64,000 nt of DNA. It comes from Seongchinamella unica. GTDB taxonomy: Bacteria > Pseudomonadota > Gammaproteobacteria > Pseudomonadales > Halieaceae. Positions within the stretch are counted from its first letter, which is position 1. Every line of letters starts with the position of its first letter. The position numbers and the translations under genes were made by a program. Under the pieces are notes generated by a model that saw only the letters and a program-made list of their open reading frames with translations, was not told the origin of the DNA and searched no databases. Location of the stretch: contig NZ_SMSE01000002.1 of NCBI RefSeq assembly GCF_004354085.1, positions 496,001 through 560,000 of the forward strand. Direction: 5' to 3'. Positions 1 to 64,000 of the stretch are shown here, piece after piece.

Positions 1-1
1 C

Positions 2-55
2 GCAGTTTTGCCGCAGCTGGACAAGGACCGAGGGAAGATCGGGGCCGATGAATGA
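2..55 (+). CDS. folC: C-terminal tail of FolC (partial)
   Basis: An open frame enters from the left edge and stops at TGA 53-55, giving a tail that begins AVLPQL and ends GADE. Bacterial folylpolyglutamate/dihydrofolate synthases often end in a segment of the type FGSF-TVAxVL, and folC precedes the SPOR gene dedD in Pseudomonas and E. coli, so this is probably the last 17 residues of FolC. The tail overlaps the next start codon (ATG at 48) by 8 bases, which suggests translational coupling. Too little sequence is present for a firm call; the identification rests mainly on gene order. Confidence 0.5.
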   Translation, partial: AVLPQLDKDRGKIGADE

Positions 56-692
56 AGTTTTGAAACAACGCCTGGTCGGGGCGCTTATCCTGGTAGCGCT
101 GGGTGTGGTGTTCTGGCCGATTATCTTCGTCGAGCCGGGGGAGGAGGGCGGTGCAGCCGAGGCGCGGATTCCGCCGCGCCCCCAGGTGCAGACAGCCCCG
201 GTGGAAGCGCCGGATATTGCCGGCTTGCGCCCCTCCCGCGAGATTGCAAAAGAATCTGAGCCTGCCGATCGCGAGTTGCCTGCCCTGTCTCCTGAAGACC
301 CTCTCGCGGAGAGCCCGGTCCCGAGTGCTGCCAGTGAGGGCGGCGCTGTAACGGCAGGGACGGTCCCGATATCGGAACCGGCACCCGCAACCGTCAACAG
401 TAAAACCCGCAGTGAGGCGCCGGTAAAACCCGCCCTGGACAGCGAAGGTGTCCCCATTACCTGGATTCTTCGGGTAGCCAGTGTCAGCAGCGATGCCAAG
501 GCCGATCAGCTGCGCCGGGACCTGCTGGCCATGGGGCACAAGGCCTATGTGAAAAAGATCCGCAGCAACGGCAAAACACTGTTTCGGGTGTATGTGGGGC
601 CGAAGGCCGAAAAGGCGCGCTTGCAGCAGATCCAGGGCTCAATCGACCGCAAGTTCGGCGTCAGTAGCCTGATTACGCGGTATTATCCCTGA
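48..692 (+). CDS. dedD: SPOR-domain inner-membrane protein DedD
   Basis: A 214-residue protein with one N-terminal membrane helix (about residues 9-29), a Pro/Ala/Glu-rich linker (about 30-135) and a C-terminal SPOR domain (about 138-212) that contains the repeat-like pattern ending in FRVYVGP. SPOR domains bind denuded glycan strands of septal peptidoglycan, and DedD is a non-essential cell division protein acting in the periplasm at the septum. The architecture (short cytoplasmic tip, one helix, disordered linker, SPOR) matches the family. It sits between folC and cvpA-purF, the same order as in E. coli and Pseudomonas. The linker has low complexity and no recognisable motif. Confidence 0.88.
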   Translation: MNEVLKQRLVGALILVALGVVFWPIIFVEPGEEGGAAEARIPPRPQVQTAPVEAPDIAGLRPSREIAKESEPADRELPALSPEDPLAESPVPSAASEGGAVTAGTVPISEPAPATVNSKTRSEAPVKPALDSEGVPITWILRVASVSSDAKADQLRRDLLAMGHKAYVKKIRSNGKTLFRVYVGPKAEKARLQQIQGSIDRKFGVSSLITRYYP

Positions 693-759
693 TGGCGATA
701 CAATGCCTTTCCCAGGGCAAGCACGGCTTTGCTAGAATGCGTCCCAGTACAGGTTGCCA

Positions 760-1272
760 GTGATCGATCTGTCGCAACTGACCGCCGCCGACTGGGTGAT
801 AATCGTCATCCTCAGCGTGTCGACCCTGTTGAGCCTGTGGCGGGGTTTTGTTCGCGAGGCATTGTCACTGCTCGGCTGGGTCGCAGCGTTTATTGTGGCT
901 CACCTGTTTGTGGATCAGCTGGCACTGCAACTGTCCTCGCTAATTGCCAATATTACCGGGCGATATGTTGCGGCCTATGCAATCCTGTTCGTTTCAACCC
1001 TGGTGGTGTTCACACTGGTGGTGAAGGTGGCCACCAGCCTGGTCAGGGCCGCCGGTCTGAGTTTTCTGGACAGGGTGTTGGGTACAATTTTCGGTTTCGC
1101 CCGCGGGGTGATACTTATTCTGGTTGCTGCCTATGTGATCAAGCAACTGATCCCCGAGCAAAACCAGCAATGGCTGCATCAGTCTGTGTTGATGCCCCAT
1201 TTGAATATGCTCGCTGACTGGGTGCAGGCGGTATTTTCCAATACTGTACCCGGTGAGCGTATTACGACCTGA
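760..1272 (+). CDS. cvpA: CvpA family membrane protein
   Basis: A hydrophobic protein of 170 residues with four predicted membrane helices and the CvpA signature segment around [13 protein letters not shown] near the N-terminus. CvpA was named for colicin V production in E. coli and lies directly upstream of purF; it has been linked to envelope homeostasis, and its biochemical role is not established. The frame is open from TTG at 754, but GTG at 760 is preferred because an AGG at 751-753 then lies six bases upstream. Starting at 754 would add two residues. The gene ends 19 bases before purF, so the two are probably co-transcribed. Confidence 0.87.
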
Positions 1273-1291
1273 TGCAAGAGGTGATAGCAGG

Positions 1292-2815
1292 ATGTGTGGC
1301 CTGGTAGGACTGGTGGCGGGCAATAATGTGGCCCCCGATATATATGATGCGTTGACCGTGCTGCAACATCGGGGGCAGGACGCGGCGGGTATCATGACCT
1401 GCGACAAGGGGCGTTTCAGTCTGCGCAAGAGCGAGGGTCTGGTACGAGACGTATTCCGTCAGCACCATATGCAGCGACTGGAAGGCAATGTCGGCATCGG
1501 TCATGTGCGCTATCCCACGGCGGGTAGTTCCGGCCCGGCGCTCGCGCAGCCGTTTTATGTCAATTCACCGTACGGTATCGCCCTGGCCCATAACGGCAAC
1601 CTGACCAATGCCGAGCAGTTGACCCGGGAATTGTTTCAGGACGATTTGCGTCACCTCAATACCGACTCCGATTCCGAGGTCCTGCTCAACGTTTTCGCCC
1701 ACGAAATGCAGACCCTGGGCAAGTTGAGCCCTGGCCCCGACGATATTTTCCAGGCTGTCAGCGCGGTGCACAGGCGCTGTATTGGTGGCTACGCCGCGGT
1801 GAGCCTGATCGTCGATTACGGCGTCGTCGGGTTCCGTGATCCCCTGGGTATCCGTCCGCTGGTCGTCGGCGAGCGGGTCGATGCCAACGGCAGGAAAGCC
1901 CACATGATCGCCTCCGAAAGTGTTGCCCTGGACGTGCTGGGATTCACCCTGCTGGGGGATGTGGCCCCGGGAGAGGCAGTATTTATCGATATGGATGGGC
2001 AGTTGCACCGCCGCCAGTGTGCGCAAAACCCGATGCTGAAACCCTGTATTTTCGAGCACGTGTATTTTGCCCGACCGGACTCCATGATGGACGGTATCTC
2101 CGTATACAAAACCCGGATGCGCCAGGGAGAAGCATTGGCCAAGAAGGTGCGCCGCGAACGCCCTGACCTGCACATCGACGTGGTGATCCCGATACCCGAC
2201 ACCAGCCGCATCGCCGGTCAGTCCATGGCCTACGAACTGGGGATCAAGTTTCGCGAAGGCTTCATGAAAAATCGCTACATAGGCCGTACCTTCATCATGC
2301 CCGGGCAGAGCCAGCGTAAGAAATCCGTGCGCCAGAAGCTCAACCCGGTGCCGCTAGAGTTTGAAGGCAAGAACGTCATGCTGGTGGACGACTCGATTGT
2401 TCGCGGTACGACCTGCCGGCAGATTATCGACATGGCCCGCGATGCGGGTGCCGCCAATGTGTACTTTGCCTCGGCGGCGCCGCCGGTTCGCTATCCCAAT
2501 GTTTACGGTATCGACATGCCCTCGGCATCCGAACTGATCGCCCACGGGCGAACCGTAGAGGAGGTCTGTGAGCTTATCGGCGCCGACTGGCTGGTATACC
2601 AGGACCTCGATGACCTGATTCTCTGCTCCGGCGAGGGCAACTCGAACATCGAACAGTTCGACTGCTCGGTATTCAGCGGCGAATACATTACCGGCGATGT
2701 CGACCAGCATTACCTGGACCGTATTGATGCCCAGCGCAACGATGAGGCCCAGGCCAGCAAGCGCGCTGCCGCACAGGAGGAGGGGTCCGTTGTTGGTATA
2801 CACAACAACGCCTGA
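1292..2815 (+). CDS. purF: Amidophosphoribosyltransferase PurF
   Basis: Catalyses the first committed step of purine synthesis, PRPP + glutamine to 5-phosphoribosylamine. The start at ATG 1292 is fixed by biology: the second residue is Cys, the N-terminal nucleophile of class II glutamine amidotransferases, and AAGAGGTGA (1276-1284) lies eight bases upstream. The protein is 507 residues, the usual length. The glutaminase domain (about 2-235) shows [10 protein letters not shown] and the conserved HNGNLTN; the phosphoribosyltransferase half has the PRPP loop [11 protein letters not shown] longer open frame exists upstream but would bury the catalytic Cys. Six bases separate it from metZ. Confidence 0.97.
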
Positions 2816-2821
2816 TAACGG

Positions 2822-4021
2822 ATGACTGATCAATTCGATGACGCTCTCGAGGGCGTGAACCTGGATACTCTGGCGATAAGGGCAGGTATTGCCCGCACCG
2901 CGGAGGGCGAGCACTCCGAGCCGATTTTTGCGACCTCAAGCTATGTGTTCAGCAGCGCCGCCGAGGCAGCTGCGCGCTTTGGCGGCGAGCAGGACGGTAA
3001 TGTGTATTCCCGCTATACCAATCCAACGGTGCGAACCTTCGAACAGCGTATTGCCGCCCTTGAAGGCGGCGAGGCGGCGGTGGGCACCTCCTCAGGCATG
3101 GCGGCTATATTGTCGACCGCCATGGCCCTGCTCAAGGCTGGCGACCATGTGGTCTGCTCCCGCGACGTGTTCGGAACGACGACCAACCTGTTCGGCAAAT
3201 ACCTGGCCAAATTCGGCGTGGACGTCAGTTTTGTGCCGCTGTTGGATATCGCCGCCTGGGAGCGGGCAATCACACCGCAAACCGCCATGCTGTTTATGGA
3301 AACCCCCAGCAATCCATTGTGTGAGGTGGCGGACCTGGGTGCTTTTTCAGCTCTGGCCCGCGACCACGATTGCCTGCTGGTGGTCGATAACTGCTTTTGT
3401 ACACCGGCGCTGCAGCGTCCCCTGTCGCTGGGCGCCGACATCGTGGTCCACTCCGCCACCAAGTACCTGGACGGCCAGGGCCGCTGTGTCGGTGGCGCAG
3501 TTGTCGGCAGTGCCGAGCACATGGCCGAGGTAGAGACATTCCTGCGCACCTGCGGCCCAACCATGAGTGCCTTCAATGCCTGGGTCTTTCTCAAGGGCCT
3601 GGAAACCCTGCGCCTGCGCATGGAGGCCCACAGTCGGTCCGCGCTGGAACTGGCACGCTGGCTTGTGGAGCAGCCAGCGGTGGAGCGGGTTTACTACGCG
3701 GGCCTGGAGTCCCATCCCGGTCACGCACTTGCCAAAAAGCAGCAAAGTGGTTTTGGCGGCGTGTTGTCATTCGAGGTAAAAGGCGGCCAGGAACAGGCCT
3801 GGCAGGTGATCGACGGCACCCGCATCATGTCGCTCACTGCCAATCTCGGCGATACCAAGACCACTATCGTGCACCCGGCGACCACCACCCACGGCAGGCT
3901 CAGCGATGAACAGCGGGCGCAGGCGGGCATAGGCAGGAACCTGATCCGTGTCTCAGTCGGGCTGGAGCACGTGGAAGATCTCAAGACAGATTTGCAGCGG
4001 GGATTTGCTGCAATTGCCTGA
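2822..4021 (+). CDS. metZ: O-succinylhomoserine sulfhydrylase MetZ
   Basis: A 399-residue PLP enzyme of the Cys/Met metabolism family that forms homocysteine directly from O-succinylhomoserine and sulfide. The PLP lysine is Lys214 in SATKYLDGQGR, and SRYTNPT and SSGMAAI are the typical cofactor-binding segments. Its position straight after purF matches Pseudomonas metZ, which supports the sulfhydrylase over cystathionine gamma-synthase, although sequence inspection alone cannot exclude related family activities. The ribosome binding site is weak, and coupling to purF translation (six-base gap) is likely. The homocysteine product would feed MetH, whose gene lies at the other end of this window. 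Confidence 0.92.
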   Translation: MTDQFDDALEGVNLDTLAIRAGIARTAEGEHSEPIFATSSYVFSSAAEAAARFGGEQDGNVYSRYTNPTVRTFEQRIAALEGGEAAVGTSSGMAAILSTAMALLKAGDHVVCSRDVFGTTTNLFGKYLAKFGVDVSFVPLLDIAAWERAITPQTAMLFMETPSNPLCEVADLGAFSALARDHDCLLVVDNCFCTPALQRPLSLGADIVVHSATKYLDGQGRCVGGAVVGSAEHMAEVETFLRTCGPTMSAFNAWVFLKGLETLRLRMEAHSRSALELARWLVEQPAVERVYYAGLESHPGHALAKKQQSGFGGVLSFEVKGGQEQAWQVIDGTRIMSLTANLGDTKTTIVHPATTTHGRLSDEQRAQAGIGRNLIRVSVGLEHVEDLKTDLQRGFAAIA

Positions 4022-4053
4022 GGCGGAAAGCTGAAGTAATTCGGGGCGAGCAG

Positions 4054-4983
4054 ATGCACTTACAGGATGTAATCGACGAGGCAGTGTCCGAAATAGGCAC
4101 CGTACTGCTGGGCAAGGAGCCGCAGATCCGTCTGGCCCTGTGCTGTCTGTTTGCCCGCGGTCACTTACTGATAGAGGACCTGCCCGGAATGGGCAAAACC
4201 ACGCTTTCCCACGCCCTGGCTGATGTGCTGGGACTGTCCTGGAAACGTGTTCAGTTCACCAGCGACCTGCTGCCCGCGGACATTCTCGGGGTGTCGGTTT
4301 ACAACCGCAACGACGCCAGCTTCAGCTTTCATCCCGGTCCGATATTTACCCAGTTATTGTTGGCCGACGAAATCAATCGCACCACCCCGCGCACCCAGAG
4401 CGCCCTGTTGGAGGCGATGGCCGAAGGGCAGGTGACCGTGGAGGGAGAAACCCGGCCTCTGCCGGAACCCTTCTTTGTGATAGCCACCCAGAACCCGGTG
4501 CACCAGTCGGGAACCTACCCCCTGCCAGAGTCGCAACTGGACCGCTTCCTGATGCGCCTCGAACTGGGCTACCCCCACCCCCAGGCGGAACGCGAGATGT
4601 TTCAGCGACAGCGGCTGAACAGTACCGAACGGGTGCCACTGCGCCAGGTGATCAACGGCGAACAGCTGGCCGGCATTCGGGACGCGGTGGGTCAGGTACA
4701 CGCCTCTGACAACCTGCTGGACTATCTCCAGCGCCTGGTTGCCTATACCCGCAACAGTCCCGAATTCGAGGTGGGTCTGTCTCCCCGGGGCGGGCTGGCG
4801 TTGCTTGACAGCGCCCGCACCTGGGCGGTGATGCACAGTCGCGGGCACGTGGTACCGGAGGACCTGCAAATGGTATTACCGGCGGTCGCCGGCCATCGGC
4901 TCATTCCCAGCGGTGACTACTCCGGCGACAGCGCTGCGCTGGTCTCCCTGTTACAGCGCAATGTGGACGTTATCCGTCCTTGA
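4054..4983 (+). CDS. MoxR family AAA+ ATPase
   Basis: A 309-residue AAA+ ATPase with Walker A GMGKTT (about 45-50), Walker B LLADEINR (about 102-109) and the MoxR-type sensor region ATQNPVHQSGTYPLPE. MoxR ATPases act as chaperone-like maturation factors and are usually encoded next to DUF58 and VWA or transglutaminase proteins. Here the order MoxR-DUF58-TgpA, with 11 bases and then an overlap between genes, forms a compact operon. The substrate is unknown. This copy differs clearly from the second MoxR ATPase at 45.6 kb, so the strain carries at least two independent MoxR modules. Confidence 0.92.
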   Translation: MHLQDVIDEAVSEIGTVLLGKEPQIRLALCCLFARGHLLIEDLPGMGKTTLSHALADVLGLSWKRVQFTSDLLPADILGVSVYNRNDASFSFHPGPIFTQLLLADEINRTTPRTQSALLEAMAEGQVTVEGETRPLPEPFFVIATQNPVHQSGTYPLPESQLDRFLMRLELGYPHPQAEREMFQRQRLNSTERVPLRQVINGEQLAGIRDAVGQVHASDNLLDYLQRLVAYTRNSPEFEVGLSPRGGLALLDSARTWAVMHSRGHVVPEDLQMVLPAVAGHRLIPSGDYSGDSAALVSLLQRNVDVIRP

Positions 4984-4994
4984 CGGACTGAAAC

Positions 4995-5993
4995 ATGAAC
5001 GCAGCGGCGGGCACAGGCGGCGATAGTAAATTGCTCACCCTCCTGCGCAAGCGGTTTCGCCACTGGATTAACAGTCGGATCCCGCCGTCGCGGGTGGTTA
5101 CCCTCAACCAGCGGCGGATCTTCATTTTTCCCAGCAAGGTAGGTCTGTTCTTCGGCGTCTGCCTGCTGGTGATGTTGCTGGCGGCGATCAATTTCCAGAG
5201 TAATCTCAGCTATGGATTGACGTTTCTGCTCGCCACCCTGTTCATTGTTGCTGTGCTGCACACCTATGCCAACCTTTCCGCTTTAACGGTGCGCGCGGTG
5301 CACGCCAGACCGGCGTTTCCGGGTCAGTTGACCGAGTTCGAACTGCAACTGGAACGCAGCCGGCAAAAGGAGCATATCGGCCTTTACCTGAAATGGCCGG
5401 ACAGTGATGCGCGTACCGTCAGCCTGGTGGATGAGGATCAGGTGCGGGTGCAGTTGCACGCGCCGGTGGGCAGGCAACGGGGCTGGTTCAATCCCGGGCG
5501 ACTGTTGCTGGAATCGAGCTATCCGCTGGGTCTGTTGCGCTGCTGGAGCTGGATCGACCTGGACCTGCACGCCCTGGTGTATCCGCGCCCGCTGCCTTCG
5601 CCGGAACTGCCGGGCCTTGCCGCTGAGACCCCGGACGGCGCCGCGGTGCCGGTAGAGGGTAGCGATGATTTTTATGGTTTTCGCGATTACCGGCAAGGTG
5701 ACTCACTGCGTCACATATACTGGAAAGGCCTGGCACGGGGACAGTCGGTGCAGGTCAAACAGTACGCAGCCTATGCCGACCGCAGTGTGTGGCTGGACTG
5801 GGAGATGTTTCCTGGCCTGGGTGCCGAGCAGCGCCTGTCTCACCTGTGTTTCTGGGCACTGGAATTCGACAGGGCCGGCGACGAGTACGGCCTGCGCCTG
5901 CCGGGTGTGACCATTGCACCGGACTGCAGCGAACGTCACCGGGAACAGGTACTGCGGGCGCTGGCGCTGCATGGCCTGGAGGACCGGTCTTGA
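4995..5993 (+). CDS. DUF58 domain membrane protein
   Basis: A 332-residue protein with two hydrophobic helices near residues 50-95 and the DUF58 signature around residues 230-248 (RDYRQGDSLRHIYWKGLAR). DUF58 proteins accompany MoxR ATPases almost invariably; their structure suggests a von Willebrand-like or beta-rich extracytoplasmic part, but the function is unknown. The gene lies between the MoxR gene and the transglutaminase gene and ends four bases inside the start of the latter (TTGA overlap), so translation is likely coupled. No signal peptidase site is seen; the protein should be anchored in the inner membrane. Confidence 0.9.
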   Translation: MNAAAGTGGDSKLLTLLRKRFRHWINSRIPPSRVVTLNQRRIFIFPSKVGLFFGVCLLVMLLAAINFQSNLSYGLTFLLATLFIVAVLHTYANLSALTVRAVHARPAFPGQLTEFELQLERSRQKEHIGLYLKWPDSDARTVSLVDEDQVRVQLHAPVGRQRGWFNPGRLLLESSYPLGLLRCWSWIDLDLHALVYPRPLPSPELPGLAAETPDGAAVPVEGSDDFYGFRDYRQGDSLRHIYWKGLARGQSVQVKQYAAYADRSVWLDWEMFPGLGAEQRLSHLCFWALEFDRAGDEYGLRLPGVTIAPDCSERHREQVLRALALHGLEDRS

Positions 5994-7975
5994 AAGCCCA
6001 ACAACAGATTCCGCGCAATGCCCTGGGCTGGGCCATTCTCAGCATGTTTACCCTGGTGCTGCCGCATATCGAACGTATCCCACCCTGGGTGCTGGCGGTT
6101 TACCTGTTTGCCGCATTCTGGCGGATCATGGTCTACCGCGGACGGTGGTCCTTCCCCCGCTGGCCGGTAAAACTGGGCCTTATTATTGCCGGCTTTGCCG
6201 GCATATTGCTCAGTTTCCGCAGCCTGGTGGGATTAGAGCCGACGGTGGCACTGCTGCTGACGGCATTTGCCCTGAAGCTGCTGGAACTGGCCGAGCGCAA
6301 GGACGCCTATGTACTGTTGTTTCTCGCTTACTTCGTGGTGCTCACCGAGTTCCTGTTCAGCCAGGACCTGCTGATAGTCCTTGTGTGCGTGCTCAACGTG
6401 GTCATCATCACCACCGCCCTTGTGGCCCTGCATCGACCCGGGGACGACCGGTTCAACCTGCGTCCAATGCGCCAGGCCGGGGTGATGATCTTGCAGGCGG
6501 CGCCGCTGATGCTGGTGCTGTTTTTCCTGTTCCCGCGCATCGGGCCGCTGTGGACTGTGCCTATCAAAAGTCAGCAGGCAAAAACCGGCATGAGTGAGTT
6601 CATGAGTCCGGGTGATGTGTCCCGGCTCAGCCGCTCAGGCGAGGTGGCATTCCGGGTTAATTTCGAGGGCGATGTGCCGCCCCGGTCAGAGCTATACTGG
6701 CGCGGCCTGGTAATGAGCCGGCTACGCCAGGGGACCTGGAGCGCGCTCAACTTTTACGAGGTGCCGGCCTCGCAGCGCAGGCAGAACGAACCTGAACCGC
6801 TGGGAGAACCGCTACGCTACTCCATTATCATGGAGCCTACACAGCAGCGCTGGCTGTATGGCCTGCGCTATGCTCGCTCGACCAGTTCCGGCATCATGCA
6901 CTCGGCGGACTTCCGGATCTTCCGGCCGCTGGTGATCGAGGATGACTATCTCTACCAGGTGCGATCCTGGCCCGACACCGTGCTGGAACCAGAGCTTTCC
7001 GCCTGGCGCCGACGGATAGAGCTGGAATTGCCGGACGGCGCCAATCCCAGAACACGGCGACTGGCTGCACAAATCGCCGCCGAATCCGCCAGCCCGGCGG
7101 AGGCCGTTGAGCGCGTACTCAACCTGTTTACCCGTGAGCCCTTTGTTTACACCCTGCAGCCACCGTTGCTGCCGGAACGTGATCGCATGGACGCCTTCCT
7201 GTTTGACACCCGCCGCGGGTTCTGTGAACACTACGCTGCGGCCTTTGTCATCATGATGCGGGCGGCAGGTATACCGGCCCGTGTCGTCGCCGGTTACCAG
7301 GGTGGCGAGGTTAACCCGGTCAATGGCACCGTGATCGTTCACCAGTTTGACGCCCACGCCTGGTCCGAGGTCTGGCTGGAAGGCCGGGGATGGGTGCGGG
7401 TTGATCCCACGGCCGCCGTCGCCCCCGAGCGCATCGAACTGGGGCTGGAGGAAGCGTTGGCGGAAGAGGGCAGTTTCCTGCCTGATTCGCCCCTGTCGCC
7501 CCTGCGCTATCGCAAGATCGACATCATCAATAAAATCCGCCTGCGTTACGACGCGCTGACATACAGCTGGCAGGCATGGGTGGTCGGTTTTGACGCTGAC
7601 AAACAGTTTGACCTGCTCAAGGGTTTCTTTGGCGATTTCAGTGCGCGCAAATTTGCGGCGGTGTTACTGGGGAGCTGGGCTCTGGTGCTTGTCCCCGTGG
7701 CATGGGTGCTGCTGTTGAGGCGCAAGACCCACGCCCTGAGCCGGCTTGACCGGCTTTATCTCAACTTCTGCAGGCGGCTGGAAAGTATGGGCGTGGCCAG
7801 GAAGGCCGGGGAGGCACCGCGCGATTACGCGCTCCGTGCGCAACGGAAAATTCCCCGCCTGGCAGAACAGATTGCCGACGTGACGAAGCGCTACGACCAA
7901 CTGGCTTACGCAGAGGGCGCATCGCAGGACGGCGAGCTTGGCGAGTTTGCCCGCGCAGTAAGGAGTATCCGTTAA
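5990..7975 (+). CDS. tgpA: Membrane transglutaminase-like protein TgpA
   Basis: A 661-residue protein with several N-terminal membrane helices, a periplasmic transglutaminase core, another helix near residue 555 and a C-terminal DUF4129-like tail. The papain-like triad is visible: Cys412 (in GFCEHYAA), His456 (in DAHAW) and Asp472 (in WVRVDPTA). The start chosen is TTG 5990, because GGAGGA (5978-5983) lies six bases upstream and the codon overlaps the DUF58 stop; the frame is open further upstream but there it lies inside the DUF58 gene. Pseudomonas aeruginosa TgpA has the same architecture and neighbours and is essential there. Its acyl substrate is not known. Confidence 0.88.
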   Translation: MKAQQQIPRNALGWAILSMFTLVLPHIERIPPWVLAVYLFAAFWRIMVYRGRWSFPRWPVKLGLIIAGFAGILLSFRSLVGLEPTVALLLTAFALKLLELAERKDAYVLLFLAYFVVLTEFLFSQDLLIVLVCVLNVVIITTALVALHRPGDDRFNLRPMRQAGVMILQAAPLMLVLFFLFPRIGPLWTVPIKSQQAKTGMSEFMSPGDVSRLSRSGEVAFRVNFEGDVPPRSELYWRGLVMSRLRQGTWSALNFYEVPASQRRQNEPEPLGEPLRYSIIMEPTQQRWLYGLRYARSTSSGIMHSADFRIFRPLVIEDDYLYQVRSWPDTVLEPELSAWRRRIELELPDGANPRTRRLAAQIAAESASPAEAVERVLNLFTREPFVYTLQPPLLPERDRMDAFLFDTRRGFCEHYAAAFVIMMRAAGIPARVVAGYQGGEVNPVNGTVIVHQFDAHAWSEVWLEGRGWVRVDPTAAVAPERIELGLEEALAEEGSFLPDSPLSPLRYRKIDIINKIRLRYDALTYSWQAWVVGFDADKQFDLLKGFFGDFSARKFAAVLLGSWALVLVPVAWVLLLRRKTHALSRLDRLYLNFCRRLESMGVARKAGEAPRDYALRAQRKIPRLAEQIADVTKRYDQLAYAEGASQDGELGEFARAVRSIR

Positions 7976-8460
7976 TGATTCGACCGGCGATATCCACCGA
8001 CAGTGAGCAACTGGCGGAAATTTACAATCACTACATTCGCCACTCGCCAGCGACCTTCGAGGAATGGGAACTGGCCGCTGGGGATATGCTGGCACGCATG
8101 CAGCGCGTGGCCGAACTTGGCTATCCCTGGCTGGTGGCGGAGGAGGGCGCTGCCATTCTCGGATATGCCTACGCCAATCGCTGGCGGGAACGCAGCGCCT
8201 ACCGCTTTTCGGTGGAAAGCACCGTCTACCTGGCCCCGGGCGCAAGCGGTAATGGATGGGGCACGCGGCTGTATTCAGCCCTGTTTGAACAGCTGCGGGC
8301 GCTGGGGGTTCACGCGGTGATCGGCGGCATCACCCTGCCCAATCCGGCCAGCGTCTCGCTGCATGAGAAGATGGGCATGCGCAAGGTGGCTGAGTTTCCG
8401 GAAGTGGGCTTCAAGCAGGGCCAGTGGCTCGATGTGGGATACTGGCAGCTCAACTTCTAG
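7975..8460 (+). CDS. GNAT acetyltransferase, Pat/MddA-like
   Basis: A 161-residue GNAT-fold protein starting MIRPA and containing FEEW, FSVESTVYL and the acetyl-CoA loop GASGNGWGTRLY, a pattern shared with phosphinothricin/methionine-sulfoximine N-acetyltransferases. Such enzymes acetylate the amino group of glutamate or methionine analogues. Substrate cannot be read from sequence; small-molecule amino acid analogues are the family expectation. The start codon overlaps the stop of tgpA (TAATG) and AAGGAG at 7960-7965 provides a good ribosome binding site, so the gene belongs to the tgpA operon by position, although a functional link is not evident. Confidence 0.85.
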   Translation: MIRPAISTDSEQLAEIYNHYIRHSPATFEEWELAAGDMLARMQRVAELGYPWLVAEEGAAILGYAYANRWRERSAYRFSVESTVYLAPGASGNGWGTRLYSALFEQLRALGVHAVIGGITLPNPASVSLHEKMGMRKVAEFPEVGFKQGQWLDVGYWQLNF

Positions 8461-8529
8461 TGTTGGCGGGCAGTATCCATCATCATAAAATGGCCGGCGC
8501 CGGCGCCGCAGGAAACGCGATAAGCGTGG

Positions 8530-8718
8530 TTATCGAACTCCGCTGTCTTTCTCGCCACCGGACAGGGTCCGGCGTACCGCTTCGAGATCCTCGGCACGCC
8601 GTTTATCCTCGTCGATTTCGGTTCTGGTCTTTAACACGCTGTCGCGGGTAAGTTGTCCCTCGAGCATCAGCTTGAGCCATCTGCTCTGTTTTGGCGGTTG
8701 GGTGTCGTTGTCTCGCAT
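8530..8718 (-). CDS. Small charged protein, unknown
   Basis: A 62-residue frame beginning MRDNDTQPPKQSRW with a highly charged helical second half (DEDKRRAEDLEAVRR). There is no clear ribosome binding site upstream of the ATG, and no family is recognised. It occupies the gap between the acetyltransferase gene and the PepSY gene, where no better frame exists, and its amino acid composition looks protein-like and not like an out-of-frame shadow. It could be a small soluble helical protein. Whether it is expressed is uncertain. Confidence 0.45.
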   Translation of the reverse strand: MRDNDTQPPKQSRWLKLMLEGQLTRDSVLKTRTEIDEDKRRAEDLEAVRRTLSGGEKDSGVR

Positions 8719-8783
8719 GAGGTTAATACTAGCAGTAATTACCTTGCCGGTTGAACGTTATCTTCCGCCAGCTCCGTTGCGGC

Positions 8784-9323
8784 TCAGATCAGTAACAGGG
8801 CAAAAACAGCGGCACCGGACGTCGCGGTCAGCAGTACCGGGCGGCGCAGTCGCGCATTGCCAATGCCCAGCCAGAGTCCGCTGATCATGATAAACAGTAG
8901 CCCGACTGCAAATACTTTTTGAAATGTCTTGAATACGGTAGGCCCGTGCCCCTTGTGGAGCTCAATCATCCGCTTCTGCAGGCTGGGGCTCGCCTGGATC
9001 ACGGCCAGCCCGGCTGCGGTTGATTCAATAACATAGTGGTCAGAGGACGTCGGCCGGGTATACAGGCGATTGCCGCTCACCTTCACATATTCGTAGTCCG
9101 GGGATTCGACGCCCGCCTCGCGCAACAGTGCATCCACGTCTGCCTGCAGAGAGCTGGACTCGCTATCAATGACAGCCCCGGCCTTGCTGTACAGGATCTG
9201 TTCCTCTACCTGGCCTTTCACCCCCACCAGATAGAGACCTCCCGAGATCGCAATCAGTAATACCGCTGGGGTGAAGAAGGCGGCCAGGTACATGTGAATC
9301 TTGATGAGTAGTCTGCGGTCCAT
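8784..9323 (-). CDS. PepSY-associated membrane protein
   Basis: A 179-residue protein with an N-terminal membrane helix (about 12-34, containing AISGGLYL), a periplasmic loop of about 100 residues and two C-terminal helices (about 137-156 and 162-179). This matches short members of the PepSY-associated transmembrane family, in which the motif SGxxL near the first helix and a His-rich short helix (here ELHKGHGP) before the next membrane segment recur. Related longer proteins accompany siderophore receptors or act as ferric reductases, but this short form has no assigned role. A ribosome site GGAG lies about eight bases upstream of the ATG. Confidence 0.8.
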   Translation of the reverse strand: MDRRLLIKIHMYLAAFFTPAVLLIAISGGLYLVGVKGQVEEQILYSKAGAVIDSESSSLQADVDALLREAGVESPDYEYVKVSGNRLYTRPTSSDHYVIESTAAGLAVIQASPSLQKRMIELHKGHGPTVFKTFQKVFAVGLLFIMISGLWLGIGNARLRRPVLLTATSGAAVFALLLI

Positions 9324-9449
9324 GAAGGGGCTCCGGGTAGAATTTGAAAGACGAGATTCTACCCGGAACTTGTTTCATATTCATTGCCGAATTGTTGTTT
9401 CGCGAGGACAGTAGTGGCCTCACCCGCGACGCCCCGGCGGGCCGTTCGA

Positions 9450-9668
9450 TTACCAGCTGATTTCGATCTCGATACTGGATTCGTCGCTCTCTATCTCCAG
9501 CTCCAGTTCCACCGTGACGGTATCGGGGACCCTGACATTGAGTCGGGTGCCGTCCCGGTCGAAGTCCAGGGCGTTGTGGCGTGCCAGGGAATCAGCCAGG
9601 TCGTGCAGCAGCTTTGCGGCTTCCTCCCGTTTCATGGTGCGTTTCTCGGAAATTTCAATCAGGTCCAT
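9450..9668 (-). CDS. Amphi-Trp domain protein
   Basis: A 72-residue protein that consists of a single amphi-Trp domain: the N-terminal part EISEKRTMKREEAAKLL, a central RDGTRLNVRVPDTV, an acidic strand region (ELELEIESDES) and the terminal sequence EIEISW with the conserved final Trp. The domain is widespread in bacteria and archaea as a stand-alone small protein of unknown function. It lies between the PepSY gene and a glutathione transferase gene on the same strand. The match to the family is strong across the whole length. Confidence 0.85.
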   Translation of the reverse strand: MDLIEISEKRTMKREEAAKLLHDLADSLARHNALDFDRDGTRLNVRVPDTVTVELELEIESDESSIEIEISW

Positions 9669-9748
9669 AGCTCATTCTCTTTCGTTTGTCGTTTCTGTCT
9701 GACCGGGCTGCTGGCCCGTTCAGGGTGCTATCCGGCGCCGCCACCCGC

Positions 9749-10447
9749 TCAGCCGGAGAACGTCGTCGCCCGGTCCCTGCCCGGTACTTCGGGAGAGAAG
9801 CTGGCGGCATCTGCAAAGGCCTTGGCGAATGCGGGTCGTTTTGAAATCCTGGAAAGATAGTCGCGGAAAATCTCATGCTCGCAGAGCCCGTATCCCCGGG
9901 CCCAGGTAACGTTATGACCGATAACGATATCCGCGCCGGAAAATGTCTCCCCGCAGATGAAGGGGGTATGTTCCAGCCTTGCCATGAGCTGAGGTTCCAC
10001 TTCCGCGACAAATTTATGCCGGTACCGGTCGATGGTCCGGGCATCGGATTGATCGGAAGGCAGCACGTGTTCGTGTATACGAACCTGCCACAGCATCATG
10101 TCCATCCAGGTGCCGCCAAAGTGCAGCATCTGTAAATAATCCGCGCGCTCAAGGGACAGTCCGGTCGGCGGCGAGAGTTGTTTTTCCGGGAATGCGTCTA
10201 CCAGCCAGTCCACCATGGCCACGCTTTCCAGCATGCGATGGACAGAACCATCCTCCAACAGGATTTCAAGCATGGGCACATTGTGGTTCGGGTTCTTTTG
10301 CAGGTACTCCTCGCGGTATTGTTCACCGCCGTACAGCTCTACTTTTTGTACTTCAAAATCATCACCCACGGTTTCATGCAGGGCCCAGCGCACCCTGGCG
10401 CTGCGTGTGGCGGGGAAATGATAGAGTTTGAGGTTCTTGATCTTCAT
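9749..10447 (-). CDS. Glutathione S-transferase family protein
   Basis: A 232-residue protein with an N-terminal thioredoxin-like fold (about 1-88; LYHFPATRSARVRWALHE, then the cis-Pro NVPMLE and the GSH-contacting ESVAMVDWL in place of the usual ES-AI-YL) and an all-alpha C-terminal domain (about 95-222) with the N-capping region FSGADIVIGHN. The catalytic residue is probably Ser or Thr near position 15 (ATRSARVRW), as in bacterial beta/nu-like GSTs. Substrate is unknown; nothing nearby suggests a specific pathway. A moderate AGGA lies about nine bases upstream of the ATG. Confidence 0.88.
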   Translation of the reverse strand: MKIKNLKLYHFPATRSARVRWALHETVGDDFEVQKVELYGGEQYREEYLQKNPNHNVPMLEILLEDGSVHRMLESVAMVDWLVDAFPEKQLSPPTGLSLERADYLQMLHFGGTWMDMMLWQVRIHEHVLPSDQSDARTIDRYRHKFVAEVEPQLMARLEHTPFICGETFSGADIVIGHNVTWARGYGLCEHEIFRDYLSRISKRPAFAKAFADAASFSPEVPGRDRATTFSG

Positions 10448-10657
10448 GAGCCGTCATCCTGGCAGGTCGCCTGTTATCAAGGGCCGGTGCTATTGAGTCG
10501 CGATGTCTGTGAAAAAACCGGCCGATAGGGTGACTCAGTCTGCACTAAACCAGCACTTTTTCAATAGTCTTCAATGGCCTGGATCTGTGCCGGCCACAGC
10601 AATTATGGGGTGTTGGCCAGGCCACAGGTCAACGTTACCCGAATGTGACAGGCACAA

Positions 10658-10681
10658 AAAACCCCGCTGGTGCGGGGTTTT
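10658..10681 (-). terminator. Rho-independent terminator of acnB
   Basis: A perfect 10-bp stem AAAACCCCGC / GCGGGGTTTT with a four-base loop lies 26 bases beyond the acnB stop codon. Read on the minus strand the stem is followed by a run of T, the arrangement of an intrinsic terminator. Confidence 0.9.
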
Positions 10682-10706
10682 CCGGGTTAGTCACTCAGGC
10701 AGTCGA

Positions 10707-13322
10707 TCAGGCACTGAGTTCCTGGATCTCAACCGCGGCAATACGCGCACCTTCATCAGATTTGGCCTGGAATTCGGCGATCTGGTCGAAGTTGAGGTAG
10801 CGGTAGATCTCGTCGGACATGGAGTCCAGGTTCTGGGCGTACTCGAGGTACTCCTCCGGAGTGGGCAGCTTACCCAGAATGGCGCCGACGGCAGCCAGTT
10901 CCGCGCTGGTCAGGTACACGTTGGCCCCGTCGCCGAGGCGGTTGGGGAAGTTGCGGGTGGAGGTCGAGAGTACGGTGGAATTGGCCGCCACGCGCGCCTG
11001 GTTCCCCATGCACAATGAGCACCCGGGCATCTCGGTACGGGCACCGGCGGCGCCAAAGATGTTGTAATAGCCTTCTTCCATGAGCAGGTGCTCGTCCATC
11101 CGGGTCGGCGGCGATATCCACAGGCGGGTTGAGAGGCCGCCCTTGTGCTGCTCGAGCAGTTTGCCCGCGGCGCGGAAGTGGCCGATGTTGGTCATGCAGG
11201 AACCGATAAAGACTTCGTCCACAGTGTCGCCGGCGACATCGGAGAGCAGCTTGGCGTCGTCGGGGTCGTTGGGGCAGCAAACGATGGGTTCGTTGACCTG
11301 GGCCAGGTCGATCTCGATGACAGCCGCATATTCAGCATCGGCGTCGGCTTCCAGCAGTTCAGGATTTTCCAGCCACTCTTCCATCTTCCGGGCGCGGCGC
11401 TCCAGGGTCCGCGAATCGCCATAGCCCTCGGCGATCATGCTGCGCAGCAGTACGATATTGGAGCGCAGGTACTCGGCAATGGCATCTTCCGGCAGCTTGA
11501 TGGTACAGCCGGCTGCGGAGCGTTCGGCGGAGGCGTCGGATAGCTCAAAGGCCTGCTCGACGGTCAGGGTGTCCAGGCCTTCGATCTCGAGGATACGGCC
11601 GGAGAAAATATTCTTCTTGCCTTTTTTCTCCACGGTCAACAGGCCTTCCTGAATCGCGTAGTAAGGAATGGCGTGTACCAGGTCACGCAGGGTGATGCCG
11701 GGCTGCATTTCGCCCTTGAAGCGCACCAGTACGGATTCCGGCATGTCCAGGGGCATGACGCCGGTGGCAGCGGCGAAGGCCACCAGGCCGGAACCTGCCG
11801 GGAAGGAGATGCCCATCGGGAAACGGGTGTGGGAGTCGCCGCCGGTGCCCACGGTGTCGGGCAGCAACATGCGGTTCAGCCAGCTGTGGATGATGCCGTC
11901 GCCGGGGCGCAGGGAAACGCCGCCGCGGGTCATAATGAAGTCGGGCAGGGTGTGCTGGGTGTCGATATCCACGGGCTTGGGGTAGGCCGCCGTGTGACAG
12001 AAAGACTGCATGGTCAGGTCAGCCGAGAAGCCCAGGCAGGCCAGGTCCTTCAGCTCGTCACGGGTCATGGGGCCGGTAGTGTCCTGGGAGCCGACGGTCG
12101 TCATCCGGGGCTCGCAGTAGGTGCCGGGGCGGATGCCTTCGGTGCCACAGGCGCGGCCGACCATTTTCTGCGCCAGGGAGAAGCCCTTGCCGCTGTCCGT
12201 CGGCTGTTCCGGCTTGCGGAACAGCTCCGATTCGGGCAGGCCCAGTGCCTCGCGGGCTCGGGTGGTCAGGCCCCGGCCAATGATCAGGTTGATGCGCCCG
12301 CCGGCGCGCACTTCGTCCAGCAGGACATCGGATTTCAGTTCGAACTCGGAGATGACCTCACCCGCCTCGTTGAGGATTTTGCCCTCGTAGGGACGAATTT
12401 CGATAATGTCGCCCATATTCAGGTCGTCAACCGGTGCCTCGAACACCAGTGCGCCTGCGTCTTCCATGGTGTTGTAGAAGATGGGTGCAACCTTGCCGCC
12501 GATGCAAATACCACCGCCACGTTTGTTGGGGACGCCGGGAATGTCGTCGCCGAAGAACCACAACACCGAGTTGGTGGCGGACTTGCGCGAGGAACCCGTG
12601 CCAACCACGTCGCCAACGAAGGCGACCGGCAGGCCCTTGTCCTGGATATCCTTGATCTGCTTCATGGGGCCTTTAACCCCGTGTTCTTCCGGCTCCAGCC
12701 CGTCGCGGGTCATCTTGTAGGCCGCCAGCGCGTGCAGGGGAATGTCGGGACGGGACCATGCATCAGGGGCGGGAGAGAGGTCGTCGGTATTGGTTTCGCC
12801 AGTCACCTTGAATACGGTGACCTTGATGGACTCGGGTACCTCGTCCTGGCTGGTGAACCACTCACCGTCGGCCCAGGACTGCATAACCGCCTTCGCGTTC
12901 TCGTTACCGGCCTTGGCCAGCTCGTCGACATCGTGGAAGGCGTCGAACATCAGCAGGGTGTGCTTGAGTTCTTCTGCCGCCTGGGCGCCCAGGTCGGCGT
13001 CTGCCAGCAGGGCCACCAGGGTCTCGATGTTATAACCGCCGTGCATGTTGCCCAGCAGCTTGACGGCCGCCAGCGGGTCGATCAGCGGGCACTCCACTTC
13101 GCCCTTGGCCACGGCGGACAGGAAGCTCGCTTTCACGTAGGCCGCTTCGTCAACACCCGGGGGAACGCGGTTGGTAATGAGGTCCAGGAGGTACTCTGCT
13201 TCCCCCGCCGGAGGGTTCTTCAGCAGCTCTACCAGTCCCGCAACCTGTTCGGCATTGAGGGGTTTTGGGGGAATGTCCATGGCGGCCCGTTCGGCCACGT
13301 GTTCACGATATGCTTCTAGCAC
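10707..13322 (-). CDS. acnB: Aconitate hydratase B (AcnB)
   Basis: The bifunctional aconitase/2-methylisocitrate dehydratase of the TCA and methylcitrate cycles, 871 residues. The N-terminal HEAT-like domain (about 1-160), the swivel domain with [13 protein letters not shown], and the catalytic region with cluster-binding cysteines in SCMTNIGHF and [12 protein letters not shown] are all present. The order of domains (HEAT and swivel first) identifies AcnB as opposed to AcnA. The start is GTG at 13320-13322 with AAGGAG seven bases upstream. It is a single-gene unit with a terminator downstream (10658-10681) and a promoter-like sequence upstream. AcnB proteins of other bacteria can bind mRNA when the cluster is lost. 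Confidence 0.98.
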
Positions 13323-13402
13323 GGTAGAGCTCCTTTAGCGTCTGAGGTGTGCCACTGGCAAGGGGTGGCGCCAGCGGTTCCTGTGGAGAAAAATCGGCGG
13401 AA

Positions 13403-13431
13403 ATTATAGCCCACGGCGCAAATAAGATAAA
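13403..13431 (-). promoter_or_regulatory. Probable sigma-70 promoter of acnB
   Basis: On the minus strand a perfect TATAAT (13403-13408) is preceded at 17 bases by TTTATC (13426-13431). The distance to the acnB GTG leaves a leader of roughly 70 bases. The -35 element is weak. Confidence 0.5.
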
Positions 13432-13506
13432 TGAATTGCACCCTATATCGTGCATTCACCGAGGTGATAATCTACACTCGCGTGCTCGGCCCCGAATACG
13501 CTCCAG

Positions 13507-13977
13507 ATGTTAGACTGTTCCGTTAAAACCCCCTGTATTGGCGTCTGCTCCACCGGCATCGGCGACACCGTGTGTCGCGGCTGTAAACGCTTCAGTCACG
13601 AGGTGATTCACTGGAACAGCTACAGCCCGGAGCAGAAGCGTGTTATCGATGACCGGCTGGCGGGGTTTTTGTCCCAGTGCGTGGCAAACAAGCTGCGCAT
13701 TACCGACAAATCCCTCCTCAGGTGGCAGTTGCAGGTGCAGAACGTGCGCCATGAGGAACATCACGACGAGTACTGTTGGGTATTCAGCCTGCTCAAGGCC
13801 GGGGCAGGGCAGATAGACAGCACCCGCGACTTCGGCTTTGAGGTCGACTTGCATTATCGCCAGCTTTCCCTGGTCGAACTGCGCGAACAGATCGATGCCG
13901 AGTACCTGGTGCTTTCGCAGGCCCATTATGATCGCTACATTGCCGTGCCAGACCTGTTTGCCGGGACCACCGAATGA
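13507..13977 (+). CDS. DUF1289 domain protein with C-terminal extension
   Basis: A 156-residue protein. Residues 1-50 form a DUF1289 domain with the four metal-ligand-like cysteines Cys10, Cys14, Cys23 and Cys26 (CIGVC and CRGC), expected to bind zinc or an Fe-S cluster. The remaining 100 residues are not part of the minimal domain, which is commonly found as a protein of 60-80 residues; this part is rich in Gln, His and Tyr and is not recognised. The gene ends four bases inside miaE (ATGA overlap), so the two are translationally coupled, suggesting a possible link to tRNA modification. That link is inference only. Confidence 0.82.
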   Translation: MLDCSVKTPCIGVCSTGIGDTVCRGCKRFSHEVIHWNSYSPEQKRVIDDRLAGFLSQCVANKLRITDKSLLRWQLQVQNVRHEEHHDEYCWVFSLLKAGAGQIDSTRDFGFEVDLHYRQLSLVELREQIDAEYLVLSQAHYDRYIAVPDLFAGTTE

Positions 13978-14588
13978 GTAACAACGTCGATATCGGGCCG
14001 ATACTGGATTTCCTCCACTGCCCGACGCCCGGGGCATGGGTGGATTGGGCGTTGGAAAACCCCGATATTTTGCTGGTCGATCACGCCAATTGCGAAAAGA
14101 AGGCTGCATCCACGGCACTTAACCTGATGTATCGCTACGTGGAGCATCACACGCTGCTCAACAGACTTTCACGCCTGGCGCGGGAGGAATTGCGCCATTT
14201 CGAGCAGGTGATTGCCATTATGCACCGGCGCGGCGTGCCTTATCCGCAGATTGCCGCCGCCCGTTATGCGGGAGAATTGCGCAAGCCGGTGCGTACCCAC
14301 GAGCCCGGCAAGCTGATCGACACTCTGATCGTTGGCGCTATCATCGAGGCCCGTTCCTGCGAGCGGTTCGCCTGTATTGCCCCTGCGCTCGATGAGGAAC
14401 TGGCAGGATTTTACCGTTCGCTGCTGAAATCCGAGTCGCGGCACTTTGCCGACTATCTCAAGCTGGCCAGGGAGGTGGGATCGGCAGAGGAGGTGGAGCA
14501 GCGGCTGCCGGTATTCCTGGCGCTGGAACGGCAACTGATCGAATCACCGGACCTGGAGTTTCGTTTTCACAGCGGGGTGCCGCAGTGA
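13974..14588 (+). CDS. miaE: tRNA-(ms2io6A37) hydroxylase MiaE
   Basis: A non-heme diiron monooxygenase that hydroxylates the isopentenyl group of ms2i6A at position 37 of tRNAs reading UNN codons. At 204 residues it fits the short form found in Pseudomonas. Iron ligands are visible as two ExxH motifs, Glu72-His75 (EELRHFEQ) and Glu154-His157 (SESRHFADY), with further carboxylates at Glu41 and Glu125, giving a four-helix ferritin-like pattern. The gene overlaps the DUF1289 gene upstream by four bases. It converges with lpxH 37 bases downstream, and no terminator is evident between them. Confidence 0.93.
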   Translation: MSNNVDIGPILDFLHCPTPGAWVDWALENPDILLVDHANCEKKAASTALNLMYRYVEHHTLLNRLSRLAREELRHFEQVIAIMHRRGVPYPQIAAARYAGELRKPVRTHEPGKLIDTLIVGAIIEARSCERFACIAPALDEELAGFYRSLLKSESRHFADYLKLAREVGSAEEVEQRLPVFLALERQLIESPDLEFRFHSGVPQ

Positions 14589-14625
14589 TCCAGGCGTCGA
14601 TTTTGCTTAAATATAAAACTACAAC

Positions 14626-15342
14626 CTATTGATTTATAACAAAATCAATAAGCTCTAAACTGCTTGAAGTGGCCTCGATGTACCAACCCCTGGTGTCCCA
14701 GTCACCGAGGACCAGGCGTTCACCATTGGCGACCTGGTGTCGTCCCGGGCGGTGGGTGTGGCCGTGAATCATCAGGATGACATCCGCCTCGAGCATCACC
14801 CGATCCACCTCAGAGGGGGTCACGTCCATGATGTCCTCGGCCTTGTTGGAGCTGGCGACCTTGCTGGCCGCGCGCAACCGGGCGGCCAGGGCGCGGCGCT
14901 CCGCCAACGGGCTGGCCATTAACTCCGCCTGCCATAGGGGGCTGCGGACCATGGCGCGAAATTTCATGTATTCGGCATCGCCGGTGCACAGGCTGTCCCC
15001 GTGCAGCAACAGGGTCGGTCGGCCATAGAGGTTGATCGGAGTCGGGTCCGGTAGCAGGGTGGCGCCCACGGAGGCGCAGAAATCCTCTCCCAGCAGGAAG
15101 TCGCGGTTGCCGACCATCAGGTACAGTGCGGGTCCGGCGGCGGTAAACCCCCGGAACAGGTCGGCGATCTCGCGGGCCAGCGGCGAATCATCGTCGTCGC
15201 CTACCCAGGCCTCGAAGATATCCCCGAGGATGTACAGTGCATCGCAATCGCTGTTCTGGTGCAGGAAGTTCGCCAGGGCCGCGGTGACCGCAGGCCTGGC
15301 AGGATCCAGATGAAGGTCCGAGATGAAGAGGGTGCGGGACAC
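14626..15342 (-). CDS. lpxH: UDP-2,3-diacylglucosamine pyrophosphatase LpxH
   Basis: Hydrolyses UDP-2,3-diacylglucosamine to lipid X in lipid A synthesis at the inner membrane face. The 238-residue calcineurin-like phosphoesterase shows the metal-site motifs SDLHL near the start, GDIFEAWVGDDD, GNRDF, LHGDSLC and HGHTHRP in order, which define LpxH. The start is a GTG that immediately follows the ppiB stop codon with no gap, so translation is coupled and ppiB-lpxH form an operon, as in other gammaproteobacteria. The last codons sit in a 9-bp inverted repeat (14627-14650), probably fortuitous. Confidence 0.96.
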   Translation of the reverse strand: MSRTLFISDLHLDPARPAVTAALANFLHQNSDCDALYILGDIFEAWVGDDDDSPLAREIADLFRGFTAAGPALYLMVGNRDFLLGEDFCASVGATLLPDPTPINLYGRPTLLLHGDSLCTGDAEYMKFRAMVRSPLWQAELMASPLAERRALAARLRAASKVASSNKAEDIMDVTPSEVDRVMLEADVILMIHGHTHRPGRHQVANGERLVLGDWDTRGWYIEATSSSLELIDFVINQ

Positions 15343-15840
15343 TTAGTCGGCGACGACTTCCACGGTCTCGATGATCACGGGATCGGTGGGAACATCCTGG
15401 TGGCCGCCGGAGGAGCCGGTGGGTACGGCGCGGATCTTGTCCAGCACCTCGGAGCCCTCGATGACCTTGCCAAAGACGGTATAGCCCCAGCCCTGCATGT
15501 TCTTGCCCGAGTGATTGAGGAAATCGTTGTCCTTCACGTTGATGAAGAACTGGGCAGTGGCCGAGTGCGGGTCCATGGTGCGGGCCATGGCAATGGTGCC
15601 GAAATCGTTCTTGAGGCCATTGTCAGCCTCGTTCTCGACGGGCTCGCCAGTGGGTTTTTGCTGCATGTCGGTGTCGAAGCCACCGCCCTGGATCATGAAA
15701 TTGTCGATGACGCGGTGGAAGATGGTGCCGTCATAAAAGCCGTCGCGGGCGTAATTGAGGAAGTTTTCCACGGTCTTGGGCGCTTTTTCAGCATCCAGTT
15801 CCAGTTTGATGTCACCGAAAGTGGTGCGAATGATAACCAT
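15343..15840 (-). CDS. ppiB: Cytoplasmic peptidyl-prolyl isomerase PpiB
   Basis: A 165-residue cyclophilin without a signal peptide, matching E. coli PpiB in length. Conserved catalytic segments are [15 protein letters not shown] (Arg and Phe of the active site) and [17 protein letters not shown]. It catalyses cis-trans isomerisation of prolyl bonds in the cytosol. The ATG is preceded by AGGGAC, and the stop directly abuts the GTG start of lpxH. The operon lies divergent to glnS, with about 190 bases between them, in which the glnS promoter is seen. Confidence 0.95.
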
Positions 15841-15969
15841 ATGTTCGTCCCTGTGGGTCTTTGTCTAGCGGGTCGGCAATAATACGGACTTTTACCGCGC
15901 AGGAAAACAACATTAGCGCCAATCAGTGGGACATTTGCGGGCTGATTCACAAAGACAATAGCAATTTGC

Positions 15970-15998
15970 TTAAAGCATCCCCGGTTCGCGGCTATAAT
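15970..15998 (+). promoter_or_regulatory. Probable promoter of glnS
   Basis: A perfect TATAAT (15993-15998) with a GC-rich discriminator (ACGCGCC) follows TTAAAG (15970-15975) at 17 bases, about 36 bases before the glnS start codon. The -35 box matches the consensus in only three positions. Confidence 0.5.
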
Positions 15999-16033
15999 AC
16001 GCGCCTTTTGCCCACTCAGGCCCTGTAGGATTT

Positions 16034-17692
16034 ATGGAAACAACCCCTGCCAGCAACTTTTTGCAGACTATTATCAGTGATGACCTGGCCAGCGGCCGGG
16101 TGACGGAGGTCGTCACCCGGTTCCCGCCGGAGCCCAACGGCTACCTGCATATCGGCCATGCCAAGTCGATCAGTGTCAATTTCGGGCTTGCCGAGGCCAA
16201 TGGTGGGCGCTGCAACCTGCGCTTTGACGACACCAATCCCGAGAAAGAGAGCCAGGAATTTATCGAATCCATCCAGGCGGATGTGCGCTGGTTGGGCTAT
16301 CAATGGGACGGGGAGGTGCGCTTTGCCTCCGCCTATTTCCAGCAGCTGTATGACTGGGCTGTGTACCTGGTAGAGCAGGGGCAGGCCTACGTCTGTGATC
16401 TCAATGCCGAGCAGGCGCGTGAATATCGCGGCACCCTGACCGAGCCGGGGCGGAACAGCCCCTACCGGGAGCGCAGTGTGGAGGAAAACCTGGACCTGTT
16501 GGGGCGGATGAAAGCCGGGGAGTTCGGTGAGGGCGAGAAGGTACTGCGGGCCAAAATCGATATGGCCTCACCGAATATGAACATGCGCGACCCGATTCTC
16601 TATCGCATTCGCAAGGTCGCGCATCACCAGACCGGCACGGACTGGGTGATATATCCGACCTACGACTTTGCCCACGGCCAGGAAGATGCGATTGAGGGTG
16701 TGACTCACTCGATCTGCACCCTGGAGTTTGAGGACCACAGACCCCTGTACGACTGGTTTATCGACAACCTGCCGGTGCAGAGCCGTCCGCGCCAGTATGA
16801 GTTCGGTCGCCTCAATCCCAGTTTCACCATTACCAGCAAGCGCAAGCTGAAAATGCTGGTAGATGGGGGCGTTGTCGCTGGCTGGGATGATCCGCGCATG
16901 CCCACTGTGTCCGGGATGCGTCGACGCGGCTATACCCCGGCCGCCATTCGTAAGTTCTGTGACATGATCGGCACTACCCGTTCCGACGGCGTGGTCGACG
17001 TGGCCATGCTGGAGTTTGCCATTCGCGAGGACCTCAACGAGAATGCGCCCCGTGCCATGGCGGTGATCAATCCGTTGAAGCTGGTGCTGACAGATTATCC
17101 GGAAGATAAACTGGAAGAGTTGACCGCCCCTCACCACCCCTCCCGGGAAGAATTGGGTGAGCGCCTGTTGCCCTTCACCCGGGAGATTTATATCGACGCC
17201 GACGACTTCCGCGAGGAAGCCAACAAGAAGTACAAGCGGCTGGTGCTGGGCAAGCGGGTGCGCTTGCGTAACGCCTACGTGATCGAGGCGGACGAGGTGA
17301 TCAAGGATGCCGACGGCAATGTTGTCGAGGTGCATGCCCACACCATTGCCAATACCATTGGCGAAAATCCGGAGGACGGCATCAAGCCCAAGGGCGTGAT
17401 CCAGTGGGTGTCCGCCAGCCACGGCAAGCAGGCGGAAGTGCGGCTCTATGACCGGCTGTTCAGCCATGAGTCGCCGGACCGTGCGGAAGGTGACTTCATG
17501 GATCACCTGAATCCCGAGTCACTGCGGGTTGTCGAGGGCGCCTGGGTTGAACCTTCGCTGGTCAATGCCCAGCCCGAGCAGGGCTTCCAGTTCGAGCGCG
17601 AGGGCTACTTCGTGGCGGACCGGTTCGACCACAGTGCCGACAAGCCGGTGTTTAACAAAACCATTGGCCTGCGCGATACCTGGAATGACTGA
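16034..17692 (+). CDS. glnS: Glutaminyl-tRNA synthetase
   Basis: Charges tRNA-Gln with glutamine. The 552-residue class I synthetase carries the HIGH-type motif in [15 protein letters not shown], the KMSKS-equivalent ITSKRKLK, and the GlnRS-specific C-terminal anticodon-binding beta-barrels. Length equals E. coli GlnRS. GlnS was acquired from eukaryotes by gammaproteobacteria and a few other groups, so its presence is consistent with the proposed lineage. AGGA lies close upstream of the ATG. cysS follows 108 bases downstream on the same strand. Confidence 0.97.
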
Positions 17693-17800
17693 GCGTAATC
17701 GACCCACGGCATTCCCGCGCACTCCAGGGTGCCTTCTCTTGCGCTTGCAGCGCAATTCAACTTGCAGGCGGGAACCCAGATACCCCCGGGGACAGAAGCA

Positions 17801-19177
17801 ATGCCATTAAAAATCTACAACACCATGAGCGGCGACAAAGAGCTGTTCGAGCCCCTGGTGCCTGACACCGTCACCATGTATGTCTGCGGCCCCACGGTCT
17901 ACAACCTGGCCCATATCGGCAACGCCCGTCCGGTGGTCGTGTTCGATACCCTGTTCCGCCTGCTGCAGACCCATTACAGCAAGGTGATCTACGCCCGCAA
18001 TATCACCGACGTGGACGACAAGATCATCGCTGCGGCAAAGGAGGGTGATCGCAGCATCGAATCGGTGACCGGGGAGTACACCGCCAAGTACCGTGAAGAC
18101 ATGGCGGCTCTCAACGCGCTGCCGCCCACCCTGGAGCCCCACGCCACCCACAACATCGACGCCATGATCGAGTTGACGCGTACCCTGATAGAAAAAGGCC
18201 ACGCCTATGAATCCCAGGGCCATGTGCTGTTTGCGGTGGAGTCCATGGAGGACTACGGCAAGCTGTCTGGTCGCTCACTGGACGACATGCTGGCGGGAGC
18301 GCGGGTCGAGGTGGCGGACTACAAGCGCCACCCGGGGGATTTTGTGCTGTGGAAGCCGGCGGACGACGCCGATCCGGGCTGGGACAGCCCCTGGGGTCGC
18401 GGCCGTCCCGGCTGGCATCTGGAGTGCTCCGCCATGATTCGCGCCCACCTGGGCGAGACTATCGATATTCACGGTGGCGGCCGCGACCTGATCTTTCCCC
18501 ACCATGAGAATGAAATCGCCCAGAGCCGCTGCGCCCATGGTGGCGACTATGTGCGCTACTGGATGCACAACGCCTACCTGGATATCGACGGCGAAAAGAT
18601 GTCCAAGTCGCTGGGTAACTTCCGCACCGTGCGCGACCTGCTCAAGAGCTACCGGGGCGAGGTATTGCGCTTTGCGCTGCTGTCCGCCCACTATCGCTCG
18701 CCGCTCAACTTCTCCGCTGAATTGCTGGACCAGGCCCAGTCTACCCTGGACAGCCTGTACGGCACGCTGCGGGAGGTGGAGGACATCGAACTGGATATGG
18801 AAGTACCGCTTGCCGATGAGGCCTTCTACCAGGCCCTGAACGACGATCTCAATACGCCGGTGGCGATTGCCGAGGTTCACGCTCTGGCCAAGCAACTCAA
18901 CAAGGCCACGGACGACGACAAACCCGCACTCAAGGCGAGGATGATTGCCGCCGGCAATCTGCTGGGTATTCTCGGCCAGGATCCGGAGGAGTGGCTGCAG
19001 GATGCGGGCTCTGACGAGGCCATCTCCGCCGGGGAGATTGAGGCATTGATCCAGGCGCGCGCCGCTGCCAAGGCCGACAAGGACTACGCCCGCGCCGACC
19101 AGATTCGTCAGGACCTGCTGGCCCAGGGAGTGGTGCTGGAGGATTCCCGGGAGGGAACCAAGTGGAAGCGGGCATAG
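17801..19177 (+). CDS. cysS: Cysteinyl-tRNA synthetase
   Basis: Charges tRNA-Cys. The 458-residue class I enzyme begins [11 protein letters not shown] and has the zinc-binding/HIGH region [15 protein letters not shown], a further conserved WHLECSAM (zinc ligand Cys) and the KMSKS loop EKMSKSLGN. The C-terminal helical domain is intact. An in-frame extension to 17729 exists but does not resemble the family, and the ATG at 17801 aligns with known CysRS proteins. The glnS-cysS pair followed by folD is a common gammaproteobacterial arrangement; here a repeat array has accumulated between cysS and folD. Confidence 0.97.
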
Positions 19178-19197
19178 AGAGCTGCCGGTTCAATACC

Positions 19198-19460
19198 GGC
19201 TCATAATCGTCAGCCCCGCGCGGGCGGGAATCCCGCTTCCCGGCTCATAGTCGTCATTCCCGCGCAGGCGGGGGATCCCGCTTCCCGACTGATAGTCGTC
19301 ATTCCCGCGCAGGCGGGGGATCCCGCTTCCCGGCTGATAGTCGTCATTCCCGCGCGGGCGGGGGATCCCGCTTCCCGGCTCATAGTCGTCATTCCCGCGC
19401 AGGCGGGAATCCAGTGACATCAGCAATTACACTGGATCCCCGCCTGCGCGGGGATGACGG
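19198..19460 (+). repeat. Palindromic repeat array, 45-bp period
   Basis: Five head-to-tail units with a period of 44-45 bases (TCGTCA marks at 19207, 19251, 19296, 19341 and 19386) carry the palindromic core ATTCCCGC-N4-GCGGG, or a close variant, followed by a second arm CCCGCTTCCCGGCT. A sixth core in opposite orientation ends the block (GATCCCCGC-CTGC-GCGGGGATGACG, about 19435-19459). The last direct unit and this inverted unit also form a larger hairpin (CCAGTG / CACTGG). This looks like a REP/MITE-like family often seen between gammaproteobacterial genes. Frames running through it are repeat artefacts. Confidence 0.9.
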
Positions 19461-19570
19461 TCAGGTTAGTCTGCGGGGATGACGGTCAGGTTAGTCTGCG
19501 GGGATGACGGTCAGGTTAGTCTGCGGGGATGACGGCCAGGTTAGTCTGCGGGAATGACGGCCAGGTTCGT
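19446..19570 (+). repeat. 25-bp tandem repeat
   Basis: Five tandem copies, exact period 25 bases, of a unit built on GGGATGACGGTCAGGTTAGT; the marker base after GGG falls at 19454, 19479, 19504, 19529 and 19554. The first three copies are identical and the last two carry substitutions (GGCCAGG, GGGAATG). The unit contains one arm of the adjacent palindromic repeat, so it probably arose by expansion of a half-unit. It lies about 90 bases from the folD stop codon. Confidence 0.9.
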
Positions 19571-19663
19571 CAGCGAGGACCTGGTGCGTAAAACAGCCAG
19601 GGTGGGGATGTTGCCAGACACAAGGCCTGGCGCCCGGAAAACCCTTGCGAACGTGCCCCGGGC

Positions 19664-20509
19664 TTAGCCCAGGCTCTTCTCTCCGGACTCGACACTCTGG
19701 TAGATCAGGGTGTTGATCGTCATCGGGCCCACACCACCGGGGACCGGCGTGTAAGCCGAGGCCTTTTCGGTCAGGGCAGACAGTTCAATGTCACCAACCC
19801 CCCCGGGGTGGTAACCCGCATCGACCACCACGGCCCCTTCCTTGACCCAGTCCGCCTTGATGAACTCGGGTTTGCCGACCGCCCCGACCAGGATGTCTGC
19901 CTGCGCAACCAGTGCCGGCAGATCCCGGGTGCGGGAATGGCAGATGGTCACCGTGGCATTTTTCTGCAGCAACATCATGGCCATGGGTTTGCCGAGGATG
20001 GGCGAGCGGCCAACCACCACCGCGTGCTTGCCTTCGATCTCCACCCCGTAGTGATCCAGCATGCGCATGATGCCCTGGGGCGTGGCGCAGCCGTAGGCGT
20101 CCTCGCCCATGGCCATGCGACCGAAACCGAGGCAGGTCACGCCGTCGACATCCTTCTCGAGGGCGATGGCGTCAAAGCAGGCGCGCTCATCGACCTGCGG
20201 GGGCACGGGATGTTGCAGCAAAATACCGTGGACATCCGGATTGCTGTTGAGCTCATCAATTTTCGCCAGCAGTTCTTCGGTGGTGGTCGAGGAGGGCATC
20301 TCCACGGCGAGTGAGTCCATGCCCACCCGGCGGCAGGCATTTCCCTTCATTTTGACGTAGGTCGCGGATGCGGGATCATCGCCCACCAGGATGGTGGCGA
20401 GAATCGGGGTTTTGCCACCGGACTTCTGTTTCAGTTTTTCCACCCGCGCCAGTAATTCGGACTCGGTCTGGGCAGCGAGCGACTTACCATCAAGTACCTG
20501 TGCAGACAT
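19664..20509 (-). CDS. folD: Methylenetetrahydrofolate dehydrogenase/cyclohydrolase FolD
   Basis: Bifunctional enzyme interconverting 5,10-methylene-THF and 10-formyl-THF, 281 residues from the ATG at 20507-20509 ([12 protein letters not shown]). Conserved features are the catalytic-Lys segment YVKMK, the loop GILLQHPVP, the NADP-binding [13 protein letters not shown] and the C-terminal [10 protein letters not shown]. The longer open frame upstream is not used: an AAAGGA is placed eight bases before the chosen ATG. The gene lies convergent to cysS across the repeat arrays, and no clear intrinsic terminator other than the repeat hairpins separates them. Confidence 0.96.
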
Positions 20510-20701
20510 CAACGTGTTCCTTTCGATCGGAGGATTGAACAAGCGCGCCATTGTCCCAGAAGGGAGGCGTCAGTGAAAGCCATCTCACCCCGCCGGGCAG
20601 CTGATGTCTGCAAGTAACCGTTCGCCTCCAGGGCCCGATCCAACAGGCATTGGGCGCCCGCCATGGGGTGTAAAAAACGCCCGCCAATCCTATAATGAGC
20701 G

Positions 20702-20730
20702 TTGACGCCCAACCGGCGGGTGAGTATCAT
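20702..20730 (+). promoter_or_regulatory. Promoter of the tRNA cluster
   Basis: TTGACG (20702-20707) and TATCAT (20725-20730) are separated by exactly 17 bases and lie about 48 bases before tRNA-Pro. A further perfect TATAAT at 20691-20696 lacks a good -35 box and could be a second start site. Confidence 0.7.
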
Positions 20731-20777
20731 GCGCGCTCCTGAAATCAGGGGCCGTCTAGCGCCACTGTGGGAATCGT

Positions 20778-20854
20778 CGGGGTATAGCGCAGTCTGGTAG
20801 CGCGCCTGCTTTGGGAGCAGGATGTCGGGAGTTCGAATCTCTCTACCCCGACCA
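20778..20854 (+). tRNA. tRNA-Pro (UGG)
   Basis: A 77-base cloverleaf with acceptor stem CGGGGTA/TACCCCG, anticodon arm CCTGC-TTTGGGA-GCAGG (anticodon TGG), T-loop GTTCGAATC and an encoded CCA end. It is the first of three tRNA genes on the plus strand, behind the promoter at 20702-20730. Confidence 0.96.
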
Positions 20855-20902
20855 ACTTTCCAGCCACACGGAAAGTCGAATGATTGAATCAGGACCAGCG
20901 AT

Positions 20903-20979
20903 GGTGGCCGTAGCTCATCAGGTAGAGCACCGGATTGTGGCTCCGGAGGTGGCGGGTTCGAGACCCGTCGGCCACCCCA
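20903..20979 (+). tRNA. tRNA-His (GUG)
   Basis: A cloverleaf with anticodon arm CCGGA-TTGTGGC-TCCGG (anticodon GTG) and T-loop GTTCGAGAC. The extra 5' G (G-1, position 20903) pairs with C73, the identity feature of tRNA-His. CCA is encoded at 20977-20979. It lies 48 bases after tRNA-Pro. Confidence 0.95.
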
Positions 20980-21008
20980 TCTTCTCGACGACAGGTCGAG
21001 CCTTCCCC

Positions 21009-21085
<77 letters not shown>

Positions 21086-21166
21086 TTTTCATCCGGGTCT
21101 GTACCGGAGACATCCTTTACAGATCACACAGGACATAAGGCATTATGTCGGCGGCGTCACTGTGCG

Positions 21167-21817
21167 TTAGCTGTCCACGCAAAGATAACGCAGCAACAGG
21201 TTGACCAGCTCCTTCCTGAAACTCTCCTGCGCCAGCAGCTCCGGTTCATCTGAACTTGCCGATAGTAATACACCCGACAAGGTGTGGGAGGCGATGCGGC
21301 TGAGGCGCTTGATGTCACTTCCCCTCAATCGCTCCCGGTGTCGTTCCAGTAATTCACACAGCCATTCATCCCATCCGGGGTAACTTTGTGAAATCTGCAT
21401 TTCGTTAATCTGCCGGTGGATGTCAAAACTGTGTTGATAGGCCTTGTAGAACGCCGGGTCCATGCGGTGAAGCATGAGCCGTTGCTCGACCTCCATGTCG
21501 ACGATTGCCGCCAGCGTGTCTTCCAGTGATACCCGTGAAAGCCGATCGATCTCGCCAAAGCGTTTTATCGCCGTGTCCTGGTACTGCTGGATTTGCTGCT
21601 GGAAGACGTCCGCGAGTACCGCTTCCTTGTTGGGGAAATACTGATAGAACGAGGCGATGTTAATGCCCGCCACGTCAGCGATACGCTGGGTAGTCAGTTC
21701 CCCGGCGCCTTCGTCCTCGAGTATTTTCAGGCAGGCCTGTTGAATGGCGGAAACCAGCATCACGGAACGGGATTGCTTGGGCCGTTTTCGCGGCTGCGGG
21801 AGATCGGGCTTAACCAT
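21167..21817 (-). CDS. TetR family transcriptional regulator
   Basis: A 216-residue repressor-type protein. The DNA-binding domain (about 20-70) contains the TetR helix-turn-helix pattern TTQRIADVAGINIASFYQYFPNKEAVL; the rest is a helical ligand-binding domain of unknown specificity. It is divergent from the short-chain dehydrogenase operon starting at 22017, with about 200 bases between, and is therefore the likely local regulator of that operon. I did not find a clear palindromic operator in the gap, which is AT-rich around 21870-21900. There is no strong ribosome binding site before the ATG, so the true start may be a few codons downstream. Confidence 0.87.
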   Translation of the reverse strand: MVKPDLPQPRKRPKQSRSVMLVSAIQQACLKILEDEGAGELTTQRIADVAGINIASFYQYFPNKEAVLADVFQQQIQQYQDTAIKRFGEIDRLSRVSLEDTLAAIVDMEVEQRLMLHRMDPAFYKAYQHSFDIHRQINEMQISQSYPGWDEWLCELLERHRERLRGSDIKRLSRIASHTLSGVLLSASSDEPELLAQESFRKELVNLLLRYLCVDS

Positions 21818-22016
21818 GGGAATGTAAGGAGCGTCTCATTGTCGCCAGAATGCGTAACAAATCATCATATATATCAAAAAGATAGACAAGCGGGTTAGTT
21901 CTTTTAATGCCAGTTGTTGCAGCCAGTGCAGAACATTTATGCTGGTGGTACAACTGATAGGCCCCGGGGGTCGGCTGCAGCGACGGCCCGGGGTTTACCT
22001 GCTAGGGAGATCAGGC

Positions 22017-22856
22017 ATGGGTGAACTCGATGGCCGCGTGGCTTTCATAACCGGGGCAAGTCGCGGCATTGGCCGGGCCATCGCGATGCGTTTCGCCGCC
22101 GAGGGTGCCGCAGTGGTGCTGTGTGCTTCCCGACTGGGTGCCCACGGCGAGCTCGAGGGAACACTCCAGGGGACTGTCGATGCCATTGTCTCGACGGGCG
22201 GCAGGGCCGCGCCCCTGGCTTGCGACCTGTCGGACCCCGATGCACGGTCAGACCTGATCGCCCGCGCGAGCGAGCACTTTGGCGCGGTGGATGTTCTGGT
22301 CAATAACGCCGCTCGAGCGGATTATGAGTTACCCAGCATGAATGCTTCCTCCTCTCGCAATCGCGTATTCGACCTCAACGTCAATGTGCCCATAGAACTT
22401 TTGCAGCAAGCCCTGCCGGGAATGCGGGAAAAGGGCGGAGGGTGGTGCCTGAACATATCCAGCCGGACTGCGGAGCGGGTAGAACCGCCTTACCCTGACT
22501 CGAAAATGGCTGCCCATGTGATCGGGCCTTACGGCGCAAGCAAGGCAGCGCTCAACCGCTATACGCAGGCATTGGCGGACGAACTGGCGGATGAAAATAT
22601 TTTCGTCAATGCCCTGGCCCCCAACAACATTGTGCTTACCAGTGTGGGTGAGGCCGTAGAGGCCATAGCCAGGCGCCGCCCGGACATGGTCGAACCGGTT
22701 GAAATGATGGCGGAGGCTGCCCTGGAACTGTGCACTGCCCGTCACGTCGGTGAAGTGGTCTACAGTCGTAATATTGTGCATGCCACCGGACGCGAGCTGC
22801 ATGATCTCAGTGGCCGCAACGTTATTGGGGATGCATTCACGCCAGTTGGGCTCTAG
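22017..22856 (+). CDS. Short-chain dehydrogenase/reductase (SDR)
   Basis: A 279-residue classical SDR with cofactor motif TGASRGIGRA (about 14-23), the NNAA segment and the catalytic Tyr-Lys as YGASK. About 20 extra residues separate the catalytic Ser (NISSRTAER) from that Tyr, compared with typical classical SDRs. NAD(P)-dependent oxidation or reduction of an alcohol/ketone is expected; the substrate is unknown. ATG 22017 is chosen because AGGGAGA (22004-22010) lies six bases upstream. It is the first gene of a three-SDR operon (gaps of 11 and 42 bases) divergent from a TetR gene. Confidence 0.9.
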   Translation: MGELDGRVAFITGASRGIGRAIAMRFAAEGAAVVLCASRLGAHGELEGTLQGTVDAIVSTGGRAAPLACDLSDPDARSDLIARASEHFGAVDVLVNNAARADYELPSMNASSSRNRVFDLNVNVPIELLQQALPGMREKGGGWCLNISSRTAERVEPPYPDSKMAAHVIGPYGASKAALNRYTQALADELADENIFVNALAPNNIVLTSVGEAVEAIARRRPDMVEPVEMMAEAALELCTARHVGEVVYSRNIVHATGRELHDLSGRNVIGDAFTPVGL

Positions 22857-22867
22857 GAGACATTCCA

Positions 22868-23617
22868 ATGCTCGATTTGACAGGAAAAACCGCCCTGGTG
22901 ACCGGGGCAGGAAGCGGAATGGGCCTGGGTATCGCCCACCAGCTGTCGAGCCAGGGTGCGCACGTTATCGTCAATGACATTGTGGCGGCGAAGGCGGAGT
23001 CGGGCGCCGAGCAAATCATTGCCCGGGGCTGCATGGCGAGTGCCAGTGTCTGGGATGTTACCGACGCCGATGCGGTGAAAGCCAGTATCGGCAATCTGGA
23101 AGACTCTTTCGGCGCTATTGACATTCTGGTCAACAATGCCGGGAACGCCGGCGCGGTCGACATGGTGCAGGCAGCGTTCAGGGACTCGGTACCCGAAAAC
23201 TGGCGTAAATTTGTCGACGTCAATTTGTACGGCGTAATGCACTGTACGCATGCGGTACTGCCCGGCATGTGTGAGCGGGGCTGGGGCCGGGTGATCACCA
23301 TCTCCTCGGCGGCGGGCCGGACCGGGTTGAACATTGGTGTCTCCGTATACGGCGCTGCAAAAGCGGGATCCATCAATTTGATGCGGCACATTTCCCAGGA
23401 GGTCGGCAGGCATGGCGTTACCTGCAACGCCATAGCGCTGGGTCTGATGGATACGGTGCCCGAGGAATTTGCCAGGCACATTATCCCGTCCATTCCCTGT
23501 GGTCGGCTGGGGACAGCGGAAGATGCGGGGTATATGACGGGCTTTCTCGCGTCAGAGGAGGCTGGCTGGATTACCGGCCAGCTGTTCTGTGTCGACGGTG
23601 GCGCGGCGCCATTTTGA
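22868..23617 (+). CDS. Short-chain dehydrogenase/reductase (SDR)
   Basis: A 249-residue classical SDR: TGAGSGMGLGIA at the dinucleotide site, NNAGNAGAV, catalytic Ser in TISSAAGRTG, and Tyr-Lys in YGAAKAG. The C-terminal region WITGQLFCVDGG is the usual end of FabG-like SDRs. Such enzymes act on hydroxyacyl-CoA, steroid or sugar hydroxyls; none can be selected here. It is the second gene in the operon, 11 bases after the first SDR gene, with a GGAGA ribosome site in the gap. Confidence 0.9.
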   Translation: MLDLTGKTALVTGAGSGMGLGIAHQLSSQGAHVIVNDIVAAKAESGAEQIIARGCMASASVWDVTDADAVKASIGNLEDSFGAIDILVNNAGNAGAVDMVQAAFRDSVPENWRKFVDVNLYGVMHCTHAVLPGMCERGWGRVITISSAAGRTGLNIGVSVYGAAKAGSINLMRHISQEVGRHGVTCNAIALGLMDTVPEEFARHIIPSIPCGRLGTAEDAGYMTGFLASEEAGWITGQLFCVDGGAAPF

Positions 23618-23659
23618 ATGTCTGGCTGTCTGTCATTAACACTATCTTGGGAGTGCACC

Positions 23660-24427
23660 ATGTTATTAGAGAATAAAGTCGGCCTGGTCACCGGTGGTGG
23701 TGATGGCATTGGTCGGGCAACATCCATCGCCTTTGCCAAAGATGGCGCGCGGGTGGTGATCGCCGATGTCCGGATGGATAAAGCCAATGAGACCTTGGAC
23801 TTGATTACTGCAGCCGGTGGCGAGGCCATAGCGGTCAACGCTGACGTCTCCCAGGCCGGTGATGTCAAAGCCATGGTTGAGGCTGCGCTGGATACCTGGG
23901 GAACGCTGGATTGTGTATCCAACAACGCCGCCGGCGGGGTAACGTTTGCCATGCTTACGGACATGCGGGAGGAAGACTGGGATCGCATCCAGTCCATCTG
24001 TTTGCGGGGTGTCTGGCTGTGCCTCAAGTATCAAATACCCGCCATGCTGAAAACCGGGGGTGGCGCGATAGTCAACATAGCGTCGTTATCCGGAGTGCGC
24101 GGGGAGGCGATGCAATCGCCCTACAGCGCAGCCAAGGGGGGAGTTATCGCCTTGACCCGAACTGCAGCAGCCGAGTGGGCGCGCGATGGTATCCGGATAA
24201 ATGCGGTGAACCCCGGCGGGATTCTCACCGAAGGCATCAGGCATTACTTTGCCAAGGTCCCCGGAGCTCAGGAAAAAACCGAGGCGGTGCATGCGATGCG
24301 GCGCCTGGGAAAACCTGAAGAGGTTGCGGATGCCGTGTGCTACCTGGTCTCAGACCGGGCGTCGTTTATTACCGGCACGACGCTGGATGTCGATGGCGGC
24401 ATCATGGTCAACCCGCACACTCTTTGA
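23660..24427 (+). CDS. Short-chain dehydrogenase/reductase (SDR)
   Basis: A 255-residue classical SDR starting MLLENKVGLVTGGGDGIGRA, with NNAAGGV, catalytic NIASLSG and YSAAKGG, and the C-terminal FITGTTLDVDGG. The start is ATG 23660 with GGGAG six bases upstream; an in-frame extension to 23618 has no family similarity. It is the third gene of the operon. Similar SDR trios occur in clusters for breakdown of cyclic or branched lipids such as sterols and terpenoids, but the specific substrate is not shown by the sequence. Confidence 0.9.
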   Translation: MLLENKVGLVTGGGDGIGRATSIAFAKDGARVVIADVRMDKANETLDLITAAGGEAIAVNADVSQAGDVKAMVEAALDTWGTLDCVSNNAAGGVTFAMLTDMREEDWDRIQSICLRGVWLCLKYQIPAMLKTGGGAIVNIASLSGVRGEAMQSPYSAAKGGVIALTRTAAAEWARDGIRINAVNPGGILTEGIRHYFAKVPGAQEKTEAVHAMRRLGKPEEVADAVCYLVSDRASFITGTTLDVDGGIMVNPHTL

Positions 24428-24616
24428 GCAGGCCTCTGTCGCGGCTTGTCCGGGTGGCGCAGTCTGCCGGCGATTGGGCAACGGGTCTGCTGCCAAAATG
24501 TAAGTGAATGTTGCGAACATCGTTTTTACCGTAAAAAAGCTTTAAAAAACATATAGATACAGTATTCTCCCGGGTCGATAACGCCAGTTGTCCGGCTGTT
24601 CTGCTCCGGCTAACCT

Positions 24617-25783
24617 GTGCCCATGTACTTTGATATTGACTATTGGTGGCGCGTTGTTCGCCACGTCTGGGGATTGCGGGGCTGGGATGGTCGCACTCGC
24701 ATGTTGCTGCGCCTGTTGGTGCTGGTTCCTCTGCTGAGCCTTTTTCACGGCATCTGCTTCCTGCTGGATTACCTGGTGTTCTGGCGCCTGTGGTCGCAGA
24801 AGGTTGAACAGCCGGTATTCATTGTCGGTCACGGCCGCTCCGGCACCACCCTCATGCACCGTCTGATGAGCGCTGATGGTGACCGCTTCAGCTATTTCCT
24901 CTACTGGGAGATGTTTTTCCCCTCCCTGCTGCAGAAAAAAATGATCCGTGGCCTTGGCCGTATTGACGCGAACCTGTTTGGCGGCTTCATGCATCGCAGA
25001 CTCAAGGCCTGGGACGACAGGACCTTCGGCCCCTACCGTCACATGCACAATATGAGCCTGTGGATTGCCGAGGAAGACTGTTTTGCGATGGGCGCAGCTT
25101 TTGTCAGCCAGCAGTGGTCGCTGGAAATCCCGATGATGGACGTGGTGGACTTTTTTCACCTGGACCAGATGCCTGAAAAACGCAAACGCTGGATGGGCCA
25201 CTACCGGCAGTTGGTCAAGCGCCAGTTGTTGCTCAATGGCGGCGACAAGATTCATCTGGCCAAGAATCCCCTCATGAGCGGCTGGGTTGATTCCATCATT
25301 GAGGAGTTTCCGGATGCCCGCATCGTGGTGATGATGCGCGATCCCGGGGAGTGCATACCGAGCTGTCTGAAGCTTGTGGCGCTGAGCTGGAAGGGCCGGG
25401 GTTGGGAGCAAGCCGACTACGAGCAATCCCTGGATATCCTGACGGAGATATCCATCGACACCTTCCACAACCCGAAACGGGTGCTGGCGGCGCATCCAGA
25501 AACCCCGCAGATTGTCGTGGACTATCGCGAACTGACCGGTGCGCCCCGGGAGACCCTGCACGCGGTGTATCGGGCCCTGGGCATGTCGGTCACGGAGGAG
25601 TTCGACCGATGGCTAATCGCCCAGGCGGAACGGGAAAAGAAACACCACAGCAAGTTCGAGTACAGCCTTGGGGAGTTCCGGCTCTCCGGCGAAGAGATCC
25701 ACCGGCGGCTGGCTGATTTTTACCAGGTTTATGGGTGGCCGACAGTGACAGTAATTGACGAGGTGAAAGAAAAAAGATCATGA
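24617..25783 (+). CDS. Sulfotransferase family protein
   Basis: A 388-residue PAPS-dependent sulfotransferase-like protein. The 5'-phosphosulfate loop is VGHGRSGTTLMHRLM (about 70-84) and the 3'-phosphate binding segment is RIVVMMRDPGECIPS (about 235-249). One or two hydrophobic stretches at residues 25-55 suggest membrane association at the N-terminus. The acceptor is unknown. The gene starts at GTG 24617 or ATG 24623, neither with a good ribosome site. It overlaps the downstream DUF1214 gene by four bases (ATGA), implying coupled synthesis. The 190 bases upstream are AT-rich and contain no promoter that I can define with confidence. Confidence 0.87.
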   Translation: MPMYFDIDYWWRVVRHVWGLRGWDGRTRMLLRLLVLVPLLSLFHGICFLLDYLVFWRLWSQKVEQPVFIVGHGRSGTTLMHRLMSADGDRFSYFLYWEMFFPSLLQKKMIRGLGRIDANLFGGFMHRRLKAWDDRTFGPYRHMHNMSLWIAEEDCFAMGAAFVSQQWSLEIPMMDVVDFFHLDQMPEKRKRWMGHYRQLVKRQLLLNGGDKIHLAKNPLMSGWVDSIIEEFPDARIVVMMRDPGECIPSCLKLVALSWKGRGWEQADYEQSLDILTEISIDTFHNPKRVLAAHPETPQIVVDYRELTGAPRETLHAVYRALGMSVTEEFDRWLIAQAEREKKHHSKFEYSLGEFRLSGEEIHRRLADFYQVYGWPTVTVIDEVKEKRS

Positions 25784-27174
25784 CACACAGGGCTGAAGAC
25801 TCGAAAGAGGCAGAACTGGCATTGAGGTCCGCGTTCGACGACTTACTGGGCGAGCTGCAAGTGGCGCGCGACACCATCGACGATCCCGGCTGTTTCCCGC
25901 CGCAGCCTACCGACCGGAACCTGGCTGAAGGCTATCGTTACCTGACGGGATTCATGCATCATGCCATTGAGCGATGCTTCCACGATGACCCGGATTTCCC
26001 CGCGTTTCGCAACGCACTTTCGGTGGTTAACAAGTCGACGATTGATAATAGCGATGCCATTTATTTTTACGCGGGTATCGATGGCCGCAAGCGCTACCGG
26101 ATCCGTGGAAACGCGGGTAACCATAGCCATTGGCAGGGAAAAGCCCGCAGTGGCGAAGGGCCGTTTGCCCCACAGTACCTGATATTCGAAGTGACCACTG
26201 GTCCGCTGTCCGGAGATACCGGCAACCTCCGGGAACTCACGCCGGGCCAGCGGGTCGGTTTTGGTACGGTGGATTCTTCCCGACTCATGGTTCAGGATGA
26301 CGGGTCTTTCGAACTGCTTCTGGCGCCTGAGAAGCCTGTTGGCTATGAGGGCAATTTTATCTGCACCCGCAAGGATCCGGGTAAGCGCAATCCCGAGGGG
26401 GATGATCGATACGCCGAGTTCATCAGCGGCCGGCAGCTTTTTTACGACTGGGAGCAGGAAGAGGCCATTCATCTGGAGATCGAATGTCTTGATACCGCTG
26501 GCAGCCATCCAGCGCCTCTGACTGCAGAGAAAGTAGCGGCTAACCTGCGCACCATGGGCGCTATTGTCCGCGGCCAGATGCGCTTCTGGCTGCAGTTTTA
26601 CGATGTCGTATTGAATTGCAATCAAACCCACGACAGCGCAGGCCGTCCCTACGCGATGCCGGTCAATGCCTACAACGCACCCAACGCGGCCTCGGGTGAT
26701 ACCGGAGGCGGTATGAGCACCAATATCTACGCCGGCGGTATTTACGACCTCGCAGAAGATGAAGCGCTGTATATAGAAGCAGAATTTAGCGGCAACCCGG
26801 TCTATACCAGTATGCACCTGGGCAACCTGTGGGGTGAGTCGCCGGACTACGCCAATCACCAGAGTAGCCTGAATCTGTCGCAGATGCATATCGGCGCCGA
26901 CGGCAAACAACGCTGGGTGGTTGCCCACCGCGATCCGGGGGTGCAGAACTGGGTCGATACCACCGGCTTGCCCCGCGGCTACCTAAGCCATCGCTGGGCC
27001 TACCCGGAATTGCCGCCGAAAGAGCAGTGGCCGACGATATCCTGCCGGGTGATTCCCTTTGCTGAAATACAGGCTGCCTTTCCGCCAGACCAGCCAACGA
27101 TGACGCCGGAGCAGAGGCGCCAGGAGATTCGTAAACGCCAGCGACACGTGCAAAGGCGTTACCGGGTTTTCTAG
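25780..27174 (+). CDS. DUF1214 domain protein
   Basis: A 464-residue protein without signal peptide. The C-terminal third has the DUF1214-type pattern, including MPVNAYNAPNAASG and YIEAEFSGNPVYTSMHLGNLW. The N-terminal part (1-150) is helical. DUF1214 occurs with DUF1254 in some proteins, in others alone, with no established activity. Its start overlaps the sulfotransferase stop by four bases, so the two proteins are probably made together and may act on the same compound. The last 40 residues are rich in Arg and Gln. Confidence 0.82.
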   Translation: MTHRAEDSKEAELALRSAFDDLLGELQVARDTIDDPGCFPPQPTDRNLAEGYRYLTGFMHHAIERCFHDDPDFPAFRNALSVVNKSTIDNSDAIYFYAGIDGRKRYRIRGNAGNHSHWQGKARSGEGPFAPQYLIFEVTTGPLSGDTGNLRELTPGQRVGFGTVDSSRLMVQDDGSFELLLAPEKPVGYEGNFICTRKDPGKRNPEGDDRYAEFISGRQLFYDWEQEEAIHLEIECLDTAGSHPAPLTAEKVAANLRTMGAIVRGQMRFWLQFYDVVLNCNQTHDSAGRPYAMPVNAYNAPNAASGDTGGGMSTNIYAGGIYDLAEDEALYIEAEFSGNPVYTSMHLGNLWGESPDYANHQSSLNLSQMHIGADGKQRWVVAHRDPGVQNWVDTTGLPRGYLSHRWAYPELPPKEQWPTISCRVIPFAEIQAAFPPDQPTMTPEQRRQEIRKRQRHVQRRYRVF

Positions 27175-27370
27175 TTTCCAGGCGGTCCGCTTTATCTCGG
27201 TGCTTTTCAGTCGCTGGCAGTGAAATCCAGACGCTGACGGGGTCTGTTGTTGCTGATGGTTTAACCTGTTTCACCGCCGAATCGCGGCGTCGGGTTATAA
27301 TTGCGCGGAGACCGGCGACTGGCCGGTTCTTATTCGCCTTCAACAGTGACCAGCATCAAAGACGCCCGCT

Positions 27371-28645
27371 ATGAACCCAACGGATTATCCGAGCTTGACA
27401 GCCAACCCGTCCGCATTCCAACCGTTCACGTTGGGCCCGATCACCCTGCGTAACCGGTTCATCAAATCGGGAGCGAACGAGGGCATGTGCCTGGAGGGGC
27501 GTCCCACCGCAGCGCTGGTCAATCACCACCGGGAACTGGCCGCCGGCGGGGTTGGCATGACCACAGTGGCCTATATGGCCGTGTCCAGCGTGGGGCGTAC
27601 CCTCCCTAACCAGACCTGGATGCGCCGGGAAATCCTGCCCGACTTACGTGCGCTGACCGATGCGGTACACGGCGAGGGCGCGGCGATTTCCGCCCAGATT
27701 ACTCACGGTGGTTCCTTCGTCACCGGCATGCACGTGAGAGGCCGCTTGATAAGTGCCTCTTCCGGACTCAATCCGGCCGGATTGATGAAAGCCAACTTCC
27801 TGCAGCGGAAGATGAATGAATCCGATATGGACCGCGTGACGGACGAGTTTGTGGAGGCCGCGAAGCTGGCGCGTGAGGCGGGCTTTGACGCGGTGGAGAT
27901 TCACATGGGTCACGGTTACCTGCTGAACCAGTTTATCTCGCCCATGAGTAACCGGCGCAGCGATGAGTACGGCGGTAGTGCGGAAAATCGAGCACGTTTC
28001 CCGGCCCGGGTGCTCGCCGCCGTGCGCGACGCAGTGGGTGACGATATCGCGGTACTGGCCAAAATCAATGTCGCTGACGGCCCCAGCCGCGGGGCTACGG
28101 TCGAAGACGGTATTGTTACTGCGAAGGTCCTGCAGGAAGCCGGTGCCCATATGCTGGTGTTGTCGGGCGGGCGCAATGTGGAATCGACCTGGTTCATGTT
28201 TGGCAGCAATATGAACCGGGAGGAAATTATCAAGGTGATGAAACTGATCGGAGATCGCCTCGGCGCTTTCATGATGAAGGTTGCCGCCGCCTCCGAGCGC
28301 AAGATTGAGTTTCGTGAAATGTACTTCCGCGACTACTCGCAAAAGATTCGCGCCGCGGTGGACCTGCCCCTGGCTTATCTCGGTGGCGTCAAGTCACTGG
28401 ACAATGTGGAAACTGCCATGGCGGATGGATTCGATGCCGTGGTGCTGGCGCGGGCGCTGCTGCGCGACCCGGACCTCGTAACGCAGTTCAGAAACGGCAC
28501 CATGCGCCAGTCGCGCTGTGACAACTGCAACGCCTGCGTGGCTTATATCTATCACCCGGACGGCACTCGCTGTATCCATCGAGGCGCGAACGACCCGCAG
28601 GCCAACAGGGTCTTCGCCTCCGATTGGCAATCCGTGGGGCGCTGA
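27371..28645 (+). CDS. NADH:flavin oxidoreductase, Old Yellow Enzyme family
   Basis: A 424-residue FMN-dependent TIM-barrel reductase. Recognisable segments are the N-terminal LRNRFIKSGANEGMC, the substrate-side QITHGG, and FDAVEIHMGHGYLLNQFISPMSNRR split over the barrel, followed by the phosphate-binding region near LARALLRDPDLV. Four cysteines near the C-terminus (Cys383, Cys386, Cys389, Cys401) resemble the 4Fe-4S site of 2,4-dienoyl-CoA reductase, but the C-terminal FAD/NAD domain of that enzyme is absent. Expected reaction: reduction of an activated C=C bond. A TATAAT at 27296-27301 could be its -10 box, although no -35 match is seen. Confidence 0.88.
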   Translation: MNPTDYPSLTANPSAFQPFTLGPITLRNRFIKSGANEGMCLEGRPTAALVNHHRELAAGGVGMTTVAYMAVSSVGRTLPNQTWMRREILPDLRALTDAVHGEGAAISAQITHGGSFVTGMHVRGRLISASSGLNPAGLMKANFLQRKMNESDMDRVTDEFVEAAKLAREAGFDAVEIHMGHGYLLNQFISPMSNRRSDEYGGSAENRARFPARVLAAVRDAVGDDIAVLAKINVADGPSRGATVEDGIVTAKVLQEAGAHMLVLSGGRNVESTWFMFGSNMNREEIIKVMKLIGDRLGAFMMKVAAASERKIEFREMYFRDYSQKIRAAVDLPLAYLGGVKSLDNVETAMADGFDAVVLARALLRDPDLVTQFRNGTMRQSRCDNCNACVAYIYHPDGTRCIHRGANDPQANRVFASDWQSVGR

Positions 28646-28658
28646 GGCTGCCACGACC

Positions 28659-29681
28659 TTATTGTTTCAGTCTCGCGATCGCCGCGGCAGCCAGTTCGTC
28701 ATCCGCCGGGTTCTCTGGCATGGGGAAGGTAATGCGGCGGGCAAGACCGCCGTAACGGGATCGATAGATTCGGGCGATGTCATCGTAAGTCCCTCTCGGT
28801 ACGAACTTTTCAAGCATCTCGTCGGTGATGATATTCGGCATTTCCTGCCAGTTACCGGCACGCGTCATATCCAGCAATTGCTGGCCCTTGTCCTGCCACC
28901 CGAATAATTCCAGGCTGGGCCAGTAGGCCGGCGTGGAATAGAGAAAGCCCAGCAGGTTGCGCTGCTTCTCCCACTCTACAGCGACGCTTGCCTCGTCCCT
29001 GCCCGTCGCGGTCAACGGGCCGAGCAGTAACCTGAAGTCGTCGCCGGATCTGCAGGCCTTGTCAAATCCATCCTGCAGGCGTGGCAGGCAGACCTCGCGA
29101 ATGTATTGTGGAGGCGTATTGGTGGGATGGGTAATCATGCCGTCGGCAATGCGGCCCACCATGCGGGTCATGGCCGGGCCGACGGCACCGCAGAGGATCG
29201 GGATATCCGGGTGATCAATCGGGCCGGGGTTAAAAAAGGGCTGCAGCCGGGTCAGGCGATAGTGCTCGCCCTCAAAACTGAGGCGCTCACCGGTCTGGAA
29301 GCTGTGGAATATTGCCTTGATAGTCTGCACGTACTCGCGCATTTGCGGAACAGGGGAGTCCCAGCGAGCGGAATAGCGCTGCTCGATATTCTGTTTTATC
29401 TGGGTACCCAGGCCCAGTTCGAAGCGCCCCCCGGACATTTTCTGCAGGTCCCAACTGGCAATGGCGGTAATCATCGGGCTCCGTGGGAACGCCAGCAGGA
29501 CGCCGGTGCCCACTATCAGCGTTTCGGTCGCGGCCAGGGCCATGGCGGACAGCAGCAGTCCGTCATGGATGGCGTCGGGTACCTGCAGCCCGTCGAAGCC
29601 CATCGCCTCTGCCCGCAGGGCGTGGGCGCCGATGTCTCCCGGCCCCATGTCTTCCGGGGTAGCAGCGAATACCTGAAACAT
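28659..29681 (-). CDS. LLM class oxidoreductase, F420-dependent type
   Basis: A 340-residue luciferase-like (alpha/beta barrel) oxidoreductase resembling the family annotated as TIGR03617 F420-dependent enzymes. Visible features are the N-terminal EAMGFDGLQVPD, GTGVLLAFPRSP and GRFELGLGTQI. Family members use F420 or FMN; the cofactor cannot be decided here and no F420 synthesis genes lie in the window. The ribosome site AGGAGGC is excellent. The gene is convergent with the flavin oxidoreductase gene and divergent from the MarR regulator gene, whose product may control it. Confidence 0.85.
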   Translation of the reverse strand: MFQVFAATPEDMGPGDIGAHALRAEAMGFDGLQVPDAIHDGLLLSAMALAATETLIVGTGVLLAFPRSPMITAIASWDLQKMSGGRFELGLGTQIKQNIEQRYSARWDSPVPQMREYVQTIKAIFHSFQTGERLSFEGEHYRLTRLQPFFNPGPIDHPDIPILCGAVGPAMTRMVGRIADGMITHPTNTPPQYIREVCLPRLQDGFDKACRSGDDFRLLLGPLTATGRDEASVAVEWEKQRNLLGFLYSTPAYWPSLELFGWQDKGQQLLDMTRAGNWQEMPNIITDEMLEKFVPRGTYDDIARIYRSRYGGLARRITFPMPENPADDELAAAAIARLKQ

Positions 29682-29748
29682 GACTTGCCTCCTGGCTTTA
29701 TTGGCAGCTAAACTGATTATAAGATAAACTTATTAAATGGAGTTTGCA

Positions 29749-30201
29749 ATGGCCAGCGTGCAAAGACATGAGATAGGGCAGCTGTTGATGCTCACCCTGC
29801 AGGACTTTCAGCGGCGGCTTGATGAGGATCTGGCAGGTGCGGGTTTTCCCGGTATTCGCTACCGCCACCGGGCGCTGTTTATGCATCTGGATCGGCACGG
29901 GGCGAGCCGCAGTGTCGATCTCGCGAAGGCCGCCGGCATTCGTCCGCAGTCGATGATGAAAATCGTGCACGAACTTGAGGGGCTTGGTCTGATCTCTCGC
30001 CGGACTGATCCAGCGGATTCCCGGGCTAAACTGATTGAGTTCACCGGGTTAGGGCGGCGCCTGATTGAACAACTGACCCGGTCGACCGAACGGGTGTGGG
30101 CGCAGTATGCGGCGCTGTTTGGTGAAAGTCAGTTGAATCAGTTAATGGCGTCGCTGGATGCCCTGCTGACCCTGAGTCAAAACCAGAGGGGAAAAGCATG
30201 A
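29749..30201 (+). CDS. MarR family transcriptional regulator
   Basis: A 150-residue winged-helix regulator. The recognition region is VDLAKAAGIRPQSMMKIVHELEGLGLISRRTDPADSRAKLIE (split: helix pair then beta wing), typical of MarR. ATG 29749 is preferred because GGAG (29739-29742) lies six bases upstream; ATG 29737, four codons earlier, has no ribosome site. It is divergent from the LLM gene with only about 60 bases between, and overlaps the SDR gene downstream by four bases, so it probably controls both directions. Ligand unknown; hydrophobic or aromatic compounds are usual for the family. Confidence 0.88.
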   Translation: MASVQRHEIGQLLMLTLQDFQRRLDEDLAGAGFPGIRYRHRALFMHLDRHGASRSVDLAKAAGIRPQSMMKIVHELEGLGLISRRTDPADSRAKLIEFTGLGRRLIEQLTRSTERVWAQYAALFGESQLNQLMASLDALLTLSQNQRGKA

Positions 30202-31037
30202 GTACAAAAGTTGCATTCATTACCGGCGCCAGTCGCGGTATTGGCGCGGAAGCGGCGGTAGCGCTGGCCCGGCGAGGCTATCGGGTGGCCATCACGGCGC
30301 GAACGCTGGGGGACGGAGAGCAGCATGACCACATGGGTAGCGATGCGCCACTGCCCGGCAGCCTTGAAGCCACCGCCGCCGCAGTCAGGGCAGCGGGCGG
30401 CGAAGCGCTGTGCCTGCGGGCAGACATTCTCGATGAACAGAGTGTCGTCGATGCGGCGCTGGAAGCGACAGCCCGTTTCGGCGCTGTCGATTTGTTGTTT
30501 AACAACGCCGTTTATCAGGGCCCAGGCAACCAGGAGCCAGTGCTTGCGGTGACCCGGGAACAACTGAATTGCATCTACCAGGGTAATGTATTCACGCCAC
30601 TGGCACTGGTGCGAACCCTGTTGCCGGGGATGCTGGAACGGGGCCAGGGCACCATCATCAATATGGTGTCTTATACCGCATTCCATAATCCCCCGGCAGC
30701 GGCTGATCAGGGCGGCTGGAGTTTTGGCTATCCGTCTTCCAAGGCTGCACTCGCCCGTATGGCAGGTGCCCTGCGGGTCGAACACGCCGACAGCGGCCTG
30801 CGGTTTTTCAATATCGAGCCGGGTACCGTGATCACAGAAGTGATGAAGGCTGCCGGCATGACCGAGGAACTGATGGCTCGCTTCAAACCGTGTACACCCC
30901 AGGCGATTGCGGCCGTAGTCGCCTGGCTGGCGGATAATGAGCCGCTGGCCGAGTGGCAGCCGGAGCAGACACTGGCGGCGCCGGCGATCGCCAAACAACT
31001 GGACCTGCTGCGGGTCCCCTCACTGCTGGGAGAGTGA
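30198..31037 (+). CDS. Short-chain dehydrogenase/reductase (SDR)
   Basis: A 279-residue SDR with TGASRGIGAEAA at the cofactor site, a long loop after the second strand (residues 35-55, with DHMGSD), NNAVYQGP, and the catalytic Tyr-Lys as YPSSKAAL. The C-terminal part lacks the usual FabG-type TGxxxxVDGG ending, so the oligomer interface probably differs. It is translationally coupled to the MarR gene (ATGA overlap) and followed by the enoyl-CoA hydratase gene after one base. It likely acts on a CoA-bound or free hydroxy compound in the same pathway. Confidence 0.88.
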   Translation: MSTKVAFITGASRGIGAEAAVALARRGYRVAITARTLGDGEQHDHMGSDAPLPGSLEATAAAVRAAGGEALCLRADILDEQSVVDAALEATARFGAVDLLFNNAVYQGPGNQEPVLAVTREQLNCIYQGNVFTPLALVRTLLPGMLERGQGTIINMVSYTAFHNPPAAADQGGWSFGYPSSKAALARMAGALRVEHADSGLRFFNIEPGTVITEVMKAAGMTEELMARFKPCTPQAIAAVVAWLADNEPLAEWQPEQTLAAPAIAKQLDLLRVPSLLGE

Positions 31038-31038
31038 C

Positions 31039-31806
31039 TTGAACAAGGTATTACTGGAAAAACACGACGGCTACGCCATTGTGACCCTCAATCGCCCGGA
31101 CGAGATGAATGCCCTGTCACGGGAATTGCGCGCCCATTTTGTGACAGCCTTTGCCGAGTGCGCCCGGGATGAAGCGATTCGCGTGGTTATTCTGACTGGT
31201 CGCGGTCGGGCCTTCTGCGCCGGGTTTGATCTGAAGGAGCTGGCCAGCAGTGGCACCGATGCCTCCGAAGAGGCGGACAACAGTATGGCGCGGGCCATGG
31301 AGTCTTTTAAAGGGCCGATCATCGGCGCGGTCAATGGTCATGCCATTACCGGCGGTTTTGAAATGGCCCTGGCCTGCGATGTCCTGATCGCCTCGGACAA
31401 GGCGCGTTTTGCCGATACCCATGCCCGTGTCGGTATCCTGCCCGGGTGGGGACTGAGCCAGAAACTGCCCCGGCTGATCGGCATCTCCCGGGCCAAGGAA
31501 ATCGCCTTTACCGGCTCCCCGGTATTTGCCCGGCAGGCCTATGAGTGGGGCCTGGTCAACCATGTGGTTCCCGAGAACGAACTGATGCCGCGGGCGATAG
31601 CCATGGCGGAGGAGATGTGTCGTTGCGTGCCCGAGATCCTTGCCCGGTACAAGCCACTGATTGATGAGGGGTTCTGCAAGCCCCTCGACGAGGCGTTGCG
31701 CTGGGAGGAGGCGTTGTCCATTGACTCGGCCCGGCAGGCCATGGCGCATCTGATTGCCCAGCGCCGGGAGCAGGTCATCAGCCAGGGGCGCCGCGAAAAA
31801 GAATAG
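31039..31806 (+). CDS. Enoyl-CoA hydratase/isomerase family protein
   Basis: A 255-residue crotonase-fold protein: first oxyanion-hole segment GRAFCAGFDLKEL, second in NGHAITGGFEMALACD. After ARFADT the sequence reads HARVGILPGWGLS, a pattern I recall from actinobacterial crotonases; the residue usually Glu in hydratases (PE-I/L) appears to be His here, so the activity may differ from simple hydration. The start is TTG 31039 with GGGAG six bases upstream; an earlier frame would lie inside the SDR gene. It ends the MarR-SDR-hydratase operon, pointing to beta-oxidation-like steps. Confidence 0.87.
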   Translation: MNKVLLEKHDGYAIVTLNRPDEMNALSRELRAHFVTAFAECARDEAIRVVILTGRGRAFCAGFDLKELASSGTDASEEADNSMARAMESFKGPIIGAVNGHAITGGFEMALACDVLIASDKARFADTHARVGILPGWGLSQKLPRLIGISRAKEIAFTGSPVFARQAYEWGLVNHVVPENELMPRAIAMAEEMCRCVPEILARYKPLIDEGFCKPLDEALRWEEALSIDSARQAMAHLIAQRREQVISQGRREKE

Positions 31807-32100
31807 CGCCAGCCCGGGCCGGCCGGGACAGGGTGGTGTCCGGTCGCTAATGCGCCTGCCGAGCCGGCACAATTTTGTCCTGGGTCAATAGTTGTCCCGC
31901 TTATACCCGATATCACCCCGCACCGCTTGCTCCCGTGCCGGTCGATCCCTACTATGCGCGCCGGCACCCAGGGGTGCCGCAGGCTTGTCGTCTCGTGCCA
32001 TGCTGTTGTCGCGGACGGCCATCCTGCTCAGGGCATGTCAGCCCTACACTTTGCAGTAAATCCATAGTGACTGTTTATTTTTACTCCACGGGAGAGTGTT

Positions 32101-32223
32101 ATGAAAAAGTTCGTACCGTTTGTGTTTATCGCTATTATGTCGGGCCTGATCGGCGCCAAGTTTGCCATTGCCGGCGAAGTGTCCGCCCAAGCCGCCGCTA
32201 ACCAGATGGAACTGCGCAACTAA
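32101..32223 (+). CDS. 40-residue protein with signal-like N-terminus
   Basis: A short gene, starting MKKFVPFVFIAIMSG and ending NQMELRN. A basic N-terminus followed by a 15-residue hydrophobic core and an AxA-like stretch (KFAIAGE) suggests export or membrane insertion. Support is strong for a gene of this size: GGGAGAG (32090-32096) is optimally placed before the ATG, and a strong intrinsic terminator follows 19 bases after the stop. It is the only gene in a 470-base gap. TTGCAG at 32051-32056 could be part of its promoter. No family is recognised. Confidence 0.7.
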   Translation: MKKFVPFVFIAIMSGLIGAKFAIAGEVSAQAAANQMELRN

Positions 32224-32241
32224 ACCCCGGAACAGCGCACC

Positions 32242-32264
32242 AGGGGGCTGCGGCCCCCTTTTTT
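32242..32264 (+). terminator. Rho-independent terminator of the small gene
   Basis: A stem AGGGGGC / GCCCCCT with loop TGCG is followed by six T residues (32259-32264). It ends 12 bases before the stop codon of the convergent amidohydrolase gene and belongs to the plus strand transcript. Confidence 0.92.
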
Positions 32265-32276
32265 GTGCCCGGGGCT

Positions 32277-33938
32277 TCAGTCAGTCCCGTAAACTCGCCT
32301 CCCCGCCACCCAGGTCTCCAGCACCCGGGTTTTCCAGATGTCGGACTCGGGCATGGTGAAGTAATCTGAATCCACCAGGATAAAGTCGGCGTAATAGCCC
32401 GGCGCCAGCCGGCCGATGAGATGCTCCTGGTGCGCGGCGTAGGCGGCGCCCTCGGTGAACAGGTGCAGCGCTTCTGCCCGGGACAGTTTCTGTTCCGGCA
32501 GCCAGCCACCGGGAGGTTCGCCGTCCTGTCCCTGCCGGGTGATCGCGGCATACAGGCCGTGGAAGGGATTGGGGTGCTCTACCGGGAAGTCTGACCCACC
32601 TGCCATTCGAGTGCCGGCATCGAGCAGGCTTTTCCAGGCGTAAGCCCCTTGCAGCCGGTCGGCACCGACGCGGTCCTCAGCCATGTTCTTGTCGCTGGTG
32701 GCGTGGGTCGGTTGTACCGAGGCGATCACGTTCAGCGTGCGGAAACGCGGAATATCCTGCGGACGCAGCACCTGGGCGTGCTCAATGCGATGGCGCAGTC
32801 CGGCGGCTGTGTTTTTTGCCAGCAGCGGCTGGTAGAGATCCAGTACCCGCTGGTTGGCCAGATCACCGATGGCGTGGGTGTTCACCTGGTAACCGGCCGC
32901 CATGGCCCGATTGATATGGTGTTCCAGTTCCGCATCGGAGAGCAGGAGTAAACCGCGATGTCCGGGTTCATCGCTGTAATCTGCGATCATAGCGGCCCCG
33001 CGGGACCCGAGGGCGCCATCGGCGGAAATCTTGACGCTGCGGATGTCCAGCATGTGTGTCGGATCGATGACGGGGCCAGCGGCGAGATAGGGATCGATAC
33101 CGGCGTCCAGTACATCCAGCATGGGGTAAACGCGAATCGCCAACGCCTGTTTTTCGGCCAGGGCCTGATAGGCTCGTATGGAACGGGCGTCGGAGCGGGC
33201 ATCGTGGACACTGGTCAGACCATAGCCCGCCAGTTTATCCAGTGCGCGGCGCTGGTATTCGACGACCTGCTGATCGCTGTCGTCTGCGATAACCTGGTTG
33301 ATCAGGTTCATGGCATTATCGACCAGTACGCCGGTAGCGACACCACTGGCGTCGCGAATAATCTGGCCGCCGGGGGGATCGGACACACTGGCGTCGATAC
33401 CGGCAAGTTCCAGTGCGGCTGAATTCACCCACAGGGCGTGGCCGTCAATACGTACCAGGGCCACAGGCTGGTCAGGCGCGACCTTGTCCAGTGACTCGCG
33501 CGTGGGGAAGGACTTACCGGGCCAAAGCGCCTGGTTCCAGCCGCGACCCAGTATCCAGTCTTTGCTTTCTGTCGCCGCAACCTCCGCCACCCGTGCGCCG
33601 GCGGCTTTTTCGCTGGTGACGCCGACCAGGTCAACCTGGCTCAATGACTTGCCGTAACCACCCACATGCCCATGGGCGTCGATCAGGCCGGGGAGGAGGG
33701 TGGCGCCACCGCCGTCGATGCGCTCGTTGGCCTTACTGGCTTTGGCAGCCTCCGGGGTTGGATAGACCGCGGTAATTGTGTCGCCCTGGAATTCCAGAGC
33801 GGAAAAACGTTCGACCCGCCCGCTGTTGAGGCTGTACCCGGTAACATTATAGAGCAGGGATGTGGATGATGCCGGGGCTGCCAGGGCGGAGGTATTGATC
33901 AGGCAAGCCAGCAGTCCCAAAAAGTAAAAACGACTCAT
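32277..33938 (-). CDS. Exported amidohydrolase, YtcJ-like
   Basis: A 553-residue protein with an N-terminal signal peptide (hydrophobic core about 6-18, ending ALAAPA). The rest is an amidohydrolase-3/YtcJ-type TIM barrel: metal-binding GLIDAHGHVGG, then HAIGDLANQRVLDLY, RIEHAQVLRPQD and the terminal GSDFPVEHPNPF. Such enzymes hydrolyse amide or similar bonds of unknown compounds; this one would act in the periplasm. AGGA precedes the ATG. The gene is convergent with the small secreted-protein gene and is followed, upstream on the same strand, by the efflux operon, without evident linkage. Confidence 0.88.
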   Translation of the reverse strand: MSRFYFLGLLACLINTSALAAPASSTSLLYNVTGYSLNSGRVERFSALEFQGDTITAVYPTPEAAKASKANERIDGGGATLLPGLIDAHGHVGGYGKSLSQVDLVGVTSEKAAGARVAEVAATESKDWILGRGWNQALWPGKSFPTRESLDKVAPDQPVALVRIDGHALWVNSAALELAGIDASVSDPPGGQIIRDASGVATGVLVDNAMNLINQVIADDSDQQVVEYQRRALDKLAGYGLTSVHDARSDARSIRAYQALAEKQALAIRVYPMLDVLDAGIDPYLAAGPVIDPTHMLDIRSVKISADGALGSRGAAMIADYSDEPGHRGLLLLSDAELEHHINRAMAAGYQVNTHAIGDLANQRVLDLYQPLLAKNTAAGLRHRIEHAQVLRPQDIPRFRTLNVIASVQPTHATSDKNMAEDRVGADRLQGAYAWKSLLDAGTRMAGGSDFPVEHPNPFHGLYAAITRQGQDGEPPGGWLPEQKLSRAEALHLFTEGAAYAAHQEHLIGRLAPGYYADFILVDSDYFTMPESDIWKTRVLETWVAGRRVYGTD

Positions 33939-33979
33939 GCAAGTTTTTCCTGCGTTGGGTTATCGAGCCAGTATAACGA

Positions 33980-34591
33980 TCATTGCTGTTGATGGCTTCT
34001 TTCCACGCCATCGAGAAAGGTATGGGCACTGCTGCTGAGCATGTCATAGACATCGGCCTCCGGCAGAAAAACCGCCAGCTTGCCGTTGATGTTGAGCACG
34101 GCCAGGCCATGCGCCAGTGCCCACATCTTTACCGCGAGATCCAGCGCGTCAACGCCGGAGAAGTGTTGCCGCTCACACCAGGCCTGTACCGCTTCCAGGA
34201 AAATGCTAAAGCCTGGGCGACTGGCGTTGTCTGAATGCTCATCGGGCAGGTGCTCCTGCTCATTCCACATCAACTGGTAGAACGCAGGCCGGTCAGAGAC
34301 GTATTGTAAGTAGGTCAGCCCGAGGGCGATGATGCACTCGCGCGTGCCCATTTCATGCCTGTCGCGAGTCTGCAGCACGTTTTCCGCCAGGCCGATAAAG
34401 CAGAGATCGGCGACCGCATTGAGCAGGTCATCGCGGTCCTTGAAGTGACGGTAGGGCGCGGCAGCACTCACGCCAGCCCGTTTAGCCGCATCGGAAATGG
34501 CAAAGTCCGGACAGCCTGCCTCCTCGATTAATTCGGCCGCAGCAACGATCAGGGCATTGCGCAGGTCGCCGTGGTGGTAATTCCTGCTCAT
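33980..34591 (-). CDS. TetR family regulator of the efflux operon
   Basis: A 203-residue TetR protein with N-terminal helix-turn-helix (FAISDAAKRAGVSAAAPYRHFKDRDDLL, about 26-53) and a C-terminal domain of the WHG-containing type (AHGLAVLNINGKL). Its start codon overlaps the last codons of the RND permease gene (ATGA type), so it is the last gene of the MFP-RND-TetR operon. This position and the inverted repeats upstream of the operon suggest autoregulation of efflux; binding of this protein to those repeats is an inference. Confidence 0.9.
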   Translation of the reverse strand: MSRNYHHGDLRNALIVAAAELIEEAGCPDFAISDAAKRAGVSAAAPYRHFKDRDDLLNAVADLCFIGLAENVLQTRDRHEMGTRECIIALGLTYLQYVSDRPAFYQLMWNEQEHLPDEHSDNASRPGFSIFLEAVQAWCERQHFSGVDALDLAVKMWALAHGLAVLNINGKLAVFLPEADVYDMLSSSAHTFLDGVERSHQQQ

Positions 34592-37500
34592 GCTGTGCGG
34601 CTTCCCAACCGCTGCAGCAGTGAGAGCGGGTTAGCCATACGAACGCAGAGCAGAAACATGGGAGGCACCAGGAAAAATGAAATTATTGTCGATAACAGTA
34701 CACCACCGGCAATGGCCATGGCGAACGGTGGCCAGAACTGGCTGCCCTCGAGTATCAGCGGCAGGAATCCGCCGAAAGTCGTCAAGGTGGTTGAAACAAT
34801 GTGCCTGCTTGAGTCCATGACCACGCTGCGGACGGCGAGGGCGTCGCCCTGCATGGCACTGGTGTTTTGTTGCAGTGCCGTCATGATGATGATGGCTGCG
34901 TTGATCGATACACCGATGGAACCGATCACGCCGATCAGCGACATGATGCCAAAGGGATACTGGAAAACCGCCAGCGACAGCAACGACAGCCCCAGCGAAC
35001 ATACACAGACCAGCAACGCCACCGCTGACAGTCGCCAGGAATTAAAGGTCAGCACGATGGTGGCCATGAGCGCAGACAGGATCAGCCCCATGGGAGCCAT
35101 GATTTTGTTGACCACCTTGGCTCGCTCCTCGGTGTCACCCCCGTAAACCATGTTGTATCCCGGCGGCATGTCGATGGGGTTGCTTTGCAGGTCCGCCATC
35201 AGCAGTTTCAGTGCCTCTTCCGGCAAAACCCCGCGGGTAATGTAACCCTGCACAGTATTGACCCGCTGGCCGTTGATGCGGGTGATCGGGCTTTGCGATG
35301 GCTCCAGCGCCGGCTTTCCCAGGGCGTTGAGCGGCAACCCGGCCGCAGCGGAGCCGGGGTGTCTGCCGATCGGCAGGCGGATGTCGGCGATCTGGTCCGG
35401 AGTACTCCACTCAGCCTCGCTCAGACGTACCCTGACCGGCAGGCGTTCGGTCCCCTCCAGCACCTCTCCGCCCACCTGCCCGCGCAGGGAGTCATTGAGC
35501 GCCGCCGCCGCATCGGTCAATTGCAGGTTGGCCAGCCGCAGGCGTTCTTCATCGAGATGAAAGACCACTTTGGGCGCGCCACCAATCAGGGTGGTCGTGG
35601 TGTGAATCACATGGGGTGTCTGTTCCATGCGAAAACGGTACTCCTCGCCCAGGCGTTGCAGCACCCGCAGGTTGGCCCCGTGAATCTCGATTTCCAGCGG
35701 TGCCGTGACCGGCGGGCCCTGGTAAATACCGCGCACGATAATGCGGGCCTGCGGGTAGTCGCGATCGAGTTCAACCTGCAGTGAGCGGATCAGGTCGTCG
35801 GTGGCGCGTTGGTCATTGGTGATAATCAATGCTTCCGCCCAGGATGGAATACCTTCCCTGGAACGGTACATATTGTAGTAGAAGGCTGGCGCACTCTCGC
35901 CCAGCGTCCAGTCCACCCGGCGGATCATCGGGTCATTGCGCAGTCGCTGGTCCAGTCTTTCCACCAGCGCGCGGGTATCGTAAATGGAGCGACCGTCAGC
36001 CAGTTTTACCTGGATGTACATCTGGTCGCGATCGGTGCCGGGAAAAAATTGCGCGGTAAGCGTGGGAAAGGAGAGAAACCCGGTCACCGGCAGTGCCAGA
36101 GCAAGAGCGACCGCCGCCAGCGGATGACGCAAACTCCAGTCCATGGCCTTTACCAGCGCGTTGCCCATCCGTCCGCTGGCCATGCCGCCGGTATACCAGT
36201 GGGCGGAAGCTTCGGCCGTGCGGGGCAGCACCCAGGCCGCCAGCACGGGGGTGATGACAATCGCCAGCAGGGTGGAGGTGATCAGCATGATGATGACGGC
36301 CGTTGCCACAGCGCCAATGAAATCACCGGCGGGGCCGGGCATGATAGCGATGGGCATGAAGGCGAGAATGGTGGTTACCGCGGAGGCGATCAACGGAATG
36401 CGTAATCGCTCAACTGCGCTGGCGATGGCTTTTATGGGTTGTTGACCCTGTAACAGCCGCTTGCGGATCTCGTCGGTCATTACGATGGAGCCGTCTACCA
36501 GCAGGCCCAGGGCGACGATGAGGCCAGTAATGGACATCTGGTGGAGCGCCAGCCCCGTGCGTTCCATGACGACGACCGAGATCAGTCCGCACAGCGGCAG
36601 GATGACGGCCACTACCACAGCAGCCCGCCAGCCCAGGGTAAACAGGAGCACCATTATGACCAGCACAATACCGATGGCCAGGTTCTTGCTGACGTCAATC
36701 AGGCGGCTTTCAGCGTACAGGCTCTGGTCGAAGGTTTTTTCGAAGCGAAGGCTCTCGGGCGCCCCGGCGCTGAAGTCGTCCAGTAATTGCTGGAAGCTGT
36801 CCGCCCACCTGTCTACCTGGCGCCCATTCTCCATGGCGACCCCGACGAGTACGCCAGGTCGGCCCTGGATCAGGGCGAGGGTAGGGGGCGGGGTCACGGC
36901 GGCCTTATAGACCCGGCCCAGGTCCGAGATGCGGGTGGCACTGCCGCCGGTGGAGGTCACCACGATAACATCGCGGATACGGGTCAGGGAGTCAAAGTCT
37001 CCGGCCAGTTCGATCAGCATATCGGTGCGGTCGCCGGAGGCGCGGCCGGAGGAGACCTTGGCATCTGCCGCCCTTAGCGCGGCAGAAACCTGCTGCAGGC
37101 TCAGCCCGCGGGCTACCAGAGCGTCCTCGTCAATCTCTACCCGGATTTCCTCTAGCGGCTCGCCGAATATCTCCACGAACTTGGTGCCATCGAGGTTGCG
37201 GGCGCGGTCGGCAAACTCCTCCCCGATCCGGCTGATCAGGGCGAGGGGTACCTCTGTTCCAGGGTCGGCGGAGATAGCCACGATGGCGGTGAATGACCGC
37301 AGCCGGTCGTTATCGAAGGAGGGCTCGATGACACCGGTGGGGAACTGCGTCGCTGCGTCGCTCATGGCATCGCGTACCTCCGACCATACCCGCTCCAGTT
37401 CATCGTTAGCCAATGTGTCGAGGAGACGAATGTTGATGAAGGAGACTCCGGAACTGCTGGTGGACTCCAGCTTGTCCACTTCCGAGATTCTGCGCAGTTG

Positions 37501-37704
37501 GTCTTCCAGTGGCTTGGTCACCAGCGCCTCCACCCTGTCGGGCGTGGCGCCGGGGTAGAAGGTGGTGACCGTGCCGGCAAAGTTGGTCAGGGTCGGCTCT
37601 TCCTGGCGGGGGATGTTCTGGAAGCTGTTCAGGCCGACGGCGACCACACAGATCATGATCAGGGCGAAGTAGCGCGGGTGGCGGTAAATGTAGCGGGCGA
37701 ACAT
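34588..37704 (-). CDS. RND efflux transporter permease
   Basis: A 1038-residue inner-membrane pump of the AcrB/HAE-1-like type with 12 predicted helices and two large periplasmic loops. ATG 37704 (MFARYIYRHPRYF) is the true start: an open extension upstream lies inside the MFP gene. Two residues of the canonical AcrB proton relay differ: the Asp-Asp pair in helix 4 reads Asp404-Gly405 (LLVDGSIVM), and the Lys of helix 10 aligns with Asn935 (GVSINAAII). Substrates are unknown. The MFP gene precedes it by one base and the TetR gene overlaps its end. No outer membrane channel gene is in the operon. Confidence 0.94.
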   Translation of the reverse strand: MFARYIYRHPRYFALIMICVVAVGLNSFQNIPRQEEPTLTNFAGTVTTFYPGATPDRVEALVTKPLEDQLRRISEVDKLESTSSSGVSFINIRLLDTLANDELERVWSEVRDAMSDAATQFPTGVIEPSFDNDRLRSFTAIVAISADPGTEVPLALISRIGEEFADRARNLDGTKFVEIFGEPLEEIRVEIDEDALVARGLSLQQVSAALRAADAKVSSGRASGDRTDMLIELAGDFDSLTRIRDVIVVTSTGGSATRISDLGRVYKAAVTPPPTLALIQGRPGVLVGVAMENGRQVDRWADSFQQLLDDFSAGAPESLRFEKTFDQSLYAESRLIDVSKNLAIGIVLVIMVLLFTLGWRAAVVVAVILPLCGLISVVVMERTGLALHQMSITGLIVALGLLVDGSIVMTDEIRKRLLQGQQPIKAIASAVERLRIPLIASAVTTILAFMPIAIMPGPAGDFIGAVATAVIIMLITSTLLAIVITPVLAAWVLPRTAEASAHWYTGGMASGRMGNALVKAMDWSLRHPLAAVALALALPVTGFLSFPTLTAQFFPGTDRDQMYIQVKLADGRSIYDTRALVERLDQRLRNDPMIRRVDWTLGESAPAFYYNMYRSREGIPSWAEALIITNDQRATDDLIRSLQVELDRDYPQARIIVRGIYQGPPVTAPLEIEIHGANLRVLQRLGEEYRFRMEQTPHVIHTTTTLIGGAPKVVFHLDEERLRLANLQLTDAAAALNDSLRGQVGGEVLEGTERLPVRVRLSEAEWSTPDQIADIRLPIGRHPGSAAAGLPLNALGKPALEPSQSPITRINGQRVNTVQGYITRGVLPEEALKLLMADLQSNPIDMPPGYNMVYGGDTEERAKVVNKIMAPMGLILSALMATIVLTFNSWRLSAVALLVCVCSLGLSLLSLAVFQYPFGIMSLIGVIGSIGVSINAAIIIMTALQQNTSAMQGDALAVRSVVMDSSRHIVSTTLTTFGGFLPLILEGSQFWPPFAMAIAGGVLLSTIISFFLVPPMFLLCVRMANPLSLLQRLGSRTA

Positions 37705-37705
37705 G

Positions 37706-38824
37706 TCAGCGGGCTCCGGCCACCGCCACCAGCGTGCCCGGCGTGGTGCGGTGAACACCGTTGGCAACCACCAGGCTGTTGTCAGCCAGAGACCCCCTGA
37801 CATAGGCCATGTCACCCTGGATTTCCAGCACCTCAACGGCTTCGCGCACCGTCCGTGTGCCTTGCGGTGACTCTTCGAGACGCAACACATTCCAGAGGCC
37901 GCGGCTGCTCTCCAACAGGGCGGCGATCGGCAGCCAGCCGCCCCGCGCCTCTACGGACTCTTCCATAATCAGGGTGATCGGTTCGCCGTCCACCGCGTCG
38001 ATGTCCGGGGGAATGGCGAAAACGGCTGTCGTCACCCGGGTCACCGGGTCCACGTCAGGTCGCACCGTGAGCAGGGGGCTGGAGAAGCTTTCCCCGCGCA
38101 ACTTGAGGGTATATTCCCTGCCCACCTGCAGGCTTCTTGCCTTGGCGACTGCGACGCCGATGTTGGCCTCACGGCCGGCGGTTTCGATGAACTGGACGAC
38201 CGGCATACCCGGATTGACCACCGCCCCCTGATGCACAAAACGATCAGCGATGACGCCGGCATAAGGGGCGCGCAGGGTCGCTTTTTCTATCTGGATTTCG
38301 ATGCTGTGCAGACGGGCGGTGACTGCCTCGACCCGCGATGCCAGTGCCTGTGCCCGAAGCCGGGTCTCATCAAAGGCTTCCCTTGATACGGCGCCGGATT
38401 CGCGCAGTTCCCTTTGCCGCCTGGCTTTTAGCTTAGCCAGTTCGAGCTCCGAACGTGCCTGGTCCAGGTCGGCGCTGGTGGCGCTGTAGCTCGCACGCAG
38501 GGAGGCATCGTCCAGCCGGGCGATCAGCTGGCCTTTTGCGACCGGGCTGCCCTCGCGCCAGGGAAGCTCTGCTACCGTTCCGGAAATTTCAAACCCCAGT
38601 CGCGCTTTGCGGCCGGCGGCGACCAGGCCGAGATAGGATACCTGGCGCAGGTAACTGTCCTGCAAGTGGTAGCCGGTTGCAGCCACCGTCAGGGGAATGC
38701 GTTCCGCGGGTTTGTCTCCCATGGCGAAGCGGGCATGCAGGATACCGGTCAAAGCGATGACAATCACGGCGGCGGCTGCCACCCCTATTGCTCCCGCAAA
38801 TCTGTTGCTTTGACGAGTGTTCAT
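37706..38824 (-). CDS. RND efflux periplasmic adaptor (MFP)
   Basis: A 372-residue membrane fusion protein with an N-terminal membrane anchor (about 9-31), a lipoyl/barrel-sandwich half motif EGSPVAKGQLIARLDD, an alpha-helical hairpin (about 105-170) and the second half ATLRAPYAGVIADRFVHQGAVV followed by beta-barrel domains. It connects the RND permease to an outer membrane channel, which must be encoded elsewhere. GAGGT lies seven bases before the ATG. It is the first gene of the operon, directly downstream of the inverted repeats at 38838-38876. Confidence 0.93.
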   Translation of the reverse strand: MNTRQSNRFAGAIGVAAAAVIVIALTGILHARFAMGDKPAERIPLTVAATGYHLQDSYLRQVSYLGLVAAGRKARLGFEISGTVAELPWREGSPVAKGQLIARLDDASLRASYSATSADLDQARSELELAKLKARRQRELRESGAVSREAFDETRLRAQALASRVEAVTARLHSIEIQIEKATLRAPYAGVIADRFVHQGAVVNPGMPVVQFIETAGREANIGVAVAKARSLQVGREYTLKLRGESFSSPLLTVRPDVDPVTRVTTAVFAIPPDIDAVDGEPITLIMEESVEARGGWLPIAALLESSRGLWNVLRLEESPQGTRTVREAVEVLEIQGDMAYVRGSLADNSLVVANGVHRTTPGTLVAVAGAR

Positions 38825-38837
38825 GAGATTTACCTCG

Positions 38838-38876
38838 ATGTTAATTGGAGTAACATTAATGTTAAGACGATTAACA
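38838..38876 (-). promoter_or_regulatory. Paired inverted repeats, likely TetR operators
   Basis: Two perfect inverted repeats lie just upstream of the MFP gene: ATGTTA-N7-TAACAT (38838-38856) and TGTTAA-N5-TTAACA (38860-38876). They share the half-site TGTTA and are three bases apart. The position before an operon that ends with a TetR gene makes them probable operators. The sequence between 38880 and 38970 also has to hold the ffs promoter on the other strand. Confidence 0.7.
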
Positions 38877-38970
38877 TAAAAGTCAAGAACATATCAGAGG
38901 TACGGCTTGCAGCGCCCGCTGGATTACCGCACAATACGCGCCCTCTGCAGGCAGCTGCAGACGCTGTGGT

Positions 38971-39074
38971 GGCCCAGGCGGTCCCCCCGCAACGATAGAT
39001 AGCGAACCCGGCCAGGCCCGGAAGGGAGCAACCGTAGTTATCGACTCGTGTGCCGGGGTGTGGCTGTCTGGGTC
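38971..39074 (+). ncRNA. ffs: 4.5S RNA of the signal recognition particle
   Basis: The RNA component of the bacterial SRP, which with Ffh targets nascent membrane proteins to FtsY. The invariant core is present: the asymmetric and symmetric loops and tetraloop in GGCCAGGCCCGGAAGGGAGC (39010-39029 region), the CCCGCAACG segment on the 5' side and GTGTGCCGGGGTGTGGCTG on the 3' side, as in E. coli. The ends pair as GGCCCAG (38971-38977) with CTGGGTC (39068-39074). Location directly before dnaX matches Pseudomonas. TTGCAG (38907-38912) and CACAAT (38930-38935), 17 bases apart, may be the promoter. Confidence 0.93.
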
Positions 39075-39144
39075 ATCTCCATTTTCTCCCCACCGCCTGT
39101 GGTGTATCCTTTCCTACTTCTCAGATAACAAGGCAATACGGGGC

Positions 39145-40920
39145 ATGTCCTACCAGGTTCTCGCGCGCAAGTGGCGACCCAAGAGTTTCAGGGAAATGGT
39201 CGGCCAGGAGCACGTGCTCCAGGCGCTGATCAATGCGCTGGACCACGACAGGCTGCATCACGCCTACCTCTTTACCGGCACCCGCGGGGTGGGCAAGACC
39301 ACGATCGCCCGGATCCTCGCCAAGTGCCTCAACTGCGAACAGGGAGTCAGTTCGGAGCCCTGTGGTGAGTGCGGTTCCTGCCTGGAAATCGCCGAGGGCC
39401 GCAGTGTTGATCTGCTGGAGGTGGATGCCGCCTCTCGTACCAAGGTCGAGGACACCCGGGAGTTGCTGGAAAACGTCCAGTACGCCCCGACCCGTTCCCG
39501 CTACAAGGTTTACCTTATCGACGAGGTGCACATGCTCTCCACCAGCAGTTTCAACGCACTGCTGAAAACCCTGGAAGAGCCGCCGCCACACGTGAAATTC
39601 CTGCTGGCAACCACCGACCCGCAGAAATTGCCCGCAACGGTGCTGTCCCGCTGTCTGCAGTTCAACCTGAAGAACATGCCTCCGGAACAAATCGTCGGCC
39701 ACCTCGGCAATGTGCTGGAAAAAGAGATGGTCAGTTTTGAGGAGCCGGCCCTGTGGCTGCTGGGCAGGGCGGCATCCGGTAGTATGCGTGACGCTCTCAG
39801 CCTGACTGACCAGGCCATTGCCTTTGGTTCGGGAAAGCTGGTTGAGGCCGATGTGCGCAGTATGCTGGGCAGTGTCGACCTGAGTTTCGTCTACCAGTTG
39901 CTGGAGGGCGTTGCCGCCGGTGATCCCGCCGAATTGCTGGCCATCGTTGCGCGCATGGCCGAGCATGCGCCTGACTTCGAGGGCAGCACGGACGAATTGA
40001 TTTCCCTGGTCCATCGGGTCGCGGTCGCCCAGGTGGTACCGGAGGCCATCGACAACAGCTGGGGTGACGCCGAGCGGGTCGCCAGCCTGGCCCGGTCAAT
40101 TACTGCCGAAGACGCCCAGCTGTTCTACCAGATAGCCCTGAATGGCAAGCGCGACATGGGCCTGGCGCCCGATCCGCGCTCGGGTTTCGAGATGCTGCTG
40201 TTGCGGATGCTGGCATTCCGGCCGGCGGCGGTGATAGACGAGTCATTAGGGCCCGCGGATTTGCAGCCAGCGCCGGCGAATTCTGCCAGCTCCAGCGCCG
40301 CCGTGGAGGTCGGCACCCCGGTAAAAAAGTCACCTGATTCCGTGGGGGAGGGTGCGCCTTCCCAGCCACAGGCCGCGGCGAGTCACCACACGGAACGAAA
40401 AAGAGAGCTTGCCAGTCAGGATTCCCCGGCAGCACCGGTACGTTCACAGCCCGAGCCAGCACCACAAGCGGCAGCCGCGCCCGCCCCTGAAAAGGCGCCG
40501 TTGGCGGCAGCCAGCGAGAAACAGGCGATTGGCGGGGTGACACCGGAAAACTGGTGTGAGTTACTGCCTCAGCTGGGCTTGCTGGGCATGGTGCAGAATA
40601 TCGCCAGCAATATGCAGCTGCTCACTGTGACCGGGGATACGCTGGAGTTTGTGCTCGACGCCGACAATGCGTCCTTGTTCAACGATGGACACCGCGACAA
40701 GATCCGCCTCGCTCTGCAGAACTACTTTGACTGCGAGCTGTCTGTTTCCATAAGTGTTGCAACGCCGCCCGGTGAAACGCCGGCAATGCGCCAGGCGCGG
40801 GCAAGAAACGAGCGCCAGCAGAGAGCCGTTGCCGAGATCGAAAATGACCCGCGCCTGCAGGCGTTGCTCGCAAACTTTGATGGTGAGCTGGATATTACCT
40901 CCATCGCACCGCTGGACTGA
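39145..40920 (+). CDS. dnaX: DNA polymerase III subunits tau/gamma
   Basis: The clamp-loader ATPase, 591 residues from ATG 39145 ([12 protein letters not shown]). Walker A GTRGVGKT (45-52), a zinc module with Cys64, Cys73, Cys76 and Cys79, Walker B LIDEVHML and the SRC arginine-finger motif (LSRCLQF) are present in domains I-II. A Pro/Ala-rich linker (about 370-465) leads to the tau-specific C-terminal domain that binds DnaB and the polymerase. An in-frame A-AAA-AAG heptamer at 40323-40329 should produce the short gamma form by -1 frameshifting, with 397 residues. The longer open frame upstream overlaps ffs and is not used. ybaB and recR follow in the same operon. Confidence 0.97.
40305..40369 (+). 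promoter_or_regulatory. dnaX -1 programmed frameshift signal
   Basis: Three elements of the E. coli dnaX cassette appear in order: a Shine-Dalgarno-like GGAGG (40305-40309), the slippery heptamer A-AAA-AAG in the correct zero-frame phase (40323-40329; codons AAA AAG), and a hairpin (40342-40369; GTGG then GGGAGGG pairing with CCTTCCC and CCAC, loop TGCG, two-base bulge). Slipping back one base gives codons GTC, ACC and then TGA at 40335-40337, ending the protein two residues after the slip. The hairpin begins 12 bases after the heptamer, further than in E. coli. Confidence 0.8.
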
Positions 40921-40936
40921 ATTTGAGGATATTTCC

Positions 40937-41257
40937 ATGAAAAACCTGTCGGACCTGATGCAACAGGCCCAGAAGATGCAAGCCGACATGCAGAAAGCGC
41001 AGGAACAACTGGCCGATGCCGAAATTCATGGCGAGGCCGGCGCCGGCCTGGTCAGCGTCATCATGACCGGACGTCACGATGTCAAACGTGTGACCATCGA
41101 CCCGGCAGTGATGAGCGAGGACAAGGAGGTGCTGGAGGACCTGTTGGCAGCCGCAGTCAACGACGCGGTGCGTAAGGTCGAGGCTCACAATCAGGAAGCC
41201 ATGTCCGGCCTCGCCGCGGGGCTCAACCTGCCTCCCGGTTTCAAGATGCCATTTTAA
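40937..41257 (+). CDS. ybaB: YbaB/EbfC nucleoid-associated protein
   Basis: A 106-residue protein that in other bacteria forms dimers binding DNA as a nucleoid-associated factor. The sequence [15 protein letters not shown], the long N-terminal helix, the central VTIDPAVM and the C-terminal [12 protein letters not shown] match the family along its length. ATG 40937 has GAGGA seven bases upstream; an earlier frame would overlap dnaX. It lies between dnaX and recR, the nearly universal order, which has suggested a role in recombination or replication restart. Confidence 0.96.
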
Positions 41258-41272
41258 GCAGCCGCGGCCGAA

Positions 41273-41872
41273 ATGAAATTCAGTCCTGCACTTCAGGAAT
41301 TGATCGAAGCACTGCGCTGTCTCCCTGGCGTTGGGCCCAAGTCGGCCCAGCGAATGACGCTGCATCTGCTCGAGCGTGACCGGGAGGGGGCGACCGCACT
41401 GGCTGCGGCCCTGCAAACAGCGGTCGATAAGGTAGACCACTGCTCCCGGTGCCGCAATTTCACCGAACTGGAGGTCTGTGAAATCTGCAGTGATGCCCGT
41501 CGTGATGCCGGCACCATTTGCGTGGTGGAAACTCCGGCGGACGTGCTGGCCGTAGAGCAGAGTGGCAGTTATCGTGGCGTATACTTCGTGCTCATGGGGC
41601 ACCTGTCGCCAATCGATGGAATCGGTCCGGAGGAAATCGGCCTGGACCGATTCCAGCAGCGAGTTGTTGACGAAGGCATTGAAGAAGTTATCCTCGCCAC
41701 CAACCCCACCGTGGAGGGAGAGGCAACCGCGTACTACCTGTCCGACGTGTTACAGCGGGAGGGAGTGAAAGTATCCCGCATAGCGCACGGGGTTCCCCTG
41801 GGCGGCGAACTGGAATACGTGGACGGTAGCACCCTGGCCCACGCCTTTTCCGGCCGGCGGCCGGTGGAGTAA
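41273..41872 (+). CDS. recR: Recombination mediator RecR
   Basis: The 199-residue RecR protein, which with RecO and RecF loads RecA on gapped DNA. It has the N-terminal helix-hairpin-helix ([12 protein letters not shown]), a four-Cys zinc finger ([16 protein letters not shown]), a Toprim domain ([16 protein letters not shown]) and the C-terminal Walker B-like segment. Length is normal. It starts 16 bases after ybaB and ends four bases before rnd. Confidence 0.97.
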
Positions 41873-41875
41873 TTC

Positions 41876-42994
41876 ATGGATTGGATACTGATCGAATCGG
41901 ACGCGGCCCTCGCCGAACTGCTGTCCAGCGCCAGAGGCAGCCAGGCTGTAATGGTCGATACCGAGTTTATGCGCCGCAATACCTTTTATCCCCAGGTGGC
42001 GCTGGTACAACTATGTTTTGTCGGCAGCGATGCCGCGGGAACCGCATGGCTGGTGGATCCACTGCAAATAGAGGATCCCTCGCCGCTGGTGGCCCTGTTT
42101 GAAAACCCTGACGTGGTGAAAGTGCTGCATTCCGCCAGTGAAGACCTGGAGGTATTCCAGCACTGGTTGGGGGTGCTGCCGCGACCGCTGTTCGATACCC
42201 AGAAAGCAGCGGCCATGGTGGGGCTGGATTTTGGCCTGGGATACCGGGCAATGGTCCTGGAGTTATGCGGTGAGGACCTGCCCAAAGGTGAAACCCGCTC
42301 GGACTGGCTGCAGCGTCCGCTGACCGAGTCACAGTGTCACTACGCTGCCCAGGACGTTATCTGGCTGCTGGATGCCTACCGTGTCATTGCCGCGCGTTGT
42401 GCGGAGCAGGGCAAGTACGACTGGGTGCTGGAGGACGGTGAGATGGCCTGCCAGGGGTTGGCCTCGACTTCGGGCGCGTATTACAAAAAAATCAAAAGTG
42501 CCTGGAAACTCTCGCCTCGGGAATTGGCAACCCTCATCGCAATCTGCGACTGGCGGGAAGCGACCGCCCGGGAGAAAGACAAGCCGCGCAGCTGGATAAT
42601 CGATGACAAGGCCTGTTTGCAACTGGCGCAAAAAAGCCCCGCCAATATGAATGAACTGCGCGCTGCGGTGGAGGTGCACCCGGGGACCTTGCGTCGTTAC
42701 GGAGAATCGCTTCTGGACCTGATCAGCGAGCATTTCTCACAGGACAATGTCGACCTGCCATCGAGCCTGCCGGCACCGTTGAATGCCAGCCAGCGTAACA
42801 AGCTAAAGCGACTGAAGCAGGAAACGGAAAACATTGCCCGACAGTTGGGTGTTGCCCCACAGGTGCTGGTGTCGGGCAAGGATTACGAGGCGCTGATCAG
42901 GGGTGACGCGGAGCAACCCGCCGCCTGGTCAGGCTGGCGACGGGAGCGGGTTATCGAACCTCTGCGTGCTTTTCTTGATGGAGATGCAGCATGA
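41876..42994 (+). CDS. rnd: Ribonuclease D
   Basis: A 372-residue 3'-5' exoribonuclease that trims tRNA precursors and other stable RNAs. The DEDD-y exonuclease domain (about 1-190) has VDTEFMRRNTFYPQVALVQ, the second Asp near HSASEDLEVF, and the third motif with Tyr and Asp in SQCHYAAQDVIWLLDAY. Two HRDC domains follow (about 210-290 and the C-terminal region). The gene overlaps the following ycgL by four bases (ATGA). Order recR-rnd-ycgL-ycgN continues the operon-like block from dnaX. Confidence 0.95.
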   Translation: MDWILIESDAALAELLSSARGSQAVMVDTEFMRRNTFYPQVALVQLCFVGSDAAGTAWLVDPLQIEDPSPLVALFENPDVVKVLHSASEDLEVFQHWLGVLPRPLFDTQKAAAMVGLDFGLGYRAMVLELCGEDLPKGETRSDWLQRPLTESQCHYAAQDVIWLLDAYRVIAARCAEQGKYDWVLEDGEMACQGLASTSGAYYKKIKSAWKLSPRELATLIAICDWREATAREKDKPRSWIIDDKACLQLAQKSPANMNELRAAVEVHPGTLRRYGESLLDLISEHFSQDNVDLPSSLPAPLNASQRNKLKRLKQETENIARQLGVAPQVLVSGKDYEALIRGDAEQPAAWSGWRRERVIEPLRAFLDGDAA

Positions 42995-43263
42995 AACATC
43001 TGGTGGAAATTTTCTGCAGCTCGCGCAAGCAAGAAATGTATCTCTATGTAGAGAAAGCGAAGGGGCTTGCCGATGTTCCCGAAGTATTGCTGCAGCAGTT
43101 TGGTGAGGCCAGGAGTGTGATGACCCTGGTCCTGGACCCGGGGCGCAAACTGGCCAGGGCCGATACCACAGAGGTGTTGCAGAAGATAGAGGAGCAGGGG
43201 TTTTACCTGCAAATGCCGCCCACCGCAGGAGAACTGCTGCGTCGTGAGGGTAGCCGTGAGTGA
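42991..43263 (+). CDS. ycgL: YcgL domain protein
   Basis: A 90-residue protein that matches the YcgL family: N-terminal cysteine near residue 9 (EIFCSSRKQEMYLYV), central FGEARSVMTLVLDPGRKLARAD and the terminal GFYLQMPP. The fold is small alpha/beta and the function is not established. It is coupled to rnd upstream and overlaps the start of ycgN downstream by eight bases. The rnd-ycgL-ycgN order is common in Pseudomonas-related bacteria. Confidence 0.93.
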   Translation: MKHLVEIFCSSRKQEMYLYVEKAKGLADVPEVLLQQFGEARSVMTLVLDPGRKLARADTTEVLQKIEEQGFYLQMPPTAGELLRREGSRE

Positions 43264-43699
43264 CTGGTGGAACCGTTTAAGCCTTCGGGAACTGGACAAT
43301 GAACAGTGGGAGGCGCTTTGTGATGGCTGTGCCAAGTGCTGTTTACACAAGCTGCAGGATGCAGACAGTGGAGAGCTCTTCTACACGCGCATACACTGTC
43401 GCTACCTGGACCCAGAAAGCTGCCGTTGCCGTGATTATGCCGGGCGCCTGGAGGCGGTTCCGGACTGCGTCAGTCTGCGGCAGGATACTGTCGCCAGCCT
43501 GGATTGGCTACCGGAGACTTGTGCCTATCGACTGCGATCACGGGGTGAGCCTCTGCCGGACTGGCACTATCTCGTGTCGGGCAGTCGTCAAACGGTGCAT
43601 GAGGCCGGTGCCTCCATTCGTGGGCGCAGCATATCGGAAGATTATGTACACCCGGATGGTTACGAAGAACACATCGTGACCTGGGTGCAGCAGGAGTAG
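43256..43699 (+). CDS. ycgN: YcgN family cysteine cluster protein (UPF0260)
   Basis: A 147-residue protein with a dense cysteine pattern: CDGCAKCC near the N-terminus, CRYL.., ESCRCRDY, then DC and TCAYR further on, typical of the YkgJ/YcgN zinc- or iron-binding cluster families. The function is unknown. GTG 43256 (MSDWWNRLS) is preferred over GTG 43244 because GAGGG (43246-43250) lies five bases before it. The start lies inside the end of ycgL. The next gene begins six bases after the stop. Confidence 0.93.
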   Translation: MSDWWNRLSLRELDNEQWEALCDGCAKCCLHKLQDADSGELFYTRIHCRYLDPESCRCRDYAGRLEAVPDCVSLRQDTVASLDWLPETCAYRLRSRGEPLPDWHYLVSGSRQTVHEAGASIRGRSISEDYVHPDGYEEHIVTWVQQE

Positions 43700-43704
43700 A
43701 GGAC

Positions 43705-44076
43705 GTGCTGAGCGAGAGTTCGTATTTAACGGCAATTTACGTGTATTGTGGCTCCGCCATCATGGTGGTGCTTTGCCTGGCCTGGTGGCTGGGTCGGCGT
43801 TGGCCCAATGGCTGGGTTGCACTGCTGGTTCTGCTGGCGGCAGCCCTGTTGTTGACACCCGCTTACCCGAGCCCCGAGGCAGAGACCATGGCTCCCGCAG
43901 CCGTTGTCGCCGCGTTTCAGCTGGCAACCGAAGGCCCGGACTCGGCACGCCACGCGATCAAACCGCTTGCTTACAGCTGTGGCCTGGCGGTGGTTCTGGC
44001 CGCGCTGTTACGGCTGACCGTGCTACGCCAGCGCAAGCCCACAGTGGCGTCGCCCACGGTGGAGGAGGACGACTGA
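43705..44076 (+). CDS. Small inner-membrane protein of the VWA/MoxR module
   Basis: A 123-residue protein with three hydrophobic segments (about 12-29, 35-52 and 86-103) and a charged tail. No family name is recognised. GTG 43705 has AGGAG eight bases upstream. It ends directly against the ATG of the VWA protein (no gap), so it is coupled with it, and most likely it belongs to a module of membrane protein, exported VWA protein, MoxR ATPase and CoxE-like VWA protein. Role unknown. Confidence 0.72.
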   Translation: MLSESSYLTAIYVYCGSAIMVVLCLAWWLGRRWPNGWVALLVLLAAALLLTPAYPSPEAETMAPAAVVAAFQLATEGPDSARHAIKPLAYSCGLAVVLAALLRLTVLRQRKPTVASPTVEEDD

Positions 44077-45579
44077 ATGCGGCCCGTACTGCACACTATT
44101 GTTGCTTTCCTGCTGCTTCTTTCCAGCCTTCAAATTTCCCCGGCCAGGGCCGAACCAGGGCTGGTGCCGGACCTGCGACTGCTGGTCGATGTTTCAGAAA
44201 ACATGGAGAAGTTCGATCCGGGGAACCTGCGCTCTCAGACCCTGGAAATGGTTATTCGGTTGCTGCCGGCGGGCACAAGAGTGGGTGTCTGGGTTTTTGC
44301 CGAGGAGGCCAGGGAACTGGTGCCTTCCGGCATCGTCGACCAGGGGTGGCGAGCGCAGGCCCTGGAAGCATTATCCGATCTGGAATACAGCGGCTCTCGT
44401 ACCAATATCCCCGCAGCGTTGGAAGCGGCGACGGCCGATTTGCCTGACCTCGAACCGGGCTACCGCAGTAGCGTCGTGCTGGTCACTGCAGGTACGGTCA
44501 ATGTGGCTGATTCTCCCATGATCAACGTCAGCGCGGCCCGCAAGTTGCTCAGCGGCCTGGCCAAGGATCTGGGCGCCAGGGGTGTGCCCGTGCATACCAT
44601 TGCCTTGACCCGCCATGCGGATTCCCTGTTGCTTCGCTCCCTGGCGCGGGAAACAGGCGGTACCTCGGAGCACGCGGAAGACGTCTCTGAGCTGGGCGTC
44701 ATGTTCCTGAAAGTCATTGAAATGGTAGTACCTGTAGCCAGAGAACCGCTCTACGAACGTGAATTCAGTGTTGATGAGCGCACTGATCAGTTCGTCGTTT
44801 TTGCCGTATTCCCCAGATTCAGGGGCAAGCTCACACTACTGGCCCCTGACGGCACTGCATATTCGGCGAATGAAAACCCCGGTGACATCCTCTGGTTTCA
44901 GAATCGCCAATTCAACATGGCAAGGGTCAGTAATCCGGTCGTCGGTAACTGGCGCCTGCAATACCCGCCAAAAACGGCTGCCCGGGTTTATGTTGAGTCA
45001 GACCTGACGTTGGAGGTGGGTTATCTGCCTTATTACACCTCCGCCGGGCATGAGGCCGAGGTCACGGCGCGTCTCAACGATGCCGGCGAGACTGTCACCG
45101 ACCCACAAGTGTTAGCCAGCTATAATCTGCTGCTTGACGTGACTTCTCCGCAGGGCAACACCCAGAGATACCGGTTGGACGCACCGTCGGAAGACGGCCT
45201 GTTCCGTGCGACAACCCCGCCGCTTGAATTACCCGGCCGCTATCGCTTGATGCTGCGCCTTGAGGGGGCAGGGGGGTTGGAGCGGGAGCTGCCGATCTAT
45301 ATGGAAGTTGGCGTTCCCACTGAGCAACCAACCCTTGTCACCCGCGGCGAGGAATCGCCGGAGGACGATTTTCAGTCCCCATTGGTGTGGTTGACAGGTG
45401 TAATGACCCTCATCCTGTTACTGGTTTGGTACATCCTGCGACGGCGCAAACGCCGGAAACTGGCACTGTGGCAGAAACGTGCCCGGGAAATGAAAAAGAG
45501 CGGCGGCCAGGATACCCTGCGCGGTACCCTGGCGGTAGCCGAGGAACAGTCGGTGAAGGATGCCGGCTCCCTTGATTAG
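44077..45579 (+). CDS. Exported VWA domain protein, membrane-anchored
   Basis: A 500-residue protein with a signal peptide (hydrophobic core 8-20, cleavage likely after ARA), a VWA domain from about residue 32, an Ig-like or beta-rich middle part and a C-terminal membrane helix (about 429-450) followed by a basic tail (RRRKRRK). The MIDAS is Asp38-Val-Ser40-Glu-Asn42: the usual third residue Ser is Asn, so metal binding may be altered. The topology places the VWA domain in the periplasm. It forms a set with the MoxR ATPase and the cytoplasmic VWA protein downstream. Confidence 0.85.
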   Translation: MRPVLHTIVAFLLLLSSLQISPARAEPGLVPDLRLLVDVSENMEKFDPGNLRSQTLEMVIRLLPAGTRVGVWVFAEEARELVPSGIVDQGWRAQALEALSDLEYSGSRTNIPAALEAATADLPDLEPGYRSSVVLVTAGTVNVADSPMINVSAARKLLSGLAKDLGARGVPVHTIALTRHADSLLLRSLARETGGTSEHAEDVSELGVMFLKVIEMVVPVAREPLYEREFSVDERTDQFVVFAVFPRFRGKLTLLAPDGTAYSANENPGDILWFQNRQFNMARVSNPVVGNWRLQYPPKTAARVYVESDLTLEVGYLPYYTSAGHEAEVTARLNDAGETVTDPQVLASYNLLLDVTSPQGNTQRYRLDAPSEDGLFRATTPPLELPGRYRLMLRLEGAGGLERELPIYMEVGVPTEQPTLVTRGEESPEDDFQSPLVWLTGVMTLILLLVWYILRRRKRRKLALWQKRAREMKKSGGQDTLRGTLAVAEEQSVKDAGSLD

Positions 45580-45635
45580 TCGGTTCCCAATCGGTACGCT
45601 TAGTCGTTTTGCACATTCAACAGGTAAGTATTCCC

Positions 45636-46481
45636 ATGAAATTTGAAGGAACTGAACGATACGTTGCGACGGACGATCTGCGGATGGCAGTCAATGCTGC
45701 CGTGGCCCTCGAGCGCCCGCTGCTGATCAAGGGTGAGCCGGGCACAGGAAAGACCATGCTGGCCGAAGAAGTGGCTGAGGGTCTCGGCAAACGGCTCATT
45801 CAGTGGCACATCAAGTCAACCACCAAGGCCCAGCAGGGCCTGTATGAATACGACGCCGTATCGCGTCTGCGGGACTCCCAGTTGGGCGATGAAAAAGTTC
45901 ACGATATCGCCAACTACATCAAAAAAGGCAAACTCTGGGAAGCCTTTGAGTCCGATGAGCAGGTGGTGCTGCTGATCGATGAGATTGACAAGGCGGATAT
46001 CGAGTTCCCCAACGACCTGTTGGTGGAACTCGATCGTATGGAGTTTTTTGTTTACGAAACCGGGGAAACCATCAAGGCCAGGCACCGGCCGATCATCATT
46101 ATCACCAGTAATAACGAAAAGGAACTACCCGATGCGTTCCTGCGTCGCTGTTTCTTCCACTTTATCAACTTTCCCGACCGCGACACCATGCGTGAGATCG
46201 TGGCCGTACACTACCCGGATATCGCCAAAGACCTGGTGCAGGAAGCGATGGAGGTGTTTTTCGACCTGCGCGCTATTCCAGGCCTGAAAAAGAAACCCTC
46301 CACGTCAGAACTGATCGACTGGCTGAAACTACTGTTGGCGGACGATATCCCCGATGAAATTCTCAAGGATCGTGATCCTACCAAGGCCATACCGCCCCTG
46401 TACGGCGCACTGATGAAAAACGAGCAGGATGTGCACCTGCTGGAGCGACTGGCCTTCATGCACAGGCGCGAGTCGCGCTGA
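45636..46481 (+). CDS. MoxR family AAA+ ATPase (second copy)
   Basis: A 281-residue AAA+ ATPase with Walker A GEPGTGKT (33-40), Walker B LLIDEIDKAD and the sensor-1 region IITSNNEKELPDAFLRRC. It belongs to a MoxR subgroup distinct from the ATPase at 4.1 kb, and is close to CoxD-like proteins that pair with CoxE-type VWA proteins and insert metals or remodel targets. ATG 45636 is used; an in-frame start at 45609 would add nine residues with no similarity. The next gene starts 10 bases after the stop. Confidence 0.92.
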   Translation: MKFEGTERYVATDDLRMAVNAAVALERPLLIKGEPGTGKTMLAEEVAEGLGKRLIQWHIKSTTKAQQGLYEYDAVSRLRDSQLGDEKVHDIANYIKKGKLWEAFESDEQVVLLIDEIDKADIEFPNDLLVELDRMEFFVYETGETIKARHRPIIIITSNNEKELPDAFLRRCFFHFINFPDRDTMREIVAVHYPDIAKDLVQEAMEVFFDLRAIPGLKKKPSTSELIDWLKLLLADDIPDEILKDRDPTKAIPPLYGALMKNEQDVHLLERLAFMHRRESR

Positions 46482-46491
46482 GGCATTTCCG

Positions 46492-47667
46492 GTGTTGATT
46501 AACTTCTTTCATGGACTGCGCGACGCGGGCGTTCCGGTCACTACCCGGGAATTACTGGATTTGCTGGAGGGCATGAAACAGCGGGTGGTGTTCGGCTCGA
46601 TGGACGAATTCTACTTCTTCAGCCGCACCTGCATGGTCAAGGATGAGAAGTACTTCGATCGCTTTGACCGCGCCTTCGGTCTGCATTTCAAGGACCTGGA
46701 GGCGCTCGACGATGTGATCGAGGCACTTATCCCGGATGACTGGCTGCGATCGGAGTTCATGAAAAACCTGTCCGAGGAAGAGAAGGCCAAAATTGAGTCC
46801 CTGGGCGGCCTCGAAAAACTGATCGAGGAATTCAAGAAGCGGCTGGAAGAGCAGGAGAAGCGTCACCAGGGCGGTAACAAATGGATTGGCACAGGCGGTA
46901 CGTCGCCCTTCGGCCAGGAGGGTTACCATCCGGAGGGCATCCGCGTCGGGCCCAACGGCAAAAATAAAAAAGCAGTCAAGGTCTGGGAAAAACGCGATTT
47001 CAAGAACCTTGACGACAGTGTGGAACTGGGCACCCGCAACATCAAGATCGCCATGCGCCGGTTGCGCAAGTTTGCCCGTACTGGCGCCGCCGACGAACTG
47101 GACCTGGACGACACCATCAGCTCCACCGCGCGTAACGCCGGTCTGCTGGATATCAAGATGGTGCCGGAGCGGCACAACGCGGTGAAGGTGCTGTTGTTCT
47201 TTGACGTGGGTGGTTCCATGGATCCCCATGTCAAGATCTGCGAGGAACTCTTTTCAGCGGCCCGTACCGAGTTCAAGCACATGGAGTATTTCTACTTCCA
47301 CAATTTCATCTACGAAAGCGTGTGGAAGAACAATATTCGCCGCCACAACGAGCGGACGCCGCTTTTGGACGTGCTGCACAAATACAGCCACGACTACAAG
47401 GTGATTTTTGTTGGCGATGCCTCCATGTCGCCCTACGAGATCCTTCAGCCCGGCGGCAGTGTCGAGCACTGGAACGAGGAGTCCGGCGAGGTCTGGATGC
47501 GCCGCCTGCAGGACGTCTATGACAAGGTTATCTGGATCAACCCGGTGCCGGAGGAAGAGTGGCAGTACACCCAGAGTGTCGCCATCACCCACAAACTTCT
47601 GGAAGGCAGGATGTATCCCCTCACGCTCAAGGGCCTGGAAGAGGGGATGGGCTACCTTTCCAAGTAG
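46492..47667 (+). CDS. CoxE-like VWA domain protein
   Basis: A 391-residue cytoplasmic protein with an N-terminal helical region (MLINFFHGLRDAGVPV), a charged central coiled segment (about 100-130) and a C-terminal VWA domain with MIDAS Asp238-Val-Gly240-Gly-Ser242, where the usual middle Ser is Gly. The start is GTG 46492 after a GAGGC site; the upstream frame lies within the MoxR gene. It pairs with the MoxR ATPase ten bases upstream. In CO dehydrogenase maturation the equivalent pair CoxD/CoxE remodels the metal cofactor; the substrate here is unknown. Confidence 0.88.
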   Translation: MLINFFHGLRDAGVPVTTRELLDLLEGMKQRVVFGSMDEFYFFSRTCMVKDEKYFDRFDRAFGLHFKDLEALDDVIEALIPDDWLRSEFMKNLSEEEKAKIESLGGLEKLIEEFKKRLEEQEKRHQGGNKWIGTGGTSPFGQEGYHPEGIRVGPNGKNKKAVKVWEKRDFKNLDDSVELGTRNIKIAMRRLRKFARTGAADELDLDDTISSTARNAGLLDIKMVPERHNAVKVLLFFDVGGSMDPHVKICEELFSAARTEFKHMEYFYFHNFIYESVWKNNIRRHNERTPLLDVLHKYSHDYKVIFVGDASMSPYEILQPGGSVEHWNEESGEVWMRRLQDVYDKVIWINPVPEEEWQYTQSVAITHKLLEGRMYPLTLKGLEEGMGYLSK

Positions 47668-47672
47668 GCTGG

Positions 47673-48455
47673 CTAGCCAATACTGTCCGCATAGGCAATG
47701 AGGCTGGCAGTCACCGCGACATTCAGCGACTCCACACCGTTGTTCATCGGAATTGATAGCGCGGTATCCGCCAGCGCGGAAACCGCGCTGGAGACTCCGT
47801 CTGTTTCATTGCCCAGCACGAACGCGGCGTGGCCTGAGGGGTGGTAGTCAAACAGTGTCCTGCTGGCCTGGGCTTCAAGGCTGCAGATTTCAAAACCCCG
47901 GCCGGATAGTGCTTCCAGCGCCCCCACCTGGCTGTCGCAGAGCACCAGGGGCGCCCGGTAAAGCGTGCCGGCGCTGGCCTTGATGACCAGTGGCCCCAGT
48001 GCCGCGTTGCCCCGGCGAGACCACAGGACGGCATCGATGTTGCCGGCGCTGGCAGATCTCAGAATCATGCCCAGGTTCTGCGGATTGCTGATACCGTCCA
48101 GCGCCAGGACCCGTTGGCGGGGCAGTGCTGACAGCTGGTCGAGATAGGTCTGCAGCGAGCGAAATGCCGGGCACAGGATGTCAAGGGCCACGCCCTGGTC
48201 CTGTTTGCCGTTTTTTGAAATTCGCGACAGCGCTTCCCGGCTGTGTTCACGGATGGGGATTTCACGCTCTGCGGCTGCCGCGGTCAACTCGGCGATAATG
48301 CCGCCGGACCGGTTGCTGCTGGCCAGGTGCAGGGTATGGCACTGCAGGTGGGTGTCGCGCAGGGCCTCCAGCACCGGCTTGCGTCCATAGACCGTGAGTA
48401 CACGGTCGTAAAACGCTTTCTTTGCTTTGTAGCTGCCGCTGTCCTGCTGGTTCAC
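47673..48455 (-). CDS. SPOUT rRNA/tRNA methyltransferase, TrmH/RlmB-like
   Basis: A 260-residue protein with an N-terminal substrate-binding domain (about 20-100) and a SPOUT knot domain. The SAM-binding knot shows DGISNPQNLGMILRSA, FVLGNETDGVS and IPMNNGVESLNVAVTASL, the three motifs of 2'-O-ribose methyltransferases. The exact RNA target is not evident; RlmB and TrmH relatives modify 23S rRNA or tRNA. The GTG start overlaps the AraC gene stop (GTGA), so the two genes are translated together. It converges with the CoxE-like gene, five bases apart, and no terminator is seen. Confidence 0.88.
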   Translation of the reverse strand: MNQQDSGSYKAKKAFYDRVLTVYGRKPVLEALRDTHLQCHTLHLASSNRSGGIIAELTAAAAEREIPIREHSREALSRISKNGKQDQGVALDILCPAFRSLQTYLDQLSALPRQRVLALDGISNPQNLGMILRSASAGNIDAVLWSRRGNAALGPLVIKASAGTLYRAPLVLCDSQVGALEALSGRGFEICSLEAQASRTLFDYHPSGHAAFVLGNETDGVSSAVSALADTALSIPMNNGVESLNVAVTASLIAYADSIG

Positions 48456-49519
48456 GGCTGCGATTCCCGTTCGCGTTGCAATTGTTGCCTATACTGCCCT
48501 GGAGATGTCCCCGTCCACTTCTTGAAGGACCGGTAGAACGCTGAGTTATCCTGGAAGCCCATCACCGCGGCAATGGCGTCAATGGACAACTCATCGCGCT
48601 GTATATAGTGCACTGCCATTTCCCGGCGCAGGTTGTCCTTCAATTGCTGGAAACTGGTTCCTTCCGCGGTGAGTCTGCGATGCAGGGTGCGGGGTGACAT
48701 ATTCAGCTGCGCGGCCACATCACTGGCGGTTGGCAGGTTTTCAGGCCCGGATGAAAGCAGCAGTTGTTCGATCCTGCGCGACAGGGGCCCGGTTTCACCG
48801 GGCGAATCACGCCTGACCAGGGGGTAGGGTGCCAGACGTAAAAATTCGCGCAGGCTGTCTTCATTCTGGGCCAGTGGATACTGTAATAGCTGCCGGCTGA
48901 CCACCAGCCCTGAATGCTCCCTGGCGAAGAGGACCGGGCAACCGAACAGGCTCTCATAGTGCTCGGCACTCTCCGGGGCCGCCGCCTGCAGATGTACCTC
49001 CAGTAGCGGAAGTTCACGGTCAATCAGCCAGCTGTAAAAGCGGTACATCATTAGCACTATATTGGCGTGCCCCACTTTTACCCGGTCATCAGCAAGCTCG
49101 GTGGAGCGCTGGAAAAGGCACAATACCCGCTCATTCCCCAGGTCAACCAGGGGCTTGGGGGGGCTGGAACTCGGCGCGTCGCGGTACTGATCGCAGTAGC
49201 CGTGGAACTCCCAGGCCCGAACCAGCGCCTGCTCCAGTGTTTGGCAGTGAATTACAAACAGGCACATCATCCGAAAGGTGCCGGGTGGGGCGTGATACTC
49301 CTGGCCCAGACCAAACGCTTCGTCCTGTAGCACTTCCATTAACAGACCGTAGAGTTTGCTGTAGCTGCTGGCGGCGATCTCGGTCGTGTCCGGGTTCGCG
49401 GCCTGTAGCGGGTTAAAGTCGAGACCTGCATGTTGCAGCGCCCGTTCCAACGGGTAGCCATGGTCGATCAATACCCGCAACAGCGTGTTGAGGGACTTGA
49501 GGGGCATGGTGTTGTTCAC
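48452..49519 (-). CDS. AraC family transcriptional regulator
   Basis: A 355-residue regulator with an N-terminal arabinose-binding-type domain (the long OruR/ArgR-like form, about 1-220) and a C-terminal pair of helix-turn-helix motifs, of which NMSPRTLHRRLTAEGTSFQ and DAIAAVMGFQDNSAFYRSFK are the conserved halves. The ligand is unknown. The frame starts at GTG 49519, but ATG 49507 (MPLKSLNTLL) four codons later is also plausible; neither has a strong ribosome binding site. The methyltransferase gene follows with overlap. It stands beside an IclR gene on the same strand, separated by about 20 bases. Confidence 0.9.
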   Translation of the reverse strand: MNNTMPLKSLNTLLRVLIDHGYPLERALQHAGLDFNPLQAANPDTTEIAASSYSKLYGLLMEVLQDEAFGLGQEYHAPPGTFRMMCLFVIHCQTLEQALVRAWEFHGYCDQYRDAPSSSPPKPLVDLGNERVLCLFQRSTELADDRVKVGHANIVLMMYRFYSWLIDRELPLLEVHLQAAAPESAEHYESLFGCPVLFAREHSGLVVSRQLLQYPLAQNEDSLREFLRLAPYPLVRRDSPGETGPLSRRIEQLLLSSGPENLPTASDVAAQLNMSPRTLHRRLTAEGTSFQQLKDNLRREMAVHYIQRDELSIDAIAAVMGFQDNSAFYRSFKKWTGTSPGQYRQQLQRERESQP

Positions 49520-49540
49520 GGCGCAGGTGTTCCCCGGCTA

Positions 49541-50455
49541 TCAGGGTTCGGCAGAGAGGCTCTCCCGGCCTTCCGCCAGGGCGGTCACCCGATCAGCCGA
49601 CTGCTTCATACGGCCGGCGATTTCCTCGATGCGGGCGCCGCTGACCGGGCCTCCCACTGAGCCGGCGACAAAGCACATTACCGGCAATTTGTTATCCACG
49701 AACACCGGCACGGAGATGGTGCTCACGTCGTAACGGGCCTTGGGATCGATACGGTCCAGATGGAAATACTCGTCGCACAGGTCGTGCTGGTAGCGATTGG
49801 CCGCGTCTTCCAGTTCGGTCAGGCTCCAGGAAGAATGGATGCGTGCCAGTTCCCGGGTCAGTTCGGCCTCGGCCCGGGTTTTCAGGGTTACCTCATAGCC
49901 GCGCGCCCGAATGGAAATGAGCGCCACGCGCAACTTCTGGTCCAGCTTCTCGTTGTACTCACCGCGGGATTCATGAGCGCGGGTCAACCAGGCTTCGAGA
50001 TGCTTGGCGGGCGAAAAGGCGGTAAAACACGCGGCCACGGGCGCGGTGTTAGGCAGTCGCAACCCGAGCTGGAAGGAGTCAATCAGCGGTTGCGCCTTGC
50101 CATACAGGGCGAGCAGGACCATATGTTGTTTCGAGCGCCCGGTGACTGCAAAGCCCACATCCAGGTCCTGTTGCAGGCTCTCCAACTCCGGCCGCGCGTA
50201 CTCCAGCACCGGGAACTGGGCGAAGGCGGCGTTGCCGGCGGCGATGATGGAGGGCCCCAGTCGGTAGGCCTTGGTCTTCGGGTGTTGCACCAGAAAGCCG
50301 TAATTGGCCATGGTGGTCAGAATAGCGTGGCAGGTCGCCTTGTTCAGGTTGAGTCTGCGGGTCATTTCAGTCAGGCCGAAGGCCTGGTGGGGGTTGGCCA
50401 TCAACAGATCGAGAATCGCCAGCGCGCGAGCTGTGGGTTGCGAAAATAAGGCCAA
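49541..50455 (-). CDS. IclR family transcriptional regulator
   Basis: A 304-residue regulator with an N-terminal winged helix (about 10-75; FGLTEMTRRLNLNKATCHAIL) and a GAF-like effector domain (about 85-280). The start is TTG 50453-50455, with GGAG seven bases before it. Typical targets are genes for carbon source catabolism, but no candidate operon lies adjacent: the divergent neighbour is a small glutaredoxin-like gene. The two regulators AraC and IclR in tandem may control distant genes. Confidence 0.9.
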   Translation of the reverse strand: MALFSQPTARALAILDLLMANPHQAFGLTEMTRRLNLNKATCHAILTTMANYGFLVQHPKTKAYRLGPSIIAAGNAAFAQFPVLEYARPELESLQQDLDVGFAVTGRSKQHMVLLALYGKAQPLIDSFQLGLRLPNTAPVAACFTAFSPAKHLEAWLTRAHESRGEYNEKLDQKLRVALISIRARGYEVTLKTRAEAELTRELARIHSSWSLTELEDAANRYQHDLCDEYFHLDRIDPKARYDVSTISVPVFVDNKLPVMCFVAGSVGGPVSGARIEEIAGRMKQSADRVTALAEGRESLSAEP

Positions 50456-50631
50456 AGGAAAACTCCCGTCAGTGGCGCCAGGTTCCCCGACGCCTGCAAT
50501 TTTAGTATAAGATGTTGTACTTGCGTCGCAATGGTAACGCCGCCGGCCTGCCTACAGCAAGCCCCGGCAGGATGGGCGGCAAGTATATAGTGACAGCGCC
50601 GTCAGGCACAGCCCTGGAGAAAACCCTGCCA

Positions 50632-50847
50632 ATGTTAACCCTGTACGGAACGTCCGCCTGCCATCTGTGTGAACTCGCAGCCGCGCTGTTGATGGCTGCC
50701 GGTGTCGCTTATGAGGAGGTGGACATCAGCGAGTCCGATGAATTGTTCGAGCGCTACGGCGTGAAGATACCGGTACTGCGCAGGGAAGACGGGCAGGAAC
50801 TGAACTGGCCTTTTGATGAGGAAGCGCTGGTACGCTTCCTCAGGTGA
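50632..50847 (+). CDS. Glutaredoxin-like protein (DUF836 type)
   Basis: A 71-residue thioredoxin-fold protein with the redox-type motif Cys10-His-Leu-Cys13 (GTSACHLCELA), cis-Pro region KIPVLRRED and a short last helix. Family members of this size are predicted thiol oxidoreductases of unknown partner. ATG 50632 (MLTLYGTSAC) is preferred, since the open extension to 50512 has no fold similarity. The nearest upstream GGAGA is 12 bases away, further than usual. Divergent from the IclR gene and convergent with the universal stress protein gene two bases downstream. Confidence 0.85.
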   Translation: MLTLYGTSACHLCELAAALLMAAGVAYEEVDISESDELFERYGVKIPVLRREDGQELNWPFDEEALVRFLR

Positions 50848-50849
50848 GG

Positions 50850-51290
50850 CTATTTGTCCTTGCCGACGCGTACCGCGAGGACGTCACAACTCGCTCCGTG
50901 CAGTACGCCATTGGCAGTCGATCCCATCAGTAATGCCAGGCCGTAACGGCCATGGCTGCCGACCACAATCAGGTCAGCGTCGATTTCCTCGGCCAAGGCA
51001 TGAATTTCTACCTCCGGCCGGCCCAGAACGATATGCTGGTGATCGTGGTCTATAGTGTTTTGTTCCGAGAAGCGCTGCAACTGTTCCGTTGCCTGGGTCT
51101 GGATTTCGTCCTGCAGACCCGAAAAATCCATGGGGATGTCGACCCCATAAGCAAAACTCAGGGGCTCGATGACATGGATAATGTGCAGTTCGCATCCGCC
51201 ATTTGCCACAATAGCTTTGGCGCGCGCGGCTACCTCGCCAGAATCCTCGCTGAGGTCAATGGCTACGAGGACTCTTTTATAATTCGACAT
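50850..51290 (-). CDS. Universal stress protein (UspA family)
   Basis: A 146-residue UspA-fold protein. It begins MSNYKRVLVAIDLSE and has the ATP-binding loop GSHGRYGLALLMGSTAN (G-2x-G-9x-G-S/T type), followed by VLAVR at the C-terminus. Members help survival under stress through unknown partners, and this one probably binds ATP. ATG 51290 is supported by GGAG six bases upstream; the longer frame to 51362 has no similarity to the family. Confidence 0.93.
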   Translation of the reverse strand: MSNYKRVLVAIDLSEDSGEVAARAKAIVANGGCELHIIHVIEPLSFAYGVDIPMDFSGLQDEIQTQATEQLQRFSEQNTIDHDHQHIVLGRPEVEIHALAEEIDADLIVVGSHGRYGLALLMGSTANGVLHGASCDVLAVRVGKDK

Positions 51291-51394
51291 ATTGCTCTCC
51301 ATCTTTTCCCTGTCTGGGACTTTAATGTATAGCATAGAGGGTGGCGTGGGCAATGAAGTCACGCACCATCGTTGACCTGAATCAGGGAGACCGT

Positions 51395-51853
51395 TTGAAA
51401 TTTCTACTCATTTTGTTCGTGGTGGCGCTGGCGCTGGCGCCCTTGACGCATTTTTTACCAAGTAAACGACAGCGATTGGTGGCTCGTATGCGGGAATATG
51501 CGGCCGTGCATGGTCTGTTCGTCGAGTTCAGGGACCTGCCATCCCGACCCGCGGTCTCCGGCAGGGAAGAACGCAGCCAGCAGATTATCTACTACGGAAA
51601 ACGGCTGCCACCTTCCCGCCGTGAGCCGCGTCAGCGCGTTACCTGGTTGCGCGATGACGACGGCTGGCGATCCCTGGATAAGCGAGTGGAGCCACCACCT
51701 GCGGCAGACCTGTTACCCGCGTCGATACTGGCTATTAGCGTTGACGAGGGCTCCTGTGGCGCCTACTGGAAAGAGGCCGGTGAGGAACGCGATGTGGAGC
51801 AGATTGTGACCGCTCTGGAGGCATGGCAGCAGGCCTTGCAGGGCACCTCCTGA
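51395..51853 (+). CDS. Membrane-anchored hypothetical protein
   Basis: A 152-residue protein starting with a membrane helix (about 2-18; KFLLILFVVALALAPL) and continuing as a soluble domain rich in Arg and charged residues (RQRLVARMREYAAVHG). No domain is recognised. TTG 51395 is chosen because AGGGAGA (51384-51390) precedes it by four bases; GTG 51341 and ATG 51353 have no ribosome site. The gene is divergent from the universal stress protein gene and stands upstream of topA, with which it shares a strand across 140 bases. Confidence 0.7.
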   Translation: MKFLLILFVVALALAPLTHFLPSKRQRLVARMREYAAVHGLFVEFRDLPSRPAVSGREERSQQIIYYGKRLPPSRREPRQRVTWLRDDDGWRSLDKRVEPPPAADLLPASILAISVDEGSCGAYWKEAGEERDVEQIVTALEAWQQALQGTS

Positions 51854-51996
51854 CCAGCCCAGGGAGTGGTTCCGCCGGACCTCCAATACACGATTTTCCT
51901 TGACCGTGGCCCCACGGCGACTTATATATGCCCCTTTTTGGCGCCGTGCCCCCCGTCCATTTCTGGCGCCCGACTTCGTTTATACAGTAGGAATCA

Positions 51997-54645
51997 ATGG
52001 GTAAATCACTAGTAATTGTCGAGTCACCGGCCAAAGCCAAGACGATCAACAAGTATCTTGGGAAAGACTATGTGGTGAAATCCAGCGTGGGTCATATTCG
52101 GGATTTACCGACCGCCGGCAGTGGAACTGCCAAGGTAGATCCCAAGGAGCGGGCCGCCCAGGCGGCTATCACTCGCAAGATGGCTCCTGAAGAAAAAGAG
52201 GCGCACAAGAAAAAGAAGGCCCGGGAGCAATTGATTCGCCGCATGGGAATAGACCCGGAAAACGGCTGGGCGGCCAACTACCAGGTGCTGCCCGGCAAGG
52301 AAAAGGTGGTCAATGAGCTGAAAAAACTCGCTGCCGACGCCGACGCCATCTATCTCGCCACCGACCTTGACCGTGAGGGGGAGGCCATTGCCTGGCATCT
52401 GCGGGAAGCCATTGGCGGGGACGATGAGCGCTACCAGCGGGTGGTTTTCAACGAAATCACCAAGAAGGCGATTACCGAGGCCTTCGACGAACCGGCCCAC
52501 CTGGACCAGAACCGGGTCAACGCCCAGCAGGCACGCCGTTTTCTCGACCGGGTGGTGGGTTATATGGTGTCGCCATTGTTGTGGGCCAAAGTGGCGCGTG
52601 GCCTCTCCGCCGGGCGGGTGCAGTCCGTTGCTGTACGCCTGATTGTTGAGCGGGAGCGGGAGATTCATGCCTTCATACCCGAGGAGTACTGGGAGGTCCA
52701 CGCTGACCTGGCAACCCGCGACGATGAGGGTGTGCGCTTTCAGGTGCGCAAGCACCATGGCGAAAATTTCCGTCCCGGCGACGAAGAGACGACGAAAAAA
52801 GCCACGGCAGAACTGGAGTCACTGCCCTATGTGGTCAGCGGTCGCGAGGACAAACCGACACGGTCAAAACCGCCGGCGCCCTTTATTACCTCCACTTTGC
52901 AGCAGTCCGCCAGTACCCGTCTTGGCTTCAGTGTAAAGAAAACCATGATGCTGGCCCAGCGCCTGTACGAGGCCGGTTACATCACCTACATGCGTACCGA
53001 CTCCACCAACCTGAGTGCCGAGGCGGTAGCTGCCTGTCGCGACTATATCGCTGCAAACTTCCCCAAAAGCTACCTGCCGGAAACGGCCAATACCTATTCG
53101 TCCAAGGAGGGCGCCCAGGAGGCCCATGAGGCTATCAGGCCATCTGATGTCAATGTGCCACAGACCGCGCTCAAGGGCATGGAACGGGACGCGGAGCGAC
53201 TGTACGAACTGATCTGGCGCCAGTTTGTCGCCTGCCAGATGCCGGCGGCGGAATACACCTCCACCACTATCACCGTGGCGGCCGGAGACTACGAACTCAA
53301 TGCCAAGGGCCGCATTATTCGCTTCGACGGTTACACCAGAGTACAACCACCCGCCGGTCGCAAGGGTGAGGACAGCGTTCTGCCTGACGTCAGGCAGGGT
53401 GATGAACTGAGCCTGAAAAAACTCGATCCCGCTCAGCACTTCACCAAGCCCGCTCCCCGTTACGGTGAGGCCAGCCTGGTGCGGGAACTGGAAAAACGTG
53501 GCATTGGCCGTCCTTCAACCTACGCCTCGATCATTTCAACTATCCAGGACCGGGGTTACGTGCGGCTGGAAAACAAGCGCTTTTACGCCGAGAAGATGGG
53601 TGACATCGTCACCCAGCGACTGCAGAAAAGCTTTCCGGAACTGCTGGATTATGGCTTTACCGCCGGCATGGAAGAGCGACTGGACGACGTGGCCGAGGGT
53701 GAGCGCGACTGGCGCGACCTGCTGGATGCATTTTACAGCGAATTTCGCGGTCTGCTGGAAAAAGCCGAGGAACCTGAGCCGGTTGGGATGGAGCCCAATA
53801 CGCCAACCATGACCGATATCGAGTGCGCTAAATGCGGTCGGCCCATGCAGATCAGAACCGCCAGCACCGGCGTGTTCCTGGGCTGCTCCGGTTACGCCTT
53901 GCCGCCCAAGGAGCGCTGCAAGCATACGATCAATCTCACACCGGGCGATGAGGCGATCCGCGAGGATGCTGACGACGAGGCGGAGTCGCGCCAGCTGCTG
54001 GAGCGGCACCGCTGTAAAAAGTGCAACGCGGCAATGGACAGCTACCTGATCGACGAGTCCCGCAAGCTGCATGTTTGTGGCAATAATCCTGATTGCGATG
54101 GCTTCGAGGTGGAGCACGGCAAGTTCAAGATCAAGGGTTACGACGGCCCCACCCTGGAGTGCGACAAGTGCGGTGCCGAGATGCAACTGAAGAACGGTCG
54201 CTTCGGCAAGTACTTCGGCTGCACTTCGGAAACCTGCAAAAATACCCGCAAACTGCTGCGAAACGGTGAAGCCGCACCACCGAAGATGGACCCGGTGCCC
54301 ATGCCGGAACTGGTTTGCCAGAAGGTGGATGATCATTATGTGCTGCGCGATGGCGCCGCCGGAATGTTCCTGGCCGCCAGCCAGTTCCCGCGCAACCGTG
54401 AAACCCGGGCTCCCTATGTCGATGAGCTGCTGCCGCACAAGGACGAAATAGATCCCAAGTACAAATTTATTTTTTCCGCCCCCACCGAGGACGATGACGG
54501 CAACCGTGCGCAGGTGCGTTACAGCCGCAAGACCAAGGAGCAATATGTGATGACCGAGGTCGATGGCAAAGCCACGGGCTGGAAGGCATTTTATCGCAAG
54601 GGCAAGTGGGAAGAGGAGCAGAGCAAGGGCAGGGCGCGCAAGTAA
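51997..54645 (+). CDS. topA: DNA topoisomerase I
   Basis: The type IA topoisomerase that relaxes negative supercoils, 882 residues. The Toprim domain ([18 protein letters not shown] and [16 protein letters not shown]), the catalytic Tyr331 in [13 protein letters not shown] and three C-terminal zinc ribbons ([27 protein letters not shown]) are visible. The region after the ribbons ends in a basic tail. The first ribbon contains an insertion (ALPPKERC in place of a simple CxxC close). AGGA lies five bases before the ATG. A DUF6586 gene starts two bases after its stop codon. Confidence 0.97.
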
Positions 54646-54646
54646 T

Positions 54647-55108
54647 ATGAGCTCTGCCCGCGGACAGGCCAATCACGCCCTGTACCTGGCGAAGATACTA
54701 CTCGCCGCCTGGCGCCGGGAGTTGGCCGCTGAATCCATCTCCGCAGTTACCCTGGCCCAGGCCTATCTCCCGGGCGTACGCGGTCACCTGGGCCATGCCT
54801 ATGGCTGGTTCCTGCTGGAAATCATCCGTCCGGGCGCTTTGCCGGAACAACCGCCAGCTTCCCTCGCGGAATTGCCTGAGATTGCCGAGGGCAAAGCCGT
54901 ACCCGGTGAGATTGTTGAATTCCAGCGCCTGGAAGCCGAGGGCTGGATCGGTGATATGCTCGCCGGGGAATCGGTGGCCGGGCCGACAGCCTCAGCGGGC
55001 AATCTGGCAACGACTGCACCAGCCGCCGGTCCCGAGCAGGCTGAGCAGTGGGTGCTGCAACTGCAATCCCTGTTTGATCGTATGGGCGATTCACTGGACG
55101 AGTACTAA
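54647..55108 (+). CDS. DUF6586 family protein
   Basis: A 153-residue protein beginning MSSARGQANHALYLAK with a helical N-terminal half and an Ala/Glu-rich, low-complexity C-terminal half. A short protein of this type follows topA in Pseudomonas and related genera, which is the basis for the family call. The function is unknown. ATG 54647 lies one base past the topA stop, so the gene is coupled to topA; a longer frame would overlap topA. A bidirectional terminator lies 50 bases beyond its stop. Confidence 0.82.
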   Translation: MSSARGQANHALYLAKILLAAWRRELAAESISAVTLAQAYLPGVRGHLGHAYGWFLLEIIRPGALPEQPPASLAELPEIAEGKAVPGEIVEFQRLEAEGWIGDMLAGESVAGPTASAGNLATTAPAAGPEQAEQWVLQLQSLFDRMGDSLDEY

Positions 55109-55159
55109 CGCCGTTCCTGCATCGGCTTACCCGGCAAAAACACGCACTGTAGCCAATAA

Positions 55160-55185
55160 AAAAGGCGAACCCGGGTTCGCCTTTT
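55160..55185. terminator. Bidirectional terminator between DUF6586 and ETF-QO genes
   Basis: A 26-base perfect palindrome (AAAAGGCGAACCC / GGGTTCGCCTTTT) between convergent genes has T runs on both strands, so it can end transcription from both sides. Confidence 0.9.
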
Positions 55186-55210
55186 CAGAGCCGATCACGT
55201 CCGGCGTGCC

Positions 55211-56863
55211 CTACATGTTCGGGTAATTGGGTCCGCCGAAGCCCTCCGGCGTTATCCAGACAATATTCTGCGAGGGATCCTTGATGTCGCAGGTCTTGCA
55301 GTGCACACAGTTCTGAGCGTTGATCTGGAAGCGCTTGCCGTTCTCGTCCTCAACGATCTCGTATACGCCCGCAGGACAGTAACGCTGGGCCGGCTCGTCC
55401 CACCTGGGCAGGTTCACCGACAGGGGGATGTCCGCATCTTTCAGGGTCAGGTGGCAGGGCTGGTCTTCCTCGTGGTTGGTGTTGGAGAGGAACACCGATG
55501 ACAGGCGGTCGAAGCTGATCTTGTTGTCCGGCTTGGGATACTCGATCTGCTTGCTGTCGGCAGCGGGTTTCATGGCCGCGTAGTCCTGCTTGTCATCTTT
55601 GAGGGTGAAAGGCAGTTTGCCACCGAAGACGTTCTGGTCCAGCCAGACCAGTGCCGAGCCGATCAGAATGCCGAACTTGTGCATGAAGCCGGAGAAGTTG
55701 CGGGTGGTGTACAGCTCCTCGTAGGCCCAGGAGTCCTCGAACCTGCTGGCAAATGAATCCAGGTCTGCCTGGCGTTCGTCGCCCTGGGAAAGGGCTTCCA
55801 CTACTGCTTCTGCGGCCACCATGCCGCTCTTCATGGCGGTATGGTTGCCCTTGATTTTTACCGAGTTCAGGGTGCCGGCATCGCAGCCGATGATCAGACC
55901 GCCAGGGAAGTGCATCCTGGGCAGTGAGTTATAGCCCCCCTTGGTGATTGCCCGGGCACCGTAGGTAATACGGGTACCGCCCTCCAGCAACGTGCTCACG
56001 GTGGGGTGGTGCTTCCAGCGCTGGAACTCTTCGAAAGGGCTCAGGTGCGGATTGGAGTAATTGAGGTCGGTGATCAGCCCGAGGTAGACCTGGTTGTTCT
56101 CCGCGTGGTAGAGGAAACCGCCACCGGTGGCGCCGTGCTCGGACAGTGGCCACCCCAGTCCGTGTTCGACAGTGCCCTCGTTGTGCCTGGCCGGATCGAT
56201 CTCCCAGATTTCCTTTATGCCAATGCCGTAGTGCTGGGGGGCTTTACCCGCATCCAGGCCGAACTTTTCGATCAGCTGCTTGCCCAGGTGGCCGCGGCAA
56301 CCTTCCGCAAACAGGGTGTACTTGGCATGCAGTTCCATGCCGGGCATGTAGGAGTCCTTGTGGCTGCCATCCTCGGCGACACCCATGTCGCCGGTGGCAA
56401 TACCCTTGACGCTGCCATCCTCGTTAAACAATACCTCGGCGGCGGCGAAGCCCGGGTAGACCTCTACTCCGAGCCCTTCGGCCTGTTCTGCCAGCCAGCG
56501 GCAGACATTACCCATGGAGACAATGTAATTACCCTCATTGTGAGTGGGCTTGGGGATCATGAAGTTGGGCAGGGTGATCGCGCCGGTGGCGCTGGTGTAG
56601 AAGTAGAATTTGTCGCCCTTGACCGCGGTGTTTACCGGTGCGCCCAGTTCCTTCCAGTTGGGGAACAATTCGTCGAGGGCTCGGGGCTCCAGAACGGCGC
56701 CGGAGAGGATGTGGGCGCCGACCTCCGAGCCTTTTTCAACCACGCATACCGTGATTTCCTGTTCTTTCTCCTGGGCAAGTTGCATGATGCGACAGGCGGC
56801 CGACAGACCGGCGGGGCCGGCACCGACAATCACAACATCAAATTCCATCGATTCACGTTCCAC
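55211..56863 (-). CDS. etfD: Electron transfer flavoprotein-ubiquinone oxidoreductase
   Basis: A 550-residue membrane-associated protein that passes electrons from ETF to ubiquinone. It has the FAD-binding VIVGAGPAGLSAACRIM, a central ubiquinone-binding hydrophobic region and the C-terminal 4Fe-4S motif CVHCKTCDIKDP with a more distal Cys in YCPAGVYEI. The start is GTG 56863 with AGAGGA eight bases upstream; ATG five codons later (MEFDVVIVG) is an alternative. It is divergent from etfBA, with 317 bases between, and together they form the complete electron path from acyl-CoA dehydrogenases to the quinone pool. Confidence 0.96.
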   Translation of the reverse strand: MERESMEFDVVIVGAGPAGLSAACRIMQLAQEKEQEITVCVVEKGSEVGAHILSGAVLEPRALDELFPNWKELGAPVNTAVKGDKFYFYTSATGAITLPNFMIPKPTHNEGNYIVSMGNVCRWLAEQAEGLGVEVYPGFAAAEVLFNEDGSVKGIATGDMGVAEDGSHKDSYMPGMELHAKYTLFAEGCRGHLGKQLIEKFGLDAGKAPQHYGIGIKEIWEIDPARHNEGTVEHGLGWPLSEHGATGGGFLYHAENNQVYLGLITDLNYSNPHLSPFEEFQRWKHHPTVSTLLEGGTRITYGARAITKGGYNSLPRMHFPGGLIIGCDAGTLNSVKIKGNHTAMKSGMVAAEAVVEALSQGDERQADLDSFASRFEDSWAYEELYTTRNFSGFMHKFGILIGSALVWLDQNVFGGKLPFTLKDDKQDYAAMKPAADSKQIEYPKPDNKISFDRLSSVFLSNTNHEEDQPCHLTLKDADIPLSVNLPRWDEPAQRYCPAGVYEIVEDENGKRFQINAQNCVHCKTCDIKDPSQNIVWITPEGFGGPNYPNM

Positions 56864-57069
56864 TGCGGTGTCCTCTCTTGTTTAGGGCTGTGGCCGGGCG
56901 TGGGCCTGACCGCTCCTTTGGCTTGTGTTACGGGCTTACAGTGGCTGTCGCCCGTACTCCAAAGGGGCGCAAGTATATAATTTTAATGGATAAAAGGCCA
57001 TCATAGCGATGAATGGTGGATATCCTTGATCTGTCTCATTTGGACAACTTTCCTGTCGCCCAGGGCTAT

Positions 57070-57084
57070 TGACCCCGGGGGTCA
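57070..57084 (+). promoter_or_regulatory. Palindrome overlapping a putative etfBA promoter
   Basis: TGACCCC-G-GGGGTCA is a perfect palindrome with 7-bp arms, 96 bases before etfB. It overlaps a TTGACC (57069-57074), which with CAAGAT (57092-57097) forms a weak promoter pair at 17 bases spacing. It is a candidate operator; no regulator gene is adjacent. The rest of the 317-base gap between the divergent etf operons is otherwise featureless, with an AT-rich stretch at 56971-56996. Confidence 0.4.
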
Positions 57085-57180
57085 TTATGGGCAAGATACC
57101 CCGCCGAGCAAACATGTACCGGGCGTTTTTTGATCAGTCCGGCACCGCAAACCCACCCTTAATGATCTAATGGAGAATCC

Positions 57181-57933
57181 ATGAAGGTTCTTGTTGCCGT
57201 TAAGCGCGTCGTTGACTACAACGTCAAGGTTCGCGCCAAAGCCGATGGTAGTGATGTTGACCTGAATAATGTCAAGATGGCTATCAACCCCTTCTGTGAA
57301 ATTGCTGTCGAGGAGGCCGTACGCCTCAAGGAAGCAGGCACTGCGACTGAAGTTGTTGCTGTTTCCATCGGCGACAAGGCCTGTCAGGAGCAAATCCGTA
57401 CCGCGCTGGCGCTGGGCGCCGATCGCGGCATCCAGGTCGAGACCGAGGGCGCGGTAGAGCCCCTGGTCGTCGCCAAGCTGCTCAAGGGCGTTATCGAGAA
57501 GGAAGAGCCCCAACTGGTCATTCTCGGTAAGCAGTCCATCGATGGCGATAACAACCAGACCGGTCAAATGCTGGGCGCACTCACCGGTATGCCCCAGGGT
57601 ACCTTCGCTTCTGAAGTCGTGATTGACGGAGACAAGGTGAATGTGACCCGCGAGGTCGACGGCGGCCTGCAAACAGTTGCACTCACTCTGCCTGCCATTG
57701 TGACCACCGACCTGCGTCTCAACGAGCCCCGTTACGCTTCCCTGCCCAACATCATGAAGGCCAAGAAAAAGCCGCTGGACGTCTTTACCCCCGGTGATCT
57801 TGGCGTTGAGGTCACCTCTCACCTGACTCAGGTCAGCGTCGAGCCGCCCGCCGAACGTCAGGCCGGCATCAAGGTTGAAGATGTGGATCAGCTGATCGAC
57901 AAACTGAAAAACGAGGCGAAAGTAATCTCATGA
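57181..57933 (+). CDS. etfB: Electron transfer flavoprotein subunit beta
   Basis: The 250-residue beta subunit of the heterodimeric ETF, which binds AMP and accepts electrons from acyl-CoA dehydrogenases. It starts [14 protein letters not shown], and shows [15 protein letters not shown] (adenosine-binding region) and the C-terminal [19 protein letters not shown] segment, the conserved loop that contacts dehydrogenases. TGGAGA lies five bases before the ATG. It overlaps etfA by four bases (ATGA), as expected for subunits made in equal amounts. Confidence 0.97.
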
Positions 57934-58859
57934 GCACTCTGGTAATCGCAGAACACGACAATGGTTCCCTGAAGGGCGCCACCCTGAACGCAGTCACCGC
58001 TGCCCAGGCTATGGGTGCGGATATCGATATCCTGGTCGCAGGCGCCGGTTGTGATGGTGCAGCCCAGGCCGCCGCCGCTGTCGCCGGTGTCAACAAGGTG
58101 CTGGTTGCCGACAATGCAGTTTACGAACACCAGCTGGCAGAGAACGTCAGCCTGCTGGTCGCTGAACTGGGCGCGGGCTATGACAACATCATCGCTCCGG
58201 CAACAGCCAACGCAAAGAACACCATGCCCCGCGTTGCGGCCCTGCTGGACGTTGCCCAGATTTCGGAAATTACTTCCGTGGAATCTGCCGACACTTTCAA
58301 ACGCCCCATCTACGCCGGCAACGTTATTGCCACCGTCAAGAGCGCGGATGCCAAGAAGGTGATCACCGTCCGGACCACTGCATTCGATGCTGCGGCAGCC
58401 GAGGGCGGTTCCGCTGCGGTAGAAGCCGTTGATGCGGTCCACGACGCTGGCATTTCCTCCTTCGTCGGTGAGGAAGTGGCTGTATCCGACCGCCCTGAAC
58501 TCACCTCCGCTGCGGTAGTTATCTCTGGTGGTCGGGGTATGCAGAACGGCGAAAACTTCAAGTTGCTGGAGGGCATTGCCGACAAGCTGGGCGCTGCCAT
58601 CGGTGCCTCCCGCGCCGCGGTAGACGCCGGTTTCGTGCCTAACGACATGCAGGTAGGCCAGACCGGTAAGATCGTTGCACCTGACCTGTACATCGCCGTC
58701 GGTATTTCCGGTGCGATCCAGCACCTGGCGGGCATGAAGGACTCCAAGGTCATTGTTGCTATCAACAAGGACGAGGACGCCCCGATCTTCCAGGTGGCGG
58801 ACTACGGCCTGGTGGCCGACCTGTTTGACGCCTTGCCCGAGTTTGAAGGCAAACTGTAG
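57930..58859 (+). CDS. etfA: Electron transfer flavoprotein subunit alpha
   Basis: The 309-residue alpha subunit of ETF with the FAD-binding C-terminal domain (about 190-309). Conserved segments are [41 protein letters not shown] and [16 protein letters not shown], the FAD-binding signature. Length is the normal one. It follows etfB with an overlap. A strong bidirectional terminator lies 18 bases beyond the stop. Confidence 0.97.
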
Positions 58860-58877
58860 GCGTTCAGTGCCGAAGTG

Positions 58878-58908
58878 AAAAAAACCGGCCCTGGTGGCCG
58901 GTTTTTTT
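58878..58908. terminator. Bidirectional terminator after etfA
   Basis: A 13-bp stem (AAAAAAACCGGCC / GGCCGGTTTTTTT) with loop CTGGT lies between the convergent etfA and antiporter genes. The runs of A and T at both ends make it usable from both directions. Confidence 0.92.
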
Positions 58909-58931
58909 ATGCCCGGCACCCCGGATCCGGG

Positions 58932-60101
58932 CTAATCGCGTCGCAGGCGGTCCGAGATCGCAATCGGGGTAGGGTAGTTGAGTACCACAATGTAGGAGGA
59001 GGCCAGCAGGGTGATAATCGTGGTGGCCTGTATCAGCAGCGAAGCTTCTTCGGAGATCAGGGCCGCGCCAATGGCTACATAGGCGATCAGCAGGGAAAAT
59101 TCCGACGCCTGCCCCAGCCGGAAGCCCAGGTCCCAGGCCAGGCTGCGCTTTTCGCTAACCCCTTTGAGGAGCCAGCGATAGGTGGTGGGTTTCACGACCA
59201 GCACCAGGGTCGCCAGCACCAGTGCGGGCAGCCACACCTGTTGCAGCATCGACAGGTCGAAGCGGGCGCCCACGGCGAAGAAAAACAGGATAAGGAAAAA
59301 ATCACGCAGTGGTTTCAGGTTGACGGCAATGTACTGCGAAATAGGGCTGGTGGCGATGGTGATCCCCGCAATAAAGGCGCCAATCTCCTCGGACAGGCCC
59401 ACTGCCTTGGCGGCTTCAGCCATGCCCAGGCACCAGCCCAGGGCGAGCAGAAAAATATACTCGTGGAAGCGGTCGAAACGGGCGATCAGTGGCAGTAATA
59501 CATAGCGCACGACGAACAGGGCAACGGCGACCAGTAACGGCAGGCCAAGCATCGACAGGGCTAAATCCATGCCCATACTGCCATCGCCACTGGAGGCGCT
59601 GAACAGGATCATCAACACGATAATCGCCAGCAAGTCCTGTAGTAACAACATGCCGATCATCAGTTCACCGATGTGGCGGTGATGGAGCACGGTGGTCGGT
59701 AATAACTTGATGCCGATGATGGTGGAAGAAAACATCATTGCCGCACCCACGATCAGGGCGTCGATGGTGCTGAAGCCGAACAGCTTTACCACCGAGAAGC
59801 CCATGGCCAGGAATATGGCAGAACTGGCGACTGCCACGACGGTGGACTTGCGCAGCGTGGACCACAGCGCCTGGGGTTGCATATCCAGGCCCAGCAGGAA
59901 CAGCAGGAAAATAATTCCGATATGACCGATGTCCGCCAGCAACTTGGTGTCGGTGACCAGTGAGAGCCCGTAGGGTCCGATAAAGGCGCCAAGGGCGATG
60001 TAGGCAATAATCAGCGGTTGGCGGGTCGCCAGGGCCAGCGACGCGAACACGGCCGCACCGGTGAAGATGAGGAAAAAGGAGAATGTGATGGATACATCCA
60101 T
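58932..60101 (-). CDS. Cation:proton antiporter, KefB-like membrane domain
   Basis: A 389-residue polytopic protein of the CPA2 (Na+/H+ exchanger) family with about 12 membrane helices. The key region of helix 5/6 is LLLQDLLAIIVLMILF (Gln-Asp) and the helix pair containing GAFIAGITIA follows. It lacks the C-terminal RCK/TrkA-N domain of KefB and KefC, since it ends with a short basic tail (DRLRRD), so it is a membrane-domain-only member. The transported ion (K+ or Na+) cannot be determined. GGGAG precedes the ATG by about ten bases. Confidence 0.88.
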   Translation of the reverse strand: MDVSITFSFFLIFTGAAVFASLALATRQPLIIAYIALGAFIGPYGLSLVTDTKLLADIGHIGIIFLLFLLGLDMQPQALWSTLRKSTVVAVASSAIFLAMGFSVVKLFGFSTIDALIVGAAMMFSSTIIGIKLLPTTVLHHRHIGELMIGMLLLQDLLAIIVLMILFSASSGDGSMGMDLALSMLGLPLLVAVALFVVRYVLLPLIARFDRFHEYIFLLALGWCLGMAEAAKAVGLSEEIGAFIAGITIATSPISQYIAVNLKPLRDFFLILFFFAVGARFDLSMLQQVWLPALVLATLVLVVKPTTYRWLLKGVSEKRSLAWDLGFRLGQASEFSLLIAYVAIGAALISEEASLLIQATTIITLLASSYIVVLNYPTPIAISDRLRRD

Positions 60102-60150
60102 TCAGGCTTGGCTCCCGTTGCCTATGCTGCATTTTATGGCGCGATGTACA

Positions 60151-60312
60151 GCGGTCACTGGATTCCCGCTTTCGCGGGAATGACGATAAACAGCCGTCAC
60201 TGGATTCCCGCTTTCGCGGGAATGACGATAACAGCCGCCACTGGATTCCCGCTTTCGCGGGAATGACGATGTACAGCCGCCACTGGATTCCCGCCTCCGC
60301 GGGAATAGCGAT
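60151..60312 (+). repeat. Palindromic repeat array, 42-bp period
   Basis: Four tandem units with starts at 60158, 60200, 60241 and 60283 (period 41-42). Each has the core ATTCCCGC-N4-GCGGGAAT, an 8-bp hairpin, and spacers like GACGATAACAGCCGCCA. The loop is TTTC in three units and CTCC in the fourth. The core is the same palindrome as in the array at 19.2 kb, but the spacers differ. It follows the antiporter promoter side; the remainder of the 358-base gap (60313-60459) shows no other feature. Confidence 0.92.
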
Positions 60313-60459
60313 CATGGGCAGAGTGTAAACAACCCGTGGATGGATAGGAAATCTGTGCTGACGCCGCGAGCGAAGGCGGAAGAGGATGTCACCCCGGCGG
60401 CCGGGGTGAATGGTGCAGCAGCAGAGGCCGGCCCGGGGTGAGCTTGACTTCGCCTTGCC

Positions 60460-60891
60460 CTAGGCCCGGCGCCGGAACAAGGGCTGGGGCTGATCCGCAG
60501 AGGCCTGGTAGAACTCGCTGAAGTCCCCCAGACTCTCGAGGGCGTCTTCCAGTTCCGATTCGTCCTCGAACTGGAAGGCGTCGAACCCGCAGCGGGAGAG
60601 ATAGGTCAGCTGGTCGCGAATGAAATGCCCAACTGCACGCAACTCCCCCTGGTAGCCCCGTTCCCGTAACTCCCTGGCGTAGGAAAAACCCCGGCCATCC
60701 ATAAACGTCGGGAAGTTGACCAGCACCAGGGGAATGTCATCGATATGCTCGAGCAGAGGTGCAAGGGTCTCGCCAGGCTCCAGTACCACGGCGCGACGGG
60801 CGCGGTCTTCGCTCTGTAGCCATTGCTCAAGATCCAGGACCTCCGGACCGTGCTCTTCAACGATGGCTCCGTTTTTAATGATCCTGGGCAT
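60460..60891 (-). CDS. DUF934 domain protein
   Basis: A 143-residue protein with the DUF934 pattern: N-terminal PRIIKNGAIVEE, central LVNFPTFMDGRGFSYARELRERGYQGELRAVGHF (split by a loop) and the acidic segment FEDESELEDAL. This family is found almost only next to sulfite/nitrite reductase genes, consistent with its position here: the start lies 17 bases inside the 3' end of the cysI gene. The role is unknown; a part in electron delivery or assembly has been suggested by context only. AAGGAG precedes ATG 60891. Confidence 0.9.
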   Translation of the reverse strand: MPRIIKNGAIVEEHGPEVLDLEQWLQSEDRARRAVVLEPGETLAPLLEHIDDIPLVLVNFPTFMDGRGFSYARELRERGYQGELRAVGHFIRDQLTYLSRCGFDAFQFEDESELEDALESLGDFSEFYQASADQPQPLFRRRA

Positions 60892-62539
60892 ATACGCGCT
60901 CCTTGAAGGGGTCGATGCCGACGCGGCGGTAGGTATCGAGAAATGTTTCCCCGGCCTGGCGCAATTCGACATAGGTGGTCAGTAGTTTATCCATGACCTG
61001 TGGCATGTCCTCCTGCCTGAAGGATGGGCCGAGGATTTTACCGATGGAGGTATCCTTGCCCTGGTTACCTCCCAGGCTGACCTGGTAGAACTCCTGGCCC
61101 TTTTTGTCCACGCCGAGAATACCGATGTGGCCGATGTGGTGGTGGCCACAGGCGTTCATGCAACCGCTGATGTTCAGCTCGAGTGGACCCAGGTCATACA
61201 CGTAATCCATGTCGTCAAAGCGGGCCTGGATGGCCTCAGCCACCGGAATCGACTTGGCATTTGCCAGTGAGCAGTAATCGCCTCCCGGGCAGCAGATCAC
61301 GTCGGTCAGATAGCCGATGTTGGCGGTGGCCAGCCCGGCCTTCTGCAGGCTTTGCCACAACTCGTACAGGGCTGCCTGCTCCACATCAGCCAGCACCAGG
61401 TTCTGCTGGTGGGTGGTGCGAATCTCGCCGAAGGAATAGCGGTCAGCCAGGTCTGCGACCAGTTCCAGTTGTTTGTCGGTTACATCTCCCGGGGCGTAGC
61501 CGGTGGCCTTGAGGGAGATAGTGACGATACGGTAGCCCGCGACCCGGTGCTCACGCGTATTGCGCTTTACCCAGTTGGCAAAAATGGGGTCGTTCTGACA
61601 CTGCGCCTGCAGGGTATTTTGCGCCGCACTGGCATCCAGTGACGCGTAATCCGGTGCGGTAAAGAAGGAACGGGCGCGTTCGATTTCTTCGCCTGTGAGG
61701 GTGCTGGGGCCGTTCTTGATTGGCGCCCATTCGTGTTCGACCGCTTCCCGAAAGGCCTCTATGCCCATGGCCTTCACCAGGATCTTGATCCGCGCCTTGT
61801 ACTTGTTGTCGCGGCGACCGTGTTGGTTGTAGACCCGCAGAATGGCTTCCAGGTAGGTGAGCAGATGCTCCGCCGGCAGGAAATCGCAGATTTCAACACC
61901 GATGACCGGCGTCCGGCCCAGGCCACCGCCGACAACGACGCGGAAGCCGGTCTCGCCAGCGGCGTTATGGACCACCTCTACGCCGATATCATGGGAGTGA
62001 ATGGCGGCCCGGTCCTGCCTGCTGCCACACACCGCGATCTTGAATTTGCGCGGCAGGAAGGCGAATTCCGGATGCAGGGTAGACCACTGGCGGATAATCT
62101 CGCACCAGGGGCGGGGATCTTCCAGTTCATCGGTGGCGACTCCGGCGAACTGGTCGGTAGTGGTATTGCGAATACAGTTACCGGAGGTCTGGATCGCGTG
62201 CATCTGCACGGAAGCCAGCTCGGCCAGTATATCGGGCACCTCGCCCAGTTGCGGCCAGTTGAACTGGATGTTCTGGCGTGTGCTGATATGCACATAACCC
62301 TTGTCGAAATCCCGTGACAACTGGGCAATCTTGCGGAGCTGGCGTGTATTCATGAGGCCATAGGGCACGGCAACTCGCAGCATGGGGGCGAGACGTTGCA
62401 CGTAAAGCCCGTTTTGCAGGCGTAGGGGCAGGAATTGTTCTTCGCTGAGTTCGCCGTCCAGAAAGCGCTGGGTCTGGTCCCGGTATTGGGCCACCCGCTC
62501 ATCAACTATTTTCTGGTCGTACTCGTCGTAAACGTACAT
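60875..62539 (-). CDS. cysI: Nitrite/sulfite reductase hemoprotein (CysI-like)
   Basis: A 554-residue siroheme and 4Fe-4S enzyme, probably the assimilatory sulfite reductase beta component. The cluster cysteines are Cys417-x5-Cys423 (CCPGGDYC) and Cys460-x3-Cys464 (GCMNACG), the canonical pattern; the two ferredoxin-like repeats and siroheme-binding Arg/Lys residues surround them. No flavoprotein partner (CysJ) lies adjacent, so the electron donor may be ferredoxin or a distant flavoprotein. Nitrite reductase activity cannot be excluded from sequence. AGGA lies about eight bases before the ATG. The DUF934 gene overlaps its end. Confidence 0.93.
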   Translation of the reverse strand: MYVYDEYDQKIVDERVAQYRDQTQRFLDGELSEEQFLPLRLQNGLYVQRLAPMLRVAVPYGLMNTRQLRKIAQLSRDFDKGYVHISTRQNIQFNWPQLGEVPDILAELASVQMHAIQTSGNCIRNTTTDQFAGVATDELEDPRPWCEIIRQWSTLHPEFAFLPRKFKIAVCGSRQDRAAIHSHDIGVEVVHNAAGETGFRVVVGGGLGRTPVIGVEICDFLPAEHLLTYLEAILRVYNQHGRRDNKYKARIKILVKAMGIEAFREAVEHEWAPIKNGPSTLTGEEIERARSFFTAPDYASLDASAAQNTLQAQCQNDPIFANWVKRNTREHRVAGYRIVTISLKATGYAPGDVTDKQLELVADLADRYSFGEIRTTHQQNLVLADVEQAALYELWQSLQKAGLATANIGYLTDVICCPGGDYCSLANAKSIPVAEAIQARFDDMDYVYDLGPLELNISGCMNACGHHHIGHIGILGVDKKGQEFYQVSLGGNQGKDTSIGKILGPSFRQEDMPQVMDKLLTTYVELRQAGETFLDTYRRVGIDPFKERVYAQDH

Positions 62540-62730
62540 CTGGGGATCCTGTTGTTCTTGGGCCGTGCTGTAGCCGGCATCGGGAGGCGGTACATTAGCA
62601 GAAACGCGCGGGCTTAAATAGTCATAATATTCATATGGTTAGAACGAATGGTTAGGATGCTTTATGGGCTTGGGATTCCAGGCTGAGCTGCTATAATGGC
62701 GCCGCCCAAGACCGCCAGAGGAGCGACAAA

Positions 62731-62853
62731 ATGAGCGAAGAAACCAACAACAAGGACGCCGGCGACGGCACTGCTGACGCGATCGCCGCCACCGCGGTTA
62801 TCTCACTGGTTGTTCTGACCTTGTACATCTGGCTGTCGGGAATGCCTTCCTGA
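62731..62853 (+). CDS. 40-residue single-helix membrane protein
   Basis: A short frame that starts MSEETNNKDAGDGTADA and ends with one membrane helix (IAATAVISLVVLTLYIWL) and a short tail SGMPS. The ribosome binding site GAGGAG (62718-62723) is seven bases before the ATG. A tail-anchored inner-membrane protein with acidic cytoplasmic part is likely. Function unknown. It is convergent with the DUF2970 gene, with 21 bases between, and divergent from cysI. Confidence 0.72.
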   Translation: MSEETNNKDAGDGTADAIAATAVISLVVLTLYIWLSGMPS

Positions 62854-62874
62854 AGCCATTGGGCGGGCCGCTGT

Positions 62875-63102
62875 CTAGTTGCCCGCCCCCTTGAGTACCA
62901 ACTGCACAATCACCACCATTACCGCGATGAATCCCAGGGTGAAAATAATCCCGGCGGCGATGAACACCCCCGCCCGGCCCTGATTGAAGTCACGCTCGCG
63001 GTTTTTACTGCTCTGCACGCCCAGTCCCGCCGCGAAAACGCTCGAGATGACCTGCAGTGGGTTGAGGGACTGTTTCTTCTTGCCCTCGTTGTTGTCAGTC
63101 AT
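62875..63102 (-). CDS. DUF2970 domain protein
   Basis: A 75-residue protein with an N-terminal segment NPLQVISSVFAAGLGVQ, a central basic QSSKNRERDF and one membrane helix (about 48-70). This is the DUF2970 pattern, a short inner-membrane family common in gammaproteobacteria and betaproteobacteria without known function. AGGAAC lies in front of the ATG. It is the downstream neighbour of metH on the same strand, 17 bases away. Confidence 0.88.
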   Translation of the reverse strand: MTDNNEGKKKQSLNPLQVISSVFAAGLGVQSSKNRERDFNQGRAGVFIAAGIIFTLGFIAVMVVIVQLVLKGAGN

Positions 63103-63119
63103 CGCTGTTCCTGCTCCAG

Positions 63120-64000
63120 TCAGTAGTTGAGATTGGGGCGCAGCCAGCGCTCCATCACGGCCAGTGATTCTCCCTTACGATGGGCCAGGTCTTCAACCTG
63201 ATCCTTGCCGATTTTGCCAATGGCAAAATAGGTGCTCTCGGGGTGGGAGTAGTAAAAACCGCTAACCGAGGACGCCGGGCTCATGGCGTAATTGTCGGAC
63301 AGGGTGACGCCGGTGGCCGCGGTGGCGTCCAGCAGTTCAAACAGGGTCGCCTTTTCGGTGTGGTCGGGACAGGCAGGGTAGCCGGGTGCCGGGCGAATAC
63401 CGCGGTACCGTTCGCGGATCAGCGCATCGTTGTCCAGTGATTCCTCAGGTGCATAGCCCCATAGCTGCGTGCGCACCAGTCGGTGCATTTGCTCGGCGAG
63501 TGATTCTGCCAGGCGGTCAGCCAGGGCCTTGAGCATAATGCTGTTGTAGTCGTCGTGGTCGGCCTCATATCGGGCCGCCCGTTCGCTTACACCATGACCG
63601 GTTGTGACGCAAAAGCCGCCGATATAATCGTCCACGCCACTGTCATCCGGAGCGACAAAATCCGCAAGGCTCAGATTGGGCTTGCCGCCGGCCTTGGCAG
63701 TCTGTTGTCGCAGATGGTGCAGGGTGGCGAGTGGTTCCGACCGGTCTTCGTCACGGTAGAGTTCGATGTCATCGTCACCCTTGCGCGCTGCCGGCCAGAA
63801 TCCGACCACGGCCCGGGCGGTGAGCCATTTTTCCTCGACGATCTGCTTGAGCATCGCCTGGGCGTCGCGGAACAGTTCAGTGGCCTGGGCGCCAACTTTT
63901 TCATCCTCCAGTATCGCCGGGAACTTGCCGGCCAACTCCCAGGTAATGAAAAACGGCGTCCAGTCGATGGTCTCCACCAGCGTGTCCAGGGGAAAGTCAT
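63120..64000 (-). CDS. metH: Cobalamin-dependent methionine synthase MetH, C-terminal part
   Basis: The C-terminal activation (AdoMet-binding) domain of MetH, about 290 residues; the rest of the gene lies beyond the right edge, and the frame is open at position 64000. Diagnostic segments are the tetrahedral Arg-containing [18 protein letters not shown] and the preceding [17 protein letters not shown]. MetH transfers a methyl group from methyl-THF to homocysteine via cobalamin; this domain rebinds AdoMet to repair the oxidised cofactor. The end runs to a stop at 63120, with DUF2970 17 bases downstream. Nothing indicates a broken gene. Confidence 0.95.

Follow-up and report, generated by a model that had tools for sequence, protein, structure and literature searches.

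The dnaX gene of Seongchinamella unica very probably carries a functional cassette for −1 programmed ribosomal frameshifting, of the kind known from E. coli dnaX, with both the slippage and its rate predicted from the sequence. The core of this signal is textbook and already known; the new part is a stem around the Shine-Dalgarno (SD)-like stimulator, which is probably a real RNA element and which, among the genomes compared, appears so far only in this family (Halieaceae). The window, that is, the whole stretch of DNA that was analyzed, comprises 64,000 nt of contig NZ_SMSE01000002.1, and positions are given within it (Table 1). Genera, genomes and loci are cited by our own handles (g, G and L numbers) where they have to be told apart.

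The frameshift cassette in dnaX

The product of dnaX, which runs from an ATG at 39145 to a TGA at 40918–40920, matches NF005942 (DNA polymerase III gamma/tau) with 790.9 bits against a cut-off of 613, and Pfam places the ATPase, the lid and domain III at residues 20–357 and the tau domain V at residues 466–587. A shifted product would consist of 395 zero-frame codons followed by Val-Thr, which agrees with the 397 residues proposed for gamma in the first-pass annotation, and would retain domains I–III while losing domain V. Around the gene, a 4.5S SRP RNA (RF00169, 75 bits) lies at 38976–39072 and ends 72 nt 5' of the dnaX start, and the ORFs 3' of dnaX resemble ybaB and recR, as in the E. coli gene order. 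An antisense ORF of 147 aa on the minus strand (40103–40543) overlaps the cassette; it has no Pfam match and is probably due to chance.

Table 1. Features of the dnaX region in the window, with the evidence for each.
Feature	Position	Strand	Basis
dnaX (tau, 591 aa)	39145..40920	+	NF005942, Pfam
Predicted gamma coding path, 397 aa	39145..40337	+	zero frame to 40329, then −1 GTC ACC TGA; predicted shift
Probable upstream stem-loop holding the SD, GCCG 40297–40300 with CGGC 40311–40314	40297..40314	+	covariation, fold z-scores, single fold
GGAGG, SD-like stimulator, 13 nt 5' of the heptamer	40305..40309	+	family frequencies
Slippery heptamer A_AAA_AAG	40323..40329	+	in phase; kept in 105/117 family genomes
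−1 frame stop TGA after two codons (GTC ACC)	40335..40337	+	read from the sequence
Downstream hairpin, 11-bp core 40342–40369 plus CC:GG	40340..40372	+	RNAfold; family-wide stability peak

The first A of the heptamer is a third codon position (GTA AAA AAG), and both the Lys-Lys pair and the in-phase A_AAA_AAG occur only once in the whole gene. When the codons of this dnaX were shuffled 100,000 times, an in-phase A_AAA_AAG arose in 1.5% of the shuffles; in 0.1% it was joined by a −1 stop no more than two codons on. Two further heptamers of the form X_XXY_YYZ are present in the gene (GGGAAAG at 39831 and GGGTTTC at 40182); these are absent from the six other genus members for which the whole gene was read, one of which has GGGAAAA at the first site.

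A dnaX signal of the E. coli type is recognized by an in-phase A_AAA_AAG after domain III, a prompt −1 stop, an SD-like stimulator 9–14 nt upstream and a single tRNA-Lys (UUU). Here the heptamer follows domain III in phase, the −1 frame closes with TGA after two codons, GGAGG stands at 13 nt, and among the 40 tRNAs that ARAGORN calls from 42 matches the only tRNA-Lys has anticodon UUU, with no CUU form. Signals of this type also have a hairpin some 5 nt past the heptamer, where ours has one at 10–12 nt, and yield gamma at close to 1:1 with tau. A distance of 9–14 nt between the SD and the slip site suits −1 shifting (PMC5009743, section 36), and the sole tRNA-Lys of E. coli has been tied to its efficient shift (PMC5009743, section 21). 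The first-pass annotation had proposed a cassette of this type from the heptamer and its phase, the −1 TGA, GGAGG and the hairpin, and we found every element at the place and in the phase that it gave, with the sole tRNA-Lys (UUU) alongside them. The stem around the SD had escaped that annotation.

Across the family, the genus-weighted frequencies of the GGAGG bases at −18 to −14 (negative numbers count upstream from the heptamer) are 0.83, 0.95, 0.82, 0.88 and 1.00. The first of these bases, G at −18, occupies a third codon position, so that its conservation seems to reflect the RNA rather than the protein. The SD is found at the fixed distance of 13 nt in 56 of 105 cassettes, as GGAGG (49), CGAGG (5) or GGGGG (2), and the other 49 cassettes belong to g12 (42), g24 (5), g18 (1) and g26 (1). 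Of the 42 g12 genomes, 25 have their SD match (4–7 nt) at a distance of 10 nt to the heptamer, nine at 8–9 nt and six at 13–14 nt, and two have no match of at least 4 nt.

The core of the downstream hairpin contains a 2-nt bulge and begins 12 nt 3' of the heptamer; RNAfold adds the CC:GG pairs beyond a bulged A, which brings the hairpin to 13 bp and the spacer to 10 nt, with an energy of −17.7 kcal/mol for 40330–40375. In the family as a whole, 36-nt windows starting at +6 past the heptamer have a genus-weighted mean z of −1.78, compared with −0.44 to 0.42 where the start lies between −120 and −54 or between +18 and +156. A repeat with 100 shuffles gave a genus mean z of −1.66, with 22 of 24 genera below zero, and two of the far controls deviated from zero, with means of 0.49 (+120 to +155; p 0.01, that is, less structure than in shuffles) and −0.73 (−120 to −85; p 0.057). 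The hairpin sequences themselves vary widely among species.

As had been remarked in the first-pass annotation, the hairpin spacing is longer than in E. coli: 10–12 nt, compared with the five nt stated in PMC8861025, which gives the efficiency of the E. coli dnaX shift as 50–80%. Because the hairpin lies this much farther away, the shift here may be less efficient than that range. According to PMC8861025, translocation on HIV mRNA became faster when the distance between P site and hairpin was raised from 11 nt to 13 nt. The longer spacing and this effect count against the cassette reading. A tie between the class of −1 stop and the hairpin spacer was considered and rejected, as the median spacers of 6 (one codon, n = 60) and 8 (two codons, n = 40) come with wide, overlapping spreads and from a greedy hairpin caller.

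Conservation and loss of the cassette

DnaX was sought in 58 relatives and in 140 family genomes, and the genes were then retrieved. Of the family genomes, 121 have a match; in four of them (G089, G112, G120 and G139) the gene is truncated or fragmentary, and without these there are 117 usable genes from 27 genera, 105 of which have the heptamer in phase. It lies at codon 372–513 in these 105 genes, in a linker of variable length; in G002, where a frame break cuts the gene, it is at codon 260. The −1 stop follows after one codon in 61 of the 105 and after two codons in 40, with one case each at 4, 5, 6 and 20 codons, and is TGA in 101. The first-pass annotation had named loss of the heptamer or of the −1 stop in close relatives as evidence against its reading, and this did not materialize: all eight genus members, our own genome included, keep both, with the stop after two codons in every one. 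Among individual genes, L028 (G008) has the longest tail of the 105, its −1 frame being open for 20 codons after the heptamer, and in genus g24 (L054, L196–L199) the heptamer lies 97–154 codons past domain III, compared with 13–90 for the other family genes in which the end of domain III was located. In two near-complete genomes a frame break, either real or a sequencing error, interrupts dnaX, near residue 180 in L056 (G002, same genus) and near residue 300 in L200 (G063).

The in-phase heptamer is missing from 12 of the 117 genes, namely all eight of g27, all three of g5, and G063, in which the frame is broken upstream yet A_AAA_AAG followed by CCTGA is present. The DnaX tree groups g27 with g11 and g17, both of which have the cassette, in a clade with support 0.99, and places g17 inside g27 with weak support. 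This shared clade suggests a secondary loss of the heptamer in g27, by one or more losses. The tree places g5 with the order's other families, so that loss and original absence are indistinguishable there. With the heptamer missing from all members of both genera, gamma would be either dispensable in them or made by another route. Gain of a tRNA-Lys (CUU) was considered as the cause of the heptamer loss in g27 and g5 and set aside: a pattern scan of 140 genomes returned no tRNA-like CUU match, within the limits that 32 of these genomes matched nothing, that the hits in the remaining 108 include some that are not tRNAs, and that four candidate CTCTT hits show a different spacing.

Some side observations concern tRNA genes. 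L060–L062 match the anticodon-to-3' half of tRNA-Lys but receive no tRNA call from ARAGORN. A pair of such half matches occurs in several family genomes (in G066 at C1:899106 and 934296, 35 kb apart), and these duplicates may be attachment sites of integrated elements. Between tRNA-Gly and tRNA-Glu at L103 (G000:C3:617050-617600, in our own genome) lie two weak tRNA-like matches (35.7 bits), neither of which ARAGORN calls.

Beyond the family, 21 genomes were compared at the level of the order, a set that includes two cut genes (G038 and G054); in 10 of them A_AAA_AAG lies no earlier than codon 385 and is followed by a −1 stop no more than five codons on. In the class draw, 103 genomes matched (our own included), 69 relatives, mostly the best-scoring, were retrieved and 68 were read (L350 yielded no CDS; L351 breaks off near codon 372, with the linker outside); five of the 68 have A_AAA_AAG with a −1 stop within six codons, one of these at codon 530. 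Of the 80 enterobacterial loci retained for E. coli as the query, 79 keep the heptamer, L237 having none at codons 400–470; one of the 80 records is titled Chryseobacterium.

These counts bear on two other accounts of the heptamer. If it were a chance Lys-Lys pair or a relic, dnaX would yield tau only, and the genera g27 and g5, together with the low count in the class draw, are what such an account would lead one to expect. It is nevertheless highly improbable in our judgment, as shuffling produces the heptamer and stop so rarely and as 101 of the 105 family genes that keep the heptamer in phase also have the −1 stop after one or two codons. Alternatively, as with Thermus dnaX, gamma might result from RNA polymerase slipping on the run of A: a homopolymer run of A is present, and dnaX uses ribosomal or transcriptional slippage depending on the species, according to PMC3711429. 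However, the run has six A here and nine in Thermus (same source), none of the 105 family heptamers is preceded by an additional A, and the run is flanked by an SD-like element and a stable downstream structure that polymerase slippage does not need, so that we attach very little credence to this route. Thermus thermophilus does resemble our case in making tau and gamma from one gene, there by transcriptional slippage, and differs in having two tRNA-Lys (PMC5009743, section 21) where we find one. Ribosomal frameshifting thus stands as our preferred reading of the heptamer.

A stem around the SD-like element

In the single-sequence fold, CC at 40301–40302 also pairs with the GG of the SD, beyond the four pairs of the upstream stem. 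The arms differ among genera, with GTCG/CGAC in g2, g6, g21 and g25, GCTG/CAGC in g6 and g17, CGCG/CGCG in g8, and GCCC/GGGC in g20. The stem or its variants are found in about half of the family cassettes, across 21 of the 25 cassette-bearing genera. In g12 there is no fold excess at the stem site (z 0.07), and a blind scan gave no convincing upstream stem.

The tests of the stem were confined to those 56 of the 105 genomes in which the SD keeps its fixed position, which give 55 distinct segments. All four pairs can form in 38 of the 56 genomes, whereas 5000 shuffles of the 3' arms gave 22 on average and 31 at most. The covariation score is 0.399 compared with 0.188 in shuffles, paired cells make up 86.4% of 220 compared with 75.2%, and 23 cells are changed on both sides compared with 5.8, none of 500 shuffles reaching as high in any of these measures. 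The number of pairs changed on both sides (4 compared with 2.7) was reached by 58 of 500 shuffles and that of further pair types (11 compared with 7.8) by 5 of 500, and the outermost pair is missing in 15 of the 55 rows. In an alignment-free fold test, the segment −28 to −7 has a genus-mean z of −1.57, with 20 of 21 genera negative; −26 to −9 gives −1.52 (19/21) and −30 to −9 gives −0.99 (15/21), and five control windows gave z of −0.17 to 0.29 with 7 to 13 of 21 genera negative.

The main question is whether GCCG/CGGC merely follows from G+C bias and from Ala and Gly codons shared near the SD, in which case the stem would not be an RNA element. The region is indeed coding and G+C rich, and RNAalifold returned no structure for the 55 distinct segments. 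When the columns were made to evolve independently on the DnaX tree, the summed covariation of 0.326 exceeded all 1500 simulations (maximum 0.244, p 0.0007); the paired fraction alone showed no excess over this null (p 0.20). A scan-wide test gave p 0.0025 for the stem (0/400), with p 0.39, 0.03 (−144 to −97) and 0.01 (−192 to −145) for three control segments at 100 simulations each; since control segments also score, the null is too lenient and the scan-wide p-value has to be discounted. Against an origin in composition stands the strongest covariation (−25/−10: CG 35, UA 8, GC 5, UG 2 and other 5 of 55), which joins two second codon positions, such that Ala and Gly codons switch jointly to Val and Asp codons. 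Moreover, sliding the register by 1–3 columns leaves only 20–57% of cells paired compared with 86%, a blind scan of 4-bp registers over 48 nt upstream ranks the SD-flanking one first on paired fraction, as well as on the product of this fraction and covariation, and the fold test turns negative in nearly all genera at the stem but not in the controls. We therefore regard the compositional account as unlikely, while keeping it in view, and the stem as probably real.

We also considered whether the GTTGC/GCAAC stem around the SD of E. coli is the same feature and rejected it: among 72 distinct upstream segments from 79 enterobacterial loci, its register (−30/−7) ranks outside the top six for pairing and also for covariation. 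A literature search, with most subscription papers outside its reach, returned no dnaX paper whose title concerns an SD-holding stem and nothing joining Halieaceae and dnaX.

Proposed mechanism and comparison with known systems

In the mechanism that we favor, GGAGG would pair with the tail of 16S rRNA while the ribosome translates dnaX, and as AAA AAG reach the P and A sites the downstream hairpin would hold the ribosome, so that tRNA-Lys (UUU) could re-pair one base back on AAA AAA. Ribosomes that slip would read Val-Thr in the −1 frame and then stop, releasing gamma without the tau domain V, and those that do not slip would go on to make tau. The upstream stem would keep the SD from mispairing or from early use before the ribosome opens it, and its refolding behind the ribosome would compete with the SD:rRNA duplex and thereby tune the slip.

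The stem and the SD:rRNA duplex are probably mutually exclusive, because the stem shares bases with the SD in single-sequence folds, and we favor the reading in which the stem would act as a mask or release device for the SD. PMC6321510 describes a hairpin adjoining the E site that attenuates −1 shifting on 70S ribosomes in vitro and mimics an SD duplex; the attenuation counts against the upstream stem as a part of the cassette. A more specific proposal, which we put forward only tentatively and consider doubtful, is that the stem forms a fourth part of the cassette, a refolding hairpin that hides the SD until the ribosome opens it and then recloses, stripping the SD from the rRNA. If this were true, the backward pull on the ribosome would be self-limiting, and the tau:gamma ratio would be set by it or become sensitive to ribosome traffic.

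The family provides a natural series of 105 cassettes with several layouts: an SD at 13 nt with the upstream stem; the g12 layout, with a shorter SD match mostly at 8–10 nt and no stem; and that of g24, with its displaced heptamer. The two genera without the cassette stand beside this series. It allows tests of how frameshift efficiency depends on the spacing of the SD, on that of the hairpin and on an SD-masking stem, and of how bacteria without the cassette deal with gamma.

Our cassette shares with that of E. coli the gene, the heptamer and its phase, the prompt −1 TGA, the upstream SD-like element and the downstream hairpin. Apart from the hairpin spacing, it differs in the distance of the SD (13 nt compared with 10 in E. 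coli, counted on the sequence), in the codons before the −1 stop (two compared with one), and in that the SD lies within a covarying stem. The dnaX genes of E. coli and other genera use this signal (PMC3711429), and dnaX is treated as a known frameshift case (PMC4066793). Rfam matches up to E 5 over 38900–42000 include no DnaX element, so the cassette is not filed under the DnaX frameshift element, which exists as a family in Rfam.

Stems 5' of a recoding site are also known from the 5' stem-loop of T4 gene 60 and the upstream stem-loop of barley yellow dwarf virus (PMC5009743, section 36), neither of which that section describes as holding an SD for a bacterial −1 shift. The hairpins of PMC6321510 are upstream of A6G as here but adjoin the E site, whereas the natural stem has the SD within it and stops 8 nt short of the heptamer.
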